A stretch of DNA of 64,000 nt. Source: Desulfobacca acetoxidans DSM 11109 (GTDB taxonomy: Bacteria > Desulfobacterota > Desulfobaccia > Desulfobaccales > Desulfobaccaceae). Below the pieces are notes generated by a model. That model did no database searches. It was not told where the DNA came from and saw only the letters and a list, made by a program, of their open reading frames with translations. Below, in pieces: positions 1-64,000 of this stretch. Made by a program: the position numbers and the translations under genes. The stretch covers positions 1 to 64,000 of the forward strand of contig NC_015388.1 of NCBI RefSeq assembly GCF_000195295.1, read 5' to 3'. How positions within the stretch are numbered: the first letter of the stretch is position 1; each line of letters begins with the position of its first letter.

Positions 1-86
1 CGGCTTCAAACGCTGATCCGGTCACACGGCTCAGGGAAGAGCGCTTTTCTATCGATATAGAAGATGTATTCAGGTCAGGAGAGGCC

Positions 87-1472
87 ATGGAGAGTTATTG
101 GGAGGAAGTAAAGCATATTTTCAAAGGCAGGCTGGCCTCCTCAGCTTACCAGTTGTGGATTGAACCATTACAGGCGTCTTTCGGAAACGCCGGAGAGTTT
201 TTTCTGGATTGCCCCAACCCTTTCTTCCTGCATTGGGTGCGCAACCATTATCTATCCGACCTTGAGCGGGAATATCGCCTCTTGACTGGCGGAACAACCC
301 AAATCAAGTTGCGCCTTCTCAAGACCCCCGCTAAGAATAAAGAGGACCATTCCCATCGCCTTCAGAGCTGTCTCCCAGAGATCAGCCGCCCCCCAAGCTC
401 CGGACGTCTCCTCAACAAGGCCTTTACCTTCGAACAATTTGTCGTCGGCGCCTCCAATCGCTTCGCCTTTCAGGCCTCTCGAGCCCTGGCTGGCAATGAT
501 GCCTTTTATGGCAGGACCCTCTTTCTAACGGCTCAGCCAGGGCTGGGCAAGAGCCATCTCTCCCAGGCCGTGGGCAACTATATTCAAACGAACTACCGTC
601 ATCATCAGGTCTTCTATTTAACCGCCGAAGATTTCGCCAACGAAATGGTGGCGGCTTTGCGGCAGGGGGCGATGGCGCAGTTTAAGGACAAATTCCGGCG
701 GCAATGCGATACCTTATTGTTGGAGGGGGTTCATTTCCTTAGCGGCAAAGAGAAGATTCAAGCCGAGTTATGTTATACTCTGGATTGTCTGGCGGACCTG
801 AATAAGAAGCTGGTCTTCACCAGCCCGTATTTGCCCATGGAAATTCCTCATCTCAAGCAGGAGTTGCTTTCCCGTTTCACCGGCGGCGTCATCACCCCCA
901 TAGACCCCCCGGATTTCTCCACGCGGGTATCTATCCTAACCCGAAAGGCGCAGGATCGTCAGGTCCAGGTGCCGCGCGAAGTTAAGGAGCATTTAGCCAC
1001 CTATCTAACCCAAGATGTCCGTCAGATGGTAAGCGCTCTAGATAATCTGCTCCTTAAGGCAGCCACGCTAAAAACTGACATCAATCTGGACTTGGCCAAT
1101 GAAGTCCTCCGTGATTTTCAAGCCGCCTCCCAAGCTCTTAGGATAGAGGATATTCAGAAACTAACCGGGCAGGTGTATCAGGTGAGCCAGGAGGAGCTCC
1201 TCGGTAAGTCTCGTAAGAAGAAAATTGTCAAAGCCAGGAATCTGGCGATTTATCTCTCACACCACTATCTGCAGAAACAACTCAAGGACTTGGCGCGATC
1301 CTTCCGACGGACTCATTCCACCATTATCCACTCCTTGGAATGTGTCGAACGAGATCTTAAGGTTTCAGCCGGTTTTGCGGCGGAACTGCAGTATTTAGAA
1401 GAGCGTCTGCAAACCTCGCGGCGCTGGCGTCAATCGACCCTACCCCAACCCAAGGCCTCAACTCGAAATTGA
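87..1472 (+). CDS. DnaA-like replication initiator paralogue
   Basis: This 461-residue protein has the full DnaA layout: an N-terminal domain I (about 1-75), an AAA+ core (about 110-340) and a C-terminal DnaA-box-binding helix-turn-helix (about 350-445). The Walker A loop PGLGKSHL is at 151-158. Walker B is unusual: where DnaA normally has LIDDIQF this protein has LLEGVHF at 212-218, so the two acidic residues become Glu-Gly. The DNA-binding signature near 406-416 reads FRRTHSTIIHS instead of the usual GGRDHTTVLHA. The arginine of the VRQMVSAL segment, equivalent to sensor II, is kept. The start ATG follows AGGAGAGGCC. No dnaN, recF or gyrB lies next to it. I infer a second DnaA with altered nucleotide handling rather than the main initiator, but a highly divergent sole DnaA cannot be excluded. 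Confidence 0.85.
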   Translation: MESYWEEVKHIFKGRLASSAYQLWIEPLQASFGNAGEFFLDCPNPFFLHWVRNHYLSDLEREYRLLTGGTTQIKLRLLKTPAKNKEDHSHRLQSCLPEISRPPSSGRLLNKAFTFEQFVVGASNRFAFQASRALAGNDAFYGRTLFLTAQPGLGKSHLSQAVGNYIQTNYRHHQVFYLTAEDFANEMVAALRQGAMAQFKDKFRRQCDTLLLEGVHFLSGKEKIQAELCYTLDCLADLNKKLVFTSPYLPMEIPHLKQELLSRFTGGVITPIDPPDFSTRVSILTRKAQDRQVQVPREVKEHLATYLTQDVRQMVSALDNLLLKAATLKTDINLDLANEVLRDFQAASQALRIEDIQKLTGQVYQVSQEELLGKSRKKKIVKARNLAIYLSHHYLQKQLKDLARSFRRTHSTIIHSLECVERDLKVSAGFAAELQYLEERLQTSRRWRQSTLPQPKASTRN

Positions 1473-2175
1473 TACCGCGAGTTTGCTGCTGTGGGGGACA
1501 AACTGTTACGCCCATCTGCAATGATTGCTCTCCCTCTGAGGCCATGGCAAAAATCATCTTCCTTCTACTAATCAATCTGAGGGCAGGAAAGAATCCCATG
1601 TTTTTCCAAGGTTGAGATCCTTCACAGCGTCTAACAGGCAAAAACAGAGCTTTTGGAAGAAGCTCCTCCTTCGAAGGATTCTGCTATTGATAAAAGTAGG
1701 AAGTATGTTATAATAGTAATTGTAATTTCCTATCGGTCACCCGCAAGCCATGAAAATCATTTGCCGGTGTTGCCGCGCGGCCCTAAGCCGCAACCAAGAT
1801 AAGAAATCTCATTGTGCAGTTTTATCAACAGAATAAAGGCACAATTTTCTCGTTTGTAGCGAGGGGGTTACTACGTCCCTACAGAGATGACCCCAAAAAT
1901 AAAGGACTTTCCGGATGAAGAAGACTCATCAGGGATCCCTTAGAACGCAGACCTGGAGGTCTGCGCTACCGATCTTCCGGTACACCAGCCGTTGCATGGC
2001 AAAACGATATGATTTCCCCGCCTAGGCAGAACTCATCTTCTGACTAACAATTGAAAATGAAAATCCGAAACCGGAAACTTTATTTTTATCTTACCTTTGC
2101 CATATTGCTCCATTCGAAAACCTGTTGCTAACAGCCGAACATCGGACTCAATTTTATTCTCCAGGAGGGAGTGGG
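1473..2175. other. Gene-free gap with palindrome and period-7 tract
   Basis: About 700 bases hold no convincing gene. They contain one DnaA-box-like nonamer with one mismatch (TTATCAACA near 1823), the palindrome listed separately at 1947-1966, and a degenerate heptamer tract at about 2053-2081 (GAAAATG, AAAATCC, GAAACCG, GAAACTT). I see no AT-rich unwinding region or cluster of DnaA boxes that would make this an origin. Confidence 0.5.
1947..1966. repeat. Perfect palindrome, REP-like
   Basis: An 8-bp perfect inverted repeat, CGCAGACC and GGTCTGCG, separated by TGGA. It is followed by CTACC. It has the look of the short dispersed palindromic elements common between bacterial genes. No T-run follows, so it is not a simple terminator. 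Confidence 0.55.
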
Positions 2176-2979
2176 ATGTCGCCAGACGTTACTTCTCGAG
2201 CTGGGTCAGCCTATCATCTGCATACTGAACCGGGTGATATTGCTCCTTTTATCTTAACCTCGGGCTCCCGGCAGCGCATTCGCCGGTTGTCCGCTCTTTT
2301 TGATACGATTTCATTTGAACGTGAGAATAGGGAATTTCTCACAGTTACGGGAACCTACAGGAACATACCGATTACCGGGATGTCCACCGGCATCGGCGCC
2401 TCCAGCACGGTTATTGCCATTGTTGAGGCCCTGCAATGTCAGCCGCAGGCCACCTTTATACGCCTGGGCAGTTGTGGCAGCCTGCAGTCTCACATCCAGG
2501 TGGGTGAATTCGTTATCAGCCACAGGGCCCTGCGGCAGGAATTCGTTACCCATTTGTACGCCCCTCCGGAGATTGAAGCGGTGGCCGATCCGGATATCAC
2601 CCAGGCATTAATCCAGGCGGCACGGCAAATGGGGGTTTCCTCCCATTGCGGTTTGACCTGCACCACGGCAGATTTCTATCACGGCCAGGGACGCGCCGCT
2701 CCGGGGTTCACCGGATTCGATTCCTCTCTGCTTGCAAATCTACAGGTCCAGGGAGTCTTGAACCTGGAAATGGAGATGGCCGTATATCTTACCCTGGCTC
2801 AGGTCTGCCAATACCCCATGCGGGCGGGGGGTGTGACGGCAGTATTTGCCGACCGCTGTCGCAATGTCATTATCGACCCCCAGCAGGCAACCGAAGCGGA
2901 GGAACTTCTCTGTCGGATAGGACTCCTGGCTGCCGAACTACTAGTTGCCCAACCATTGTCAAAGGAGCACCGACCATGA
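2176..2979 (+). CDS. Nucleoside phosphorylase (uridine phosphorylase-like)
   Basis: This protein of about 267 residues belongs to the PNP/UDP phosphorylase superfamily, which cleaves nucleosides with phosphate to release base and ribose-1-phosphate. Visible marks are the N-terminal phosphate-site segment ending in LTSGSRQRI, the STGIGASS loop, the RLGSCGSL strand and the NLEMEMAVYL segment that holds the ribose-binding Glu-Met-Glu of uridine phosphorylases. An in-frame start exists 17 codons upstream, but ATG 2176 has a clear site (AGGAGGGAGTGGG) and gives the usual family length. Its stop overlaps the panE start as ATGA, so the two are translationally coupled. The natural nucleoside is not resolvable; uridine is the best guess. 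Confidence 0.85.
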   Translation: MSPDVTSRAGSAYHLHTEPGDIAPFILTSGSRQRIRRLSALFDTISFERENREFLTVTGTYRNIPITGMSTGIGASSTVIAIVEALQCQPQATFIRLGSCGSLQSHIQVGEFVISHRALRQEFVTHLYAPPEIEAVADPDITQALIQAARQMGVSSHCGLTCTTADFYHGQGRAAPGFTGFDSSLLANLQVQGVLNLEMEMAVYLTLAQVCQYPMRAGGVTAVFADRCRNVIIDPQQATEAEELLCRIGLLAAELLVAQPLSKEHRP

Positions 2980-3926
2980 AAATTGCCATCATTGGTCCCG
3001 GCGCTATGGGTCTGTTTTTCGCCGCCCGGCTCCAGGAATCCGGCCAGGAGGTCTGGCTGCTGGATTACCGACCGGAGCGCACCGCCCACCTCAAGCAGCA
3101 CGCTCTTCGGTTGATCACTCTTGATGGTGAAGACCGGGACTATTATCTGAACGTAGTGTACGAAGCCCACGCTATCGGTCCCTGCGATCTGACCCTGGTA
3201 ACGGTCAAAGCGCACCAAACCGAGGCCGCCGCTGCGCAACTGCCGCTCCTGATGGCTGACGGCGGGGTTGCCTTAACCCTGCAGAACGGCATCGGCAACC
3301 TGGAAACCATGGCCGCGGTCGTCGGTCCCGAACGACTCCTAGCAGGAGTCACTACGCTGGGAGTTACCTTGCTGGAAATCGGCCGCATCCGCCACGCCGG
3401 CCAAGGTCCGGTGCTTATCGGTCGCCCTCCCGGAGCCCTGGTAACGGACGAGACATTGAGGCTCATAGTGGAGGTTTTCCGCGGCGCCGGCCTGGATTGT
3501 CGGGAAACCGCGGATATCATGGCGGCAGTTTGGGACAAGCTTCTCATCAATGTTGGCATTAATTCGGTCACGGCCCTCACCCGTTTGCGCAACGGTCAAC
3601 TTCTGATCGCCCCCGAGGCCTGGCGGGTAGCCTCTGCAGCGGTCCAGGAAGCCTGGCAGACAGCCCTGGCCTCCGGTGTCAAACCCTCGCCTGAGCCCCT
3701 GTCCCGGATGCGCCAGGTTTGCCAGGCCACTGCCAACAATCGCTCTTCCATGTTGCAAGACGTCCTGGCCAAAAGGCAGACGGAAATTGACGCCATCAAC
3801 GGCCAGATCGTCAGGCTCGGCATTACACTGCAGGTGGCGACGCCGATCAACGCCCTGCTCACCGATCTCATCAAGGCCCTGGAGTTGGGATTGGTAAGCG
3901 GTGCGACAAATGTTATTTCGGAGTAA
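2976..3926 (+). CDS. panE: 2-dehydropantoate 2-reductase (ketopantoate reductase)
   Basis: The product is 316 residues, the usual size for the ApbA/PanE family, which reduces ketopantoate to pantoate with NADPH in pantothenate and CoA synthesis. The N-terminus is a Rossmann motif (IIGPGAMG, residues 4-11), followed by the family's TVKAHQT and LTLQNGIGN segments (the latter normally includes the substrate-contacting Asn). A C-terminal domain with AVWDKLLINVGINSVTAL carries the conserved Lys and Asn. The ATG overlaps the stop of the phosphorylase gene by four bases. The family also contains look-alike ketoreductases, so substrate is inferred. A hairpin with a short T-run follows at 3985. Confidence 0.85.
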   Translation: MKIAIIGPGAMGLFFAARLQESGQEVWLLDYRPERTAHLKQHALRLITLDGEDRDYYLNVVYEAHAIGPCDLTLVTVKAHQTEAAAAQLPLLMADGGVALTLQNGIGNLETMAAVVGPERLLAGVTTLGVTLLEIGRIRHAGQGPVLIGRPPGALVTDETLRLIVEVFRGAGLDCRETADIMAAVWDKLLINVGINSVTALTRLRNGQLLIAPEAWRVASAAVQEAWQTALASGVKPSPEPLSRMRQVCQATANNRSSMLQDVLAKRQTEIDAINGQIVRLGITLQVATPINALLTDLIKALELGLVSGATNVISE

Positions 3927-3984
3927 CGCCGATCGGCGGGTGGGTTTGTCAACACAGTAACCGGTGGAGCTTGAGAGACAAGTT

Positions 3985-4017
3985 CGGTTCCCAAGCAGGA
4001 GCTCGGGAACCGGTTTT
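3985..4017 (+). terminator. Probable terminator after panE
   Basis: An 8-bp stem (CGGTTCCC with GGGAACCG, 12-nt loop) is followed by GTTTT. It lies between the convergent panE and porin genes. The T-run is short, so efficiency is uncertain. Confidence 0.5.
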
Positions 4018-4066
4018 CCAAAATTTTTGAGCTGGGGAATACCCTTCCGACTAAAATACCATCCGG

Positions 4067-4957
4067 TTAGAAAGCCACGGTGACGTTGATACCACCATAA
4101 ACGTGATTGTGCTGGGTATCCCAGGAAAAGGCGTTGAGGAGGGGGGTGGAATCCCCGCCCAGGGCATACCAAAAACCGACCTTGGGTGAAACCGTGACCC
4201 ACTTATGCACCGGAATATTCCAGGTAGCGTAGAGTTGGCCAACCAGCGGGCCGGAAAACGCCTTTTCGGGGTTATTGGGATTCGGATACGCCGCCGCATC
4301 ATCGGAAAATAAAAAAATATAACTATTGCCGATATCTAAATTCGACTTCAGGAAGGGCAGGTCAAAAACCCGGTTGACCCCCACCGTCAGCCAGTTGCCG
4401 GGATAATGCATGAATTCCCGGTTATAGGTGGCGGCAAGCTTAAACCAATTGACGTCGGCCGAAAGGCCGGTATAAAACTCACAGGAGTCCCCCTGGGGAG
4501 AAATTACTCCATCAAGGGCGTAATAGATAAAACCCAGATTCAGGGTAAGGGCCTTGAGGCGTTCACCATTGTAAAGGTCGCGGCTATAGCCCACAGTAAA
4601 GTCGGTTTCGTTCCACTTCGAGCCTGTCCTGGGAGTGACGGCAAAAGGAGCGTTCTCCGACGTATCCCAGTTGCCCCAGAAATTAACCGAAAAACCCTTA
4701 TAGGCCACCGTTATTGAGGGCTGTATGACGGCGCTGGAGCGGCTCAGAGCCATACCGCGCCAGATATACTGGCTCAAAAAATCTACCCCCAGGCTGACGG
4801 AAGGCCGATCTTCTGCTGGCTGCGCCGCCGCAGTAGTCGTTTCGGTATTCGGATTTTCGGTCTGAGCCGCAACCGGGGACAAGTTCAGAGAAAATAGCAG
4901 TAAAATCACCAAAACGGCGGATGCCAGGCCGGTATTCCCAATTCGTCTTACTATCAT
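4067..4957 (-). CDS. TorF-like outer-membrane porin
   Basis: This 296-residue protein starts with a Sec signal peptide (MIVRRIGNTG, then a hydrophobic run ending near AAQ at about residue 32). Next is a polar Thr/Ala/Gln-rich linker, then a series of amphipathic strands typical of a beta-barrel. The first strand contains SQYIWRGMALS, the hallmark of the family annotated as TorF putative porins. The protein ends in an aromatic residue (VTVAF), the usual barrel-insertion signal. It is probably a general or solute-specific pore in the outer membrane. It is transcribed alone, converging with panE. Substrate is unknown. Confidence 0.75.
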   Translation of the reverse strand: MIVRRIGNTGLASAVLVILLLFSLNLSPVAAQTENPNTETTTAAAQPAEDRPSVSLGVDFLSQYIWRGMALSRSSAVIQPSITVAYKGFSVNFWGNWDTSENAPFAVTPRTGSKWNETDFTVGYSRDLYNGERLKALTLNLGFIYYALDGVISPQGDSCEFYTGLSADVNWFKLAATYNREFMHYPGNWLTVGVNRVFDLPFLKSNLDIGNSYIFLFSDDAAAYPNPNNPEKAFSGPLVGQLYATWNIPVHKWVTVSPKVGFWYALGGDSTPLLNAFSWDTQHNHVYGGINVTVAF

Positions 4958-5131
4958 TGTCTTCTCCTCTCAATTTCCTGCTTAGAGGCGTTCAGCTATC
5001 AGCGGCTCCAACAAGTCAAATGCAAGCTTTTGCATAGGATAGAAATTCCATAAATCCCGATCATAATGCTATGCTTTATCAGGCTGACGGCTGAACGCTT
5101 TCCCCCTCTTTCCGGAAACCAGAAATCGATA

Positions 5132-6714
<1,583 letters not shown>

Positions 6715-6770
6715 CTTCGCTTCCTCCCATAGATTAATAAATATCTATTATTGCTTTGTGTATTTATTAA

Positions 6771-6787
6771 AGCAAAGAGGATGCCAT
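6771..6787 (-). promoter_or_regulatory. Sigma-54-type promoter for amtB-glnK
   Basis: On the minus strand the bases read TGGCAT-CCTCT-TTGCT. This gives the invariant GG and GC of the -24/-12 elements with the required ten-base spacing, and only minor departures from the sigma-54 consensus. The predicted transcript start, near 6760, is about 45 bases before the amtB ATG. RpoN control of amtB-glnK is well known in proteobacteria, which supports the assignment. I did not identify a clear NtrC enhancer in the AT-rich DNA upstream. Confidence 0.65.
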
Positions 6788-7125
6788 ATTAATATTCAAA
6801 TATATTAATAAGTTATAAAATACTTAATTACACAGATGTAAGTTCTGAAAAATGGTGGTTACATTTATGTATAGCGGCAGATAGACGGGGATGAAGAGAG
6901 AGGCAGTTAGGAATGCCAATATTGCTAACTATTACAACCTGTTATGAGTATTAAAGGCTCAGCATTCAACAGGAGTGATGTGGCAATCTAATACTTCAGG
7001 TATCTGAGGGAATAGATCAAGGAATGGTGGGCAGTGCCCACCTTACTGCACCAACAGGCCGAACCGTAGGGGCAAATCTTGCATATCTAAAAAGTAACTT
7101 GCCGAGTTCCTGCTGTTAATGGACA
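6788..7125. other. Gap upstream of amtB, AT-rich
   Basis: No gene is seen. The amtB-proximal half is very AT-rich (TATTAATA-like runs) and could hold activator sites. The tmk-proximal half contains the palindrome at 7026-7042. Confidence 0.4.
7026..7042. repeat. Dispersed palindrome GGTGGGC-AGT-GCCCACC
   Basis: Seven-base perfect arms around AGT. The context ATCAAGGAAT before it closely matches ATCAAGAAAT before the palindrome at 14762, so the two are copies of one short dispersed element. A looser relative is at 44623. Confidence 0.55.
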
Positions 7126-7779
7126 TTAACCGCTGACTGGCGCAGATTGTTTCCTGGACGGTTTGAGCAATGGCTGCACCAGGGTCAAAATCCGGGCGTG
7201 CACTGCAGCGATAGTGCCCTGGCCATCAAGGTGCTGAAGATAAGGGGCGCGCAGACGTGAGAAGATCTGCGCGACTTTGGTCAAATAGGCGAGATTTTCA
7301 AAGCTGCTGCGCTTCTGCCCGGAGCGTTGCTGGAGCCGAGCGGTAATCTCGGATAGAGGTAACGTCAGGATGATAGCCAGGTCCGGCCGGGGAGCGAAGG
7401 TCTCGTGGCACTTCTGAATCCGATCAGGATCAAGTCCCAGAGCTCCCTGATAGGCCATGGAGGAGAAATAGTATCTATCAGTAATAACGATCTTCCCGGC
7501 TACAAGGGCTGGCCGAATGACCTGGGCAACATGTTCCCGACGATCGGCGATGAAGAGCTCCAACTCGGCCTTAGGGGTGAGACCCTGCCGGCCGTGCAAG
7601 AGTATCTGCCGAATCTGCTGCCCCCAGGGGCCGGTCGTCGGTTCCCGGGTAAGAATCACCGACAGGCCGAGCCGGGAGAGAGCCTGGGCCAAGAGGTGGG
7701 CTTGAGTGGTCTTGCCAACGCCGTCTACACCTTCGAAGGCAATCAGCCTGCCGCCAACCGCCGGTTGGGAGCTATCCAT
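7126..7779 (-). CDS. tmk: Thymidylate kinase
   Basis: This 217-residue kinase phosphorylates dTMP to dTDP. It has the P-loop GVDGVGKTTQ near the N-terminus, the TREPTTGPWGQ segment that holds the conserved Arg, and DRYYFSSMAYQGA, the TMP-kinase DR(Y/F) signature. Further upstream a TTG start is possible, but ATG 7779 has AAGG ten bases before it and gives normal family spacing to the P-loop. The gene appears to be transcribed alone. The C-terminus has a short basic tail. Confidence 0.92.
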   Translation of the reverse strand: MDSSQPAVGGRLIAFEGVDGVGKTTQAHLLAQALSRLGLSVILTREPTTGPWGQQIRQILLHGRQGLTPKAELELFIADRREHVAQVIRPALVAGKIVITDRYYFSSMAYQGALGLDPDRIQKCHETFAPRPDLAIILTLPLSEITARLQQRSGQKRSSFENLAYLTKVAQIFSRLRAPYLQHLDGQGTIAAVHARILTLVQPLLKPSRKQSAPVSG

Positions 7780-7863
7780 GATATTCTGGCACCTTCCCAA
7801 TACGATATCGGCTGTAGCATGTCAGACCCGACGCCATAAATCAATATTTTTGTCTCCTACCCA

Positions 7864-7893
7864 TAAAGAAAGCCGGAGGGTTTAGCTCCGGCT
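7864..7893 (-). terminator. Terminator of hsp20
   Basis: On the minus strand an 8-bp perfect stem (AGCCGGAG with CTCCGGCT, 7-nt loop) is followed by TTCTTT. It lies 27 bases past the hsp20 stop. Confidence 0.75.
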
Positions 7894-7919
7894 CTGGCAA
7901 TAATCTTTTCAGCGCGGGA

Positions 7920-8366
7920 TTACTCAGCTTTTATCTCGATGGCCTTGGCCTTGACTTCTTCTTTCTTCGGACAGGTAACGGTAAGAACACCCTGCTTGTA
8001 AGCAGCTTCGATTTTGTCAGCTTCCACACTTACCGGCAGTCGCATGGTGCGACTAAAAGAGCCATAGTTACGCTCCACCAGGTGATAGTTTTCTTCTTTT
8101 TCCTCCCGCTCAGACTTTTTTTCCCCCTTAATGGTAAGCATATCGCCGGACAGGGAGATATCAATGTCCTTGGCATCTATGCCGGGAATTTCGGCCTTGA
8201 CCACGATCTTATCAGCGGTTTCGGAAACGTCCACCGACGGGACCCACTCAGCCTCCAGGGGTTTGAAGGCGCGACGGCCACTGCCGAAATAATCATCCCA
8301 CAGACGGTCCATTTCCCGGCGCAGCTTTGAGACTTCCCGGAAGGGTTTCCATTCCATAATATCCAT
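7920..8366 (-). CDS. Hsp20/alpha-crystallin small heat-shock protein
   Basis: This 148-residue holdase chaperone has a short N-terminal arm (DIMEWKPFREVSKL), a full alpha-crystallin domain (about 40-135) and the C-terminal sheet with the A-x-x-x-G-V-L motif (AAYKQGVLTVTCPK). The end, AKAIEIKAE, includes the I-x-I tail used for oligomer contacts. ATG 8366 follows GGGAGG at good spacing; a TTG three codons earlier sits on top of that site and is rejected. A strong terminator closes the unit. No CIRCE element is visible; heat-shock control is assumed from the family only. Confidence 0.93.
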   Translation of the reverse strand: MDIMEWKPFREVSKLRREMDRLWDDYFGSGRRAFKPLEAEWVPSVDVSETADKIVVKAEIPGIDAKDIDISLSGDMLTIKGEKKSEREEKEENYHLVERNYGSFSRTMRLPVSVEADKIEAAYKQGVLTVTCPKKEEVKAKAIEIKAE

Positions 8367-8508
8367 CAGTAGCAACCTCCCTCGCGTTAATGATAAGATA
8401 TTTCTACATTTATGTATAATCTAATGCCAACCGGCAAGCTTGTCAAGTTGACCGAAGGGGGGAAGGCAACTATTCACGAAGCAAAGAGGGTCTGCCCCTT
8501 TTTTCTGC

Positions 8509-8537
8509 TTGAATAAAAAATGCATTAGTGGTATGAA
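8509..8537 (+). promoter_or_regulatory. Candidate promoter of pyrB leader
   Basis: TTGAAT and TATGAA are separated by 17 bases, each matching four of six consensus positions. TATAGC at 8539 is an alternative -10. The position would start a transcript just upstream of the leader peptide at 8567. This is a weak prediction. Confidence 0.35.
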
Positions 8538-8566
8538 GTATAGCGCGTTAAGAGAACAGGAATCGG

Positions 8567-8608
8567 ATGAAGATGATCGCCAGGCGAATGACAGGAATAA
8601 TGTGTTGA
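8567..8608 (+). CDS. Putative pyrB leader peptide, 13 residues
   Basis: A mini-gene reads MKMIARRMTGIMC and is preceded by AGGA at six bases. It stops six bases before the attenuator stem at 8615. The arrangement resembles the E. coli pyrBI leader, where coupled translation close behind RNA polymerase blocks the terminator when UTP is low. Whether it is translated is not known. Confidence 0.45.
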   Translation: MKMIARRMTGIMC

Positions 8609-8614
8609 GATAGC

Positions 8615-8644
8615 CCTCCTTTGAATCAAAGGAGGTTTTTTTTT
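8615..8644 (+). terminator. Attenuator immediately upstream of pyrB
   Basis: A perfect nine-base stem (CCTCCTTTG with CAAAGGAGG) followed by nine T residues is a textbook intrinsic terminator. It lies only 17 bases before the pyrB start codon and just after a short leader peptide, so it would stop transcripts entering pyrBC unless prevented. I infer transcription attenuation of pyrimidine synthesis. Confidence 0.75.
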
Positions 8645-8661
8645 GCTGTTGAGAGGACTCA

Positions 8662-9624
8662 GTGCAAACCAGCAAAACAAGAACAATGTTGTTCAGGCGC
8701 AAAGATCTTTTAGGACTGGCAGGGCTCAGCCGGGAGGAGATCCAGCATATTTTAACGACTGCGGCCTCTTTCAAAGAGATTTCGACCCGGAGCATCAAAA
8801 AAGTACCAACCCTGCGGGGCAAGACGGTCATTACGCTGTTCTATGAACCCAGCACCCGCACCCGAACTTCCTTTGAGATTGCCGCCAAGCGGTTGAGCGC
8901 CGATACCGTGAATCTCTCGATTGCGGCCAGCAGCGTGGTCAAGGGGGAGACCCTGATCGACACAGCTAATAATTTGGAGGCCATGCACCCGGATATTATT
9001 GTTATCCGGCACGCCTGCAGCGGTGCACCCCATCTATTGGCCGGCCGGTTGAAAAGCAGCGTCGTTAACGCCGGGGATGGCCTGCACGAACATCCCACTC
9101 AGGGGCTGCTGGATATGCTGACCGTCTGGGAGGCCAAGGGCCGGTTGGATGGCCTGCGGGTAGCTATTATTGGGGATATCGCCCATTCGCGGGTGGCCCG
9201 GTCCAATATCCACGGCTTTCACACCATGGGCTCCCAGGTTGTGGTCGCCGGACCACAGACCATGCTGCCGCCGTACTTGGAGGCATTAGGGGTAGAGGTC
9301 ACCTATTCTCTGACCGAGGCGGTGCGCCAGGCAGATGTGATTATGATGCTGCGACTGCAGTTGGAACGGCAAGGGCAGATGTTTTTTTCGACATTGCGTG
9401 AATACTCCCGGGTTTTTGGGCTGAATCAGAAACACTTGGCCTTGGCCAAACCCGATGCCCTGGTGATGCATCCGGGACCCTTAAACCGGGGGGTGGAAAT
9501 TTCACCGGAGGTTGCAGATGGCATCCAGTCTGCGATTCTACAGCAGGTCACCAACGGGGTGGCGGTGCGCATGGCGGTCTTATATCTGTTGAGTGGAGGT
9601 GAGCAAAGTGGGACTGCTGCTTAG
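8662..9624 (+). CDS. pyrB: Aspartate carbamoyltransferase, catalytic chain
   Basis: This 320-residue enzyme joins carbamoyl phosphate and aspartate, the first committed step of pyrimidine synthesis. Visible motifs are [13 protein letters not shown] (carbamoyl-phosphate loop), SSVVKGET (80s loop), the HPTQ segment ([11 protein letters not shown]) and [13 protein letters not shown]. It starts at GTG 8662 after GAGAGGA. No pyrI is adjacent. It overlaps pyrC by 17 bases and lies behind the attenuator at 8615. Confidence 0.96.
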
Positions 9625-10891
9625 AGGCGGACTGGTAATCGATCCGGCACAAGCTCTGGAGGCTGCGAGAGATATTCTGATCGAAGACGGGCGCCTAATG
9701 GCATTGGTGGCGCCCGGCTCGGTGGCCGAGGCAGGACACCGGGTAATTGAGGCCGCGGATTTCGTGGTCTGCCCCGGTCTCATCGACATGCATACCCATC
9801 TGAGGGAACCGGGCCAGGAATATAAAGAGACTATCGCCACCGGCGGCCAGGCAGCGGCGGCGGGAGGATTCACTGCCGTAGCCTGTATGCCCAACACCAT
9901 ACCGGTAAACGATTCGGCGACCGTCACCCGCTTCATTCTGGAAAAAGCCGCACAGGCAAAGGGTCCCCGAGTCTATCCGGTGGCTGCGATCTCGCAGGGC
10001 TCCCGAGGAGAGGTGTTGGCCGAATATGGGGAATTAAAGGCGGCCGGGGCAGTTGCCCTCTCAGATGACGGCAGGCCGGTGAGCAACTCCCAACTTATGC
10101 GCCGGGCCTTGGAATATGCCCACACCTTTGATCTGCCGATCATCTCCCACAGCGAAGATCTGGCCCTTACCGGCAACGGCGTCATGCACGAAGGAATCGT
10201 CTCTTTGCAGATGGGACTAAGGGGCATCCCGGCAGCCGCTGAAGAAACGGCGATCTTTCGGGACGTCGCTCTGGCCCGTCTCACCGGCGCCAGGCTGCAT
10301 ATTGCCCACGTCAGTACTGCCGGATCGGTGGAGATCATCCGCCAAGCCAAGGCCGCCGGTACCCAAGTCACGGCAGAGACGGCGCCGCACTATTTCAGCC
10401 TCACCGACGAGGCGGTGCGAGGATTTAACACGAACGCCAAGATGAGTCCCCCGCTGAGAACCGCCGCCGACGTCGCAGCGATCAAAAAAGGATTGGCTGA
10501 CGGCACCCTGGATTGTATCGCCACTGACCACGCGCCCCACAGCAGCCTGGAAAAGGAAGTAGAGTTCGACCAGGCCGCCAATGGCATCATCGGCCTGGAA
10601 ACGGCGCTGGGCCTCAGTCTCAACCTGGTGTGGGAGGGCGTTCTCACCCTGTCCCAGATGGTCGCCAAGCTGAGCGCCAATCCGGCCCGTATCCTTAGAG
10701 TACCGGGCGGCACCTTGCAGGTGGGGAAACCGGCTGATATAACTGTCATTGATCTGAATCATGCCTGGACCGTCGACGTCCAGCAGTTCAAATCCAAGAG
10801 CCGCAACTGCCCCTTTCATGGGTGGCAGCTCACCGGCAAGCCAGTGCTGACTATGGTGGGTGGAGAGATTATTTATAAGCTGAAAGAATAA
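9608..10891 (+). CDS. pyrC: Dihydroorotase
   Basis: The 427-residue product is a class I dihydroorotase of the amidohydrolase fold, closing carbamoyl aspartate to dihydroorotate. It carries the metal motif [10 protein letters not shown], further metal-site segments ([16 protein letters not shown]) and the catalytic Asp in [11 protein letters not shown] chose GTG 9608 because GGAGGT sits seven bases before it; a GTG five codons earlier overlaps that site. The coding region overlaps the end of pyrB, consistent with a pyrBC operon. Confidence 0.94.
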
Positions 10892-10972
10892 ATTTTTATG
10901 TTATGAATATAATCAAAGCTTCTGGCTCGGTTTAGATATGGAAAATAGTCACATTAAGAAGGAAAAATTGCC

Positions 10973-12184
10973 GTGACAGAAAATTTAAAAGGCAAAAGCC
11001 CCTTTTATCCTGGTCAACCTGTTCCAGTTGAGTTATTTGTCGGCAGAGAACCGCTGATTGAAAGAATCATGACCCGAGGAGTTGGCCAAGTGACGGCAGG
11101 GAAACCCGTCGCCTTCTATATTCAAGGTGAATACGGGATCGGAAAGAGTTCTATCGCCAGTTTTACTCAGTGGTTGGCAGAAAAAGACCATAACATTTAC
11201 GGTATTTATTCTTCACTAGGCGGGGCCAGAAATCTTGAGGAAATGGTGACGAGCATTCTGGAAGCGACGTTACGCTCCGGTATATTCGAACCACAGCGGA
11301 TTGAAAAGATTAAAAACTGGTTGGCAAAATACCTCGGCAAACAGACCCTCTTTGGATTTACTATTAATCTTGAGGCATTGCGAAAAGATGCACCGAACTT
11401 TGCTACACCTTTCGGCATGTTGGGATTTCTGGCGGAGTTAAGAGAGCATCTGGGCGAGACAGACATTAAGGGACTTTTTTTAATATTGGATGAGAATAAC
11501 GGCCTCGCGGCAGACCCTCAATTTACGCATTTTATTAAAGGATTATTAGACACCAATGCAGTTTCCAGAAAACCTATACCTCTGTTATTAATGCTGTGCG
11601 GCGTTGAGGAACGCCGTCGGGAAATGATTCAAAAACATCAACCCATAGAACGTTATTTTGATGTGATTGAAATTCCAGCCATGGATGAAGTGGAAACGAA
11701 GGATTTTTATAAAAAAGCTTTCGAGTCGGTCCATATAGAGGTAGATGATGAAGCATTGCAGACGATGACCCACTGGTCCGCAGGTTTCCCTAAGATAATG
11801 CATCTTATCGGCGATTCGGCTTTTTGGATCGATAAAGATAATAAGATTGATACGGATGATGCATTTAAGGCGGTATTTATGGCAGCCGAGGAAGTTGGCA
11901 GAAAATATGTTGACCAACAGGTTTACAAGGCCTTGAGAAGCAAAGATTATCAATCTATTCTGAAGAAAATTGCTGGAATTGTGCCTCTCTCAATGAGTTT
12001 TAATAGAAAAGAAGTAGCTTCAGACTTGACTGATGCAGAACAGAGGAAATTGACCAACTTCTTGACAAGGATGCAGAAATTAAAAGTTATTCGCAAGGGA
12101 GAGACAACCGGGGAATATCTCTTTAACCAAAGAATGGTTAGATTATATATCTGGTTAGATACTGTTCAAAAGAGAAGTGGCTAA
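10973..12184 (+). CDS. Orphan P-loop ATPase, STAND/ORC-like
   Basis: This 403-residue protein has a Walker A (GEYGIGKSS, about residues 47-55), a hydrophobic strand ending in acidic residues (FLILDENNG, a Walker B) and a later segment with PAMDEVETKDF, then a winged-helix-like C-terminus (about 310-400, ending in basic residues). This is the layout of Orc1/Cdc6-like or STAND ATPases, but I do not recognise a named family. The start GTG follows AAGAAGGA. Base use is clearly more AT-rich than in pyrC or in the next gene, suggesting acquisition. There is no obvious partner. Function unknown. Confidence 0.7.
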   Translation: MTENLKGKSPFYPGQPVPVELFVGREPLIERIMTRGVGQVTAGKPVAFYIQGEYGIGKSSIASFTQWLAEKDHNIYGIYSSLGGARNLEEMVTSILEATLRSGIFEPQRIEKIKNWLAKYLGKQTLFGFTINLEALRKDAPNFATPFGMLGFLAELREHLGETDIKGLFLILDENNGLAADPQFTHFIKGLLDTNAVSRKPIPLLLMLCGVEERRREMIQKHQPIERYFDVIEIPAMDEVETKDFYKKAFESVHIEVDDEALQTMTHWSAGFPKIMHLIGDSAFWIDKDNKIDTDDAFKAVFMAAEEVGRKYVDQQVYKALRSKDYQSILKKIAGIVPLSMSFNRKEVASDLTDAEQRKLTNFLTRMQKLKVIRKGETTGEYLFNQRMVRLYIWLDTVQKRSG

Positions 12185-12369
12185 ATCCGTAAACATACAG
12201 TTTTCAGCAACAAACTTCCTGTTATAACAATATGTTAAAAGCAATTTCACGATCATGCATTATTATCTACAATTCGCCATTTGTGCAAGTCAATCTTATT
12301 GAGCTGATTGAATCAACTACGTGACCAAATAGGTGATAATTCGTTTAAAGATTTTTTTTAGGAGTATTC

Positions 12370-13482
12370 ATGGCCAGCCAGGTTTTTTGCTTTGATTTGC
12401 GGGTTACTACTAAAGACACCAATTTCAAAAAGTTCGGCCGCTTATTGGAGGCCGCAGATCTGAAAGGCATCGTCCAGCGCAAGAAGAAGCGGCCGCTTAT
12501 CGGCATTAAACTGCACTTCGGCGAAAAGGGCAACACCTCGTTCATCCGACCCATTTACGTGCGCCAGGTGGTGGATAAGCTCTGGGAATACGGCGGCCGA
12601 CCCTTTATCACCGATGCCAACACGGTCTATGTCGGGACCCGGGCTGATGCCGTAGACCATCTGACCACCGCTATTCAGAACGGCTTCGCTTACGCCGTAG
12701 TCAACGCCCCGCTGGTAATCGCCGATGGCCTGAGGGGGACGGCCGAAGCGGAAGTGGAAATCAACCAGGAACTTTTTCAGTCGGTTTTTATCGGGGAGGC
12801 GATTGTCGAGGCTGAAGCATTGGTCAGCTTGGCCCATTTCAAACTGCACGAGCTTTCAGGATTTGGCGGGGCCATCAAGAACGTCGGTATGGGCTGTGCC
12901 TCCCGCCGTGGCAAACTGGCGCAGCATTCCAACATCGCCCCCAAGGTAAATGAAAAAAAATGTACCGGTTGCGGCGATTGTGTGGCCCACTGTGCCCAGG
13001 AGGCCATTCGCCTGGAAGCGGACAAGGCCGTCATTGATCCGGCCAAATGCGTCGGCTGCGCTGAATGTATCCTGGTCTGCCCTTACGGCAATATCGAAAT
13101 CCAATGGAATGAATCCATCCCGGTGTTTTTGAAAAAGATGGTGGAATACACTTACGGAGTTTTGAAAGGCAAACAGGACCGGGTAATCTTTGTCAACTTC
13201 GTTACCCAGGTATCACCGGCCTGCGACTGCTACGGCCATAACGACCTGCCCATTGTCGGTGATTTAGGTATTCTTGCTTCCAGAGATATTGTCGCTCTGG
13301 ATCAGGCCTGCGCCGACTTAGTGAACAGCAGCCCCGGCCTGCCTGGCTCCTGCCTGAAGGACTTGACGGCCGGCAGCGACAAGTTCCGCAGCGTCTATCC
13401 CAAGATCGACTGGGAAATTCAACTGGATTACGCGGAAAAACTGGCGCTGGGTTCGAGGAGGTATGAATTAATCAAGATTTAA
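12370..13482 (+). CDS. DUF362 protein with two 4Fe-4S clusters
   Basis: This 370-residue protein consists of a DUF362 domain split around a bacterial ferredoxin insert. The insert has CTGCGDCVAHC and CVGCAECILVCP, two complete 4Fe-4S ligand sets, at roughly 197-240. DUF362 proteins are common in strict anaerobes and are thought to be cytoplasmic redox proteins, but no reaction has been settled. ATG 12370 follows TTAGGAG. The gene converges with ahbC and the two stops are only about 20 bases apart. Confidence 0.85.
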   Translation: MASQVFCFDLRVTTKDTNFKKFGRLLEAADLKGIVQRKKKRPLIGIKLHFGEKGNTSFIRPIYVRQVVDKLWEYGGRPFITDANTVYVGTRADAVDHLTTAIQNGFAYAVVNAPLVIADGLRGTAEAEVEINQELFQSVFIGEAIVEAEALVSLAHFKLHELSGFGGAIKNVGMGCASRRGKLAQHSNIAPKVNEKKCTGCGDCVAHCAQEAIRLEADKAVIDPAKCVGCAECILVCPYGNIEIQWNESIPVFLKKMVEYTYGVLKGKQDRVIFVNFVTQVSPACDCYGHNDLPIVGDLGILASRDIVALDQACADLVNSSPGLPGSCLKDLTAGSDKFRSVYPKIDWEIQLDYAEKLALGSRRYELIKI

Positions 13483-13502
13483 ACCGAAGTGTACTGACGG
13501 CA

Positions 13503-14681
13503 TCAGGCGATTTCGGCGTCAGTGAGATAGCAATCGGGATCCGGAGCCCATAGATCTCCGGTGAGGGCCTCGGCCCGGACCCGGAAGTTACCGGCGCAGA
13601 CGTCCAGCCAGCGGCAGGCGGCGCAGCGTCCGGTCACAAAGCGTTTTTTATCCTTGAGCTTTGCCATGAGGGGGTTGCTCAGATCGGTCCAGATCTGGCT
13701 AAAGGGCCGCTCCCGGATATTGCCAAAAGAATAATGCCGCCAGAATTGATCAGCGTGTACCCGGCCATCCCAACTGACGCAGCCGATTCCCCGACCGGAG
13801 CTGTTCCCTTCGTTCATCTGCAGCAGTTTTAAGACTTCTTCGGCTCGAGGGTTATTTTCCCGTTTGAGGCGCAGGTAGATATAGGGTCCGTCGGCATGGT
13901 TGTCAACGGTGAGGACCTCTTTGGGTATTCCTCGAGCGAAGAGATCGGCGGTCCGGTCAATGATGAGGTCTACTACCCCCCTGGTTTCCTCATGAGAAAG
14001 GGCTGCCTCCTTCAGGCGGCTGCCCCGGCCGGAGTAAACCAGGTGATAGAAACAGACCCGCGGAATCTCAAGCGTGTCGATGAGATCGAAGATCGCCGGG
14101 ATCTCCCGGTAGTTGTGCCGGTTGATGGTGAAGCGCAGGCCTACCTTGATGCCAGCTTCCTGACAGTGGCGCACACCAGCCAGGGCCGCGTCAAAGGCCC
14201 CGGCCTGGCCGCGGAAACGATCATGGGTGGCCGGGGCGCCATCCAGACTGATACCCACATATGATAAACCGCACTGCTTTAATCTCCCGGCCACCTCCCG
14301 ATCAATGAGAACGCCGTTGGTGGAAATCACGGCACGCATGCCAGCGGCGACGGCATGTTCCACCAGGGTCAGCAGGTCCGGATGCATCAGCGGTTCCCCC
14401 CCAGAGAAGAGGACCACAGGTACCCCAAAAGCTTTAAGATCATCCAGCAGGGCCAGACCCTCGGCAAGTGAGAGTTCATCTTCGGCCACGCCGGCAGTGG
14501 CCTGGGCATAGCAGTGGACGCACTTTAGGTTACAACGGCGGGTGACGTTCCAAACCACCACCGGTCTTTTATCAGCCGAGAACTGGAGCAGATGCGAAGG
14601 CAAAGCGCCGGAATGGCGACCATAGCGCAAGACATCGGCGGCCTCCACGGCACCGCAATAAAGTTTAGAAATACCGATCAT
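13503..14681 (-). CDS. ahbC: 12,18-didecarboxysiroheme deacetylase (radical SAM)
   Basis: This 392-residue radical-SAM/SPASM enzyme begins MIGISKLYCG and has the SAM cluster motif CNLKCVHC near residue 52. Towards the C-terminus there is a Cys-rich SPASM region (CVSWDG, then CAACRWLDVC and a final DPDCYLTD). The N-terminal segment through GALPSHLLQFS is the pattern I associate with AhbC, which removes acetate side chains from didecarboxysiroheme in the alternative heme pathway of sulfate reducers and archaea. AhbD and NirJ are close relatives and are the main alternatives. No other heme gene is adjacent. Confidence 0.75.
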   Translation of the reverse strand: MIGISKLYCGAVEAADVLRYGRHSGALPSHLLQFSADKRPVVVWNVTRRCNLKCVHCYAQATAGVAEDELSLAEGLALLDDLKAFGVPVVLFSGGEPLMHPDLLTLVEHAVAAGMRAVISTNGVLIDREVAGRLKQCGLSYVGISLDGAPATHDRFRGQAGAFDAALAGVRHCQEAGIKVGLRFTINRHNYREIPAIFDLIDTLEIPRVCFYHLVYSGRGSRLKEAALSHEETRGVVDLIIDRTADLFARGIPKEVLTVDNHADGPYIYLRLKRENNPRAEEVLKLLQMNEGNSSGRGIGCVSWDGRVHADQFWRHYSFGNIRERPFSQIWTDLSNPLMAKLKDKKRFVTGRCAACRWLDVCAGNFRVRAEALTGDLWAPDPDCYLTDAEIA

Positions 14682-14691
14682 GAGATGTGAT

Positions 14692-14724
14692 TTTCGAGTT
14701 TCGAGTTCCGAGTTTCAAATTCCG
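14692..14724. repeat. Period-7 tract (TTTCGAG type)
   Basis: Four and a half heptamers in a row: TTTCGAG, TTTCGAG, TTCCGAG, TTTCAAA, TTCCG. The tract starts about ten bases upstream of the ahbC start. It is one of about a dozen such tracts in this window with different heptamers. Confidence 0.7.
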
Positions 14725-14761
14725 TAATGCTTCAGCTTTCTGAAAAAATAAATCAAGAAAT

Positions 14762-14778
14762 GGCGGGCGGTACCCGCC
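14762..14778. repeat. Dispersed palindrome, GGCGGG arms
   Basis: GGCGGG and CCCGCC flank CGGTA. It is the second copy of the element at 7026, sharing the upstream ATCAAG-AAT context. It lies between ahbC and the ClpX-like gene. Confidence 0.5.
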
Positions 14779-14794
14779 ATAACCTTTACCGCTC

Positions 14795-16582
14795 TCAACC
14801 CTCCGTGCGCGGAGTCCCGGCGGCTAAAATAGGCTGATGCAGGGATTCCTGAAACAGCCGGTTGAGAAAACCGTCCAGATCTAACAGGTCTGCCAACGAT
14901 AGCAGAAAAGAGTCCTGGGCGGTGCGGTCTCTGACCAATTTCAGGGCATACTCCAAATCTTTGACGAAACCTTCGCAAATCACCCGGGCAGTAGTTCCAC
15001 CGGCCAGGGCCCGGCGCATGATCTCATCGACGGCCTCTTCGACAAAAGTAAGGTGAATCCGATGTTCCTGGGCAAATTTTCCTTCGAACCTTCGTACCTG
15101 CTGATAGAGCCGGCTGATCTGGTCGAAGGCGGTCAGAAGATCGCAGTCCCAGCGGAGATATTGATCCACCATTAACTCCACCCGGTAGTCGGTGAGGGGC
15201 ATGTGAAAACGCCGGAGGAGTTCGTGCTCCCGCCGCCAGACCGATGCCTTTAAAAGCGCCAATTCCTGATCGGCCGCGGCCTTAAAACGGTCCATCAGAT
15301 CAGACTTGGGAGGCCCGGCCAACAGAAGCTGCAACTGCTCTTCGGGATGGGCCACTACTTCCGGAGTGACCAAAAACTCTTTGATCTCGCTGGAAGGCAG
15401 GCACTTCTCAAATTGAATCAAAGACTTTTCGATAACGCTGACCAACCCCCGGGCACCGGTGCGCTCCTGGGCGGCCTTTTCGGCCAAGAGGTGTAGGGCC
15501 CGATCCTCGAACTTGATATCAATGCCATACGCCCGGAAATCGCGTTTCTTGCTGATAATGATGGGGTTGTTGGGATTCTTGAGGATTTCGTAGAGATCGT
15601 CGGCGGTCAGTTCTTCCAAGACGGCGATTACCGGCAGGCGACCGACGAATTCCGATTCAAAACCGTATTTGATGAGATCTTCGGCATTGACCTGGCGCCA
15701 GAATTCCCGGTCCCGCTTCTTGGAACGGGGTCGGCCGTGAAAACCGATCTCCTGTTTGGCCAACCGATCCTTAATGAATTTCTCTAAGCCGTTGAAGGCC
15801 CCAGAAACGATGAACAGGATATTGCGGGTGTTGAGGGTGCGCTTTTCCCGTTTCCCAGTCCGGCGATAGTGTTCGATCGCCTGAATCTGCGAGATAGGGT
15901 CATGCGGGGTCTTAAGATCAACTTCGGTCTCCTCCATAGGTTTCAGGAGGGCGCGCTGCACCCCGCTGCGTGAGACATCCGGCCCGATGAGATTGCCACT
16001 GGCGGCAATCTTATCGATCTCATCGATATAGATGATGCCGAATTGGGCCAATTCCAGATCATCATCAGCCTCGTAAACCAGGTCCCGGACCAGGTCCTCC
16101 ACATCGCCCCCGACATAGCCGGTTTCGCTGAATTTAGTGGCATCGCCTTTGACAAACGGAACGCCGAGCTTTTTGGCGATAAGTTTTACCAGATAGGTCT
16201 TGCCGACACCGGTAGGACCGATCAAGATAATGTTATTTTTAATCGAACCGATGCCGGGATCGGGAACCCGCCCCTGATCCTGTAGATAGCGGATACGGTT
16301 AAAATGCGTACAGATTTTGGTGGCTAAGATACTCTTGGCCGTCTCCTGCTTAACGACATATTCGTTGAGATAGTCCTCTAACTCTTCGGGTTTAAGGTTA
16401 AAATTGATCTTGCCGGTGCCGCCTGCATGGCGCACTTTGGCAGGACCCTCCTCAACGACCGGTTTCGGCATGATAAACGGAGAAATGATCTTAACACGGT
16501 CGCCATATTTTTTGGCTAAGTACTCGCTGAGTTCCTTTTCCAATTCTTTCTGATCAGGAAATTTCGTATTGGTATCATCCAT
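14795..16582 (-). CDS. ClpX-like AAA+ unfoldase with C-terminal extension
   Basis: The 595-residue protein has a ClpX-type AAA+ core: Walker A GPTGVGKT, pore loop GYVGGDVE, Walker B IIYIDEIDKI and the sensor II region RTGARGLVS. It lacks the N-terminal zinc-binding domain of ClpX. The tripeptide IGF is present in KQEIGFHGR, at the place of the ClpP-docking loop. After the core comes a long helical extension (about 420-595), rich in Leu, Glu and Arg, which I cannot assign. I infer an energy-dependent unfoldase that may dock to ClpP or a related ring. It is probably a paralogue of clpX, not clpX itself. It is transcribed alone. Confidence 0.82.
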   Translation of the reverse strand: MDDTNTKFPDQKELEKELSEYLAKKYGDRVKIISPFIMPKPVVEEGPAKVRHAGGTGKINFNLKPEELEDYLNEYVVKQETAKSILATKICTHFNRIRYLQDQGRVPDPGIGSIKNNIILIGPTGVGKTYLVKLIAKKLGVPFVKGDATKFSETGYVGGDVEDLVRDLVYEADDDLELAQFGIIYIDEIDKIAASGNLIGPDVSRSGVQRALLKPMEETEVDLKTPHDPISQIQAIEHYRRTGKREKRTLNTRNILFIVSGAFNGLEKFIKDRLAKQEIGFHGRPRSKKRDREFWRQVNAEDLIKYGFESEFVGRLPVIAVLEELTADDLYEILKNPNNPIIISKKRDFRAYGIDIKFEDRALHLLAEKAAQERTGARGLVSVIEKSLIQFEKCLPSSEIKEFLVTPEVVAHPEEQLQLLLAGPPKSDLMDRFKAAADQELALLKASVWRREHELLRRFHMPLTDYRVELMVDQYLRWDCDLLTAFDQISRLYQQVRRFEGKFAQEHRIHLTFVEEAVDEIMRRALAGGTTARVICEGFVKDLEYALKLVRDRTAQDSFLLSLADLLDLDGFLNRLFQESLHQPILAAGTPRTEG

Positions 16583-17012
16583 GGTTGTTATTTTAGTTTT
16601 TTCTCTTGAGCCTTTTGCAAAATAGGTAATACTTCAGTTGTTTGGGGCAAGTATAAGACTCGCCCCTGCAAATGGGCCTGTCGGTGCTGCAGTGTCGCAG
16701 GGCTGGAAAGCGAAGCACCTCCCGCCTTCTAAAAAGTTCCGACACCGATTTTCATGGTTTGCGGGTGACCGCTACATCATGATGATTAATTTCGAGTTCC
16801 CGGTTTCGAGATTATACCTTCAGAAAATTCATTTCGTGTGTTATCCAATAGATAAAAATATTATTATCTCAATCTCTGCTCGGAGCTCGAATCTCTTAAC
16901 CACTTTCGTATTATAATCCGTCTGCAGAGCGGTTGCAAGGGACAACAATGGTACGGCCCGATTGACAGCAGGGTTATCTAAATGCTAATCTAGTAATATC
17001 TAAAGAAAAGAG
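16583..17012. other. Gap between ClpX-like gene and hflX
   Basis: No gene is seen. The gap holds a GC-rich hairpin-like stretch (GGGGCAAG...CTCGCCCC, 16650-16674), a dispersed element at 16688-16729 (a copy is at 39462-39496) and a period-7 tract at 16790-16810 (TTTCGAG, TTCCCGG, TTTCGAG). Confidence 0.5.
16688..16729. repeat. Dispersed element, AAAGCGAAG core, copy 1
   Basis: The stretch starts GCAGTG and contains GGAAAGCGAAGCACCTCCCG. It matches the stretch at 39462-39496 in order and spacing, including the shared core AAAGCGAAG and the 3' CCCGCCTT. This type of GGGCG...CCCGCC element resembles small REP or MITE remnants. Confidence 0.5.
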
Positions 17013-17024
17013 AAGGAGTCTGTT

Positions 17025-18734
17025 ATCGATCGGGTTCAAGGAAATCTTGCCGGTCTCAAGCCCCAGCAACTCAGGCATCTGGAAAGACTTTACCGGCGTA
17101 AAATCCCCCCGACCAGCCTGATTACACCTGAATTAGCCCGACAACTTACCGAAATTACCGGTGATATCAAGCGGCAGGTTGGCATTCTGGTGGACCGCCA
17201 GGGGACAGTGGCCATGGTGATCGTCGGCGACCGTAAAGGTCTGGTGATCCCTCCCTTAAAGCGAGAGCGGCAGACCGGATGGCGGCTGAAGGGTCTGCGG
17301 TTAATTCACACCCACCTCAATGCCGAACCTTTAAATCAGGACGACCTCATGGATCTAGCCCTGCTGCGCCTGGACTGTATCGCCGCTCTGGAAACCTTGC
17401 CGTCAGGCCTCCCCGGCCACCTGCATGGGGCCTATCTGCTGCCGCAACGGCTTGAAGGGCGGGACTGGGGGTTTATCACCATAGACCACGTAGCCCATCT
17501 GGACATGGATTTTGCCGCGTTTGTCCGCTCTTTGGAGGAAGAATTGGCCAGGGCCGGTCATAGCGGCACCGAACATGACCGGCGGGAACGGGCCATACTC
17601 ATCGGCGTCACCACCAGACCTAGACAGACAGCAGAAGATTCTCTGTTGGAACTGCGGGAGTTGGCCAGGACGGCAGGGTTGAACGTGGTGGAGGTCATCC
17701 TGCAACAGCGCCAGCGCATTGACCCCCGTTTCCTTATGGGCCGGGGTAAACTTATGGAATTGGTGATCCGCGCCCTGCAAATGGACGCCGAGCTGCTCAT
17801 CTTTGACGCCGATCTCAACCCCTCCCAGGTTCGGTCGATTACAGATTTCACTGAACTCAAGGTCATTGACCGAACCCAGCTTATTTTGGATATCTTTGCC
17901 CAACGGGCCCGGAGTCGCGAGGGCAAGTTGCAGGTAGAAATGGCCCAACTAAAATATCTGCTGCCCCGCCTGGGGAAACGGGACGATGCCCTTTCGCGTT
18001 TGACCGGCGGCATCGGCGGCCGGGGGCCTGGCGAGACCAAGCTGGAGATCGACCGCCGTCGGGTGCGGGAGCGCCTGCATCGACTCGCCCAGGAACTGGA
18101 CCAGGTGCGGGACGAGCGACGGGTGCGGCGGGGTCCCCGGCAGCGCCAGGGTCTCCCCATTATTTCCATCGTCGGTTATACGAACGCCGGCAAGTCCACT
18201 CTGCTCAACACCCTCACCAGAGCCGAGGTACTGGCGGAGGATCGCCTTTTCGCCACTCTGGACCCCACCAGCCGGCGTCTGCGCTTTCCGAAAGAACGTG
18301 AAGTCATCATCACCGATACTGTCGGTTTTATCCGTGACCTGCCCAAAGACCTCCTCGAAGCATTCAAGGCCACATTGGAGGAACTCGAGGACGCCGATCT
18401 CCTCCTGCACGTCATCGATCTCAGCAACCCACGCTTTGAAGAACAGATGGAGACCGTCGACACAATTCTCGCCTCCCTGGAGTTAAGCGATAAACCGGTC
18501 TTAAAGGTCTTTAATAAAATAGACCTGATAGCGCCCGAAATAGCTCAATGGCAATGCCGCCGACATAATGGCGTAGCCATCTCCGCCCTGGACGGCGGGA
18601 CACTCCGGCCCCTGCTTACCCGTATGGAAGAGATCATCGACCGGATACTGCCCCGGGAACAGATATCCTCGGCAGAACAGGACGCAGTAGCAGAGGCGAT
18701 GCGAGAACGTCGGGACACAGGGCTATTGCATTAG
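17025..18734 (+). CDS. hflX: GTPase HflX, apparent AUC start
   Basis: HflX is a ribosome-associated GTPase that splits stalled ribosomes. The N-terminal HflX domain includes DPRFLMGRGKL and QRARSREGKLQVEMAQL; the G domain has GYTNAGKST (G1), DTVGFI (G3) and NKID (G4). The family's N-terminal segment (GNLAGLKPQQL, LERLYRRK) is encoded from about 17040, but no ATG, GTG or TTG occurs in frame between the TAA at 17001 and GTG 17190. An ATC at 17025 lies six bases after AAGGAG, so I place the start there (569 residues, beginning M/I-D-R-V-Q-G-N). A start at 17190 would cut off the conserved region. Confidence 0.9.
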   Translation: MDRVQGNLAGLKPQQLRHLERLYRRKIPPTSLITPELARQLTEITGDIKRQVGILVDRQGTVAMVIVGDRKGLVIPPLKRERQTGWRLKGLRLIHTHLNAEPLNQDDLMDLALLRLDCIAALETLPSGLPGHLHGAYLLPQRLEGRDWGFITIDHVAHLDMDFAAFVRSLEEELARAGHSGTEHDRRERAILIGVTTRPRQTAEDSLLELRELARTAGLNVVEVILQQRQRIDPRFLMGRGKLMELVIRALQMDAELLIFDADLNPSQVRSITDFTELKVIDRTQLILDIFAQRARSREGKLQVEMAQLKYLLPRLGKRDDALSRLTGGIGGRGPGETKLEIDRRRVRERLHRLAQELDQVRDERRVRRGPRQRQGLPIISIVGYTNAGKSTLLNTLTRAEVLAEDRLFATLDPTSRRLRFPKEREVIITDTVGFIRDLPKDLLEAFKATLEELEDADLLLHVIDLSNPRFEEQMETVDTILASLELSDKPVLKVFNKIDLIAPEIAQWQCRRHNGVAISALDGGTLRPLLTRMEEIIDRILPREQISSAEQDAVAEAMRERRDTGLLH

Positions 18735-18748
18735 AGCCCAAGGACGGG

Positions 18749-18769
18749 GAGCAGTGGGTAGTGGTTAGC
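18749..18769. repeat. Period-7 tract (GGGTAGT type)
   Basis: Three degenerate heptamers: GAGCAGT, GGGTAGT, GGTTAGC. The tract lies 14 bases after the hflX stop. Confidence 0.5.
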
Positions 18770-18850
18770 CTCAATTGAGAGGGTTCAGGGTGAGGGGCAA
18801 CAAGACAGACGCTTGAGAGGCAGAAGCATATTCTAATCTATGAGGTGATT

Positions 18851-19795
18851 ATGTCCAAAAAGATTGCCATGGTATTTCCCGGCCAGGGATCCCAATATGT
18901 GGGAATGGGAAAGACCCTATATGAAAGTGATATCGAAGCCCAAAAATTATTTGCCCAAGCCGAGGAGATTACCGGCCTGCCGCTGAGAAAACTGTGTTTT
19001 GAGGGCCCGATGGAAGAATTGACCCAGACCGTTAATCTGCAGCCGGCTGTTACCATGTTGAATATGGCCCTTTACCGGGCACTTAAGCGGGCAGGGGTGC
19101 AACCCGACTTTGTCGCCGGACACAGTCTGGGGGAATACAGCGCCCTCTATGCCGCCGGGGTGCTCTCCGAGGCCGACACTTTAAAGGCGGTACAACGACG
19201 CGGCCAGTTGATGCATCGGGAGGCCGAAAAATATCCGGGGGCCATGGCCGCCATCGTTGGCCTGCCCATTGTCCAGGCCGTAGAGCTGCTGACCCCCTTG
19301 ACGTTAGGCGGGCGCTTTGCCCTGGCCAATTATAACGCTCCGGAACAATTAGTAGTCTCCGGTGCAAAAGAGGAGATCGCCGAAGCCATGGCTATGGCCA
19401 AAAAGGCCGGGGTCCGCGCCATCCCACTGGCTGTATCCGGCGCCTGGCACTCTCCACTCATGGAAGGAGCAACGGCGGATTTTACCGCTTTGCTGACAAC
19501 CCTTACCTTTCAGGCGCCGAGCATTCCGGTGCTGCTCAATGTCACCGGCCAGCCCGTGAGTAATCCGGCCGTCATTCGGGATTGCATGTGCCGACAGTTG
19601 ACCTCTTCGGTTAAATGGACCCAGAGTATAGACCACATGCGAGGCGGCGGGGTGGAGCGGTGGGTGGAAGTAGGTCCCAAAAACGTGCTTAAAGGCCTGG
19701 TACGCAAGATCATCCCTAAGGATGAACCTTTTCATTTCCACAACGTCGAAGACCCGGCGAGCCTGGCGACTTTTTTAGAAACCTTGGCGGTTTAG
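18851..19795 (+). CDS. fabD: Malonyl-CoA:ACP transacylase
   Basis: This 314-residue enzyme loads malonyl groups onto acyl carrier protein for fatty acid synthesis. The start has the FabD hallmark FPGQGSQ; the nucleophile Ser92 is in GHSLGEYSAL, and the catalytic His is in SGAWHSPLM. ATG 18851 follows GAGGTG. No other fab gene is adjacent; a methyltransferase gene follows after 12 bases and may share the transcript. Confidence 0.95.
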   Translation: MSKKIAMVFPGQGSQYVGMGKTLYESDIEAQKLFAQAEEITGLPLRKLCFEGPMEELTQTVNLQPAVTMLNMALYRALKRAGVQPDFVAGHSLGEYSALYAAGVLSEADTLKAVQRRGQLMHREAEKYPGAMAAIVGLPIVQAVELLTPLTLGGRFALANYNAPEQLVVSGAKEEIAEAMAMAKKAGVRAIPLAVSGAWHSPLMEGATADFTALLTTLTFQAPSIPVLLNVTGQPVSNPAVIRDCMCRQLTSSVKWTQSIDHMRGGGVERWVEVGPKNVLKGLVRKIIPKDEPFHFHNVEDPASLATFLETLAV

Positions 19796-19807
19796 GTCCG
19801 TACTAGA

Positions 19808-20431
19808 ATGAATGCCTTTGACCGATATGCCCAGGAATACGACGACTGGTTTGTCCAGCATGAGTCGGTCTACCATTCAGAGCTGGCCGCAGTCAAATCC
19901 TTCCTGCCTCTTAACGGCCGGGCTTTGGAAGTCGGCGTTGGGACCGGACGTTTTGCCGAGCCCTTAGGAATTGAAATAGGAGTCGAGCCGGCCCGGGCCA
20001 TGGCCGAGATCGCCGGGAAGCGGGGTATCGAGGTCATCCAGGGGTATGCCGAGGCCCTGCCACTGGCTCCGGGATCCTTTGATGTGGTCCTGATGATCAC
20101 GGTCTTGTGTTTCCTGCAAGATCCACCGCTGGCCCTGCGTGAGGCCACGCGAGTCCTGAAACCCCAGGGGCGTCTGATCATCGGCATGATTGATCCCGAC
20201 AGCCCTTTAGGCCGGTTATATCAGGCGCACCAGGCCCAGAGCCGGTTTTTCCGGCAGGCGAGGTTCCTGAGGGTTTCTCAAGTTCTAAGATGGCTGGGTG
20301 AACTCGGCTATTCAGACCCCAAAATCCGCCAGACCATTTTTCAGGACATACCGCTAATCACTACACTGGAGCCGGCGCGCGCGGGCTACGGCGACGGGGT
20401 ATTCGTCGTCCTGGTAGCCGACCTGCAATAA
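19808..20431 (+). CDS. Class I SAM-dependent methyltransferase
   Basis: This 207-residue protein has the SAM-binding motif I ALEVGVGTGRFAEPL near residue 40, an acidic motif II (GVEPARAM) and the post-motif VLKPQGRLIIGM. It falls in the Methyltransf_11 group. Substrate is unknown; the small size and lack of a C-terminal domain suggest a small-molecule or quinone-like substrate but do not prove it. It follows fabD by 12 bases without a strong ribosome site. Confidence 0.8.
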   Translation: MNAFDRYAQEYDDWFVQHESVYHSELAAVKSFLPLNGRALEVGVGTGRFAEPLGIEIGVEPARAMAEIAGKRGIEVIQGYAEALPLAPGSFDVVLMITVLCFLQDPPLALREATRVLKPQGRLIIGMIDPDSPLGRLYQAHQAQSRFFRQARFLRVSQVLRWLGELGYSDPKIRQTIFQDIPLITTLEPARAGYGDGVFVVLVADLQ

Positions 20432-20505
20432 CCCGCGCCATTATGATATGGCAGGCAAGGCTTCAACCTCCGGCTGGAGTTCTCTTGGCTGCAGGATATA
20501 AAATT

Positions 20506-22035
20506 TCAGGCGGTAAATGACCTATCCAGGCTCCGGTACTGAATCGCTTCGGCCAGGTGCGGGGTTTGAATCTCCGCCTCCCCTTCCAAGTCGGCAATAG
20601 TCCGGGAGATCTTGAGGATGCGGTTGTAGGCCCGGGCCGATAATCCCAAACGTTCCATGGCCCGCTCCAGGAGTCGGCGAGGTTCGGGTTTCAGGGTGCA
20701 GTATTGTTTGACCAGGCGCACAGGCATCTGGGCATTGCAGTGAACCCGGCTGCCGCTAAAACGGCAAGTCTGCCGGGAGCGGGCAGCCAGGACGCGCTGC
20801 TGCAAGACAATCGAACTTTCCCCCTCAGATCCGGCAGCAAGATCTTGAAAGGGAACGGCCGGCACCAGGACCTGAATGTCAATGCGGTCCAGGAGGGGAC
20901 CGGAGATGCGGGTCTGATAGGCTCGGATCTGATTGGGTGTGCAGCGGCAGGGGCGTTTGGCATCACCCAGAAAACCACAGGGGCAGGGATTCATGGCTGC
21001 CACCAACATAAAGCGGGCCGGATAGGTGAGAGAACTGCTGGCTCGAGAGATCGTGACATAGCCTTCTTCCAATGGCTGGCGCAGTACCTCTAACACCTGA
21101 CGTTTGAATTCCGGCAGTTCATCCAAAAAGAGCACGCCATTGTGAGCCAGGGAGACTTCTCCGGGGCGAGGGATGCGCCCCCCGCCGATAAGGCCGGCAT
21201 CGGAGACCGTGTGATGCGGGGGACGAAAGGGCCGGTTGGTCAAGAGCGCCCGCCCGGGCGGCAGCAGCCCTACAATGCTATATATCTTCGAGGTCTCCAG
21301 GGCCTCCTCAAAGGTGAGCGGAGGCAGGATCGTCGGCAGCCGGCGGGCCAGCATAGTTTTACCCGAACCTGGCGGACCCATCATCAACACGTTGTGTCCC
21401 CCGGCCGCGGCAATCACCATGGCCCGTTTCACCTGTTCCTGGCCCTTGACTTCGGCAAAGTCAACTTCCTGGCCATCCGGGGCCGCTAATTCCACCTGTG
21501 GCGGCGGTTCGGGGATCAGGTCTAATCTACCCTGTAAAAATTCCACCACCTCCGGCAGGGTTTCCGCCGGATACACTGTCAGATCTTTGACTACCGCAGC
21601 TTCGCGGGCATTGTCCTTAGGGATGATCAATCCCTGCAACCCCGCCTGTCGGCAGGCCAAGGCCACCGGCAGCACGCCGCGGGTGGCTTTCAGGCGTCCG
21701 TCTAAGGAAACCTCGCCGTAGAGCAGGTATCGATCCAGGTTTTCTTGGGGCGCCAAACCTTGAGCCGCAAGCAGACCCAGGGCAATGGGCAGATCGAAAC
21801 CGGTGCCCTCTTTGCGTACGTCCGCCGGTGCCAGATTAATGGTCACCCGGGTGCTAGGAAATTGGTAGCCGGAATTCTTAATGGCCGCTTTAACCCGGTC
21901 CTTGCTCTCTTTGACGGCTATTTCCGCCAGACCCACGGTGGTAAAAGCTGGCATGCCAAAGGCAATGTCCACTTCGACTTCCACCAGAAAACCATCCACC
22001 CCGCGTAGCGAGCCGCTTTTAACCTTGGCAATCAT
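20506..22035 (-). CDS. comM: YifB/ComM-type Mg-chelatase-like AAA+ ATPase
   Basis: This 509-residue protein has the N-terminal ChlI-type domain (S5/Lon-protease fold, about 1-165), an AAA+ domain with Walker A MMGPPGSGKTML, and the C-terminal Mg-chelatase domain with RAYNRILKISRTIADL. ComM is a hexameric helicase that drives branch migration during DNA uptake and recombination in naturally transformable bacteria. Four cysteines in AMNPCPCGFLGDAKRPCRC fit the family's zinc site. It is transcribed alone and converges with the methyltransferase gene. Confidence 0.9.
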   Translation of the reverse strand: MIAKVKSGSLRGVDGFLVEVEVDIAFGMPAFTTVGLAEIAVKESKDRVKAAIKNSGYQFPSTRVTINLAPADVRKEGTGFDLPIALGLLAAQGLAPQENLDRYLLYGEVSLDGRLKATRGVLPVALACRQAGLQGLIIPKDNAREAAVVKDLTVYPAETLPEVVEFLQGRLDLIPEPPPQVELAAPDGQEVDFAEVKGQEQVKRAMVIAAAGGHNVLMMGPPGSGKTMLARRLPTILPPLTFEEALETSKIYSIVGLLPPGRALLTNRPFRPPHHTVSDAGLIGGGRIPRPGEVSLAHNGVLFLDELPEFKRQVLEVLRQPLEEGYVTISRASSSLTYPARFMLVAAMNPCPCGFLGDAKRPCRCTPNQIRAYQTRISGPLLDRIDIQVLVPAVPFQDLAAGSEGESSIVLQQRVLAARSRQTCRFSGSRVHCNAQMPVRLVKQYCTLKPEPRRLLERAMERLGLSARAYNRILKISRTIADLEGEAEIQTPHLAEAIQYRSLDRSFTA

Positions 22036-22236
22036 AGGCTAGGAGGAACTATGGCGGCTGCGATGGGCATGTTACCGAATGATACCTTATCTGGCCAGTG
22101 CCGCCGATTCGAGCAGGTTGAAATATTGCAGGCCGTCTGAAAAATTTGGCACGTCTAGAATCCCATCAATTGTGGCGTTCACCTGAAAAAAAGAGCTCAT
22201 AATAACCAAGACAGTCCCTGATGCCATAAGGCTGCT

Positions 22237-22707
22237 CTAGAGCCGGAAGAACTCCTGGCGCAGGCGGCGGAAATCGTTCTCAATCTGCTGCAGATTCTTA
22301 TGATGTATAGCCTGATGAATCTTTTGGACGATATCGTCAAAGTTAAAGGGCTTCGGGACAAAGGCCGCTCCCGGCAGACGTAAAGCCTCAAAGAAGATCT
22401 GCCGATGTTGGATCATACATATGGTCTGAAGTTGGGGGTGCTTTTGCAGGCTGGTTTCCAAAAGCTGCTTACTGTTCGGCAGGTGAAAATCGGCAATCAA
22501 AAGATCAAAGGCGGTTTTCTCCAATATCTCCAGGGCTTCGTCGGCACTATTGATTATTTCAAACTCGCAGCCGAGGAGTTTGATGATATTGGCAAGGAAA
22601 TCGCACGTTAGGGCATCTTGATCAACAACTAAGATGCGCTCCTTTTTCTTAGTGGTCTGATTCGGTTGGGAATGGTTAGCTCGATGATCTGCCTCGTGGT
22701 GCAACAT
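22237..22707 (-). CDS. Stand-alone response regulator receiver protein
   Basis: This 156-residue protein is a single CheY-like receiver domain (about 22-140). ILVVDQDAL supplies the acidic pocket, DLLIADFHLP the phospho-acceptor Asp, and VPKPFN the conserved Lys. At the position of the switch Ser/Thr it has ICMIQH, so the usual hydroxyl residue may be missing. There is no output domain. GGGGAGTGAG precedes the ATG. No histidine kinase is adjacent. Confidence 0.85.
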   Translation of the reverse strand: MLHHEADHRANHSQPNQTTKKKERILVVDQDALTCDFLANIIKLLGCEFEIINSADEALEILEKTAFDLLIADFHLPNSKQLLETSLQKHPQLQTICMIQHRQIFFEALRLPGAAFVPKPFNFDDIVQKIHQAIHHKNLQQIENDFRRLRQEFFRL

Positions 22708-22820
22708 GGCTCACTCCCCGTCAGTAATGGTAAGAGATCCTCATCTGCAACTTTTTCTCTTGTTGTCTTGTGAGGAAAATTGCAGCCCCTCTCTTTGGCT
22801 AGCATTGTAATATATAATGT

Positions 22821-23612
22821 TTAGTACTTGCAAGCGTAAGGGCAGTTTTCGGCGAATCGGGACCAATAGGCAAAGATCTTCTCCATTTCAGGCGAATAGT
22901 GCCCCGGCCCCCGGTAAATCACCAGAGGCGGCAACACCTTCAGATCCTCCCGACCGCCTTTGCGGGCCTCTATCCAGACCAGACTGGCTTCCTCCCCCGG
23001 CAGTGAATGAATCAGGCGCATTTTTTTCGGCTCCAATCGGTGCAACCGCAACCCCCTACAGAGGTGTACCAGTCGCCTGGCTGGGTAGATGAGATAGAGG
23101 CGCCCTCCGTACCCCAGCAGATGCTGGCTAATTCGAGCCGTCAACTCTAAGGAGCCCTGAAGTTCATGCCGGGCAATAGCTCTTTCGGCGGCGGGGTTAA
23201 GGCGACCACTGGCCAACGGCCGATAGGGAGGGTTGCTCACTACCACCTCAAAGGAACTCGGCGGGTAGAGTTGGAGGAGGGATTGCATATCGCTTTGGAC
23301 AATCTCGATGCGCCCCTCGAAGCCGTTTAACCGGACATTGCGAACGGCCAGGGCGGCTAAACTGGGCTGTAACTCTACTCCCACGAAAGAAGAGTTTGGG
23401 AACCGGCAGGCCAGCAACAGAGCAAGAATGCCGCAGCCAGCACCCAAGTCTACGACCTTCTCTGGTTCACGCAGATCAGTCAAGCCGGATAGCAGCACTG
23501 CATCCAGCGAAAATCGATATCCCTGTTTTTTCTGGATAACCCATAACCGCCCCTGCCCGAAAGGCTCCAGAGTTTCATCCGGCTGGATCGGTTCATCGGG
23601 TCTGGCAATCAG
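22821..23612 (-). CDS. trmN6: tRNA1(Val) A37 N6-methyltransferase-like, apparent CUG start
   Basis: This N6-adenine methyltransferase has a SAM motif (VVDLGAGCGILAL) and the NPPY catalytic motif (VVSNPPYRPL). The family N-terminus (DETLEPFGQG, GYRFSLDAVLLSG) is encoded upstream of the first canonical start (GTG 23498). Between the in-frame stop and that GTG there is no ATG, GTG or TTG. The CTG at 23612 overlaps the stop of the preceding gene as CTGA, copying the usual ATGA coupling, so I place the start there (263 residues). An ATT one codon later is the alternative. GAGGAAG lies upstream. Confidence 0.82.
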   Translation of the reverse strand: MIARPDEPIQPDETLEPFGQGRLWVIQKKQGYRFSLDAVLLSGLTDLREPEKVVDLGAGCGILALLLACRFPNSSFVGVELQPSLAALAVRNVRLNGFEGRIEIVQSDMQSLLQLYPPSSFEVVVSNPPYRPLASGRLNPAAERAIARHELQGSLELTARISQHLLGYGGRLYLIYPARRLVHLCRGLRLHRLEPKKMRLIHSLPGEEASLVWIEARKGGREDLKVLPPLVIYRGPGHYSPEMEKIFAYWSRFAENCPYACKY

Positions 23613-24961
23613 AGGCCGACTTCCTCATTAGGATCGATGGGATGCATTACCAGTCCCACCGGCACCTTGGGATAAAAATACGTGGATTTGCGCGGCATAA
23701 TCAAACCGGCGCTGGCTACTTCCTGAACGTGCTCAATCCGGGTAGGATTAAGCAGGAAAGCCAACTTCACCGGGCTCTGCTCTACCGCTGCCAACGCTCC
23801 GGCCACCGTGCTGGCGTAACTGAAGGTTTCTTTGTCATCTTGTATTTGAGAACTCAGGTGCATCAGTTTCTCAAAAATGAGGAAGTTCAAGGCTACGACA
23901 TCCAGTTTGGCGAGAGCCGGGGACATGTGCGCCGTCAAAGGGCTGTTCATGACGCCGGGCTTGAGCTGCAGGATAAATGCCCTCCTAGATGGAGTTACCA
24001 TTGCGAAACCCGTGCCGAGCCGACCGGCCTGGCGCAGGGCTTCCCCCAACCCAGCCGTGTTGGCGGACAGAGGTTTCTGGTCCAGAGCCAGGGAGGTCAC
24101 CTCGAAGTACTTCGGCAATTGGGCCAGCAAACTTTCTTCGTCAAAGTGCGGCACCCGGTCTGTGGCAATCAGGCGGTGGGCTGACCGGATAACCAGGTCC
24201 GGATCCATCATGTTGCTTAAGTACATGAGGACATAATTGAAACTGGCCCGTGGCGGCGCCTGTGGAAATTGCTTTTTGAGCCAGGTCTGATAGGCCAGGG
24301 AGGTTTCATATCGGTGGTGGCCATCGGCAATGAAAATAGGGAGATTCGCCATGGCGTCACAGGCGGCCCGGATGGCATGGGGATCAGCGACACGATACAA
24401 ACGCTGCTGAGAACCTTCATAGTCTTCGAAGGCAAACATGGGGGCCTCGGTAAGTCCTTGCTTCAGGCCGGCCAGCACTCTGTCCTCTTTATCGGGATAG
24501 AGGGCAAACACCGTCGAGAGGTGAGCCCGCACCTGCTGCATCAGCTTGAATCGATCGGTTTTGGCAGCCGAGAAGGTCTTTTCATGAGGGCGAACAACAC
24601 CGCTCTCAAAAGATTCAAGGCGAAGCAGTCCTACAACAGCCCGCCGGGTATGCGTTCTCCCTTCCAGGGTAAAGTCAGTTTCCCAAAAAAAGAGAGAAGG
24701 CTCTCCATCCCTGATCAAGATCTGGTTCTGACGCCAGGCGGAAAAATCCGCCGCCGCCTGAAGATACTGTGAATCAGGCCCGGCCCCACCAACCTCGGGA
24801 CGCGGCAGGATCAGACGGATGACATTGTAAGGATGTCGATCATAAAAGAAGGCCTGCTGTTCCGGGGTGATAACGTCATAAGGAGGAGTGACGACTTGAG
24901 CCAGATCCGAAATCTTTGCCGGATTATAATAAAGCGCCCGCCAAGGGGCCAGTTCTGCCAT
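23609..24961 (-). CDS. DUF1015 family protein
   Basis: This 450-residue protein is a full-length DUF1015 member, recognised by PWRALYYNP and VVTPPYDVI near the N-terminus, by PNRLILPRP-like spacing after the YDRHPYNVIRL segment, and by the central IADGHHRYETSL motif. The family is widespread in anaerobes. Some members have been described as free-serine kinases, but I would not assign that here. It is upstream of trmN6 and overlaps its inferred start by four bases. Confidence 0.85.
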   Translation of the reverse strand: MAELAPWRALYYNPAKISDLAQVVTPPYDVITPEQQAFFYDRHPYNVIRLILPRPEVGGAGPDSQYLQAAADFSAWRQNQILIRDGEPSLFFWETDFTLEGRTHTRRAVVGLLRLESFESGVVRPHEKTFSAAKTDRFKLMQQVRAHLSTVFALYPDKEDRVLAGLKQGLTEAPMFAFEDYEGSQQRLYRVADPHAIRAACDAMANLPIFIADGHHRYETSLAYQTWLKKQFPQAPPRASFNYVLMYLSNMMDPDLVIRSAHRLIATDRVPHFDEESLLAQLPKYFEVTSLALDQKPLSANTAGLGEALRQAGRLGTGFAMVTPSRRAFILQLKPGVMNSPLTAHMSPALAKLDVVALNFLIFEKLMHLSSQIQDDKETFSYASTVAGALAAVEQSPVKLAFLLNPTRIEHVQEVASAGLIMPRKSTYFYPKVPVGLVMHPIDPNEEVGL

Positions 24962-25131
24962 AAAGTTTAGGTCCTTGCAAAAAGATAAAATTTGAATTAT
25001 ATAAAATTTTTTGGTATCGTCAATACCTCATCTGGAAGAGTCAAGCGCAAAGCTCACAATCACCAGGGAAAAGATAGAAACTGACCACTAACGAACTTTT
25101 CATTATATTTATACCGACTGCCAAAAGTCAT

Positions 25132-25253
25132 CATGTTCTGAGAAACACAACCGAGCATGAAAACAGAATCGTGGTGGCTGCTCACAATAATTTTTTTTTC
25201 TGCTTACCGCTCACCGCCCACTGCTCACCGCTCACTGTTTTTATATAAGTGCA
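25132..25253 (+). repeat. Tandem complex repeat, unit 1
   Basis: The unit begins CATGTTCTGAGAAACACAAC, continues GCATGAAAACAG and ends CTGTTTTTATATAAGTGC. The AAAACAG and CTGTTTT ends are inverted relative to each other. Between them are AATCGTGGTGGCTGCTCAC and a period-7 tract of GCTCACC-like heptamers. Confidence 0.75.
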
Positions 25254-25367
25254 CATGTTCTCAAGAACACAACGAAGCATGAAAACAGTCGACTTCCAGC
25301 GGATTGCCAGGAGTCATTACCTCTTACCTCTTACCCCTTACCTATAACCTGTTTTTATATAAGTGCT
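25254..25367 (+). repeat. Tandem complex repeat, unit 2
   Basis: Same start and end as unit 1, but with a different interior: GTCGACTTCCAGCGGATTGC followed by heptamers of the CTTACCT type. The TGTTCT/AGAACA dyad at its start is perfect in this copy. Confidence 0.75.
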
Positions 25368-25477
25368 CATGTTCTGCCGAACACAACGAAGCATGAAAAC
25401 AGAATCGTGGCGGCTGCTCACAATAATGTTTTTGCTGCTCACGGCTCACGGCTCACTGCTCACTGTTTTTATATAAG
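25368..25477 (+). repeat. Tandem complex repeat, unit 3
   Basis: Same frame as units 1 and 2. The interior is nearly that of unit 1 (AATCGTGGCGGCTGCTCAC) with heptamers GCTCACG/GCTCACT. It ends CTGTTTTTATATAAG before unrelated DNA. Confidence 0.75.
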
Positions 25478-25816
25478 GTGGCGCCGGACGGAACAATAAT
25501 GAAAAACCTGTTGATTTTTTAAGGCGTCTGGTTTATACATACTCATATTTTCACTACATGGGGCAACGCCCAAAAGGGAATGAGTCGTTTGTGCTTTTTT
25601 AAGGGTTATGCTGGCATCAAAAACTGCGAATGCCAACACAGCGCCAATCTCTTGGTTAACCGATCGAGCTTTTAATAATATAATTAGAGAAATCGCTAAG
25701 CTACTTTCCCCCACCCTTAAAAGGAAGCACCCACCCTCAGTCATTCAGTTCTTGCGGTTCATGGGACGGGATCCGTTGGCGAAACGGCTGGCCCCCTCAG
25801 TCATCTCTTTAAAACT

Positions 25817-26917
25817 ATGTTTGAAACTTTGGTGCCTGACTACATTGCGACCTTGGCGGCATACCCGCCTGGCAAACCGCTTGAGGAATTAGAAAGAGAA
25901 CTAGGTATAACTGATTCCATCAAGTTGGCTTCCAATGAAAATCCTCTCGGTCCATCTCCTCTAGCGATACGGGCATTAACCGACCATATCGGCAGGCTGC
26001 ACCGTTATCCGGACGCCAACGTTTATTATCTCAGGCAACGGTTGAGTCGCCATCTCGGGGTACTGCCGGAACAGCTCATTTGCGGCAACGGCTCAGATGA
26101 AATCCTCGAATTTATCATGCGGGCCTTTTTACGTCCGGGCGAGGAAGTTATCAGTGCCGCTCCGTCTTTTCTCATGTATGGCCTGCTGACTCAAGGGGCT
26201 GGCGGCGTCTTCCGCCCAGTCCCGCTCAAGGATTTCCGCCTTGACCTTGCGGCTATGGCACAGGCGGTCACCAGTCGTACCAGGATAATAATCGTCAATA
26301 ATCCGAACAATCCTACCGGCACGGTGGTGCATCGGGCTGAATGGGAGGACTTCCTCGCCGCCCTGCCAACCCAGGTGATTGTGGTGGTAGATGAGGCCTA
26401 TATTGATTTTGTCGATGATCCGGAAGTTCCCACGGGATTGGAATATCTTCGGGAAGATCGGCCTCTCATCGGATTGCGCACTTTTTCCAAGGCCTATGGA
26501 TTGGCTGGATTGCGTATCGGCTACGGTTATGGGCCCAGCCGCCTGATCGTTTACCTGGATCGCCTGCGCTCTCCCTTCAACGTTAATTCTTTAGCTCAGG
26601 CCGCTGCCGTGGCGGCGCTGGACGATAGTGAATTTCTGGCCCGCACCCGGCAATTAGTCAAAGCCGGTCTGGCCTATTTTTATGAGGAGTTCGACCGCCT
26701 AGGCATCCGCTACCTTCCTTCTCAGGCCAATTTTCTGCTCATTCACCTCGGTCGCGACAGCCGCGAGGTTTACGAACAGATGCTGCGGCTAGGGGTGATT
26801 ATCAGGGCTATGACCAGCTATCAGCTACCGGAATTCATCCGGATCAATGCCGGGCTGCCGGAAGAGAACCAGCGGTTTATGCAGGCTTTCAAAAAGGTTT
26901 TAGGGTTTGCCGCCTGA
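25817..26917 (+). CDS. hisC: Histidinol-phosphate aminotransferase
   Basis: This 366-residue class I/II PLP aminotransferase converts imidazole-acetol phosphate to histidinol phosphate. Marks include IKLASNENPLGPSP at the N-terminus, NNPNNPTGTV, the VVVDEAYIDF strand and the PLP lysine in TFSKAYGLAGLRIGYG. It overlaps the inferred TTG start of cmk by 11 bases, so histidine and nucleotide genes share one transcript with rpsA. No good ribosome site precedes ATG 25817. Confidence 0.9.
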   Translation: MFETLVPDYIATLAAYPPGKPLEELERELGITDSIKLASNENPLGPSPLAIRALTDHIGRLHRYPDANVYYLRQRLSRHLGVLPEQLICGNGSDEILEFIMRAFLRPGEEVISAAPSFLMYGLLTQGAGGVFRPVPLKDFRLDLAAMAQAVTSRTRIIIVNNPNNPTGTVVHRAEWEDFLAALPTQVIVVVDEAYIDFVDDPEVPTGLEYLREDRPLIGLRTFSKAYGLAGLRIGYGYGPSRLIVYLDRLRSPFNVNSLAQAAAVAALDDSEFLARTRQLVKAGLAYFYEEFDRLGIRYLPSQANFLLIHLGRDSREVYEQMLRLGVIIRAMTSYQLPEFIRINAGLPEENQRFMQAFKKVLGFAA

Positions 26918-27599
26918 CCAGCCCCGGCGAGTCATTGTCACTATTGATGGCCCTGCTGGCGCCGGTAAGAGCAGTATAGCTAAAAGGCTGGCCGGTCGAT
27001 TGGACCTGCTCTATTTGGAGAGCGGCGCTTTTTATCGGGCTGTAGCTCTGATGGCGGTCCGCCAGCCGCAGTTTTTAAGGAACTCGCAAGGGCTTGAAGA
27101 TTTTCTGGCAACCTTTCAGCTTCAGGTCGTTTCTAAGAACGAGGGTTTCAGACTATTTGTTGCGGGCCAAGATATTACCGCTGGCATCAGAGATCCGGAA
27201 GTAAGTCGGATCGCTTCTCAGGTTGCCACGTTGCGGCCGGTACGGCAATGGGTGCATGACCGGCTGCGGCAGATAGCTGGGTCAGGAGGGGTTATTGCCG
27301 AGGGGCGTGATATGGGGACCAAGGTCTTCCCCGAGGCCGAGGTGAAGATATTTCTGGATGCCTCTTTGGAAGTCAGGGCCCATCGCCGGTGGTTAGAGCT
27401 TCAGAACCAGGGCAATACATTAAGGGAAAATGCGATCCTGGAAGATATAGCCCAAAGAGACCGGCGTGATCGGGAACGGGTGGAAGACCCTTTATCCATG
27501 CCGCCCGGAGCCCACTACATTGATAGCACGGCTTATGATCTAAAAAGGGTGGAAGATATCTGCCTTCACCTCATTCAGCCTTGTATAAAAACAGGTTAG
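26907..27599 (+). CDS. cmk: Cytidylate kinase
   Basis: This 230-residue kinase phosphorylates CMP and dCMP. It has the P-loop DGPAGAGKSS, the ESGAFYRA CMP-binding segment (usual form DTGA(M/L)YR) and GRDMGTKVFPEA with the Arg-Asp. The only suitable start is TTG 26907 inside hisC. Its last codons (Ile-Lys-Thr-Gly-stop) lie within an inverted copy of the repeat found at 25132, so the repeat supplies the stop codon. In many bacteria cmk directly precedes rpsA, as here. Confidence 0.92.
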   Translation: MPPDQPRRVIVTIDGPAGAGKSSIAKRLAGRLDLLYLESGAFYRAVALMAVRQPQFLRNSQGLEDFLATFQLQVVSKNEGFRLFVAGQDITAGIRDPEVSRIASQVATLRPVRQWVHDRLRQIAGSGGVIAEGRDMGTKVFPEAEVKIFLDASLEVRAHRRWLELQNQGNTLRENAILEDIAQRDRRDRERVEDPLSMPPGAHYIDSTAYDLKRVEDICLHLIQPCIKTG

Positions 27600-27617
27600 G
27601 GGTAAGGGGTAAGGACA
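27582..27617 (-). repeat. Inverted partial copy of the 25132 repeat at the cmk stop
   Basis: Read on the minus strand this gives CTTACCCCTTACCCC-type heptamers, then AACCTGTTTTTATACAAGG. It matches the end of repeat unit 2 (heptamers, AACCTGTTTTTATATAAG). The cmk stop TAG lies inside it. Confidence 0.7.
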
Positions 27618-27696
27618 CCCCGCGAAAAGAAGATTATCTGAGCATCAGAGAGAAAAAACCTTTACGGGTTGAAAAATATAGGTTCAGGGGGTGGGA

Positions 27697-29544
27697 ATGA
27701 ATTCGGATAATAATGTTAACTTAACTGAAGAACAGACGGCGTCTAACGCTGTCCAAACAACCCCAGCGGCGGAAGAAGAACAGCGTGAAACCGCAGCGGG
27801 CTTCGATCAGGAAGTTATTGAATTAGAAGAGGGCAAGGACAGCGCCAGCGGTTTTGATCAATTGCCTGACCTGTACGAAGAGAGCCTGAAGCAATATCAA
27901 GAAGGTGAAGTGGTGAGCGGTCGAATTGTCGCCGTCGATAAAGATTATGTTATCGTCGATATCGGCTACAAGTGCGAGGGACATATCCCAATACACGAAT
28001 TTATCGGACCCAACGGCGAGAATACGGCTATTGTGGGTGACCAGGTCGATGTGCTGCTGGAGAGACGGGACGATGAAGAAGATATCATCCTACTGTCCAA
28101 AGAAAAGGCATCAAAAATCAAGATCTGGGAAGAGATCAGCTCCGCCTACCAAGAAGATGGAGAGATTGAAGGCACTATCACTGCCAAGGTAAAGGGCGGC
28201 CTATCGGTAGACTTGGGCGGCATGAGCGCTTTTTTGCCCGGCTCGCAGGTCGATCTCCAACCGGTGCGCAATATCGACAGCCTCATCGGCCAGACCTTCA
28301 AATTTAAGATTTTGAAGTACAACAAGAAACGTCGCAACGTTGTCCTGTCTCGTCGGATCATCATGGAGAAGGAGCGGGCCGAGCAGAAGTCGGCCACGCT
28401 AGCCATGTTAGAAGGAGGCAAAGTTGTCAACGGGGTGGTAAAGAATATCACTGACTACGGCGTCTTCGTTGATCTGGGTGGCATCGACGGTCTGTTGCAT
28501 GTTACTGACATGTCCTGGGGACGCATCGGCCATCCCTCCGAGGTCTTTCACGTAGGCGACCCCATCGAGGTCAAGATCTTAAATTTCGACCGGGAAAATG
28601 AAAAAGTCTCCCTCGGAATGAAACAATTGACTGAAGACCCTTGGCTTATGGCCACCGAGAAATATCCCATCGGGGCGCGGGTGTGGGGTAAAGTGGTCAG
28701 CCTGACCGATTACGGTGCCTTTGTCGAACTTGAACCCGGAGTAGAGGGTCTCATTCATGTTTCAGAAATGTCCTGGACGAAGAAAGTCCGTCATCCCTCC
28801 AAGATTGTCAGCGTCAATGATATCGTTGAATCCGAAGTTCTGGATATCGACCCGCAGAAAAAGCGGATATCTCTGAGCATGAAACACGTGGAACCCAATC
28901 CATGGGATATCATCGGCGAGAAGTACCCGGAAGGTACTATTATCGAAGGAAAAATCAAAAATATTACCGACTTCGGGATATTTATCGGCATTGACGAGGG
29001 CATCGATGGATTGGTGCATATCTCTGACATCTCCTGGACCAGGAGGATTAAACACCCTTCTGAAATATTTAAAAAAGGCCAAGAAGTGCGGGCCAAAGTG
29101 CTCAAGATTGACAAGGAAAATGAGCGCTTTTCCCTGGGGATTAAGCAATTGGCGGAAGATCCGTGGAAAACCATTGATCAGCGCTATCCGGTAGGTAAAT
29201 CAGTTTCCGGATTGGTCACCAACAAGACCGATTTTGGCGTCTTCATCGAACTGGAGGAAGGAATCGAGGGGCTGATTCACGTCTCGGAATTGAGCCGGGA
29301 TAAAAACAAGGCGGCCCAAGTCGAAGTCGGCGATATGGTCACCGCCAAAGTGATCAATGTTTCCCCTAAAGACCGCAAGATTGGATTAAGCATCCGGAAG
29401 CTTGAAGTTGACCAGGAACATACGGTCTATCGGGACTATCTCCATTCGCGACAGGAGGCCACAACACCCTTGGGCGAACTGTTGCAGGAGCGGCTGGAGG
29501 AAAGCGAATTGCGCCGTCTGGAAGAAACCGAAGAAAAAGAATAG
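27697..29544 (+). CDS. rpsA: 30S ribosomal protein S1
   Basis: This 615-residue S1 has six OB-fold S1 domains (roughly 70-140, 155-225, 240-310, 325-400, 415-485 and 500-570). They are recognised by repeated phrases such as DYGVFVDLGGIDGLLHVTD and DFGIFIGIDEGIDGLVHISD. It has an acidic N-terminal extension of about 65 residues rich in Glu, Gln and Ala. S1 helps mRNA docking, relevant to genes here with weak or missing ribosome sites. ATG 27697 follows GGGGGTGGGA. sppA starts 18 bases after the stop. Confidence 0.96.
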   Translation: MNSDNNVNLTEEQTASNAVQTTPAAEEEQRETAAGFDQEVIELEEGKDSASGFDQLPDLYEESLKQYQEGEVVSGRIVAVDKDYVIVDIGYKCEGHIPIHEFIGPNGENTAIVGDQVDVLLERRDDEEDIILLSKEKASKIKIWEEISSAYQEDGEIEGTITAKVKGGLSVDLGGMSAFLPGSQVDLQPVRNIDSLIGQTFKFKILKYNKKRRNVVLSRRIIMEKERAEQKSATLAMLEGGKVVNGVVKNITDYGVFVDLGGIDGLLHVTDMSWGRIGHPSEVFHVGDPIEVKILNFDRENEKVSLGMKQLTEDPWLMATEKYPIGARVWGKVVSLTDYGAFVELEPGVEGLIHVSEMSWTKKVRHPSKIVSVNDIVESEVLDIDPQKKRISLSMKHVEPNPWDIIGEKYPEGTIIEGKIKNITDFGIFIGIDEGIDGLVHISDISWTRRIKHPSEIFKKGQEVRAKVLKIDKENERFSLGIKQLAEDPWKTIDQRYPVGKSVSGLVTNKTDFGVFIELEEGIEGLIHVSELSRDKNKAAQVEVGDMVTAKVINVSPKDRKIGLSIRKLEVDQEHTVYRDYLHSRQEATTPLGELLQERLEESELRRLEETEEKE

Positions 29545-29562
29545 CTTATCAATATCAGAAGT

Positions 29563-30456
29563 ATGGCCAAGCGCTCCCTCATATCAGTATTCCTACTGCT
29601 CGGCGCCGTTATCCTCTTTTTCATCGGCGTCGCCCTCTTAGTCTTGCCATTGGCGGGTGATAGCCTACCGCTGGCCAAAGGCGACAGAGTCGGGGTGGTG
29701 GAAGTAAGCGGCCTCATCCGCGATGCCAAAACCACCCTCAATCACCTTAAGAAATTCAGAGAAAACAACAGAATCAGGGCCATCGTAGTTCGGGTCAATT
29801 CTCCCGGCGGAGCGGTCGGTCCGTCGCAGGAAATCCTGGAGGAAGTGATAAGGACCCGGGAAAAAAAGAAGGTGGTGGCCTCCCTCGGAACTGTTGCTGC
29901 TTCGGGAGGATACTACATCGTTTCCGGTGCTGATATCATCATGGCCAACCCCGGCACACTGACCGGCAGCATCGGGGTGATTATGAATTTCACCAACGTT
30001 GAACAGCTCCTGAGCAAAATAGGCCTTGAGCTGTTTAATCTAAAAGCCGGTAAATATAAAGATGTCGGTTCTCCCTTGCGGCCGATGACTCCGGTAGAGA
30101 AGGAATATATCCAGGGTCTGCTAGACAACGTGCATGAGCAGTTTATCCGAGATGTAGCCCATGGCCGGCGGATGCTGGTCCATAAAGTGCGAGAGGTGGG
30201 TGACGGTCGCATCTTTACCGGTGAAGAAGGCAAAAATCTCGGTCTAGTGGATGCTCTGGGCAATCTGCCGGACGCCATCGATTTGGCCGGCCGTTTGGGC
30301 GGCATCAAAGGAAAGGTTGAGGCCGTCTATCCGCCCAAGGAAAAACTATCGCTCTTTGGCCTGCTGTTCGGTGATGATCCGGAGGAAATCCTCGCTCGCT
30401 GGCAGGCCGAATCCAATCCGGTCCCCGCCTATCTCTACGCCCCTGGCATTAGATAA
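29563..30456 (+). CDS. sppA: Signal peptide peptidase SppA
   Basis: This 297-residue serine protease has one N-terminal membrane helix (about 6-31) and a periplasmic SppA domain of the S49 family. The nucleophile is Ser114 in AASGGYYI, and the general base is Lys166 in GKYKDVGSP. It digests cleaved signal peptides in the inner membrane. The size fits the short, single-domain bacterial type. It follows rpsA and its stop overlaps the convergent YciO-like gene by eight bases. Confidence 0.93.
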   Translation: MAKRSLISVFLLLGAVILFFIGVALLVLPLAGDSLPLAKGDRVGVVEVSGLIRDAKTTLNHLKKFRENNRIRAIVVRVNSPGGAVGPSQEILEEVIRTREKKKVVASLGTVAASGGYYIVSGADIIMANPGTLTGSIGVIMNFTNVEQLLSKIGLELFNLKAGKYKDVGSPLRPMTPVEKEYIQGLLDNVHEQFIRDVAHGRRMLVHKVREVGDGRIFTGEEGKNLGLVDALGNLPDAIDLAGRLGGIKGKVEAVYPPKEKLSLFGLLFGDDPEEILARWQAESNPVPAYLYAPGIR

Positions 30457-31057
30457 AATCACTCACCTCTCCCTTACCTTCCCTTATAACTTCAGGTACA
30501 TCGCCGATGAGCGAAATGACGCTGGAAGGCGCCGGGGCTATGACGCCACCGTCGATCACCAGGTCCAGGGGCGGCTTATAGTATTCAGCGATATCATAAG
30601 GATCGCTCATAACCGAGCCGTCCTCCCGGCTGGCGCTGGTGCTGATGATGGGGTGACCTAGCAGCTTCACTAGACCCAGACAGATGGCGTTGTCCGGAAC
30701 CCTGAGGCCGGCGGTTTTGCGGCGGGTCAGCATGATCTTGGGCACCAAACGCGAGCCCTCCAAGATAAAGGTGTACGGTCCGGGGAGGAGGCGGCGCATA
30801 GTCTTATAGGCAAAGTTCGACACCTTGGCATATTCGCTGATATGTTTCAGATCAGCACAGATAAAACTGAACGGCTTGGTCAAGGGGCGTTTTTTAAATT
30901 GATAGATCTTTTCAATCGCCTTTTTATTAAACAGATCGCAGCCGATTCCATAGCAGGTATCCGTGGGGTAGGCAATGATACCCCCTGCGGTAAGCACCTG
31001 CACCACCCGGCGCAGCAAACGCTCTGGTGGATTTTCTGGATTAATTCGGATTAGAAT
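30449..31057 (-). CDS. YciO/YrdC-family protein, apparent AUU start
   Basis: The protein belongs to the Sua5/YciO/YrdC family; the segments IIAYPTDTCYGIGCD, PGPYTFILEGS and RKTAGLRVPDN place it closer to YciO than to the tRNA-modifying TsaC. YciO of E. coli begins with a segment ending YIHPDNPQQRLI; here IRINPENPPERLL is encoded upstream of the first canonical start (TTG 31018). Between the TGA at 31072-31070 and that TTG there is no ATG, GTG or TTG. ATT at 31057, seven to eight bases after GAAGGG, is the best start (202 residues). The biochemical role of YciO is not settled. Confidence 0.8.
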   Translation of the reverse strand: MLIRINPENPPERLLRRVVQVLTAGGIIAYPTDTCYGIGCDLFNKKAIEKIYQFKKRPLTKPFSFICADLKHISEYAKVSNFAYKTMRRLLPGPYTFILEGSRLVPKIMLTRRKTAGLRVPDNAICLGLVKLLGHPIISTSASREDGSVMSDPYDIAEYYKPPLDLVIDGGVIAPAPSSVISLIGDVPEVIREGKGEVSDFI

Positions 31058-31112
31058 ATAGTATTCCCTTCAAGTCAACCACCTGGTGGCGGAAACCACA
31101 AGTTCAAAACCC

Positions 31113-32591
31113 TCACCGGTTCCTCTTCTTGGCTGTCCTCGGTTTGGTTCTGGCCGCTTTGGGGGGCGCCGTTTGAGCGGTAGCCGCAACGGCTGGTTCG
31201 ATCCCTGCCAACTGACGCTCCACCTGATCCTTAATCCAATGCAGGTCCCACCATTCAAGCGGATTGACGAATTTGCCCTGTATCATGACAGAGAAGTGCA
31301 GGTGGTCGCCCCCAGCCATACCGGTGGCTCCGGTACGCCCCAAGACTTCGCCCTTATTGACCCTCTGCCCTTTTTCAACTCTGATCTCACTTAAGTGGCT
31401 ATAGAGGCTGCATAAGCCCCATCCATGATCCAAGACCACCGACTGCCCATAGATTCCTAGAGGACCGGTGAATATTACCAAACCATGGTTGGCCGCTGGA
31501 ATGAGCGCTTTTTCCAATGATGCCAGGTCCTGGCCCAGATGCACCTGTCGATCAATTTCCCGGCCTTGATAGATGTAGCTGCGATGATCTGCAAAGGCAG
31601 CCATAGGCTTGCTATTGGGCAGCCGGACAAAGGCTCCTTGCCACAATCGCTCCGGTTGGCTCTGCTTACAGATTTCCTGGATCAGACGGTTATTTTTTTC
31701 CCGTTCATCTCTGTTGATACGCAGGAACACCTCCAGGGGATTCTGAATATTCTTTAATTCCTGATCAACCTCCTGAAACTCTGGCATCTTCCGATTCAGG
31801 AAGGCGTCAGACAGATTAATCCGGTCGGCGCGCCAGCGTTTGGATTTGAGGCGATAGTGAACCCGGTTTTTTACCTCGGCCCCTCCCTGATCCGCCGCTA
31901 TCAGTTCCAACGTCAGGGGCTGGGGCAGCAGGTAGGGGACGGCGAAAAAAGCCAATCGACGTCCGGCATCGCCACCAGGCGCAGGAAATCCCGGGAAAAG
32001 TTCCCCGTTCACCCGAACGCCGCTCGCGGCCGCCGGTTTGTTGATCTGATACACCACCAACCCGGTCCCACCCTGATTGATGAACTCATTGATAGAGATA
32101 AACGTCAGGCGCAGGGGCGTTAGGTCGATAGTAAGCTTGCGGGTCAGGCTGGCCGTATTGCCTTTGAACCAACCCCGCCAGGAATAGTCCCTTGCTTGAA
32201 TAATCAACTCCGCCGGGCCGTCTTGGCATCCCCAAGCCTTAGGTTCCAGGATCAGAGGAAGTTCCACCTTCCGCTCGTCACCACCTCTGCCCCAACGCCT
32301 CCCAGGAAAGCTCTGGAAAACGACTTCTTTTTCAGTACTCCCCTGTCGAAACTGGACTTTTATCCGACTTAAACCGCTTTCGGCATCGGCTACTGCCAGG
32401 GTGAATTCCTGAGAGGCCCCCACCATACTGCCCTCGGGACGGAGTTGGATTTCCGGCGGCGTCCCTTCGAACCAGGTGCGAGCCATCCAGACAGCTCCGA
32501 CGATCAAGCCTACCACCAGAACGGCAGGCAAAAGATAACCGGAGAAATACCCTCCCCACCTGTCAAAAGTCTTTCTCTTACTCGTTTTCAT
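31113..32591 (-). CDS. Membrane-anchored M23 metallopeptidase
   Basis: This 492-residue protein has a cytoplasmic Arg/Lys-rich start, one membrane helix (about 15-38), a long beta-rich periplasmic region (about 45-290) and a LytM/M23 peptidase domain (about 320-455). Zinc ligands are visible as H-x-x-x-D in VHLGQD and the H-x-H in GDHLHFSV. The tail is Ala/Lys/Arg-rich. Such enzymes cut peptidoglycan cross-links or activate amidases. ATG 32591 was chosen because the hydrophobic anchor follows directly; an in-frame start six codons earlier is possible. Confidence 0.88.
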   Translation of the reverse strand: MKTSKRKTFDRWGGYFSGYLLPAVLVVGLIVGAVWMARTWFEGTPPEIQLRPEGSMVGASQEFTLAVADAESGLSRIKVQFRQGSTEKEVVFQSFPGRRWGRGGDERKVELPLILEPKAWGCQDGPAELIIQARDYSWRGWFKGNTASLTRKLTIDLTPLRLTFISINEFINQGGTGLVVYQINKPAAASGVRVNGELFPGFPAPGGDAGRRLAFFAVPYLLPQPLTLELIAADQGGAEVKNRVHYRLKSKRWRADRINLSDAFLNRKMPEFQEVDQELKNIQNPLEVFLRINRDEREKNNRLIQEICKQSQPERLWQGAFVRLPNSKPMAAFADHRSYIYQGREIDRQVHLGQDLASLEKALIPAANHGLVIFTGPLGIYGQSVVLDHGWGLCSLYSHLSEIRVEKGQRVNKGEVLGRTGATGMAGGDHLHFSVMIQGKFVNPLEWWDLHWIKDQVERQLAGIEPAVAATAQTAPPKAARTKPRTAKKRNR

Positions 32592-32882
32592 GATCTCTAA
32601 GTCACCCACAAACCATCAAAATAAGTCCGCAACGATTTGCTGGCCCCATCTGTTCAATTCGGAACCCGAAACTTATTTTCTGATTGATGGCCCCATTCTC
32701 CTAAGCGAATTCGGTATTATGCTACCAAGGATTATCATCTATCGCAAGTCTAGCCGCACTGCCAACCCGAGAAACCTTGCGGCCTGATCGACGCCGCCGT
32801 AGGCAATTCCCCTTTAATAAATAAAAACTTGCTTTACGGACACGACCTTTGTACCTTATAGTGAGTATATAGTTTTCCACAC

Positions 32883-33836
32883 GTGCAATCGAAACCTCAG
32901 GTCTTGGAATTGCGAACCGATCTCCCATCCCGACTGAGAAAAATTCTCCTCCCGGCCGCTCACCACATTCTCCTGGCGCCTTTTACTACCTGGCGCATCG
33001 GCGGAGCGGCAGAGCGACTGCTAACGCCCCATTCCATTGAGGAAGCAGCAGAGATGCTAGCCGCAGCCCGGGGTGAGGGCTGGCCAGTATTTTTTCTGGG
33101 GCGTGGGTCCAACCTGCTCATTGATGACGCAGGTCTGCCCGGCTTGACGCTGCATCTGGCCGGATCGCTGCAATGGCTAAAGTTCGGCCAGAATACGGTA
33201 ATGGTTGGGGCCGGAGTCTATCTGCCCCGTCTTGCGGCCACAATGGCCCGACGGGGCTGGACGGGTTTTGAATTTCTCATCGGCATTCCGGGCACGGTAG
33301 GCGGAGCCGTACGACTCAACGCCGGGATCGGCGCCGGCCGGGAAATTTCCGACATCTTAAAGAGTGTAACCGTCTTAACACCGGAATTAGAGCTTAAAAC
33401 CTTAACTGCAGGCGAACTCGGGTTAGGCTACCGGCAGTCGCATCTATTGAATTTTCCACGGTGGCTGGTAGTTGAAGTGGAGTTTCACCTCCAAGCGCAA
33501 GCCCCACCAAAGGAATTGCAGGCCAACCTGCGCCGGATCATCCAACAGCGCCAGGCCAAGTTTCCGCCGGAAAAATTAACTTGCGGCAGCGTCTTTAAAA
33601 ATCCGCCCCAGGGTCCTCCGGCGGGCTGGCTCATCGACCGGGCCGGATTCAAAGGCAAAACCATCGGCGATGCCCAGGTTTCTACCCATCATGCCAATTT
33701 TATCATCAACCGTGGCCGGGCCACCGCCATTCAGGTGAAAACCTTGGTTGCCGACATCCAGGAAGCCGTCTGGAAGCTACACAATGTTCACCTGAAGCGC
33801 GAGGTTGTCTTCTTGCCCGACGATTTTCAGGGATGA
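32883..33836 (+). CDS. murB: UDP-N-acetylenolpyruvoylglucosamine reductase
   Basis: This 317-residue flavoenzyme makes UDP-N-acetylmuramate for peptidoglycan. FAD-binding segments TTWRIGGAAE, FLGRGSNLL and IGIPGTVGGAVRLNAG are present, with the catalytic Ser in CGSVFKNPP and the C-terminal QVSTHHANFI. It is of the shorter type II form. It starts at GTG 32883; only a weak site is seen upstream. No other mur genes are adjacent. Confidence 0.94.
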   Translation: MQSKPQVLELRTDLPSRLRKILLPAAHHILLAPFTTWRIGGAAERLLTPHSIEEAAEMLAAARGEGWPVFFLGRGSNLLIDDAGLPGLTLHLAGSLQWLKFGQNTVMVGAGVYLPRLAATMARRGWTGFEFLIGIPGTVGGAVRLNAGIGAGREISDILKSVTVLTPELELKTLTAGELGLGYRQSHLLNFPRWLVVEVEFHLQAQAPPKELQANLRRIIQQRQAKFPPEKLTCGSVFKNPPQGPPAGWLIDRAGFKGKTIGDAQVSTHHANFIINRGRATAIQVKTLVADIQEAVWKLHNVHLKREVVFLPDDFQG

Positions 33837-33849
33837 CTTTTTATCATTA

Positions 33850-34497
33850 TCAGGGACAACCGTGAAACCCTTGAACCGGACAGGCCTCGCAACGGGGGCG
33901 AGGTCGGCAGCAGTCCTTGCCGGTTTGCACCAGTAAGGCGTGGTATTCTTTATATAAGGCGGTATCCGGGGGCAGGGCCTGAAGAAAGATAGACTGCAAC
34001 TGGTCATAGGAACTCGGATCGCTGATCAGGTTGTGGCGTGACAGGATGCGAAATGTATACGCGTCCACCACGAAGATTGGTTTTTCCAAGGCATATAACA
34101 GGATGCTGTCCGCGGTTTCCGGCCCGATGCCCTTGACGGCAAGCAACTGTTGGCGTACTTCTTCCAATTCTGCTGCCGCCATTTCCTCAAGGGAACCGCC
34201 GTAGGCCGAAAACAAAAAGGCCAGGAAGCTCTTTAACCGTCTGGCCTTGATGTTGTAATACCCCGCTGGCCGGATATGCTCCACCAACTCTTCCTGCGGC
34301 AGTTCAAACAGGGCCTCGGCATTCAGCAAACCAGCCTGTTTTAACCGGGCAATGGCAGTAGCAACATTCTTCCAGTTTGTGTTCTGGGTCAGAATAGCCC
34401 CCACCGCCACCTCCAGGGGGCTGTCTCCCGGCCACCAACCTTGGGGACCATAGGCCTGATAAAGAATATGATAAAGGGTGGTAATTTTTTCTTTCAC
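33850..34497 (-). CDS. Endonuclease III-like DNA glycosylase, MagIII type
   Basis: This 215-residue HhH-GPD glycosylase ends in four cysteines for a 4Fe-4S cluster (CCRPRPRCEACPVQGFHGC, taking the usual subset). The hairpin is VKGIGPETADSILLYAL; at the place where endonuclease III has its catalytic Lys there is Glu, while the Asp (VVDAYTFRIL) is kept. Loss of the Lys is typical of monofunctional glycosylases such as Helicobacter MagIII, which removes 3-methyladenine. So I expect base removal without strand cutting. It is convergent with murB with a 13-base gap. Confidence 0.8.
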   Translation of the reverse strand: MKEKITTLYHILYQAYGPQGWWPGDSPLEVAVGAILTQNTNWKNVATAIARLKQAGLLNAEALFELPQEELVEHIRPAGYYNIKARRLKSFLAFLFSAYGGSLEEMAAAELEEVRQQLLAVKGIGPETADSILLYALEKPIFVVDAYTFRILSRHNLISDPSSYDQLQSIFLQALPPDTALYKEYHALLVQTGKDCCRPRPRCEACPVQGFHGCP

Positions 34498-34728
34498 ATC
34501 TGAGACGTAGAGGACGCAGGGTTAGGGTTGCAGGAAAAAAGACGTTATGATAAAAAGCTAGAGTTTCGATTTTTAGAAAAGATAATGGTATCTGTATCTA
34601 ATCGACAGTGCTATAATATAATATTTTCCATTGATATCTCGAAATCAAAAACTCGGAGTTATGATATTAATCAGTTAATTTACTTTCTTTCAAGCCTTGA
34701 ATCAACCCAATCCCCAAATTAAACGACT

Positions 34729-35661
34729 ATGATTGCAGTTAGAGATTTGACCAAGTATTATGGCTCAATTGCAGCCATCCAGCAGCTCAATTTTGAGGTG
34801 GCGGATGGCGAGATCGTCGGTTTTCTAGGACCGAACGCCGCCGGGAAAACTACTACTCTAAAAATCTTGGCCGGCTACATGCCACCCACGTCCGGCACTG
34901 CGTCGGTGAAAGGCTATGATTGCATCAGCCAATCCTTGGCTGCCAGGCATTGCCTCGGTTATCTGCCCGAGAACGTTCCGCTCTATCCGGACCTGACTGT
35001 CGCCCAGTTTTTGGATTTTGTTGCCCAGGCCAAGGGTCTGGACCGCTCTCAGCGGCGGTTGGAGGTGGACCGGGCTGTCAGCGATTGTTCCCTCGAGGAA
35101 GTGAAGCAGACACTTATCGCTGTTCTTTCCAAAGGCTTCCGGCAGCGCGTAGGATTGGCCCAGGCCTTGCTGGGCCGCCCGCCGCTGTTGATTCTGGATG
35201 AACCTACCATTGGCTTGGATCCGGCTCAGATTGTAGAAATCAGAGAGCTGATCCGCCAGTTGGCCGGGGAACATACGGTCATTCTCAGCAGTCATATCCT
35301 ACCCGAAGTCAGTCAACTCTGTCAGCGGGTCATCATCATCAACCGGGGACAGATTGTGGCCAGCGATACCCCGGCCAACCTGACCAATCAGTTGGGTCGG
35401 GACGCCCGTTTGCACCTGTCCGTCAAAGGACCAACCTCAGAGGTAGAGGCCGCCCTCAAGGCCGTACGGGGTGTGAAAACGGTCCTCTCCGAAGCCGACG
35501 GCTCTTTTTCCCTGGAGGCGGACCTGGATTACGAAGTGCGCCCGGAACTGGCCCGCTGCGTTGTCCAGCACGGTTGGGATCTCCTGGAACTGAAGACCCA
35601 GGAATTTACCCTCGAGGACGTCTTTATGAACCTGGTGACCGAAGAAAAACCTACTGACTGA
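34729..35661 (+). CDS. ABC transporter ATPase, GldA-like
   Basis: This 310-residue ABC ATPase has Walker A GPNAAGKTT, signature LSKGFRQRVGLAQ, Walker B LLILDEPTIGLDP and switch His in ILSSHIL, followed by a C-terminal regulatory extension (about 225-305). It is first in a four-gene cluster: ATPase, ABC-2 permease, Gld-type periplasmic protein and DUF4340 protein. The cluster is seen in Bacteroidetes as gldA-F-G and is widespread in non-gliding Desulfobacterota, where its cargo is unknown. Confidence 0.88.
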   Translation: MIAVRDLTKYYGSIAAIQQLNFEVADGEIVGFLGPNAAGKTTTLKILAGYMPPTSGTASVKGYDCISQSLAARHCLGYLPENVPLYPDLTVAQFLDFVAQAKGLDRSQRRLEVDRAVSDCSLEEVKQTLIAVLSKGFRQRVGLAQALLGRPPLLILDEPTIGLDPAQIVEIRELIRQLAGEHTVILSSHILPEVSQLCQRVIIINRGQIVASDTPANLTNQLGRDARLHLSVKGPTSEVEAALKAVRGVKTVLSEADGSFSLEADLDYEVRPELARCVVQHGWDLLELKTQEFTLEDVFMNLVTEEKPTD

Positions 35662-35738
35662 TCTGCCGCCCTCTCCCGAGAGAGCTCAGCGTTACCCACA
35701 ACTTTTTAGGACAGTGACATTATTCCTTATTCACAACT

Positions 35739-35757
35739 CAAACTGGAAACTGGAAAC
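35739..35757. repeat. Period-7 tract (AACTGGA type)
   Basis: CAAACTGGAAACTGGAAAC consists of two and a half copies of AACTGGA. It lies five bases before the permease ATG, where it also supplies the only purine-rich (GGAAA) ribosome-site-like sequence. Confidence 0.55.
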
Positions 35758-35761
35758 GCCT

Positions 35762-36532
35762 ATGAGTGGTTGCCTCGCCGTCTGGCGTAAAGAATTAACG
35801 ATTTATTTCGCTACCCCGATTTTTTATCTTACCGGCTTCTTTTTCCTGGTGTTGGCAGGGTATTTTTTCTATTCCAACATTGCCTACTATACCGTCTTAA
35901 GCTTTCAGGCCGGTCAGAACCCCTATCTGGCCTCGATGCTGTCGCCGCAGCAGATGGTGCACCGCCCTTTCTTCGGCAACTTGGCGGTGATTTTGTTATT
36001 TATTGCCCCGTTGTTCACCATGCGGCTGTTTGCCGAAGAAAAGCGCTCCGGCACGATAGAACTGCTCTTTACCCTGCCGCTGACCGATTGGGGAGTTATT
36101 TTTGGAAAATTTCTGGCGGCCCTGGTCTTGTATGCCCTCCTGTTGGCGGTAACTGTACTGTATAGCGGGGCCTTTGCCGCTATCATGGCATTGGATTGGG
36201 GCGCTGTGGTTGTCGGCTACCTGGGTCTGCTATTGTTAGGCGGGGCTTTTTTGGCCTTGGGGATGTTCTGCTCCACTCTGACCGAAAATCAGATCATCGC
36301 CGCTGTGATTGCTTTTAGTCTGCTGCTGCTGTTCTGGATCATCGGCTGGTATGAGGAGTTGGGTCCTCCGGCCTATCAGGGTTTCTTCAGGCATATTTCA
36401 ATGATGGGCCATTTTGATGCCTTTGCCCGAGGCGTCCTCGACAGCCGCGATGTTATCTATTATCTCAGTATAATCTTTTTTTTCCTGTTCTTGACAAAAC
36501 GTCAGCTCGAATCAAGGGCTTGGAGAGGCTAA
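35762..36532 (+). CDS. ABC-2 type permease, GldF-like
   Basis: This 256-residue protein has six probable transmembrane helices, starting with a conserved cytoplasmic segment (AVWRKELTIYFATPIFYL) typical of the gliding-motility ABC permease family. The segment RLFAEEKRSGTIELLFTLPLTDW is the family coupling region. I chose ATG 35762 over GTG 35714 because the earlier start would add a polar leader that is not part of the family. It pairs with the upstream ATPase. Confidence 0.85.
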   Translation: MSGCLAVWRKELTIYFATPIFYLTGFFFLVLAGYFFYSNIAYYTVLSFQAGQNPYLASMLSPQQMVHRPFFGNLAVILLFIAPLFTMRLFAEEKRSGTIELLFTLPLTDWGVIFGKFLAALVLYALLLAVTVLYSGAFAAIMALDWGAVVVGYLGLLLLGGAFLALGMFCSTLTENQIIAAVIAFSLLLLFWIIGWYEELGPPAYQGFFRHISMMGHFDAFARGVLDSRDVIYYLSIIFFFLFLTKRQLESRAWRG

Positions 36533-36534
36533 AG

Positions 36535-37995
36535 ATGAATATCAAGCCAGATCCCAGTTCCCGAAAGAAATTGCTTTATGGCTCCGGCTCCGCCGCGGCT
36601 GTGCTCATTGTACTGGCCATTTTGGTCTTCTTGGCCCTCCTGGCGGAACGCTATCCCTGGCGATTGGACCTGACTGCCGATAAAAGTCAATCTCTGTCCA
36701 TTATTACCAAGAATAAGCTGGCAGAGGTAAAAGAACCCCTCAAACTCACGGCCTTCCTTCCTGAGGGGCAGTCGGACCGCCAGGCAGCTAAAGAGGTGCT
36801 GGATAGCTATCAGTATCAGAACCGCCAGCTCTCGGTCAGGATCGTCGATCCCGAGCGCCAACCTTTAGAGGCCCAGCAGGCCGGCTATCGCCAACCCGGC
36901 AACGTCCTGTTAGAGTATCAAGGGCGTCGGCAGTTGGCCAACGCCGCGACGGAAGAAAACTTGACCAACGCCATCCGCAAGCTGTTACACCCGCAGAGTA
37001 AAAAAGTCTATTTCCTTACCGGGCATGGTGAGCGCGGGCTGAAAGAATCGGAGCGCGGAAATTTTCACGTGGCCCGCCAATCCCTGACCAACGAAGGTAT
37101 AGAGGTCCAGGACCTAAACCTCTTGACCCAGAGCCAGGTCCCAACCGATGCCTCGGTCTTGATCCTGGCGGGACCGGTAAGGCCTCTGTTTGCCAGCGAG
37201 ATAAAAGCTATAGAAAATTACCTGCAGCGGGGGGGCCGGGTCCTGGTTCTCTTGGAACCCTATAAAGACGCCGGACTTGAGGAATTCCTTACCGGCTACG
37301 GCCTTGAACTGGATAACCGTCTGATCCTGGATGACAATCAAGTCAGCCGCGCCCTCGGGGCCAGCATCACCATGCCCCTGGTAATTCAATATGGCAACCA
37401 CCGCATCACCCAGGATTTCAGCAACGTGGTGACGATTTTCCCGTTGGCCCGGCCCCTATATCTAGCTAAGGAGCCTCCGCAAGGCGTGCATCTCTTTCCC
37501 TTGGCCAATACCACCAGCACCAGTTGGGCGATTGCCGGGCAGGAGCGGCTGAAGAGTGGGAAAGCCGAATTTAATCAACAGACCGATCGCAAGGGGCCCT
37601 TTACCTTGGCCGCTTTGGTCGAAAAACGCTTGAGTGCGAAGGCCCCGGGCGGAAAGCCCGAATCTGAAAAACCTGGAACAGCAGCCGAAAAACCCGACAC
37701 TCCCAACCCGGCCCTCGAAAAAATCGCCTATCTCATCGTCATCGGCAACACGGACTTCGCCGACAGCCGTTATTTCAACCTGTCCGGGAATGGCGATCTC
37801 TTTCTCAATACAGTTAATTTTCTTGCCGGCGAAGAAACCCAGATCGCCATCCGCAGTGAGGAAAAGAAAGCCAAACCGCTGATCCTGACCGGATACCAGG
37901 GCTGGTCCCTGTTCCTGGTCTGCCTGGTCCTCATACCTCTGGCCGTTATTATCGCCGGGGTCAATGCCTATGTCAGAAGAAGGAGTCGGCGATGA
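36535..37995 (+). CDS. Gld-family periplasmic ABC component
   Basis: This 486-residue protein has a signal-anchor near the N-terminus (about 20-43), a periplasmic ABC_transp_aux domain (about 50-435) starting with RLDLTADKSQSLS and KVYFLTGHGERGL, and a C-terminal membrane helix (about 458-480) ending in RRRSRR. This is the GldG architecture. A Lys/Pro/Glu-rich, low-complexity linker lies at about 370-400. ATG 36535 is two bases after the permease stop and follows GAGAGG. Its stop overlaps the next start by four bases. Confidence 0.85.
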   Translation: MNIKPDPSSRKKLLYGSGSAAAVLIVLAILVFLALLAERYPWRLDLTADKSQSLSIITKNKLAEVKEPLKLTAFLPEGQSDRQAAKEVLDSYQYQNRQLSVRIVDPERQPLEAQQAGYRQPGNVLLEYQGRRQLANAATEENLTNAIRKLLHPQSKKVYFLTGHGERGLKESERGNFHVARQSLTNEGIEVQDLNLLTQSQVPTDASVLILAGPVRPLFASEIKAIENYLQRGGRVLVLLEPYKDAGLEEFLTGYGLELDNRLILDDNQVSRALGASITMPLVIQYGNHRITQDFSNVVTIFPLARPLYLAKEPPQGVHLFPLANTTSTSWAIAGQERLKSGKAEFNQQTDRKGPFTLAALVEKRLSAKAPGGKPESEKPGTAAEKPDTPNPALEKIAYLIVIGNTDFADSRYFNLSGNGDLFLNTVNFLAGEETQIAIRSEEKKAKPLILTGYQGWSLFLVCLVLIPLAVIIAGVNAYVRRRSRR

Positions 37996-39419
37996 GCGGC
38001 AGAAAAGTTTTATGGTACCTCATGGTCCTCCTGCTGGCGGCTGGCGGCTACTTTTTATCGGAATTTTATCAATCCCGTCGGGAAGTCCAGGAACAGGCCG
38101 CCAAAAAAATCTTTGACGTCAAAACCGCAGACATCGGCAGCCTGGCCTTGAGAAGCGACAAGGGGGAGATCATTCTGCAACCCATTCCCGCCACCGAAAA
38201 ACCCGCCGCCGAGGGCAAGAAATCCGATACAACGGTGTCCCCTCCGGCAAGACAGTGGCGCCTCGTCAAACCTATTGTCGCCAAAGCCGATGACCCCATT
38301 GTCAACTCCATGCTTGACACGTTGGCAGAATTAAAAATGCAGCGCCAGTTTGAACCTACGTCGGCTGAAAACCTGAAAGATTTCGGACTGGAGAAACCGA
38401 TTCTGATAGTCGAATTTCGGGTTGGGGACCAAAAGCACCAACTTCGATTCGGCATCAAGGTTCCCGGTAACTGCAGCTATTATGCCCAAAAAGACCAAGA
38501 CCCTAAATTGTTGTTGATCAATGCCGCCGATAAGGAGGCCCTGGATCGAACCCTCACCGCTTTGCGCCGGAAGACTATCTTTTCTTTAAAACCTGATGCG
38601 GTTCATGAAATCAGACTGATCAATGGCAGACAGAAATTGGTATTGCAGAAAAAAGGTCCCTCGGAGTGGATCCCGTCAGGCCAACCCCAGACCAGACTAC
38701 GGGCCGACCGGATCGATTCTTTCCTCCGAAGTCTGTCGTTGGCTCAAGCGGCGGAATTTGTCGCTGAGAAAGCCGATGATCCGAAGAAATATGGCCTGTC
38801 GCCAAGGTCAGCCATCCACCTCACCCTGGTCGGCCCGGATCGGGAGGAAACCCTGCTGTTAGGCGGCAAACAGGGTGAGCGTTTCTACGCCCAGAAACAA
38901 GACTCGTCCACTATCTTCCTGGTGGACAAATCACTGGCGGAAAAATTTCCCGCCTCTTACGAGGCCCTCCAAGACCGACGCCTCTGGGCCGGCAAGGATG
39001 ACGAGGTCCAGAAAATAGCCTGGGGACCGCCGGATAAACCGGCCACCGCTACCCGGGAACAGGACGCCTGGAAAATCCAATTGCCTGACAGTCCCCCCCA
39101 CCAGCAGACCACCGTCAAATTCGGCCTGGCCTTGTGGAGACTGAAGGAGATCGAATATGATCGACTGTTAACCTCTCGCCAGGCCAAACCCTCACCCCCG
39201 GTCTTCACCCTGACGCTTGTCGGAGCAGAGGGCAAACCTTTATTCCGCTTGGAAGAACTTAAGCCTGAAAAGGATCTGATACGGGTGAGTTTTTCACAAG
39301 GACAGGAAACCCAAACTGCTCTTGTTCCCGCCAAATCCTTGGATGACCTCAAACAGGACCTGGACCGCCTCTCCCGGCCGGTGGTCCAAGACCAGAAGCA
39401 GTCTCAGGAGGGGAAGTGA
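37992..39419 (+). CDS. DUF4340 protein, last gene of Gld-type cluster
   Basis: This 475-residue protein has one N-terminal membrane anchor (WYLMVLLLAAGGYFLSEF) and repeated DUF4340 alpha/beta units outside the membrane. Phrases such as LKDFGLEKPILIVEF and PKKYGLSPRSAIHLTLVG show the repeat of an L-x-x-Y/F-G-L-x-P core. DUF4340 proteins regularly accompany GldG-type proteins; their role is unknown. The start overlaps the upstream stop by four bases, and the four genes read as one operon. Confidence 0.82.
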   Translation: MSGRKVLWYLMVLLLAAGGYFLSEFYQSRREVQEQAAKKIFDVKTADIGSLALRSDKGEIILQPIPATEKPAAEGKKSDTTVSPPARQWRLVKPIVAKADDPIVNSMLDTLAELKMQRQFEPTSAENLKDFGLEKPILIVEFRVGDQKHQLRFGIKVPGNCSYYAQKDQDPKLLLINAADKEALDRTLTALRRKTIFSLKPDAVHEIRLINGRQKLVLQKKGPSEWIPSGQPQTRLRADRIDSFLRSLSLAQAAEFVAEKADDPKKYGLSPRSAIHLTLVGPDREETLLLGGKQGERFYAQKQDSSTIFLVDKSLAEKFPASYEALQDRRLWAGKDDEVQKIAWGPPDKPATATREQDAWKIQLPDSPPHQQTTVKFGLALWRLKEIEYDRLLTSRQAKPSPPVFTLTLVGAEGKPLFRLEELKPEKDLIRVSFSQGQETQTALVPAKSLDDLKQDLDRLSRPVVQDQKQSQEGK

Positions 39420-39461
39420 TTGCCATGGGTTGCAGCGGTCGGTTTTTTGGACTGTAGGACT

Positions 39462-39496
39462 GCAGTAGGGCGAGAAAGCGAAGTGCATCCCGCCTT
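39462..39496. repeat. Dispersed element, AAAGCGAAG core, copy 2
   Basis: GCAGTAGGGCGAGAAAGCGA and the following bases to CCCGCCTTTT match the element at 16688-16729. The GGGCG and CCCGCC ends can pair, giving a short hairpin. Confidence 0.5.
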
Positions 39497-39523
39497 TTGC
39501 ATCTGATGGGATTACTGAGTAAA

Positions 39524-40456
39524 TTAAGCTGTCGGCCGTGGGTACAAACCGGCGCCCTTAACCAGTTCGGGCACTTTTTCTTCCCATTCAATGGCCATTA
39601 TGTGGAAACCCTTGACGCCGTTCAACCCTTTCAGTTCCTGCATCATTTCGATGGCCAGCCTGATCCCTTCTTCCGCCTGCTTTTCCTTGGGAACGCCTTT
39701 CAGCCGCTCAATAAGGTTATCGGGTACATCCATCCCCGGCACCCTGGATTTCATATAACGCGCCATCCCCAGACTCTTAAAAGGAGTAATGCCAGCCAAA
39801 ATGTGCACTTTTTGGGTCAGACCTTTGTCAACTGCGATCTTTAGCCATTCTTTGAACTTGGGAATATTATAAATGCACTGGGTCTGAATGAACTCCGCCC
39901 CGGCCTTAATCTTTTTGGCGAGCCGCATGGCCCGGACAAGTACATTGGGCCCGGCAAAGGGGTTTTCGGCAGCGCCCACAAACATATTGGGACGCGAGGG
40001 CAGGTCAAAACCGCTCATCAGCTTGCCCTCATCCCGCATCAGCCTGACGGTCTCCAGCAATTGAACAGAGTCCAGATCAAAGACGTTGGCCGAAGCCGCG
40101 TGGTCGCCGAAAATCTGATGGTCGCCCGTGAGACAGAGGATATTGTTGATACCGAAAGAAGCCGCACCCAGGATGTCGCTCTGTATGGCGATGCGGTTGC
40201 GGTCCCGGGTAGTCATCTGCATCACCGGTTCCAACCCCATCTGTTTCAGCCTGATACAGGCGGCCAGGCTGCATAACCTCACTACTGAGGTCTGGTTATC
40301 GGTTACATTGATCGCATCCACATAATCTTTAATCAGATTCGCCTTATGTTCGATCTCGGCCCCATCGGTGCTTCGGGGAGGACCTATTTCCGAAGTGACC
40401 GCCTGCTGCCCGGAAGCCAGGATTTTTTCTAAAGTGCTTGGTGTCTTGACGCTCAT
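39524..40456 (-). CDS. metF: 5,10-methylenetetrahydrofolate reductase
   Basis: This 310-residue flavoprotein interconverts methylene-THF and methyl-THF. The TIM-barrel family segments are visible: VTSEIGPPRSTDGAEI, DAINVTDNQTSVVR, MQMTTRDRNR and FIQTQCIYNIPKF. I chose ATG 40456, seven bases after AAGGA, although other starts lie up to nine codons upstream. It is the last gene of mvhD-metV-metF. In Wood-Ljungdahl organisms MetF works with MetV rather than directly with NADH, and the adjacent metV supports that here. Confidence 0.9.
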   Translation of the reverse strand: MSVKTPSTLEKILASGQQAVTSEIGPPRSTDGAEIEHKANLIKDYVDAINVTDNQTSVVRLCSLAACIRLKQMGLEPVMQMTTRDRNRIAIQSDILGAASFGINNILCLTGDHQIFGDHAASANVFDLDSVQLLETVRLMRDEGKLMSGFDLPSRPNMFVGAAENPFAGPNVLVRAMRLAKKIKAGAEFIQTQCIYNIPKFKEWLKIAVDKGLTQKVHILAGITPFKSLGMARYMKSRVPGMDVPDNLIERLKGVPKEKQAEEGIRLAIEMMQELKGLNGVKGFHIMAIEWEEKVPELVKGAGLYPRPTA

Positions 40457-40550
40457 TCCTTCATCCTTGTCTGCACTCATCACTAAAACCGCCGTTCGAT
40501 GCCGCTCGGTTCACCGTTTGGCCTCGAGAGCGGGCTCGTTGATGCCAATG

Positions 40551-41222
40551 TTAGTCTTTTCGGAGATCATCACGAATAATCACCCTCGGGCCGCCGTCCC
40601 GGCTGGTCCGCCAATCCTTGGCAGAAACCGGTTCTTCCAGCCGGTTTAATTGGCCCAGAATCTCCAGCCTTTCATAGATGAGATGCCAGGCGCAGGGTAT
40701 ATCCTTGTTGACCTCACATTTCCCGTTATCGGAGCCGCCGCACGGTCCGTTGAGCATCCGTTTGGAACAGCGGGCAATGGGACAGATGCCGCCTGTACTC
40801 GCCAGGATGCATTGGCCACAGCCGGCACAGCGTTCTTCATACCGCCCCCGCTCAGCATTGATGCCCATAAAGTGGGTGTTAACCCCTGGAAAAACAATCT
40901 TGTGATAATACATCTCAGTCAAATACTGGATGCCGCAGCCGCAGGCGAGAGAAATGACGGCGTCGGCATTTTCGACTAGGTCTTTTATTCCGGCCAGATA
41001 CTCTTTATCGCACTGTCTGGTCACCGTAGTCTCAATCACTTCATGATCCTTGCCCGCCTGAGTATAGTAAAGTCGCAGAGCCGAGCCGAGAATCTTGGCC
41101 TCTTTCATCCCTCCCGCTTCGCAGACGGTAACACAGCCGTCACAGCCTACAATCAGAATATTAGAAAAGTCTTTGACATAATCGATGATCTCCTCCAGCG
41201 GTTTCGGTGTTGCCTTGATCAT
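40551..41222 (-). CDS. metV: Methylenetetrahydrofolate reductase zinc/FeS subunit MetV
   Basis: This 223-residue protein has a Cys-rich N-terminal half (GCDGCVTVCEAGG, VISLACGCGIQY) and a second set near the middle (CAGCGQCI, CPIARCSKRMLNGPCGG). The last phrase, with NGPCGG and KCEV, is the hallmark of MetV, the electron-transfer partner of MetF in acetogens and many sulfate reducers. It lies between mvhD and metF in the same orientation. Confidence 0.88.
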   Translation of the reverse strand: MIKATPKPLEEIIDYVKDFSNILIVGCDGCVTVCEAGGMKEAKILGSALRLYYTQAGKDHEVIETTVTRQCDKEYLAGIKDLVENADAVISLACGCGIQYLTEMYYHKIVFPGVNTHFMGINAERGRYEERCAGCGQCILASTGGICPIARCSKRMLNGPCGGSDNGKCEVNKDIPCAWHLIYERLEILGQLNRLEEPVSAKDWRTSRDGGPRVIIRDDLRKD

Positions 41223-41242
41223 CAGACGGCCTCCTAAAAAAA

Positions 41243-41671
41243 TTATGCGGCTTTCTTTTCATGAGCCAGACGGATCGGACTGGGACCCAACTTCTTGATC
41301 CGTTCGTCAAATTCACGGCAGATTTCGGCCCATCTGGTCCCCTGGCCGGCAGATAGATTATACATTTCCACGCGGTCCCGGCCGATACCGATCTTCTCAA
41401 GAATCTCCTTGGCCCGGCCGACTCGCTTACGGGCAAAGATATTGCCGTGCACATAGTGGCACTCGCCCTCTAAACAGCCGGCTACAAAGACGCCGTCGGC
41501 TCCCTGCTCAAAAGCCACCAGCAGGTGAATCAGGTCCACCCGCCCGGTGCAGGGGACTTTGACAATATGAATATGCGTTGGATATTGCAGTCTCATCGAA
41601 CCTGCCAGGTCCGCAGCAGAATACGCTCAATAACTACAGCAGAAAGCGATGATCTTGGGTTCGAATTCCAT
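41243..41671 (-). CDS. mvhD: Selenocysteine-containing MvhD (hydrogenase/Hdr FeS subunit)
   Basis: Reading from ATG 41671 (site GGGAG, six bases upstream) gives MEFEPKIIAFCCSY, then in-frame TGA, then AYSAADLAGSMRLQYP and the rest of a standard MvhD (142 residues). MvhD has FCCNWCSY at this point, so TGA replaces a conserved Cys of the 2Fe-2S site and should encode selenocysteine (codon 15). A SECIS-like hairpin follows at 41597-41613. MvhD passes electrons to HdrA; here its neighbours are metV and metF, as in the MetFV-Hdr-Mvh complexes of acetogens, but no hdrABC is present. A gene finder would otherwise start at ATG 41596 and lose the cluster ligands. Confidence 0.88.
41597..41613 (-). promoter_or_regulatory. 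SECIS-like hairpin for mvhD UGA
   Basis: On the mRNA, CGGACCU and AGGUUCG form seven pairs (one G-U) around a three-base loop GGC. The stem starts 14 bases after the UGA and the loop is about 21-23 bases after it. A small loop beginning with G at this distance fits bacterial SECIS elements, which recruit SelB. Confidence 0.7.
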
Positions 41672-41927
41672 GTTCCACTCCCTTTTTTATTATTTTTCCT
41701 CAGCTACCGCAAGTGAATAATGGCATTTTAAGTTGATCCGGTGACCCTTATTATGAACATATGATCCTATATTGTTGATCTGGCCGACTGCTTTGCCATA
41801 GCTCATAACATAAACAATAATTGCCGTAAAGCAAGTGCATCAGAATAAGTCGCTTTTATGTTCCTATGTGAAGAAGGTATGTATGGAACCCGAACGCCTC
41901 CTTGTCCGTTTATTGCCTTTCTTCTCC

Positions 41928-41968
41928 AAAAAAACTGTCGGCCAGGATGCGCCAATCCTGACCGACAG
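41928..41968 (-). terminator. Second strong terminator below the riboswitch
   Basis: A 14-bp stem with one mismatch (CTGTCGGTCAGGAT with ATCCTGGCCGACAG on the minus strand) and six-base loop is followed by seven T residues. It lies 38 bases below terminator 1 and would stop any transcript from the riboswitch promoter that passes the first. Confidence 0.85.
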
Positions 41969-42005
41969 AACGCCATAATGAAGGAGAAAGGAGGAGGCCT
42001 GAGAG

Positions 42006-42041
42006 AAAAAAAACCTCAACCCTCCCTTTGGAGAATTGAGG
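42006..42041 (-). terminator. Terminator in riboswitch expression platform
   Basis: CCTCAA-TTCTCC-AAAG-GGAGGG-TTGAGG on the minus strand folds into a stem with a small internal loop, followed by eight T residues. It is 72 bases below the cobalamin aptamer. Confidence 0.8.
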
Positions 42042-42113
42042 ATTGCACCCTGTTTTCTTGGTCCCCAATACCAGAGCCCCGCTGCCACGGCGAGCAACTC
42101 TGCTGATACAATA

Positions 42114-42267
42114 CAGGCAGGTCTTCTGGCTCCCGGATCAACCTCTTGTCGGCGCCTTCCCGGCTTCTATCTGGCCAGTGGCTTTATGCCGACTTTGTCC
42201 CCGGTTACAGCGGCGGGACCGCGACGGATTCGCACCGTCTTCCCTTTTCATCCCGAAGGAACCTGTT
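42114..42267 (-). ncRNA. Cobalamin riboswitch
   Basis: On the minus strand the aptamer contains the conserved core GGTGCGAATCC, CGGTCCCGCCGCTGTAACCG, the B12 box GCCACTGG, GGGAAGGC and the closing GAGCCAGAAGACCTGCC. These are the defining parts of the cobalamin riboswitch family (Rfam RF00174). A good promoter lies just upstream. Downstream are two terminators in series and no B12-related gene; mvhD begins about 440 bases below the aptamer. The regulated gene is therefore unclear. Confidence 0.92.
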
Positions 42268-42273
42268 CTTCAC

Positions 42274-42302
42274 TTAATATAGCAAATTCCCCTGACTGTC
42301 AA
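42274..42302 (-). promoter_or_regulatory. Promoter of the cobalamin riboswitch
   Basis: On the minus strand TTGACA is followed after 17 bases by TATTAA. The expected start near 42267 is directly at the 5' end of the aptamer. Confidence 0.7.
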
Positions 42303-42434
42303 GCTGATTCACTATTACTCACCCTATCCCACTTAAAATTTTTTAGCAGAGTGGATAACCTGGTTTCCCTAACTTATCCTGGGCGCCAGGATTTTCCTGA
42401 CGCCCGCTATCCCTCTCATTAAATTAGCGACCGG

Positions 42435-43381
<947 letters not shown>

Positions 43382-43433
43382 CTATAACCTCCGTGCTCCT
43401 TTTTTATAACAAATTTCCCTGATCCATAAATCG

Positions 43434-43461
43434 CCCGTAAACCATGAAAGCGGTTTACGGG
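43434..43461. repeat. Perfect 10-bp inverted repeat upstream of mdh
   Basis: CCCGTAAACC and GGTTTACGGG flank ATGAAAGC, about 55 bases upstream of the mdh start. No T-run follows on either strand, so an operator, a leader hairpin or a dispersed element are all possible. The rest of the 43382-43757 gap shows only AT-rich DNA and a GAAACTA-like stretch near 43510. Confidence 0.55.
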
Positions 43462-43757
43462 TGGAACAGGCCTTCTCACCTGTCCAGGAATTATATTTTT
43501 GACCGACAACCAGAAACTAGATTTTCTCCTGAAAGAGTAAAATAATAACGATGAAATGTGCTTATGCTAAATTTTTTTCCTTCCCCATGCAACTAAAAAC
43601 ACACGCTCAATTTTTCGGAAGAGTTCGGCAGAAGCTACTTTCCTGGTTCTCCTAAAAAGTATCTGCCACTCTTTCGCCAATCTTGATTAACTGCTATGCT
43701 GTCAGAGCTGATTTTTGTTGTTCACCTTAATTGAATAAATTTGTCAAGGACAAGCAG

Positions 43758-44555
43758 ATGGTCTTGATTCTCCTGATGTATGTCGGCTTCGGGGCCGTAG
43801 CCGGTATTTTGGCAGGTTTGTTAGGTATTGGCGGGGGTCTGGTCATTGTCCCTATGCTGGTCTTCACTCTCACCTGGCAAGGTGTTCCCAATGAATATAT
43901 CATGCACCTGGCCTTGGCGACCTCCATGGCCAGCATCATCTTCACTTCGGTCTCCAGTTTCTCTGCCCACCACCGACGCGGTGCCGTGCATTGGCTGGTG
44001 GTGCGGCGCATTGCCCTGGGCATCGTTTTGGGGACATTTTTGGGCGCCTGCCTGGCTTCTCGTCTCTCTACGGCGTATCTCAAGGGCGTCTTCGTGGTCT
44101 TCCTCTATTATATGGCCTATCAACTGATCGCCGATCGCAAACCCAAACCCTCCCGCACCCTCCCCGGGCGGCTGGGCATGTTTGCCGTGGGCAATGGCAT
44201 CGGTGTTGTCTCGGCTCTGGTGGGCATTGGCGGCGGCACCCTGTCAGTACCTTTTATGCTCTGGTGCAACCTAACGGTTCACGAGGCTATCGGCACCTCT
44301 GCGGCTATCGGTTTCCCCATCGCCATTGCCGGGACCATCGGCTACATTGTCAACGGCTGGCAGGTTGCGGGTCTACCCGATTATTCCTGGGGTTATGTCT
44401 ATCTTCCGGCCTTGGTGGGCATCGTCGCTGCCAGTGTTCTCACCGCTCCCCTGGGCGTCCGCCTGGCCCACAGCCTCCCCGTCGATAAACTCAAGCGGGT
44501 CTTCGCTATCCTGCTGGCTTTAGTCGGCACGAGGATGCTGTGGGGACTTATTTAG
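43758..44555 (+). CDS. TauE/SafE-family sulfite/sulfonate exporter
   Basis: This protein of about 265 residues has eight predicted membrane helices and the two-fold repeated motif of the TauE/SafE (DUF81) family: VGFGAVAGILAGLLGIGGG at the start and VSALVGIGGGTLSVPFML in the second half. Members export sulfite, sulfoacetate or similar C2 sulfur compounds. ATG 43758 follows AAGGA at seven bases; a TTG nine codons earlier is less likely. No sulfur gene is next to it. Confidence 0.85.
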   Translation: MVLILLMYVGFGAVAGILAGLLGIGGGLVIVPMLVFTLTWQGVPNEYIMHLALATSMASIIFTSVSSFSAHHRRGAVHWLVVRRIALGIVLGTFLGACLASRLSTAYLKGVFVVFLYYMAYQLIADRKPKPSRTLPGRLGMFAVGNGIGVVSALVGIGGGTLSVPFMLWCNLTVHEAIGTSAAIGFPIAIAGTIGYIVNGWQVAGLPDYSWGYVYLPALVGIVAASVLTAPLGVRLAHSLPVDKLKRVFAILLALVGTRMLWGLI

Positions 44556-44622
44556 GACACCGCCCCAACCCCGGCTTGCCTTCCCAACGGGCCTGAAACT
44601 TTGAGAATGAGGTAAAGATAGA

Positions 44623-44641
44623 TTGGGCACTGCCAGCCCAA
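44623..44641. repeat. Dispersed palindrome, TTGGGC arms
   Basis: TTGGGC and GCCCAA flank ACTGCCA. It is a looser relative of the elements at 7026 and 14762, preceded by a purine-rich AAAGATAGA. The rest of 44556-44827 shows no gene. Confidence 0.4.
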
Positions 44642-44827
44642 CAATGCTTTTACAAAAAATTTCGCCGCCACCAGTGGCATAACTTGACGGGAAGAATTAA
44701 CTTAACCTCAATTAGCAGCATCCCGGATTGGAATAGTCCGGTTGATTTTTTCCTCCGGGGTTGAAAAATTTCTCCTGCTTGGTTTCATCGCCAAACATGA
44801 GGCAAAATTATTGTGAGGTTAAGCAAT

Positions 44828-45244
44828 ATGTCTTCTAAACCAAAGGTCGAAATTATTGTCTACGATGCCCCGACCGCAGTTGCTGCCACCGGCTGCGGTT
44901 GTGGCTGCGGTTGCGGCGATCATGATCATGGCCGCGAGCATGGCCCAGGGCACGATCATCATCACATGCATGACGATTGTCTGAGCAAGATCGGCTATGA
45001 TCTGCAAACCCAAGCCATGGCCCTGACCCTGGAAAAGGCCTTTCCAGGCCAGGTGTCGGTGGAATATATCAATGTCCTCAAAGACCCCCGGGGTTCCCGA
45101 TTACCGCAGACGGCCCTCTTGTGTTCCCTTGCCTATCCCACCCCGCTGGTGTATATCAACGGTCAGGGTCGGTTTGCCGGATCGGTGCCGGTGGAGCGTA
45201 TCCGCGACGAAGTCTCTAAACATCTGGCTGTCACAACACATTAA
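44828..45244 (+). CDS. Small thioredoxin-like protein with Cys/His-rich metal loop
   Basis: This protein of about 138 residues opens with a thioredoxin-like strand (KVEIIVYDAP), followed by an inserted stretch of alternating Gly-Cys and His-Asp (residues about 20-48; four Cys as GCGCGCGCG, then many His). The second half returns to a thioredoxin-like pattern with the cis-Pro signature YPTPLVYING. No CxxC redox pair is seen at the usual place. The inserted loop should bind a soft or transition metal such as Ni, Co or Zn. I do not recognise a named family. The SAM hydrolase gene starts three bases after it, so they are likely co-transcribed. Confidence 0.7.
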   Translation: MSSKPKVEIIVYDAPTAVAATGCGCGCGCGDHDHGREHGPGHDHHHMHDDCLSKIGYDLQTQAMALTLEKAFPGQVSVEYINVLKDPRGSRLPQTALLCSLAYPTPLVYINGQGRFAGSVPVERIRDEVSKHLAVTTH

Positions 45245-45247
45245 TTC

Positions 45248-46084
45248 ATGGCGACCGGCCGTCTCTGTCCACCCATCATCACCCTGTTGACCGATTTCGG
45301 GCTGCAAGACGTGTATGTCGGCGTCATGAAAGGGGTAATCCTGGGAATCAACCCAAATGTCAGGTTGGTGGACCTGACTCATAACGTCCCGCCCCACGAC
45401 ATCGCGGCCGGCGCCTTCCTGTTGAGGTCTGCCTGGCAGTTTTTTCCTCCAGGCGCCATCCATCTGGCAGTGGTTGATCCGGGGGTCGGCTCGGATCGGC
45501 GCGCCTTGGCCATCTTTTGTCGGGACCACTACTTTGTCGGTCCCGACAACGGTCTTTTTTCTCTGATATTTTCCGGAGAGTCCGCGGCGGCCATCGTCAG
45601 TCTGGAAAAGGCGGAGTTTTTTCTGCCCAAAGTCTCGGCTACATTCCATGGTCGGGACATCATGGCGCCGACGGCGGCCTATATTTCCCTGGGAACGCCT
45701 TTAACCGCCCTCGGTCCGTCCCTAACCGATCCGGTAGCGTTGAACCTTCCTGCCCCGCGTCTGGAGGAACGCCGGTTGCTTGGGGAAATCATTTATGGCG
45801 ACCGGTTTGGCAATCTCATCAGCAATATTCTTTTCGCCGACCTGCAGATTTGGCGCCAAGGACAGCCCATCGGCCTGACAGTCAACGGCCATCCTATACC
45901 CCATCTGGTTCGAACCTATCATGAGGTGCCGTCAGGAACCCTGCTGGCCCTCGAAGGCAGCCACGGGTATCTGGAAATTGCCTGCCGCCTGGGGAGCGCC
46001 GCCCAGGCATTGCACACCGGTCCCGGTGGCCAGGTTGTCGCTACCCTTGCCTCTTCTGTTGAAAGGCGCCCCCATGCCCCGTGA
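45248..46084 (+). CDS. SAM hydrolase / SAM-hydroxide adenosyltransferase (DUF62)
   Basis: This 278-residue protein is a DUF62 member, which converts S-adenosylmethionine and water to adenosine and methionine; relatives use chloride or fluoride. Diagnostic segments are ITLLTDFGLQDVYVG, VDLTHNVPPHD, HLAVVDPGVGS, FVGPDNGLF and TFHGRDIMAP. The hydroxide-type relay (Asp-Arg-His) is suggested by Asp in VVDPGVGSDRR and the FHGRD His. The gene overlaps the GH15 gene by 11 bases. Confidence 0.88.
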   Translation: MATGRLCPPIITLLTDFGLQDVYVGVMKGVILGINPNVRLVDLTHNVPPHDIAAGAFLLRSAWQFFPPGAIHLAVVDPGVGSDRRALAIFCRDHYFVGPDNGLFSLIFSGESAAAIVSLEKAEFFLPKVSATFHGRDIMAPTAAYISLGTPLTALGPSLTDPVALNLPAPRLEERRLLGEIIYGDRFGNLISNILFADLQIWRQGQPIGLTVNGHPIPHLVRTYHEVPSGTLLALEGSHGYLEIACRLGSAAQALHTGPGGQVVATLASSVERRPHAP

Positions 46085-48134
46085 CCTTCCCGTCGGCAAC
46101 GGCAGACTCCTCCTCAATTTTGACCTGCATTACAACCTGCGGGATCTTTACTTTCCGCACGTCGGTCAGGAAAATCATCTGGGCAGCGATACCTCCCGCT
46201 TTGGAATCTGGGTGGATGGCCGCTTTTTCTGGATCGGTCCGGGATGGGATATTGAGCTGCTCTACGACCCCGATACCCTGGTTACCCAAGTTAGGCTGCA
46301 TCATCCCGAACTCCAACTCATCCTTCACTGCCGGGATGCCGTCGATTTCCATGAAAACATCTATGTCAAAGAGATAACCATAGAGAATCTCTCACCCGCC
46401 GAGCGTCACTGCCGCCTCTTTTTTCATTTAGACCTCAACATCTCTGGCAACGACGTCGGCGACACCGCCGCTTTTGATCCCGAAACCGGTGGCGTCGTAC
46501 ACTATAAGGGTAACCGCTATTTTTTGGCGAATGGCCTGGCGGTTGGCTATGGCGGGCTGGCTCAGTATGCTGTCGGCCAGAAGGGGGTCGATGGCAAAGA
46601 AGGTACTTTCCGGGACGCCGAAGACGGTATCCTCTCCGGAAATCCTATCGCCCAGGGTTCCATAGACTCTGTTATCAGTGTGACAATTGCGGTTCCTGGG
46701 CTGGCTTCAGGCCAGGCCTGTTTCTGGCTGACCGCGGCCCAGACCTGGGACGAAGTCAGGCGATTGGACTCTCTCGTGCGTTCCAAGCAACCCCAGCACC
46801 TGCTCACCCGCACCGCCGATTATTGGCGTTTATGGGTACGCAAAGAAACGCCGCCCCTTGATCTCGTACCGGACAGGTTGGCAGACCTGTACCGGCGTAG
46901 TCTGCTGATTCTGACCACTCAAATCGATTGGCAGGGTGGCATTGTGGCTGCTACGGACTCAGACGTCATTCAGTTCAACCGCGATACTTACGCCTACATC
47001 TGGCCTCGAGACGGCGCCTTGGCGGCCCACGCCCTCGATCTTACCGGCTACCCTCAAATTGCCGCCCAGTTCTTTGCCTTTGTCGCCAAACTCATCGATC
47101 CGGCCGGCTATCTGCTCCATAAATATAACCCTGACGGCGCCTTGGCCTCATCCTGGCACCCCTGGTATCTTGACGGCCAGAACCAGCTTCCTATTCAGGA
47201 GGACTCTACTGCCTTGGTGATCTGGGCCTTGTGGCACCATTTTGTGCTCTACCGGGACATCGAATTTATCAAACCGCTTTACCGCCCTCTCATCAAACGG
47301 GCGGCCAATTTCATGAGCCAATTTCGGGATCCGGAAACCGGTCTGCCAGCTCCTTCCTATGATCTGTGGGAAGAACGCCGGGGAATCTCCGGCTTCACTG
47401 TCGGGGCTGTCTTTGGCGGCCTGACCGCCGCCTCTCTTTTTTGCACCGTCTTCGGAGAAGATTCTCATGCCCAGAGATACCGCACGGTCGCGGCTGAGAT
47501 CAGAGACGCCGCTTCCAGCCATCTCTGGCGTCCCGAGCTTAACCGCTTCTGTCGTCTGCTGTATCGAACCATTGATGGTGTTCTCAAAGTCGATCCGGTC
47601 TGCGATGCCAGCCTTTGGGGTCTCTTCGCCTTTGGCATGTATTCCCCCGATGACCCTCGCATCACCGCTACTATGGAGACCCTCAGGGAGAAACTTTGGG
47701 TAAGGGGCCCCGCTTCCGGTATGGCCCGCTATGAAGATGATTACTACCACCGAATCGGCCTTGAAACACCGGGAAACCCTTGGATTATCTGCACTCTGTG
47801 GTTGGCTGATTATTTCATTCAGAAAGGCGAGACCGATGAAGACTTGAATCGGGCGATGGAGATCTTGTTTCTGGTAGCAGACCGGGCTCTGCCCTCAGGG
47901 GTTCTCCCCGAACAATTCCACCCCTTTACCGGAGCACCGCTGTCAGTATCACCGCTCACCTGGAGCCATGCCGCTTTTATCACCACCATGCATCTTCTGC
48001 TGCGTCGTCTGGCCAAACGAAATGCCTGTCCGGTCTGCGGTACCACGCCGCTGCCTTATCTGCGTCGAGAAGACTGGATCGAACAACTCTATTTCAACAC
48101 CTGCAGCTCCATTCACGGCACCTGTAAAATCTAA
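46074..48134 (+). CDS. Glycoside hydrolase family 15 protein
   Basis: This 686-residue protein has an N-terminal beta-sandwich (about 1-275) and an (alpha/alpha)6-barrel (about 290-655), the layout of bacterial GH15 glucoamylase- or trehalase-like enzymes. Marks are YAYIWPRDGALAAHAL, PSYDLWEERRG (likely catalytic acid region) and LPEQFHPFTGAPLSVSPLTW (likely catalytic base region). There is no signal peptide, so it acts in the cytoplasm, perhaps on glycogen-type glucans or trehalose. The C-terminus has a CPVCG zinc-like pair. ATG 46074 follows GAAAGG. Confidence 0.87.
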   Translation: MPRDLPVGNGRLLLNFDLHYNLRDLYFPHVGQENHLGSDTSRFGIWVDGRFFWIGPGWDIELLYDPDTLVTQVRLHHPELQLILHCRDAVDFHENIYVKEITIENLSPAERHCRLFFHLDLNISGNDVGDTAAFDPETGGVVHYKGNRYFLANGLAVGYGGLAQYAVGQKGVDGKEGTFRDAEDGILSGNPIAQGSIDSVISVTIAVPGLASGQACFWLTAAQTWDEVRRLDSLVRSKQPQHLLTRTADYWRLWVRKETPPLDLVPDRLADLYRRSLLILTTQIDWQGGIVAATDSDVIQFNRDTYAYIWPRDGALAAHALDLTGYPQIAAQFFAFVAKLIDPAGYLLHKYNPDGALASSWHPWYLDGQNQLPIQEDSTALVIWALWHHFVLYRDIEFIKPLYRPLIKRAANFMSQFRDPETGLPAPSYDLWEERRGISGFTVGAVFGGLTAASLFCTVFGEDSHAQRYRTVAAEIRDAASSHLWRPELNRFCRLLYRTIDGVLKVDPVCDASLWGLFAFGMYSPDDPRITATMETLREKLWVRGPASGMARYEDDYYHRIGLETPGNPWIICTLWLADYFIQKGETDEDLNRAMEILFLVADRALPSGVLPEQFHPFTGAPLSVSPLTWSHAAFITTMHLLLRRLAKRNACPVCGTTPLPYLRREDWIEQLYFNTCSSIHGTCKI

Positions 48135-48187
48135 TCGTCTCGAACAGAATAAGCAATCCTACATTAACAACAATGCCCCTGACGTTA

Positions 48188-48222
48188 ATCCCTGATCCCT
48201 ATTCCCTGATCCCTGATCCCCG
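48188..48222. repeat. Period-7 tract (ATCCCTG type)
   Basis: Five consecutive heptamers: ATCCCTG, ATCCCTA, TTCCCTG, ATCCCTG, ATCCCCG. The tract lies between the convergent GH15 and nuclease genes. Confidence 0.75.
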
Positions 48223-48225
48223 TAT

Positions 48226-48849
48226 CTATGGTTGGCACCGCCGGCAGGGACTGAAGCCCTGCCAGTATGCTTCGAGAGGTGTTTTGAGGATGAGGCGGTT
48301 GGGCTGAGCGATTTTTTTCCCTCCCGGGCAGGCCGGCCGGTGAAAACGCCGGGTCCTGGTGTTGGCGACGTAGAAAGGTTCTTGAGCCTGAGGTAGCTCC
48401 CGCCACCAGCCCCGGCGGGCGGTGATGGCCTGTTGTTGGGCAAGTATAAGAAGAGCTTGATAGCGGATATTAGGGAAGACGACGAGGACCCGGGCCAATC
48501 CCTGGCGGACAAGCTCTTCATTGAGCATCTGCCCATCAGGGAGGAAGACATAGGCCAACAAACGGTTGTATTGGTCGTAACGCTCCTCGTCGTATTCCAG
48601 ACGCAGTTTCCGGCCCCGGGTCAACTCGCTATTAGCCTGTTTGGCTGCCTGGGCAAGTCCTTTCTCGAAAGACCTTGAACTGGTCAATTCCGGCGTATCG
48701 ATGCCCAGATAGCGCACAGTGAAGCCACCCGTTAGTCTAATGGTGTCGCCGTCCACCACCTGGAAGACCTCCCCTTCCTGGGGAGGCCCTTTTTCAGCAC
48801 TGCATCCCGCCAACCAGCAGCAGACGAAGACCCAGAATGCAACCTTCGT
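48226..48849 (-). CDS. Staphylococcal-nuclease-fold lipoprotein, apparent ACG start
   Basis: The SNase domain (about 25-150) shows VVDGDTIRL, YLGIDTPEL and the RLLAYVFLPDGQMLN segment with the conserved Arg. A second small domain at the C-terminus (FHRPACPGGKKI then FSPCRRCQP) resembles the Ada-type zinc ribbon often attached to secreted nucleases. The first canonical start (TTG 48813) lies inside a lipobox LAGC; upstream the frame encodes a classic signal (T/M)KVAFWVFVCCWLAGC starting at ACG 48849. I place the start there (207 residues), four bases after uxs. It should be a DNA/RNA nuclease anchored in the envelope. Confidence 0.78.
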   Translation of the reverse strand, partial: TKVAFWVFVCCWLAGCSAEKGPPQEGEVFQVVDGDTIRLTGGFTVRYLGIDTPELTSSRSFEKGLAQAAKQANSELTRGRKLRLEYDEERYDQYNRLLAYVFLPDGQMLNEELVRQGLARVLVVFPNIRYQALLILAQQQAITARRGWWRELPQAQEPFYVANTRTRRFHRPACPGGKKIAQPNRLILKTPLEAYWQGFSPCRRCQP

Positions 48850-48853
48850 GAGC

Positions 48854-49810
48854 CTAAACCACCAGGGGCTGACCCAACTGGCGCAATTTTTCTTTAAAAT
48901 AGCCTATCGTCTCCTTGAGGCCGGTGGCAAGTGGGACAACGGGCTGCCAATCCAAAAGCCTTTTGGCCTTACTGATCTCCGGACAGCGCTTCTGCGGATC
49001 ATCATGGGGAATGGGTTTAAAAACCAGCTTTGCCGAACTACCGGTGAATTGCAGAGTTTTCTGGGCCATCTCTAAAATAGTATATTCCTCCGGATTTCCC
49101 AAATTCACCGGTCCCTCGAAGACCTCGGTGTTCATGAGTCTGACCAGCCCTTCCACGAGGTCGGAAATATAACAAAAGGACCGTGTCTGATGTCCCTGCC
49201 CATACACGGTGATGTCCTCACCGGTAAGGGCCTGGACAATAAAATTGCTGATTACCCGACCGTCGTGAATGGCCATCCGGGGACCGTAGGTATTAAAAAT
49301 CCGGGCGATGCGCACCTCCACACCATTCTGGCGGTGATAGTCCATCATTAAGGCTTCCGCGGCGCGTTTACCCTCATCGTAACAACTGCGGATGCCGATA
49401 CAATTGACATTGCCCCAGTATTCCTCAACCTGGGGATGCACCGTCGGGTCGCCATAGACCTCGGAAGTTGAAGCTTGCAGAATGCGGGCTTTCACCCTTT
49501 TAGCCAGCCCCAGCATATTCAGGGCGCCCATGACATTGGTTTTGATAGTTTTCACCGGGTTATATTGATAATGCACCGGCGAGGCCGGGCAGGCCAGGTT
49601 GTAAATCTGCTCCACTTCCGCCATGAATGGGTTTACCACATCGTGGCGGATAATCTCCAACCGGGGGTGGTCTCGCAAATGCATCAGGTTGTCTTTGGAA
49701 CCGGTGAAGTAATTATCTAGAGACAGCACCTCATGCCCTTGCGCCAGTAAGTATTCCACGAGATGTGAGCCGATAAAACCGGCGCCGCCGGTCACCAAAA
49801 TGCGCTTCAT
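48854..49810 (-). CDS. uxs: UDP-glucuronate decarboxylase (UDP-xylose synthase)
   Basis: This 318-residue extended SDR enzyme oxidises and decarboxylates UDP-glucuronate to UDP-xylose. It has the NAD motif [24 protein letters not shown] and IRHDVVNPF that mark the UXS group, [10 protein letters not shown] with the catalytic Ser/Thr, and a Tyr-x-x-x-Lys in [11 protein letters not shown]. Homologues supply sugar nucleotides for lipopolysaccharide or capsule. No other glycan gene is beside it. The lipoprotein nuclease gene follows directly on the same strand. Confidence 0.9.
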
Positions 49811-50005
49811 GCTATTTTCCCCTCTCTTCCTTACGGCTAGGGCTATTTTTCCCCAATATTTTTTAAAAGTCCAGCATTTTTCCCATTGACAGCGGATCGG
49901 CTTTCTCGGAAGATTTAAAGATAGACTGCCGGCTGAATTGTATCACATGCCAATAGTTGGCAACCGGAAACGGTCAGACAGCCTTGGCGGCTCAGTAACC
50001 ATACC

Positions 50006-50082
50006 GCCCCCGTAGCTCAGGTGGACAGAGCAACGGATTCCTAATCCGTGTGCCGCCCGTTCGAGTCGGGCCGGGGGCACCA
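50006..50082 (+). tRNA. tRNA-Arg (anticodon CCT)
   Basis: The sequence folds as a cloverleaf: acceptor GCCCCCG/CGGGGGC, D-arm GCTCAGGTGGACAGAGC, anticodon stem ACGGA/TCCGT around TTCCTAA (anticodon CCT), T-arm with GTTCGAGTC, discriminator A and an encoded CCA. A TTGACA at 49886 may belong to its promoter. The accessory region begins right after its 3' end, and tRNA 3' ends are common integration sites. Confidence 0.97.
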
Positions 50083-50090
50083 ATAATTTC

Positions 50091-50123
50091 AAGGGGTTGA
50101 CGACAAAATGTTGCCAACCCCTT
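50091..50123 (+). terminator. Hairpin just after tRNA-Arg
   Basis: AAGGGGTTG and CAACCCCTT form a perfect nine-base stem with a 15-base loop. The bases after it are mixed (GACCACTTTTA). It could end the tRNA transcript or be part of an attachment region. Confidence 0.5.
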
Positions 50124-50136
50124 GACCACTTTTAGC

Positions 50137-50158
50137 AAAGTTTCCCAAAAGTTTCCCA
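50137..50158 (+). repeat. Tandem 11-bp repeat next to tRNA, arm-site-like
   Basis: AAAGTTTCCCA occurs twice without a gap, 55 bases past the tRNA. Direct repeats of this kind beside a tRNA 3' end resemble integrase arm-binding sites of prophages and islands. No integrase gene is in the window. Confidence 0.5.
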
Positions 50159-50262
50159 TCAGATATCAGATATAGATATTAGACGATTATTCGGCACGCA
50201 TGATGATTGAGGGCCCATCTCCATATCTTGGGCGCAAATTATCAATAAATGCATTTATAATA

Positions 50263-50311
50263 TTGACAATATCGCAATATTTGCAGATAATAAATTTATT
50301 AATTTGCAAAT
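50263..50311 (+). promoter_or_regulatory. Promoter with overlapping palindrome for HTH-GTPase gene
   Basis: TTGACA (50263-50268) and GATAAT (50286-50291) are separated by 17 bases, a strong sigma-70 promoter. An imperfect 33-base palindrome (50279-50311, arms ATTTGCA...TGCAAAT) covers the -10 and the start. It lies just before the ribosome site of a gene whose product begins with an HTH, so autorepression is the natural reading. Confidence 0.6.
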
Positions 50312-50334
50312 AATACAGAAAGGAGTTTGTTGAT

Positions 50335-52488
50335 ATGGAAATGACATCTATACGGAAAGCTCTTTCCTCTCTCAGAGAAGAGGCTGGTATCTCTCAAGCG
50401 GAACTTGCTAAGCGCTTGCCCTTCACCGCAAGCAGGATCTCACGTCTGGAATCTGGCGAAATTGCAATGACAGAGGAAGATGCCCAAGAGATTGCGAAAG
50501 CAATCGGTACTCCAAAAGCAAATGATTTTAACGATTACCTCAGTCAAGACTGGCGGATTCTTGGGAGTCCAGGTTTCAATCACATCAACCGAGAAACCCT
50601 TTGGGAAGCAGAGCAAGCACTTCAGAGGCTGGAGGATCTCGAAAGTGACCCTGAGCTTAAAAATGTATTTCTACAACAGGTAAAATCTTGCAATGCTGCA
50701 CTGGAGCAGTCAGCCCAATTTCTTATGTCAACTCAGCATCAAATTGCTTTTTTCGGAAGTCCAGGTGTTGGGAAAACGACCTCCATATGTGCCCTTTCAG
50801 ATTTGGAGAAATCCGCAGGTAAAGACCTAAAGCATCAGATGGTACTCCCAACCGGGTCAGGACGGACAACAATCTGTGAAGTTCATGTTCGCAATGGCAG
50901 TGATTACAGCATTATCGTCGATCCATGCTCAGTGGAAGATATCCGCCAGTATGTTGCAGATTTTTCTGAACAGATAATTCGTTCCGATCGGGCCAGTGGC
51001 ACTGGCGAAAACGCAGAAGGTGCGGGTGTGAGTGCCGAGGTTGAACGAGCCCTTCGGAATATGAGCGGTTTGACCAAAAGGACCCTAAGAAATGAAGATG
51101 GCAAAATCATCAAGAGGGAAGACCCTGCCCTGAATCTAGTCGCGCAATACAATACAAAAGAAGACCTTCAAGTCCATATTATGTCAAAATTAGACCTCCC
51201 GAGGCGCAACCAAACTTCGATCTCAATGCCTCGCGAGTCTACAATTTCAGGCTTAGACTGGGTCGCTCATAATTTTGCAGATATAAACGATGGGAAAAAT
51301 GTAGAATTCTCATTACCTCGCCGCATTGAAGTCACTATACCATCTCCCATTCTAAACTCTGAGGCTTTTGACATCAGACTTATCGATACCCGAGGCATTG
51401 ATGAGCCGTCCGCACCTCGGCGTGATGTTCAGGCTTATCTAGACGATGAGAGAACTATTGCTGTTTTTTGCTCAAGTTTTAAGGACGCTCCGGATGCTGC
51501 AATGTTGGCTCTACTTGAGCGTTCTGCAGAAGGGGGATTGCGTGAGTCAGTCTTACGCAAAGGAATGCTCCTGGTGTTACCGTTGGACGGTGAAGAATCT
51601 GACGTCCGAGACAATATTAGTGGAGATGCCGAGGAGGGAAGAGAAATTCGCAGGGAGCAGGTTATGACGACCCTTCGCCACGTGAGAACAGGTAACCTTC
51701 AGGTAGAGTTTCTCAATGTGAAAAGTAGTGCTGATCGCAACATCATCAGGAATGCACTTTTGGAAATAATTGCTCGTATTAGAGAGCGACAAATTGACCA
51801 AGTTAAGACACTGATTTCCACCGTTAATGGATTGATTGAGAACAAGGCTAATGCAGAAGCAAAAGCCGTTTTCGATGCAGCAATTCGTCCACTACGTTTG
51901 TGGTTTTCAAATAACCAGTCTGTAAACCAAGGCGGGAAAACACCCAGCTCTGCATTGATGGAGGAGATGGAAGATTTGCGTTACGCTGCCAGTTTGCATG
52001 CGTCTGTCAATAGATACGGAAATTGGTACAATTTCGATTATTGGCATTGTCTCGGATTCGGCGCACGCCGAGAAGTAGTTACGAGGATAAGCGATCAAGC
52101 AACAGTCTTGAAAGGGCTGATCGAAACAGAATTGAGCTATCCCGAATCCGAGCAGGTTCATGGCTTTCTCAGCCATTTTCAAAGGCAGATCGAAGAGGGG
52201 CTAAATCAATTTTATAAGGATATTCAGACTCTCGGCGAAACTTATTTCTTAGATCAGCTAAAATCTGACTTTGCGTACTGGAATCAGTGTACCCGGCGGT
52301 GGGGGAGAGGCCCGGGTTACAAGAATGACATCAAACACTGGACCGATGATTGGTTCTCAAAACCAGAACGCTTGCAAAGATACGACTTCCTTGAGCAGGA
52401 GATTCAACGAAGATGGCAGGACTTGCTGAAGAAACTTGACAAACAGCTTGCATCGATTCAACCAGAGGGTGAGGTTAACGCGCCATAA
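50335..52488 (+). CDS. XRE-HTH fused to large dynamin-like GTPase
   Basis: This 717-residue protein begins with a full Cro/C1-type HTH (about 6-60: SQAELAKRL, SRISRLESGEI). A P-loop GSPGVGKTT follows at 141-149, a PTGSGRTT segment that could be switch I at 172-179, and a DTRGIDE G3 motif at 351-357. The 200 residues between G1 and G3 hold a large insertion. After about residue 480 the protein is mostly helical. This reads as a regulator fused to a dynamin- or GBP-like GTPase; no named family fits. AAAGGAG lies upstream of the ATG. The next gene of the original unit was an Hsp70-fold ATPase, now split off by an IS element. Base use is more AT-rich than the core genome. Confidence 0.72.
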   Translation: MEMTSIRKALSSLREEAGISQAELAKRLPFTASRISRLESGEIAMTEEDAQEIAKAIGTPKANDFNDYLSQDWRILGSPGFNHINRETLWEAEQALQRLEDLESDPELKNVFLQQVKSCNAALEQSAQFLMSTQHQIAFFGSPGVGKTTSICALSDLEKSAGKDLKHQMVLPTGSGRTTICEVHVRNGSDYSIIVDPCSVEDIRQYVADFSEQIIRSDRASGTGENAEGAGVSAEVERALRNMSGLTKRTLRNEDGKIIKREDPALNLVAQYNTKEDLQVHIMSKLDLPRRNQTSISMPRESTISGLDWVAHNFADINDGKNVEFSLPRRIEVTIPSPILNSEAFDIRLIDTRGIDEPSAPRRDVQAYLDDERTIAVFCSSFKDAPDAAMLALLERSAEGGLRESVLRKGMLLVLPLDGEESDVRDNISGDAEEGREIRREQVMTTLRHVRTGNLQVEFLNVKSSADRNIIRNALLEIIARIRERQIDQVKTLISTVNGLIENKANAEAKAVFDAAIRPLRLWFSNNQSVNQGGKTPSSALMEEMEDLRYAASLHASVNRYGNWYNFDYWHCLGFGARREVVTRISDQATVLKGLIETELSYPESEQVHGFLSHFQRQIEEGLNQFYKDIQTLGETYFLDQLKSDFAYWNQCTRRWGRGPGYKNDIKHWTDDWFSKPERLQRYDFLEQEIQRRWQDLLKKLDKQLASIQPEGEVNAP

Positions 52489-52631
52489 GAAAGCTACTCC
52501 GATTTAAGCTAAGATTTGGTAATTGTGAAGATCTACACTGAAAACTGACCCCCAATCGCCGTTGAAAATTGACCCCCTCAGAGATAAACCGATGCCAGCT
52601 TATGGCGTCGGAGGTGAGGAGGGTGATTTCT

Positions 52632-54089
52632 ATGGAAGAATGGCAGGCCATTCAAGTTTTAAAGCGTCAGGGGCATGGGAAAAAAGCCATAGCCCGGCAA
52701 TTGGGGATTTCCAAGAACACGGTGAAGCGCCACTGGAACCGCCAAGCGCCACCAGCGTATCAGAGAGCGGCATCGGAGAAGATGTTAGACCCCTTTGCCC
52801 CTCAGATTAAAGAGATGATTGGCAAACAATTTATCGGTACCCGCATCTTTCAGGAACTATCCGAGTTGGGCTATACCGGGTCCTTGACCAGCGTGTATCG
52901 CTATCTCCGGCAGTTTCAAGATGATGTCCGAGACAGAACCACGATCCATTTCGAGACTTCCCCGGGTCAACAGATGCAATACGACTGGAAAGAATGGCAG
53001 GTGCCGGTAGCCGGCCGGCCACTGAAGATTTACTTCCACCAGGCGATCCTGTCATACAGTCGCTATAAGTTTGTGACCTTTTCTTTGGATATCAGTACTC
53101 CCAGCATTATTCGGGTGTTAACTCAGGCCCTGGTCTTTTTCCAGGGAGTGCCGGCAGAAATCGTCATCGACAATCCCAAGCAGTTGGTCCTGTCGCACGA
53201 CCGTCAGGGCGTCATCCGCTATCAGGATGATTTCCTGGCTTTCTTGGGGACCTATGGCCTTAAGCCGGACCCCTGCCAACCATATCGGGCCCGGACCAAG
53301 GGCAAGGTGGAAAATCCATTCTTTTATCTCCAGGAGCATTTCCTGCGGGGTTTGGAAGTGGAGCATCTCGACCACCTGGGAGAGCGCTTGGCCCGGTTTA
53401 TGGAACAGTATAATGCCCGGACCCATAGCACCACCGGACTGGCGCCAGTACAACTCTGGCCACAAGAAAACCTCAAGCCCTTACAGTCCGATATTCCCCT
53501 GTCATTTCAAAAAGAATCCCGGAAAGTCTCCTGGGATGGCTACGTACACGCGGACAGCAACCGCTACCCGGTGTCTTTGGCCATGGCCGGGAAAAAAGTC
53601 TGGATCGAACGGGTGCTGGGGCGCTGGCTGGATATCCTGGATGCTGACTTGAAACCCCTGGCTCGGTATGAACTGCTTCGTGAACATCAGGTAACCTTGC
53701 CGCATCCTGAACACGCCGATCTGGCCAAGGAATTTCTGGACCGGAAAGAACAGCGGCGCTTGCAGGTCAAGGTGGTTTTTCAGGAGACTTTTCCAGCTTT
53801 GGCGCCAGACTTTATCCGCTTGGCGGAACAGTCATATACCCTCAACGCCTCCTACCATTTGAATAAAATCCTGGACCTGCTCTCTGTCTATGACCACCAG
53901 GCCGTCGCCGCTGCCTTGCAGACGGCCCTGGAGTTGGGTACGCCGTCGGTCAGATCGGTCCAGGGCCTGCTGCCGGAAAAACTGCAGCAGCCGGTGCTCC
54001 CGACTTCGTGCCGGACAGCCTGTTTGCCAGCCGTGGCCAAAAGACCGCTTTCACTCTATAGAGCCAGTTACGGAGGAGGCGCCCGATGA
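52632..54089 (+). CDS. istA: IS21 transposase IstA
   Basis: This 485-residue transposase has an N-terminal HTH (KAIARQLGISKNTVKRHW) and an rve-type integrase core. The DDE residues lie in MQYDWKEWQV, EIVIDNPKQL and KGKVENPFFYL. ATG 52632 follows an extended GGAGGTGAGGAGG; an earlier start 21 codons upstream lies inside the terminal repeats. Its stop overlaps istB by four bases. It appears intact. Confidence 0.93.
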   Translation: MEEWQAIQVLKRQGHGKKAIARQLGISKNTVKRHWNRQAPPAYQRAASEKMLDPFAPQIKEMIGKQFIGTRIFQELSELGYTGSLTSVYRYLRQFQDDVRDRTTIHFETSPGQQMQYDWKEWQVPVAGRPLKIYFHQAILSYSRYKFVTFSLDISTPSIIRVLTQALVFFQGVPAEIVIDNPKQLVLSHDRQGVIRYQDDFLAFLGTYGLKPDPCQPYRARTKGKVENPFFYLQEHFLRGLEVEHLDHLGERLARFMEQYNARTHSTTGLAPVQLWPQENLKPLQSDIPLSFQKESRKVSWDGYVHADSNRYPVSLAMAGKKVWIERVLGRWLDILDADLKPLARYELLREHQVTLPHPEHADLAKEFLDRKEQRRLQVKVVFQETFPALAPDFIRLAEQSYTLNASYHLNKILDLLSVYDHQAVAAALQTALELGTPSVRSVQGLLPEKLQQPVLPTSCRTACLPAVAKRPLSLYRASYGGGAR

Positions 54090-54829
54090 TCCCCCGACTG
54101 GACCTGCAGCTCAAGAGCCTGTCACTAACCAAAATCTTGGCCCACTACCAGGAGGAAGCCCACAAGGCCGCCCAGGAAAAACTTTCTTACGAAAACTACT
54201 TGGCCCGGCTAGTGGAAATGGAGGCCATGAGCAAACTGGACCGCTCTATCAATGCCAAGATTCACAAGGCTCGTTTCCCCTCCTTGAAAACCCTGGAAGA
54301 GTTTGATTTCTCCTTTCAGCCGCAGCTCAACGAAAAAGAGATCATCCGGCTTGCTTCCCTGGACTTTCTGGAGAAAAAAGAAAACCTGCTTTTCCTGGGG
54401 CCTCCAGGCGTCGGCAAGACCCATCTGGCCATTGCCTTTGGCGTTAAAGCCTGCATGGCCAAGTATCGGGTCTTATTTATCCGTACCCAAGATCTGTTGA
54501 CTGATCTCAGTGTGGCTCACAAAACCGGCCGGCTGGGCCAGGTGCTGTTGAACCTCTCCCGACTGGACCTGGTGATTCTGGACGAACTGGGCTATCTGCC
54601 CATCACCCCGGAACAGGCCAATCTCCTTTTTCAATTAGTATCGATTCGCTATGAGAAGGGGGCCATGATTTTGACCAGTAATTACGGCTTCGAAGATTGG
54701 GGACCGATTTTTACCGACCAGGTAATCGCTGCTGCCATCATTGACCGTCTGGTGCACCACTCCCATATTTTTGTGATTAACGGGAATAGTTTTCGCATGA
54801 AACAGAAGCTTTTACCAGAGGCCGCATGA
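54086..54829 (+). CDS. istB: IS21 helper ATPase IstB
   Basis: This 247-residue AAA+ protein of the DnaA/DnaC type has Walker A FLGPPGVGKTHLA, Walker B LVILDELGYLPI and the ILTSNYGFEDW sensor region. IstB assists IstA in target choice and strand transfer. The frame is complete. It overlaps istA as ATGA. Confidence 0.94.
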   Translation: MIPRLDLQLKSLSLTKILAHYQEEAHKAAQEKLSYENYLARLVEMEAMSKLDRSINAKIHKARFPSLKTLEEFDFSFQPQLNEKEIIRLASLDFLEKKENLLFLGPPGVGKTHLAIAFGVKACMAKYRVLFIRTQDLLTDLSVAHKTGRLGQVLLNLSRLDLVILDELGYLPITPEQANLLFQLVSIRYEKGAMILTSNYGFEDWGPIFTDQVIAAAIIDRLVHHSHIFVINGNSFRMKQKLLPEAA

Positions 54830-55048
54830 ACCGGAAAAAGTTCGGTTGGGAGAAGCCAGCCGCCGGCCGGCCAAAGCGGATTCGGCCGGCCGGCACCAAG
54901 CGTTTGCGGGGCAGGCCGAATCCGCCCCTCATGGCACCAATAAGTCTACCCCGGCCAAGGCTGGCCCTCGTTAACAGCAACTTTTCCGCTAACCAGGGGG
55001 GTCAATTTTCGATGACCAAAGGGGTCAATTTTTGTTGACAATCTTCAC

Positions 55049-56425
55049 CTCAGCGAAGCCCCCCAAAGACGAGATGCACATATTGTCCAAATAGGTTTTG
55101 ATTTTGGCACTGCTTTTTCCAAGTGCACCTGTCGGGACATTACAAAGGACAGAGCCTGGATTTATATCCCACCAAGCTTCAATAACGATGATTTCCCCTT
55201 TCTCATCCCGAGTCTATTGGTATGTAACAACGATATCTTGCAACATGTGCAAGACCAGAACATCCATTATCCAGAAAAAGGCTTGTACCACTTAAAGCAA
55301 GCAATGGTGGCCATAGCCCTGGGGCGAGAGCAAGATCCTATTTTATGGCCTTACCAACGTGCCGTGCAGGAATCAAATCTTACCGATTTGCGAGGTTTTA
55401 TCGAGTCTTGCGCAGTCTATCTCTTTGCCATCACCTTGGGTATGGTTAAAGAGGATATCCGCAAGAGACTGCAAGGCTTCGGCGATCACCCTGAGGATTA
55501 CTTGGCGGTAAATACAGCGGTTCCGGTCGCTGAGGCTCAGGAGAAAAAAGTTGCTGATTTTTTCCGTGACCTTGTGTGCGAAGCTCTAAGCCTGGCTGAT
55601 GAACTCAAAGAAAAATACCCTTCTATAGAATTAGAAGAGCTGATCCTGATTCGAAAAAATAACCAACAGAGCCAATCTCCCGCCATCAGGAAAGCTTGTC
55701 ACATTTATCCCGAAGTTAGCGCCAACGTGCAGGGCTTTATCCGCTCCCGAGTTGCCATCCCAGATATTTATTTGTTTTCTGATACAGGTGCAGGAACAGT
55801 GGACCAGAGTACGTTTATCTTTTATCATCGGTCAGATAATACAGAACATCTCAATTTCCTCTGTGGTCATGTGCTGCCATTGGGAGCAGGTAGGATTGAT
55901 TTCCTTGCCGCAGAGTTAAGAGGAAATCTTGACCCCTGCCACCTTGAAGCAATCTGCCAGAAGAGAGAGGAAGGATCAGAAGATCAAGCGATCCGCCAAG
56001 CAAAAAATATCATTGGAGAGGATTTGAAAAAAGGCACTATTAAAACCCTTGCCCAAGCCAAGCGCAAAATGATTAATCAAGATAATATTCGTGAGATCAA
56101 AGTAATTTTTGGCGGTGGCGGGCATTGCGAACATCCTTATGAAAGGTGTGTGGTGAGAGGACCTTTTTCTCACAGCCTGTTCCGAGAGCCAATAAATCCT
56201 CCTGTGGTTGGATTGCCTATTCCTCACGATCTAACCTTTGATGGCCGAAACGAAAACACGAAAAGAAGGTGGATGCGCCGTCTGAATGTGGCATACGGCC
56301 TGTCATTTCTTAAAGAAGATTTGTCGGGTTTCACTTACCCCAAGGATTGTGAGGATCCGAATCCAGGCCAGATCTGGCCACGAGTCCGCCATATCCCAGA
56401 CGCAGTCAGCAAAGATGAGTGTTAA
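55049..56425 (+). pseudogene. Hsp70/actin-fold ATPase, start lost to IS21 insertion
   Basis: The open frame of about 458 residues begins at the right end of the IS. Early on it has VQIGFDFGTAFSKC, the phosphate-1 loop of the Hsp70/actin superfamily (D-F-G-T), then KDRAWIYIPPSF. Phosphate-2 is visible as YLFSDTGAGTVDQSTF, and an adenosine-type loop as IKVIFGGGGHCEHPY. A mid-domain insertion of helices precedes phosphate-2. There is no Hsp70 substrate-binding domain. No ATG, GTG or TTG lies in frame between a TGA in the IS end and TTG 55217, which is past the first motif. It reads in the same direction as the HTH-GTPase gene, as its probable operon partner. Confidence 0.75.
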
Positions 56426-56540
56426 TCAGGTTGTGAGGGCCGCGTCTCTGGGTAGATCATTCCTGAAAAGCAATCGTATCTGGGGCAACCCCAACATATG
56501 CACGACTAGCCGAAAATCATAGGACTTAACTTAGGCCAAA

Positions 56541-56816
56541 TCAAACCGGCAAAACACACTGCAACTGATATTTCCGGTTAGAGCGGCGATCCGGCCTGGT
56601 TTTCTCCCGCAGCCGCTTTTCAAACAAGGCTTCAGCGGCCGACAGGGAGTCGAATTCCCAAGCCTGGCGGTGCCAGATCCGGCCCTTAGCGCCGCTGACC
56701 TTGCAGACGCGGAAAGACTCGCCGCCGGCTTCAATCCAGAGAACATAAAAAGCCTGTTTTGGGCTGTCAAAAGCCACCAGAAAAGCAGTTTTCAGGGCGG
56801 AATGATTCGGCTCCAT
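56541..56816 (-). CDS. Unrecognised small protein, paralogue of the 63194 copy
   Basis: This protein of about 91 residues has the segment SPKQAFYVLWIEAGGESF, then RVCKVSGAKG and a basic, helical C-terminus (EKRLREKTRPDRRSNRKY). ATG 56816 follows GAGG at six bases. It starts eight bases after the recombinase stop and probably shares its transcript. A truncated relative lies at 63194. I do not recognise the family; the basic tail would fit nucleic-acid contact, but that is inference. Confidence 0.65.
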   Translation of the reverse strand: MEPNHSALKTAFLVAFDSPKQAFYVLWIEAGGESFRVCKVSGAKGRIWHRQAWEFDSLSAAEALFEKRLREKTRPDRRSNRKYQLQCVLPV

Positions 56817-56824
56817 TGTACGCC

Positions 56825-57448
56825 TCACGGCTTCGAGGTCTTATCAATATTATTCTTCTTTATCCAATTTATTAATGTAGGAACTGTCACATTATAGCGG
56901 GCGGCGATAAAGTTCAGACGCGAGCCGTTTTTCAGCAGCGCCTCGATCTCCAGCCGGTATGGGTCCAGTCTGCTTTTGCCGGGCCCCTTGGGACGGCCTA
57001 ACTTTAACCCGGCGGCCTGCCGGGCCTTCAAAGCTTCTTTGGTACGGGCCGAGATAAGATCCCGCTCGATCTCGCTGAACAAGGCCATCATGGTGAGGAA
57101 CACTTTGCTTTCGATGGTGCCGTTTAACGTCCAGTCCCCTTTGACGGCATAAACATTGACCCCTTTTTTTCGGAGTTCGGCCAGAATGTCCAGGATGTCG
57201 AGTGTGGACCGTCCCAGGCGGGACAGCTCCGGGACAATCAACCAGTCACCGTCCCGCAGCGACTCCACAACTTGGGCGATCTCCCGCTTGCGCCAGGTCT
57301 TGACCCCGCTGACTTTTTCTTCCAGCCACTCCACCGGCCCTAGCTTCCGTTCGTTGGCGAAGGCAAGGATCTCGGCCTTGTTCTTCTCCAGGTCCTGGTC
57401 CTGGGTGCTGACCCGCAGGTAGCCGATGACTTTTGGATATCCGGACAT
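56825..57448 (-). CDS. Serine recombinase (resolvase/invertase family)
   Basis: This 207-residue small serine recombinase has the catalytic Ser14 in YLRVSTQDQ, the LSRLGRSTLDIL segment with catalytic Arg residues, and a C-terminal HTH (about 165-200). The IESKVFLTMMALFSEIERD helix E is complete. Such enzymes resolve cointegrates or invert DNA segments. I do not see a pair of inverted 26-base crossover sites nearby. It is in the accessory island, upstream of the small gene at 56541. Confidence 0.92.
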   Translation of the reverse strand: MSGYPKVIGYLRVSTQDQDLEKNKAEILAFANERKLGPVEWLEEKVSGVKTWRKREIAQVVESLRDGDWLIVPELSRLGRSTLDILDILAELRKKGVNVYAVKGDWTLNGTIESKVFLTMMALFSEIERDLISARTKEALKARQAAGLKLGRPKGPGKSRLDPYRLEIEALLKNGSRLNFIAARYNVTVPTLINWIKKNNIDKTSKP

Positions 57449-57464
57449 TATTTTGTCTTATGTT

Positions 57465-57650
57465 TCATTTCCGGTTTTTGTAGAGGTTCAAGCCCAACTT
57501 GATCCCCTCATGCCCCGGAATGGGCATGTTGCCTTCAGTCGAGGCGATAATGGTGGTCTTGCCGCTTTTGCTGGGACCATGGTCCTCATCCAGATTGCAG
57601 GTGATAACTAATGTGGAACCCTTTATTTCGATGTTCACGTTTTTTGCCAT
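57465..57650 (-). CDS. Conserved small hypothetical protein
   Basis: This protein of about 61 residues reads MAKNVNIEIKGSTLVITCNL and continues with DEDHGPSKSGKTTIIASTEG. It lacks a signal or membrane helix and looks like a small beta-strand protein. The phrase GPSKSGKTT resembles a P-loop by chance but lacks context. Small proteins of this kind occur in many Desulfobacterota next to mobile genes; no function is known to me. AAGGA precedes the ATG; another ATG is two codons upstream. Confidence 0.6.
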   Translation of the reverse strand: MAKNVNIEIKGSTLVITCNLDEDHGPSKSGKTTIIASTEGNMPIPGHEGIKLGLNLYKNRK

Positions 57651-57968
57651 TGCCATATTTCCTTGTTTCGGTCGCCGGTGACTCGCTGCCCGGTTATTTT
57701 TTTTGCTCCTGGTTGGGTTTTCCGAGCCAATTGACGTCAAATTGATAAAAACATCAAAAAAGCACTTAAAATATATTTTATATATATACAAAAGACAAGC
57801 TATTTCGTCAATATATTTCTCTATGATTAATGATCGTTTTTATAGAATTTATTTCTATACGGGGAGAGTAATGTCCGTCAAAAATATGCTTGTATGATTT
57901 TAAAATTTCTACTACAATTAATATATATAATACATATTATGCTGTAGATATTTAATAAAGGTATAATA
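57651..57968. other. AT-rich gap
   Basis: No gene is visible. The DNA is very AT-rich, including TATATATATA-type runs near 57780 and 57920 and a hairpin-like TTGATAAAAACATCAA near 57741. It probably holds the promoter of the first toxin-antitoxin pair. Confidence 0.4.
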
Positions 57969-58226
57969 ATGAAAAAAATTATAATTTCAGAAAAAGGTCA
58001 GATATGTTTGCCGTCCTCCATAAGGAAGAAATTTGGATTACAAAAGGGTGATCGCTTGATGGTTGAAGAAGTTGCCGATGGTGCGATCCTCTTACGCCCC
58101 TTGCCCCGGCATCCATTGCTTGCCCTCCGGGGAATTCTCAAAGGGACGGAGGGAGATGAAAAGCTCACTGACCATTTGCTTCAGGAACGCGCTGCCGATA
58201 GAGAGCGAGAGGAGGAAACGCGATGA
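57969..58226 (+). CDS. AbrB/MazE-type antitoxin
   Basis: This 85-residue protein has the swapped-hairpin AbrB fold at its N-terminus (ISEKGQICLPSSIRKKFGLQ, then GDRLMVEEV) and an acidic, helical C-terminal tail that should wrap the toxin. Its stop overlaps the following PIN gene as ATGA, the usual VapBC arrangement. Confidence 0.87.
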   Translation: MKKIIISEKGQICLPSSIRKKFGLQKGDRLMVEEVADGAILLRPLPRHPLLALRGILKGTEGDEKLTDHLLQERAADREREEETR

Positions 58227-58624
58227 GATATGTTCTCGACAGTTGTGCCCTCCTCGCCCTCGCGGAGGATGAGCTCGGGGCCCAGACGGTAGCCGATATT
58301 ATACTGGATGAAAAGGCCGAACTTTACTTGAGCGCGGTTAATTTAGGAGAAGCCTACTATATTGTGCTGCAAAGGCGAGGCGAAGAGGCTGCAGCGGCTT
58401 TTGTGCAGGGCGTCAGGCAGGAAGATAAGCTCACCATAGCAGAAGCAACGTGGCCCAGAGTCAAAGCCGCGGCCAGAATTAAAGCCGGAGGCGGTCTATC
58501 CTATGCGGATACTTTCGGGTTGGGATTGGCTCAGGAATTAGGGGCATGTTTAGTCACCGGCGACCCTGAACTCCAGGTTGCGGCCACCAAGATAGATGTG
58601 GAACTTCTTTGGATAGGCAGATAA
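58223..58624 (+). CDS. vapC: PIN-domain toxin, VapC type
   Basis: This 133-residue PIN nuclease starts MRYVLDSCALLAL with the first catalytic Asp at 6, has Glu in AVNLGEAYYI, and Asp residues in LSYADTFGLGLA and LVTGDPEL. VapC toxins cut initiator tRNA or rRNA. All acidic residues are present, so it looks active. It overlaps its antitoxin by four bases. Confidence 0.9.
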   Translation: MRYVLDSCALLALAEDELGAQTVADIILDEKAELYLSAVNLGEAYYIVLQRRGEEAAAAFVQGVRQEDKLTIAEATWPRVKAAARIKAGGGLSYADTFGLGLAQELGACLVTGDPELQVAATKIDVELLWIGR

Positions 58625-58638
58625 TAATGGGGCAACTC

Positions 58639-58844
58639 ATGAGTTTAGAAATTTTTTTTGTTGTGGAAGAAGCTGCTGAGGGCGGCTATGAGGCCAAAGC
58701 CCTGGGGCATTCCATCTATACCCAAGGCGAAACCCTGGAAGAAGTTCGTGAGGCCGTAAAAGACGCAGTTGTCATTTTGAGGACGACCAGATACCTCGCT
58801 TCATTCGCCTGCATCTGGTGATAGATGAGCTTTTTAAGGTATGA
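58639..58844 (+). pseudogene. Frameshifted HicB-like antitoxin
   Basis: The first part reads MSLEIFFVVEEAAEGGYEAK with YTQGETLEEVREAVKDAV, a HicB/DUF1902-type ribonuclease-fold antitoxin. After base 58770 the frame stops making sense, but the +1/-1 frame continues with CHFEDDQIPRFIRLHLVIDE, the expected family end. So one base was gained or lost there. No hicA partner is adjacent. Confidence 0.75.
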
Positions 58845-58931
58845 TTTGACAAAAATACAGAATCACATAAAATGTAAAATATGCAGGTTTTCACAAAGCC
58901 GGAAAGCATATTTGCAAGGAGATAGATAGCC

Positions 58932-59228
58932 ATGCCTTTGATAAAAATTATCCGGGGCGGCCAGGTTACATTCCCGAAAGTCTTCAGAGACAAATTCGGC
59001 CTGAAAGAAGGAGACCTGATGGAATATGAGATCAGGGAAGACGGCATCTTTTTCAAGCCCAAAGAAGTGATCGACCGGGGAGGAGCGTTACAAGCCTTTT
59101 CCGAAGCGATTGCCAAAATGCAGGCCAAGGCCGGGAATAAGTTCAAGAGCTTGAGCGAAGAAGAGCTTTATGATCTTATAGAAAAAGCGGTTCAATCTAT
59201 AGAGAAACCCAAAACTAAAAAAAGATGA
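58932..59228 (+). CDS. AbrB/MazE-type antitoxin, second module
   Basis: This 98-residue protein has the AbrB-type N-terminus (IIRGGQVTFPKVFRDKFGLK, then EGDLMEYEI) and a Lys/Glu-rich tail. It overlaps the next gene by four bases. It is paired with a toxin that is now broken, so it may be an orphan antitoxin. Confidence 0.85.
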   Translation: MPLIKIIRGGQVTFPKVFRDKFGLKEGDLMEYEIREDGIFFKPKEVIDRGGALQAFSEAIAKMQAKAGNKFKSLSEEELYDLIEKAVQSIEKPKTKKR

Positions 59229-59652
59229 TCAAAGCCGTTATCGACGCCAATGTCTTTGTAAGCTCCGCATTGGCGCCAGGATCAAATCCGGACAAAATCA
59301 TCGACTTGGCCAGGCAGGGCAGGATAAACCTTGTAACTTCGCAGGATATCTTACAAGAAATTAGGGCCGTTTTTCTGTATCCCAAAATCAAGCGGCGGCT
59401 TAAGCTTACGGCCAGAGAAATTAACGAATTCCTGTCAGAAATCGCCAAGCCCGCCCTGATTACACCGGGCTTGCTTAATCTCAAAGCGGTTAAAGACGAC
59501 CCCAAAGACGACAAATACCTGATTTGCGCCATGGAAGGTCTATGGCGGATTAAATCGTTTCGGGTGATAAGCATCTGCTTAGCCTTAATAATTACCACGG
59601 CATAATTATTGTAACACCGACTGATTTTTTGAAAATGTTGTTTATGGATTAA
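59225..59652 (+). pseudogene. Decayed PIN toxin, frameshift plus stop
   Basis: The frame starts MIKAVIDANVFVSSALAPGS, a PIN toxin of the COG1569 type, through DDPKDDKYLICAMEG. It then leaves the family. In another frame the DNA continues AD-stop-IVSGDKHLLSLNNYHG and then IIIVTPTDFLKML, the expected end. So both a frameshift (near 59537) and a TAA where a Tyr codon is expected have broken it. The last catalytic Asp (SGD) is lost from the readable product. Confidence 0.82.
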
Positions 59653-60030
59653 CAGGAATACCAAGAAAATAAAGCAACTCTAAAAACTGCTTTCAGCTAT
59701 CCAAGCAAACTTGGTTATTATGCCATCCCCGGGATCATCTCAATCCCGGTAGGCCTCCCTTCTTTCTCCCATGTGCTCGGCTTTCTCCGGACTGGGTAGC
59801 CATTTCGATCCAGAAGAGCGTCCGTTATTCCTGTTTTTTCTGATTAAATTCTTCTCCGTTCATACTGGCCAAGAAATAGCAGATCATACCGCGGCTTCGG
59901 TATATATATTTGATGGGGTCAAATTTCAACGGCGATTGGGGGGGGTGCGCAGTTTTCGATGTAATCTTCAAGCATCCGAAAAAGAACAGGGCAGAAAATT
60001 CGCACACTACCCTGCCGACGATAGGCTTAG
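59653..60030. other. Gap with a solo IS21-type end
   Basis: Apart from the IS-end relic at 59915-59969, no feature is seen. The ends of the two neighbouring toxin genes converge here. Confidence 0.4.
59915..59969 (-). repeat. Solo terminal repeat of the IS21-type element
   Basis: GGGGTCAAATTTCAACGGCG, then ATTGGGGG, GCAGTTTTCGATGTAATCTTCA. This is the reverse complement of the left end of the IS at 52525, with the same order of subterminal repeats and about the same spacing. No transposase remains beside it. Confidence 0.7.
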
Positions 60031-60465
60031 TCAAGCCAAGAAATTCTCCCCAATGATGATTAAAAATTCTTGGGGAGAGACGATTCGGGTATGGTGAAAC
60101 TTCTTGAAAGAAAAATGTTTTATATTCCCAGTGACCAAATAATCGGCTTCAGCAGCTATGGCACACTCTAAAATCCGATTATCCGCTGGATCAGTTCTTA
60201 TGGCGCTCACCTTGAAGGCAGGCTTAACGAACTTGGCGCGATTTTTAATCTGTGACAAAAGCGTTTTCACATGGGTTTTATTGAAGTATTTGAATTTGTC
60301 TCTATCGATCACCTCCTTGTATTCCTGCCAGACATCTTGGCTGAGATACAGGGTAACAAGAGCAGGTTCCTCGCTCAAAGCGATGGCAAGCACGAGAGCG
60401 GGTTTGCCGACCGGATTGTGAGCGGCGGAAATGATTATATTTGTATCCAGGACTACCTTGAGCAT
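60031..60465 (-). CDS. PIN-domain toxin, COG1569 type
   Basis: This 144-residue toxin begins MLKVVLDTNIIISA, with the first Asp at 7, and has DPADNRILECA and YLVTGNIKHF, the family signature with Asp, Glu and Asn. It looks intact. It lies ten bases downstream of its Phd-type antitoxin. Confidence 0.87.
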   Translation of the reverse strand: MLKVVLDTNIIISAAHNPVGKPALVLAIALSEEPALVTLYLSQDVWQEYKEVIDRDKFKYFNKTHVKTLLSQIKNRAKFVKPAFKVSAIRTDPADNRILECAIAAEADYLVTGNIKHFSFKKFHHTRIVSPQEFLIIIGENFLA

Positions 60466-60475
60466 GAAGGCGGAG

Positions 60476-60769
60476 TTATTTTTTTCTCAGTTGGGCTTTG
60501 CGATGAGCTTGAATTTCGGCCTCGATTTCCGCATCACTAATTTTATCCATTCCCGCTTTTTGGGCGTCACTTTGAAGCTTTATCAAAACATCCGGGGTTT
60601 TAACGACACTTCTCAGGTATTCCTCTACGCTCATGATTACCACTTTGGCTTTGCCTCGGCGGCTTACTATAAAACGGGCCTGCTCTTTTTCCGCCTTTTC
60701 CATAATCTCACCAAAGCGAGTGCGGGCGGTCAAGGCATCAATGAGCATGGTGTTAGACTTCGATTCCAA
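60476..60769 (-). CDS. Phd/YefM-type antitoxin
   Basis: This 97-residue antitoxin has a Phd/YefM fold: LTARTRFGEIMEKAEKEQ and RFIVSRRGKAKVVIMSVEEY, followed by a charged helical tail. I chose TTG 60769, which has GAGGG at six bases; an ATG seven codons later also fits. It is the first gene of an antitoxin-toxin pair with the PIN gene at 60465. Confidence 0.87.
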   Translation of the reverse strand: MESKSNTMLIDALTARTRFGEIMEKAEKEQARFIVSRRGKAKVVIMSVEEYLRSVVKTPDVLIKLQSDAQKAGMDKISDAEIEAEIQAHRKAQLRKK

Positions 60770-60943
60770 TTTTCCCTCATCCCTATTGAATTAATCAGTT
60801 AACTGATAATCATACTATACCATTCTGAGAATTATCGCAATATTTAATGAGTATTTCCTTATTATATATAACACGTTGAACATATCAAGGATCACACAAT
60901 TTCTCCCCAGGTATCATCCCCAATCAACCCTTTGGCCTCGCTC

Positions 60944-61216
60944 CTACCGCACCGCCTCCTTTAACGCCTTGCCCGGTTTGAACTTTACCATTTTGCTGGC
61001 GGCAATCTGCATCGGCTCGCCAGTCCTGGGATTGCGGCCGGTCCGCTCCGCTCGTTCATTTACCGAAAATACGCCCAGCCCCGGTATGGATAGCTTGCCA
61101 TCGGTCTGCAAACTGGAGGTCATAACTGTGATCAGGGCATTTAAGGTTTTTTCCGTTTCGGCCTTGGTCAGGTTCGCCTGGGCCGCCATTGCTGAAATCA
61201 AATCCGCTTTCGTCAT
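60944..61216 (-). CDS. HU-family DNA-binding protein
   Basis: This 90-residue HU/IHF-type protein starts MTKADLISAMAAQANLTKAE, has GLGVFSVNERAERTGRNPRT for the DNA-embracing arm, and ends with KFKPGKALKEAV. ATG 61216 follows AAGGGT at seven bases. It starts 22 bases after the helicase stop and is likely co-transcribed with it. HU genes are usually single core genes; one in an accessory island with a helicase is notable. Confidence 0.92.
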   Translation of the reverse strand: MTKADLISAMAAQANLTKAETEKTLNALITVMTSSLQTDGKLSIPGLGVFSVNERAERTGRNPRTGEPMQIAASKMVKFKPGKALKEAVR

Positions 61217-61238
61217 GTCTGTACCCTTAATATGTAGA

Positions 61239-62600
61239 TTATGATTGTTGGTAGATTCGGGCCCGGTTTCGGGCTGCATTTACCAGCACGCCAACTTTGA
61301 CATCCAGGTAATCATACACCTTAGCCTTGTCTTTTCCCGGAGCCGGTCGCAGCACCCTGCCTAAATATTGCAGCAGCCGGCCGCTGAACCGGATAGGTGT
61401 CGCCAGAAACAGGGTGGATAACCCGGCGCAGTCAAAGCCCTCACCGATGAGCTGGCCGGTAGCCAGCAGCACCTTGACATGGCCGCCATTCACGGCCCCG
61501 ATAATCTCCTGGCGTTTCTTCATGCTCAGATCGCCGGTCAGCACCGATACCGGCAGGCCCGAGTGCGCCAGCATCCCTGCCAGGGTTTCGCAATGTGCCT
61601 TCCGATCGGATAACACCAGGCATACTCCTTCGCCGTCGGCTTCCTGTACTACATCCCGGACGATCAGGGCGTTGCGCTCAGGGTCTGCGGTTAGCTCAGA
61701 CAACATCCGGGAGTATTCCTCCGACGGGTCACTTATCGGCTCGTAAGCGGTTTTCCGGAATATCACCTCCGCTGCCAGGATATGGCCATCTTCAATCAAG
61801 GCTCCCCGGTCAATCTCATACACCTTGCTACCCAAGTGCCAGTAGATCAGCCGGGAAAGACCGTCCCGCCGCCAGGGGGTGGCGCTCAGGCCCAGCATAT
61901 AGGCCGAGTCAAAAGCCGTCACCGCTTCGGTGAACGTCCGGCTGGGACAGCGGTGGCACTCATCGACCACCAGGAAACCGATACGCGGCACCACTTCGGA
62001 GGCGCATTTGTATAATGTCTGCACCAGGGCCACGGTAATTTTCTTGCCAACAGTCCGCTGGCCGTCGCCAATGACGCCGATAGCCGCCGCTGGTATTTCC
62101 AGGAAGGTTTCGATGCGCTCACGCCATTGGTGCAGCAGTTCCTTTGAATGAACGACGATAAGGGTCGGTTGCCGGCGGGCAGCAATTATGGCCAGGGCAA
62201 TGACCGTCTTGCCGGCTCCGGTCGGAGCCGCCAGGGTTCCGAAGTCCCGAAAATAGATGGTATCCGCGGCGTCGCATTGAAAATCTTTCAGTTCACCGGT
62301 GAACTGAAGCTCGACTTCCGGTAAAAGCCGCCGCTGGTCTTTGATAATCCAAGTCAAGCCTGCTTCCTGCAGTAGCCCGAGCGCCTGGCCGATAAAACCC
62401 CGGGGCATAAACAGACGGCCCCCGTTCAAGCGATATAAGCGCAGAGTCTCCGGCACTTTCCAGTTGGAATAGCCCCGCTTTTCGTTTTCCTGCCAAACGG
62501 GGTTGGGGAAAGTCAGCCGTTCCTGGAGCTGCTCCACCACCGGGGGCGGCAGTTCACTCAGAGAAACAGCGATCCTGTTATTGATAGTCAGAGTGATCAC
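61239..62600 (-). CDS. XPB/SSL2-like DEAD/DEAH helicase
   Basis: This 453-residue SF2 helicase has an N-terminal accessory domain (about 1-105), then Walker A AAPTGAGKTVIAL, motif II VVDECHRC, motif III LGLSATPWRRDG and a second RecA fold with QYLGRVLRPAPGK (motif VI). Such short XPB-like enzymes occur in phages, ICEs and defence loci. It runs with the HU gene and away from the RHH/RelE pair. The C-terminal motifs look complete. Confidence 0.88.
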   Translation of the reverse strand: MITLTINNRIAVSLSELPPPVVEQLQERLTFPNPVWQENEKRGYSNWKVPETLRLYRLNGGRLFMPRGFIGQALGLLQEAGLTWIIKDQRRLLPEVELQFTGELKDFQCDAADTIYFRDFGTLAAPTGAGKTVIALAIIAARRQPTLIVVHSKELLHQWRERIETFLEIPAAAIGVIGDGQRTVGKKITVALVQTLYKCASEVVPRIGFLVVDECHRCPSRTFTEAVTAFDSAYMLGLSATPWRRDGLSRLIYWHLGSKVYEIDRGALIEDGHILAAEVIFRKTAYEPISDPSEEYSRMLSELTADPERNALIVRDVVQEADGEGVCLVLSDRKAHCETLAGMLAHSGLPVSVLTGDLSMKKRQEIIGAVNGGHVKVLLATGQLIGEGFDCAGLSTLFLATPIRFSGRLLQYLGRVLRPAPGKDKAKVYDYLDVKVGVLVNAARNRARIYQQS

Positions 62601-62677
62601 CCAGCTTACCTCTAATCAGCCGAAGCCGTCAACAAAAACAGCTTGCATGTTAATTGTAGTACATATATTCTATTAAA

Positions 62678-62693
62678 GACAGTGTTTACTGTC
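62678..62693. promoter_or_regulatory. Operator-like inverted repeat before RHH/RelE pair
   Basis: GACAGT and ACTGTC are inverted around GTTT, 30 bases upstream of the antitoxin ATG. TATATAAT nearby (62700-62707) may be the -10. Antitoxin autorepression at such a site is typical. Confidence 0.5.
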
Positions 62694-62723
62694 AAACTAT
62701 ATATAATAAGGTAGGAAGAAATA

Positions 62724-62951
62724 ATGTCGGTATCGGTGCGGCTGCCAGATGATCTCAATAACCGACTGGATTTTTTGGCGCGCCAGACCGGCCGCACCAA
62801 GACATATTATATTCTGGAGGCGCTCTACGCCCAGATCGACGAGCTGGAGAGCTATTATCTGGCCGCCGATGTCCTTGAGCGCCTGCGAAAGAAAAAAGAA
62901 ACTGCCCATGCCGCTGATGAAGTGAGGAAGGACCTTGGCCTGGAAGATTGA
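62724..62951 (+). CDS. Ribbon-helix-helix antitoxin, RelB-like
   Basis: This 75-residue protein opens with the RHH strand and helix (MSVSVRLPDDLNNRLDFLAR, TGRTKTYYILEAL), then a charged helical tail. It overlaps the toxin gene by 17 bases. Confidence 0.87.
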   Translation: MSVSVRLPDDLNNRLDFLARQTGRTKTYYILEALYAQIDELESYYLAADVLERLRKKKETAHAADEVRKDLGLED

Positions 62952-63201
62952 GTATTCCCGGACTGCCAGAAAGCAGCTGTGGGAGCTGGACCTGCAAAAA
63001 GCCAGGAATGTGCTTGCATTTGGCGACGATCTGGCAAAACAGGAGAATCCCCGGGATATGGGGAAGGCCCTCAGTGGCCCTATGGGGACTTTATGGAGTT
63101 ATCGGCTGGGAGGAATTCGTTTGATCTGTGACCTGCAAGACGACTTGGCCCGTATCCAAGTCTTGCGCCTGGGGGAATTTAAGGAAGGAGATAATGGCTA
63201 A
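62935..63201 (+). CDS. RelE/ParE-family toxin
   Basis: This 88-residue toxin starts at TTG 62935 after GAGGAAGG. It has the RelE/ParE fold with the pattern IEYSRTARKQLWELD, MGKALSGPMGTLWSYRLGGI and IRLICDLQDD. The basic RYRVG-type region is replaced by SYRLGGIRLICD. RelE cuts mRNA in the ribosome. It ends inside the start of the next small gene. Confidence 0.88.
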   Translation: MAWKIEYSRTARKQLWELDLQKARNVLAFGDDLAKQENPRDMGKALSGPMGTLWSYRLGGIRLICDLQDDLARIQVLRLGEFKEGDNG

Positions 63202-63388
63202 AATTAGTCCGGCTTTGCTGAAATCCGCCTGCCTGATCGCCACGGGCAGCCCAAAGCAGGCTTTCTATAACATCTGGATTGAGCAAGACAGCCAGGCTTT
63301 TCGGGTCTGTAAGGCTAGCGGCGCCGGGGGCCCAACGCCAAAAGTGTATCGAAGGTTTCTGGCGGGAATGCGCCTGGAAGCGCGCTAA
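63194..63388 (+). pseudogene. Truncated copy of the unrecognised small gene
   Basis: Starts at ATG 63194 with AAGGAG just before it and overlaps the toxin gene by eight bases. It reads TGSPKQAFYNIWIEQDSQAF then RVCKASGAGG, matching the 56541 protein (SPKQAFY, WIE, FRVCK-SG). After GAGG the resemblance ends; fragments of a basic tail (KRAKSKM, QRRGPARYSY) occur in another frame. I infer a frameshift. Confidence 0.6.
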
Positions 63389-63475
63389 GAGCAAGATGTG
63401 ACAGAGACGCGGGCCGGCGCGGTATTCCTATTGCGGCCATCATCTGGATGGCCCAGGAGCGAGAGAATAATTTAT

Positions 63476-63505
63476 TTGACAGCTTTTCGTATTTTGCTTT
63501 ATAAT
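63476..63505 (+). promoter_or_regulatory. Strong sigma-70 promoter
   Basis: TTGACA and TATAAT, both perfect, are separated by 18 bases. The predicted transcript begins near 63512 and runs through the leader and terminator toward the TonB receptor. Confidence 0.85.
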
Positions 63506-63624
63506 GATGTGGCGTATGGGAGAGATGAACTCTGCCAAGGCCAAAACGTCTGGAAATGACAGGAACTATAAAATGACTTAGAGCAATTTTGGGTTCCTGA
63601 CCAAATAATTCTGAAAAACATCAG

Positions 63625-63671
63625 CCACGAAGGCTTATCCACCTAAAGGTGGAGACTTCGTGGTTTTTTTT
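63625..63671 (+). terminator. Terminator in the leader of the TonB receptor gene
   Basis: Outer arms CCACGAAG and CTTCGTGG enclose a second hairpin TCCACC-TAAA-GGTGGA; eight T residues follow. It lies between the promoter at 63476 and the start at 63742, so it could be an attenuator. Confidence 0.85.
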
Positions 63672-63741
63672 GGGCTGACATGTGAATGGAATCACAATAA
63701 GACAGCGACAGCGCTTTGGCTGAAAGGGGAGGAAGGTCGTG

Positions 63742-64000
63742 ATGAAAAAACAGGTCTATGTCATTAGCATCTTCATTAGTCTAATGATGCTGGTCATGGT
63801 ATGGTTGCCAATCCTGGCACAGGCCCAGGAGCTGGAGGCATCACCGCCAGCGCTCCAGGGAGAGGAAGCGGGTCAGGCGCAGAGTCAGGAAACTGTCCAG
63901 ATGGTTGACGAAATTGCGGTGACTGCCAGCCGCACCGAAATGCGGGTCTTTGACACCCCCCAGAGTGTTACGGTCATCACCAGGGAGCAGATCAAGGCCT
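63742..64000 (+). CDS. TonB-dependent receptor, 5' part
   Basis: The gene runs off the window. ATG 63742 follows GGAGGAAGG. The product has a signal peptide (MKKQVYVISIFISLMML, then LPILAQAQ), a Gln/Glu/Ala-rich linker, a TonB box-like DEIAVTASR and the start of a plug domain (DTPQSVTVITREQI). It belongs to outer-membrane receptors for siderophores, cobalamin or metals; substrate cannot be told from this part. Confidence 0.9.
   Translation, partial: MKKQVYVISIFISLMMLVMVWLPILAQAQELEASPPALQGEEAGQAQSQETVQMVDEIAVTASRTEMRVFDTPQSVTVITREQIKA

Follow-up and report, generated by a model that had tools for sequence, protein, structure and literature searches.

Here we describe a selenoprotein that is very probably encoded by the mvhD gene of the mvhD-metV-metF operon of Desulfobacca acetoxidans DSM 11109, together with a scheme for its decoding and for the electron transfer in which it would take part. 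The operon lies in the first 64,000 nucleotides of contig NC_015388.1 (hereafter the window), in which mvhD had already been taken for a selenoprotein gene in a sequence-only reading that the present analysis supports. In the proposed scheme, SelB would bring Sec-tRNA-Sec and dock on a hairpin just past an in-frame UGA; the UGA, codon 15, would be decoded as selenocysteine (Sec), and translation would run on to the TAA at 41243. The Sec would take the place of one of five conserved Cys (C12, C15, C41, C66, C71), which are candidates for a [2Fe-2S] cluster, and would tune or protect that cluster in MvhD. The protein would move single electrons between a flavoprotein of the HdrA type and the methylene-H4F reductase MetV-MetF, and in this acetate-oxidising sulfate reducer the net electron flow would be outward from methyl-H4F oxidation.

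The mvhD gene (41243..41671, minus strand; FlpD/VhuD family, PF02662) was delimited by translation and a profile match. From 41671 it reads ATG...TTC TGC TGT AGT TAT TGA GCG TAT TCT... and ends with the TAA at 41245-41243; the frame FCCSY-UGA-AYSAADLAG given in the sequence-only reading proved exact to the base in both sequence and translation. With the UGA (41627..41629, minus strand) taken as sense and read as Sec at residue 15, the product has 142 residues, Sec included, and the FlpD/MvhD domain continues uninterrupted across the UGA (PF02662, 169.6 bits vs a gathering score of 22.3; residues 7-129, covering profile positions 1-123 of 123). A structure predicted for the protein (pLDDT 92.8) matches 7bkb_F and 5odc_D, which are MvhD chains of solved methanogen Hdr complexes, with a TM of about 0.9. 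Five Cys columns of the alignment are invariant (12, 15, 41, 66 and 71), and the UGA falls exactly on one of them, as had been claimed. The motif at this Cys, FCC-x-x-C, becomes CxxU in the Sec forms; CxxU is an already catalogued selenoprotein motif, and PF02662 is listed with it in a 2026 review (PMC13188914). The UGA is almost certainly read as Sec in an electron-carrying subunit. In methanogen Hdr complexes, electrons reach the HdrA flavin through a [2Fe-2S] cluster of MvhD (PMC6019823; PMC12350162); together with the conservation of the Cys columns and the non-standard residues of PDB chain 9sfi_K discussed below, this makes it most likely that Sec15 is a ligand of the cluster or lies next to it.

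The genome consists of one contig of 3,282,536 bases. A search of this contig for Sec genes, which had been proposed as a check, recovered selA (1070399-1071769, 603 bits), selB (2519064-2520956, 384 bits), selD (557612-558529, 367 bits) and a tRNA-Sec with the anticodon TCA (UCA) (685239-685329, 80.5 bits), all above their curated cut-offs. The accompanying claim that the cell makes selenocysteine agrees with this gene content. The selD gene has one in-frame UGA of its own (AAG-U-AAK), followed by a strong hairpin. UGA is also found at the canonical UH motif of two formate dehydrogenases, two neighbours of which have Cys instead. Since UGA thus occurs in two mvhD genes, selD and two formate dehydrogenase genes, at least five putative selenoprotein genes are visible in the genome. 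The four formate dehydrogenase genes lie within 26 kb, with Sec at 1218570 and 1243885 and Cys at 1232531 and 1238554, and are possible selenium-replacement isozymes.

Ten FlpD domains are encoded in the genome, two of which have the UGA, in both cases at the same column: the window copy and a second mvhD at 975 kb, which also has the hairpin as in the window copy. Cys occupies this column in five other loci (L002, L003, L004, L006 and L008). The orthologues in three same-genus genomes are 87-89% identical and all keep the UGA, and dN/dS past the UGA, calculated for the window mvhD against these three, is ~0.05-0.06. The homologue alignment that had been suggested at this column was extended to 80 database relatives, of which 42 have UGA and 38 have Cys at this codon, with no other codon found; because one of the two search patterns required a Cys codon, the Sec share is, if anything, undercounted. 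The MvhD tree implies about nine changes between Sec and Cys, at least three of them forced by well-supported branches, but these counts are rough because one row (L066) is a Cys paralogue of the same locus, seven rows are missing and forks are weakly supported. A plasmid search returned a single, distant match.

The seven-pair hairpin with a GGC loop that had been described 14-30 bases past the UGA was found at 41613-41597 (CGGACCU-GGC-AGGUUCG; 41597..41613, minus strand). Bacterial SECIS (bSECIS) elements have a small apical loop containing G (PMC1088965), and the GGC loop and the position directly past the UGA inside the open reading frame agree with the description in that study. The exact pattern TGA-N(10-16)-GGACCTGGCAGGTTC had two matches genome-wide, both in mvhD, and its reversed-pattern control had none; the looser pattern TGA-N(12-20)-CCTGGNAGG had 54 matches genome-wide (32 + 22), both mvhD copies included. 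RNA folding, a further check that had been proposed, gave a divided answer: the seven-pair hairpin was present, but its energy alone was unremarkable, being no lower than that of shuffled sequences (z = -0.79; 46 of 200 shuffles at least as stable). For such short hairpins, a folding energy below that of shuffled sequence is a supporting rather than the usual defining criterion. The UGA genes overall were likewise no more stable than synonymous shuffles in the folding-energy comparison, and the 975 kb mvhD copy has rival folds of equal energy.

The constraint on the hairpin was assessed by comparing UGA and Cys genes. UGA genes form 6.7 of the 7 hairpin pairs (synonymous expectation 4.2), whereas Cys genes form 3.4 (expectation 3.4), a difference with a Mann-Whitney p of 4e-15 when sequences are treated as independent; in the hairpin alignment, 96.4% of the cells are paired in UGA genes vs 48.2% in Cys genes. 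Four hairpin codons are almost invariant in the 48 aligned UGA genes (GAC 48/48, CTG 48/48, GCA 47/48, GGT 48/48) and far less so in the 40 Cys genes (GAC 28/40, CTG 21/40, GCA 2/40, GGT 9/40). Codons a few places either side of the hairpin are variable in both sets, which places the constraint locally at the hairpin. Among UGA genes the outer pair, C-G in 21, has switched to G-C in 14; the switch accompanies an Ala-to-Gly change, is found mostly within one clade and may have happened just once. Because this freezing sets the UGA genes apart from the Cys genes, we regard the codon comparison as decisive for an RNA-level constraint on the hairpin that applies only where UGA is used. In this set of 48 Sec and 40 Cys genes, synonymous codons cleanly reveal a bSECIS constraint on which folding energy is uninformative. 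A wider generalization, that MetVF-linked MvhD across anaerobic bacteria swaps Sec and Cys repeatedly and that all sampled Sec forms have a near letter-identical 15-nt RNA element (GGACCUGGCAGGUUC), is offered tentatively and seems to us doubtful in its full extent.

Readings in which no Sec is inserted have to be weighed against these data. TGA is one base apart from TGC and TGT, and a misread Cys codon in a single assembly would remove the case for Sec; such a sequencing error has practically no chance of being the explanation, as TGA stands at the same codon in the 975 kb paralogue, in the orthologues of three congeners and in 42 further loci, the freezing of the hairpin codons is confined to TGA genes, and the published assembly of D. 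acetoxidans ASRB2T/DSM 11109 has an error rate under 1 in 100,000 at 350x coverage (PMC3156406). The presence of TGA at this codon in independent genomes refutes it. It is very improbable that the gene is a pseudogene, or that the UGA is a real stop followed by re-initiation at the next in-frame ATG, which lies at 41596, as had been noted, 33 nt past the start of the UGA, and at which ordinary gene finders would begin. Translation from 41596 would yield 117 residues, an MvhD lacking its first strand together with C12 and C15, the first two of the invariant Cys; the residues ahead of the UGA (EFEPKIIAFCCSY) match those of relatives, and the ATG codon itself encodes a conserved Met that most Cys genes have as well. 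Purifying selection past the UGA speaks against a pseudogene, and the same-genus UGA orthologues with their low dN/dS rule it out, so that neither error nor pseudogene accounts for the gene. The frame would also be open under any code with UGA as sense, and a general suppressor might insert Trp or another residue without SelB-directed Sec. We give this hardly any credence and reject it because the UGA sits exactly on the Cys column of a redox family and is followed by a position-fixed hairpin, because the genome has a dedicated tRNA-Sec(UCA), SelA, SelB and SelD, and because its formate dehydrogenase genes also have UGA at the canonical UH motif.

The selenoprotein gene adjoins the genes of a methylene-H4F reductase. 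On the minus strand, mvhD is followed by the adjacent metV (40551..41222; PF12225, methylene-H4F reductase C-terminal partner) and metF (39524..40456; PF02219, methylene-tetrahydrofolate reductase), both assigned by profile match and 80-84% identical to their same-genus counterparts. The usual gene order among relatives is hdrA-mvhD-metV-metF, for UGA and Cys mvhD alike: within the limits set by contig ends, hdrA was found upstream of mvhD at 39 of 42 UGA loci and 34 of 38 Cys loci, and metV downstream at 39 of 42 and 29 of 38, respectively. Beside the window mvhD there is no hdrA or other hdr gene, the upstream gene being mdh, and three same-genus genomes (L119, L120 and L121) have hdrA directly before the mvhD orthologue. 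By this comparison of gene order, hdrA has been lost from the operon in the window, and the electron partner of its MvhD is therefore uncertain. The place of the sibling hdrA, between mdh and mvhD, is occupied by a cobalamin riboswitch (42281-42099, minus strand, 126 bits), followed by two intrinsic terminators (42041-42014 and 41968-41935); the riboswitch may control mvhD-metVF or be a remnant of a rearrangement, and an Rfam search found no riboswitch upstream of mvhD in siblings or relatives. The closest HdrA left in the genome is 68% identical to the sibling cognate HdrA and is part of the 975 kb Sec-mvhD cluster. A third cluster (378452-383547; L035, ~381 kb) has the order hdrA-mvhD-metV-metF with a Cys MvhD and represents a selenium-free version of the module, and a fourth, more distant cluster of this kind (952996-962973; L037) combines a Cys MvhD with further HdrA-like genes.

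The earlier claim that Sec lies in the electron path to MetFV therefore stands in part: the mvhD-metV-metF order agrees with it, but the usual upstream hdrA is missing, and the claim is drawn from gene order, not biochemistry. A rather unlikely alternative is that the Sec-containing MvhD of the window is made but forms no local Hdr-MetVF complex, because, with hdrA lost, it is declining or has another HdrA module (e.g. the 975 kb one) as its partner. The riboswitch, terminators and mdh that stand where the siblings have hdrA are in its favour, as is the location of the best remaining HdrA in the other Sec-mvhD cluster, whereas the continued adjacency of metV and metF, with their high identity to the sibling genes, and the strong purifying selection on the window mvhD argue against it; moreover, mvhD-metVF likewise occurs without a detected hdrA alongside in other lineages (L073, L081 and L102). 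We prefer the reading in which the selenoprotein would exchange electrons with MetV-MetF.

Selenoproteins of this family have been recorded before. Bacterial FrhD (COG1908/PF02662) selenoproteins were tallied at 19 genes in 2006, with eight in Syntrophobacter fumaroxidans, four in Syntrophus aciditrophicus and others in Moorella and Carboxydothermus (PMC1794560); four Sec mvhD genes (mvhD1, 2, 3 and 5) were reported for Desulfobacterium autotrophicum in 2009 (PMC2702500), and a Sec mvhD with SECIS for Desulfococcus multivorans in 2016 (PMC5109826). As far as the relevant passages of these accounts describe them, these genes resemble the window mvhD in family, in Sec replacing a conserved Cys, in their deltaproteobacterial hosts and in their hdr context, and the bacterial in-frame SECIS is shared with D. 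multivorans, for which it is stated. In those passages, a metV-metF neighbourhood like that of the window mvhD goes undiscussed. Our literature search found no paper linking D. acetoxidans with selenoproteins. The mvhD-metV-metF order and the protein families are those of the Moorella-type HdrABC-MvhD-MetVF methylene-H4F reductase (PMC5736913), but the MetVF-linked MvhD of Moorella mulderi (L057) has Cys, and the window lacks the adjacent hdr genes.

In an archaeal-type relative, the VhuD of PDB chain 9sfi_K (F420-non-reducing hydrogenase delta), the aligned CxxU column of residue 15 is occupied by a non-standard residue X, which presumably stands for Sec; the chain has a second non-standard residue at the C66 column, where the window protein has Cys. 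Archaeal SECIS elements are located in the 3' UTR. VhuD has been described as an electron carrier to HdrABC (PMC6019823). Four same-genus FlpD paralogues (L136, L142, L143 and L146) have UGA at the C66 column, not at C15 (VGGU-EAGTC, VMGU-HLGDC, VAGU-HLGDC). It therefore seems that Sec can stand in bacterial MvhD at one or the other of the two positions where archaeal VhuD has a non-standard residue.

Sec in MvhD/FrhD/VhuD is thus already known, for the bacterial family since 2006, and the D. acetoxidans gene, though a sound new case, comes as no surprise. Its recognition mends the annotation of a gene that would be cut short by standard gene callers, and documents a predicted Sec residue in an electron-transfer subunit tied to the methylene-H4F reductase of an acetate-oxidising sulfate reducer. 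Because Cys versions are encoded in the same genome (the mvhD-metVF module at 381 kb and two formate dehydrogenases), a Methanococcus-like pattern of selenium-replacement isozymes would be directly testable in this organism.
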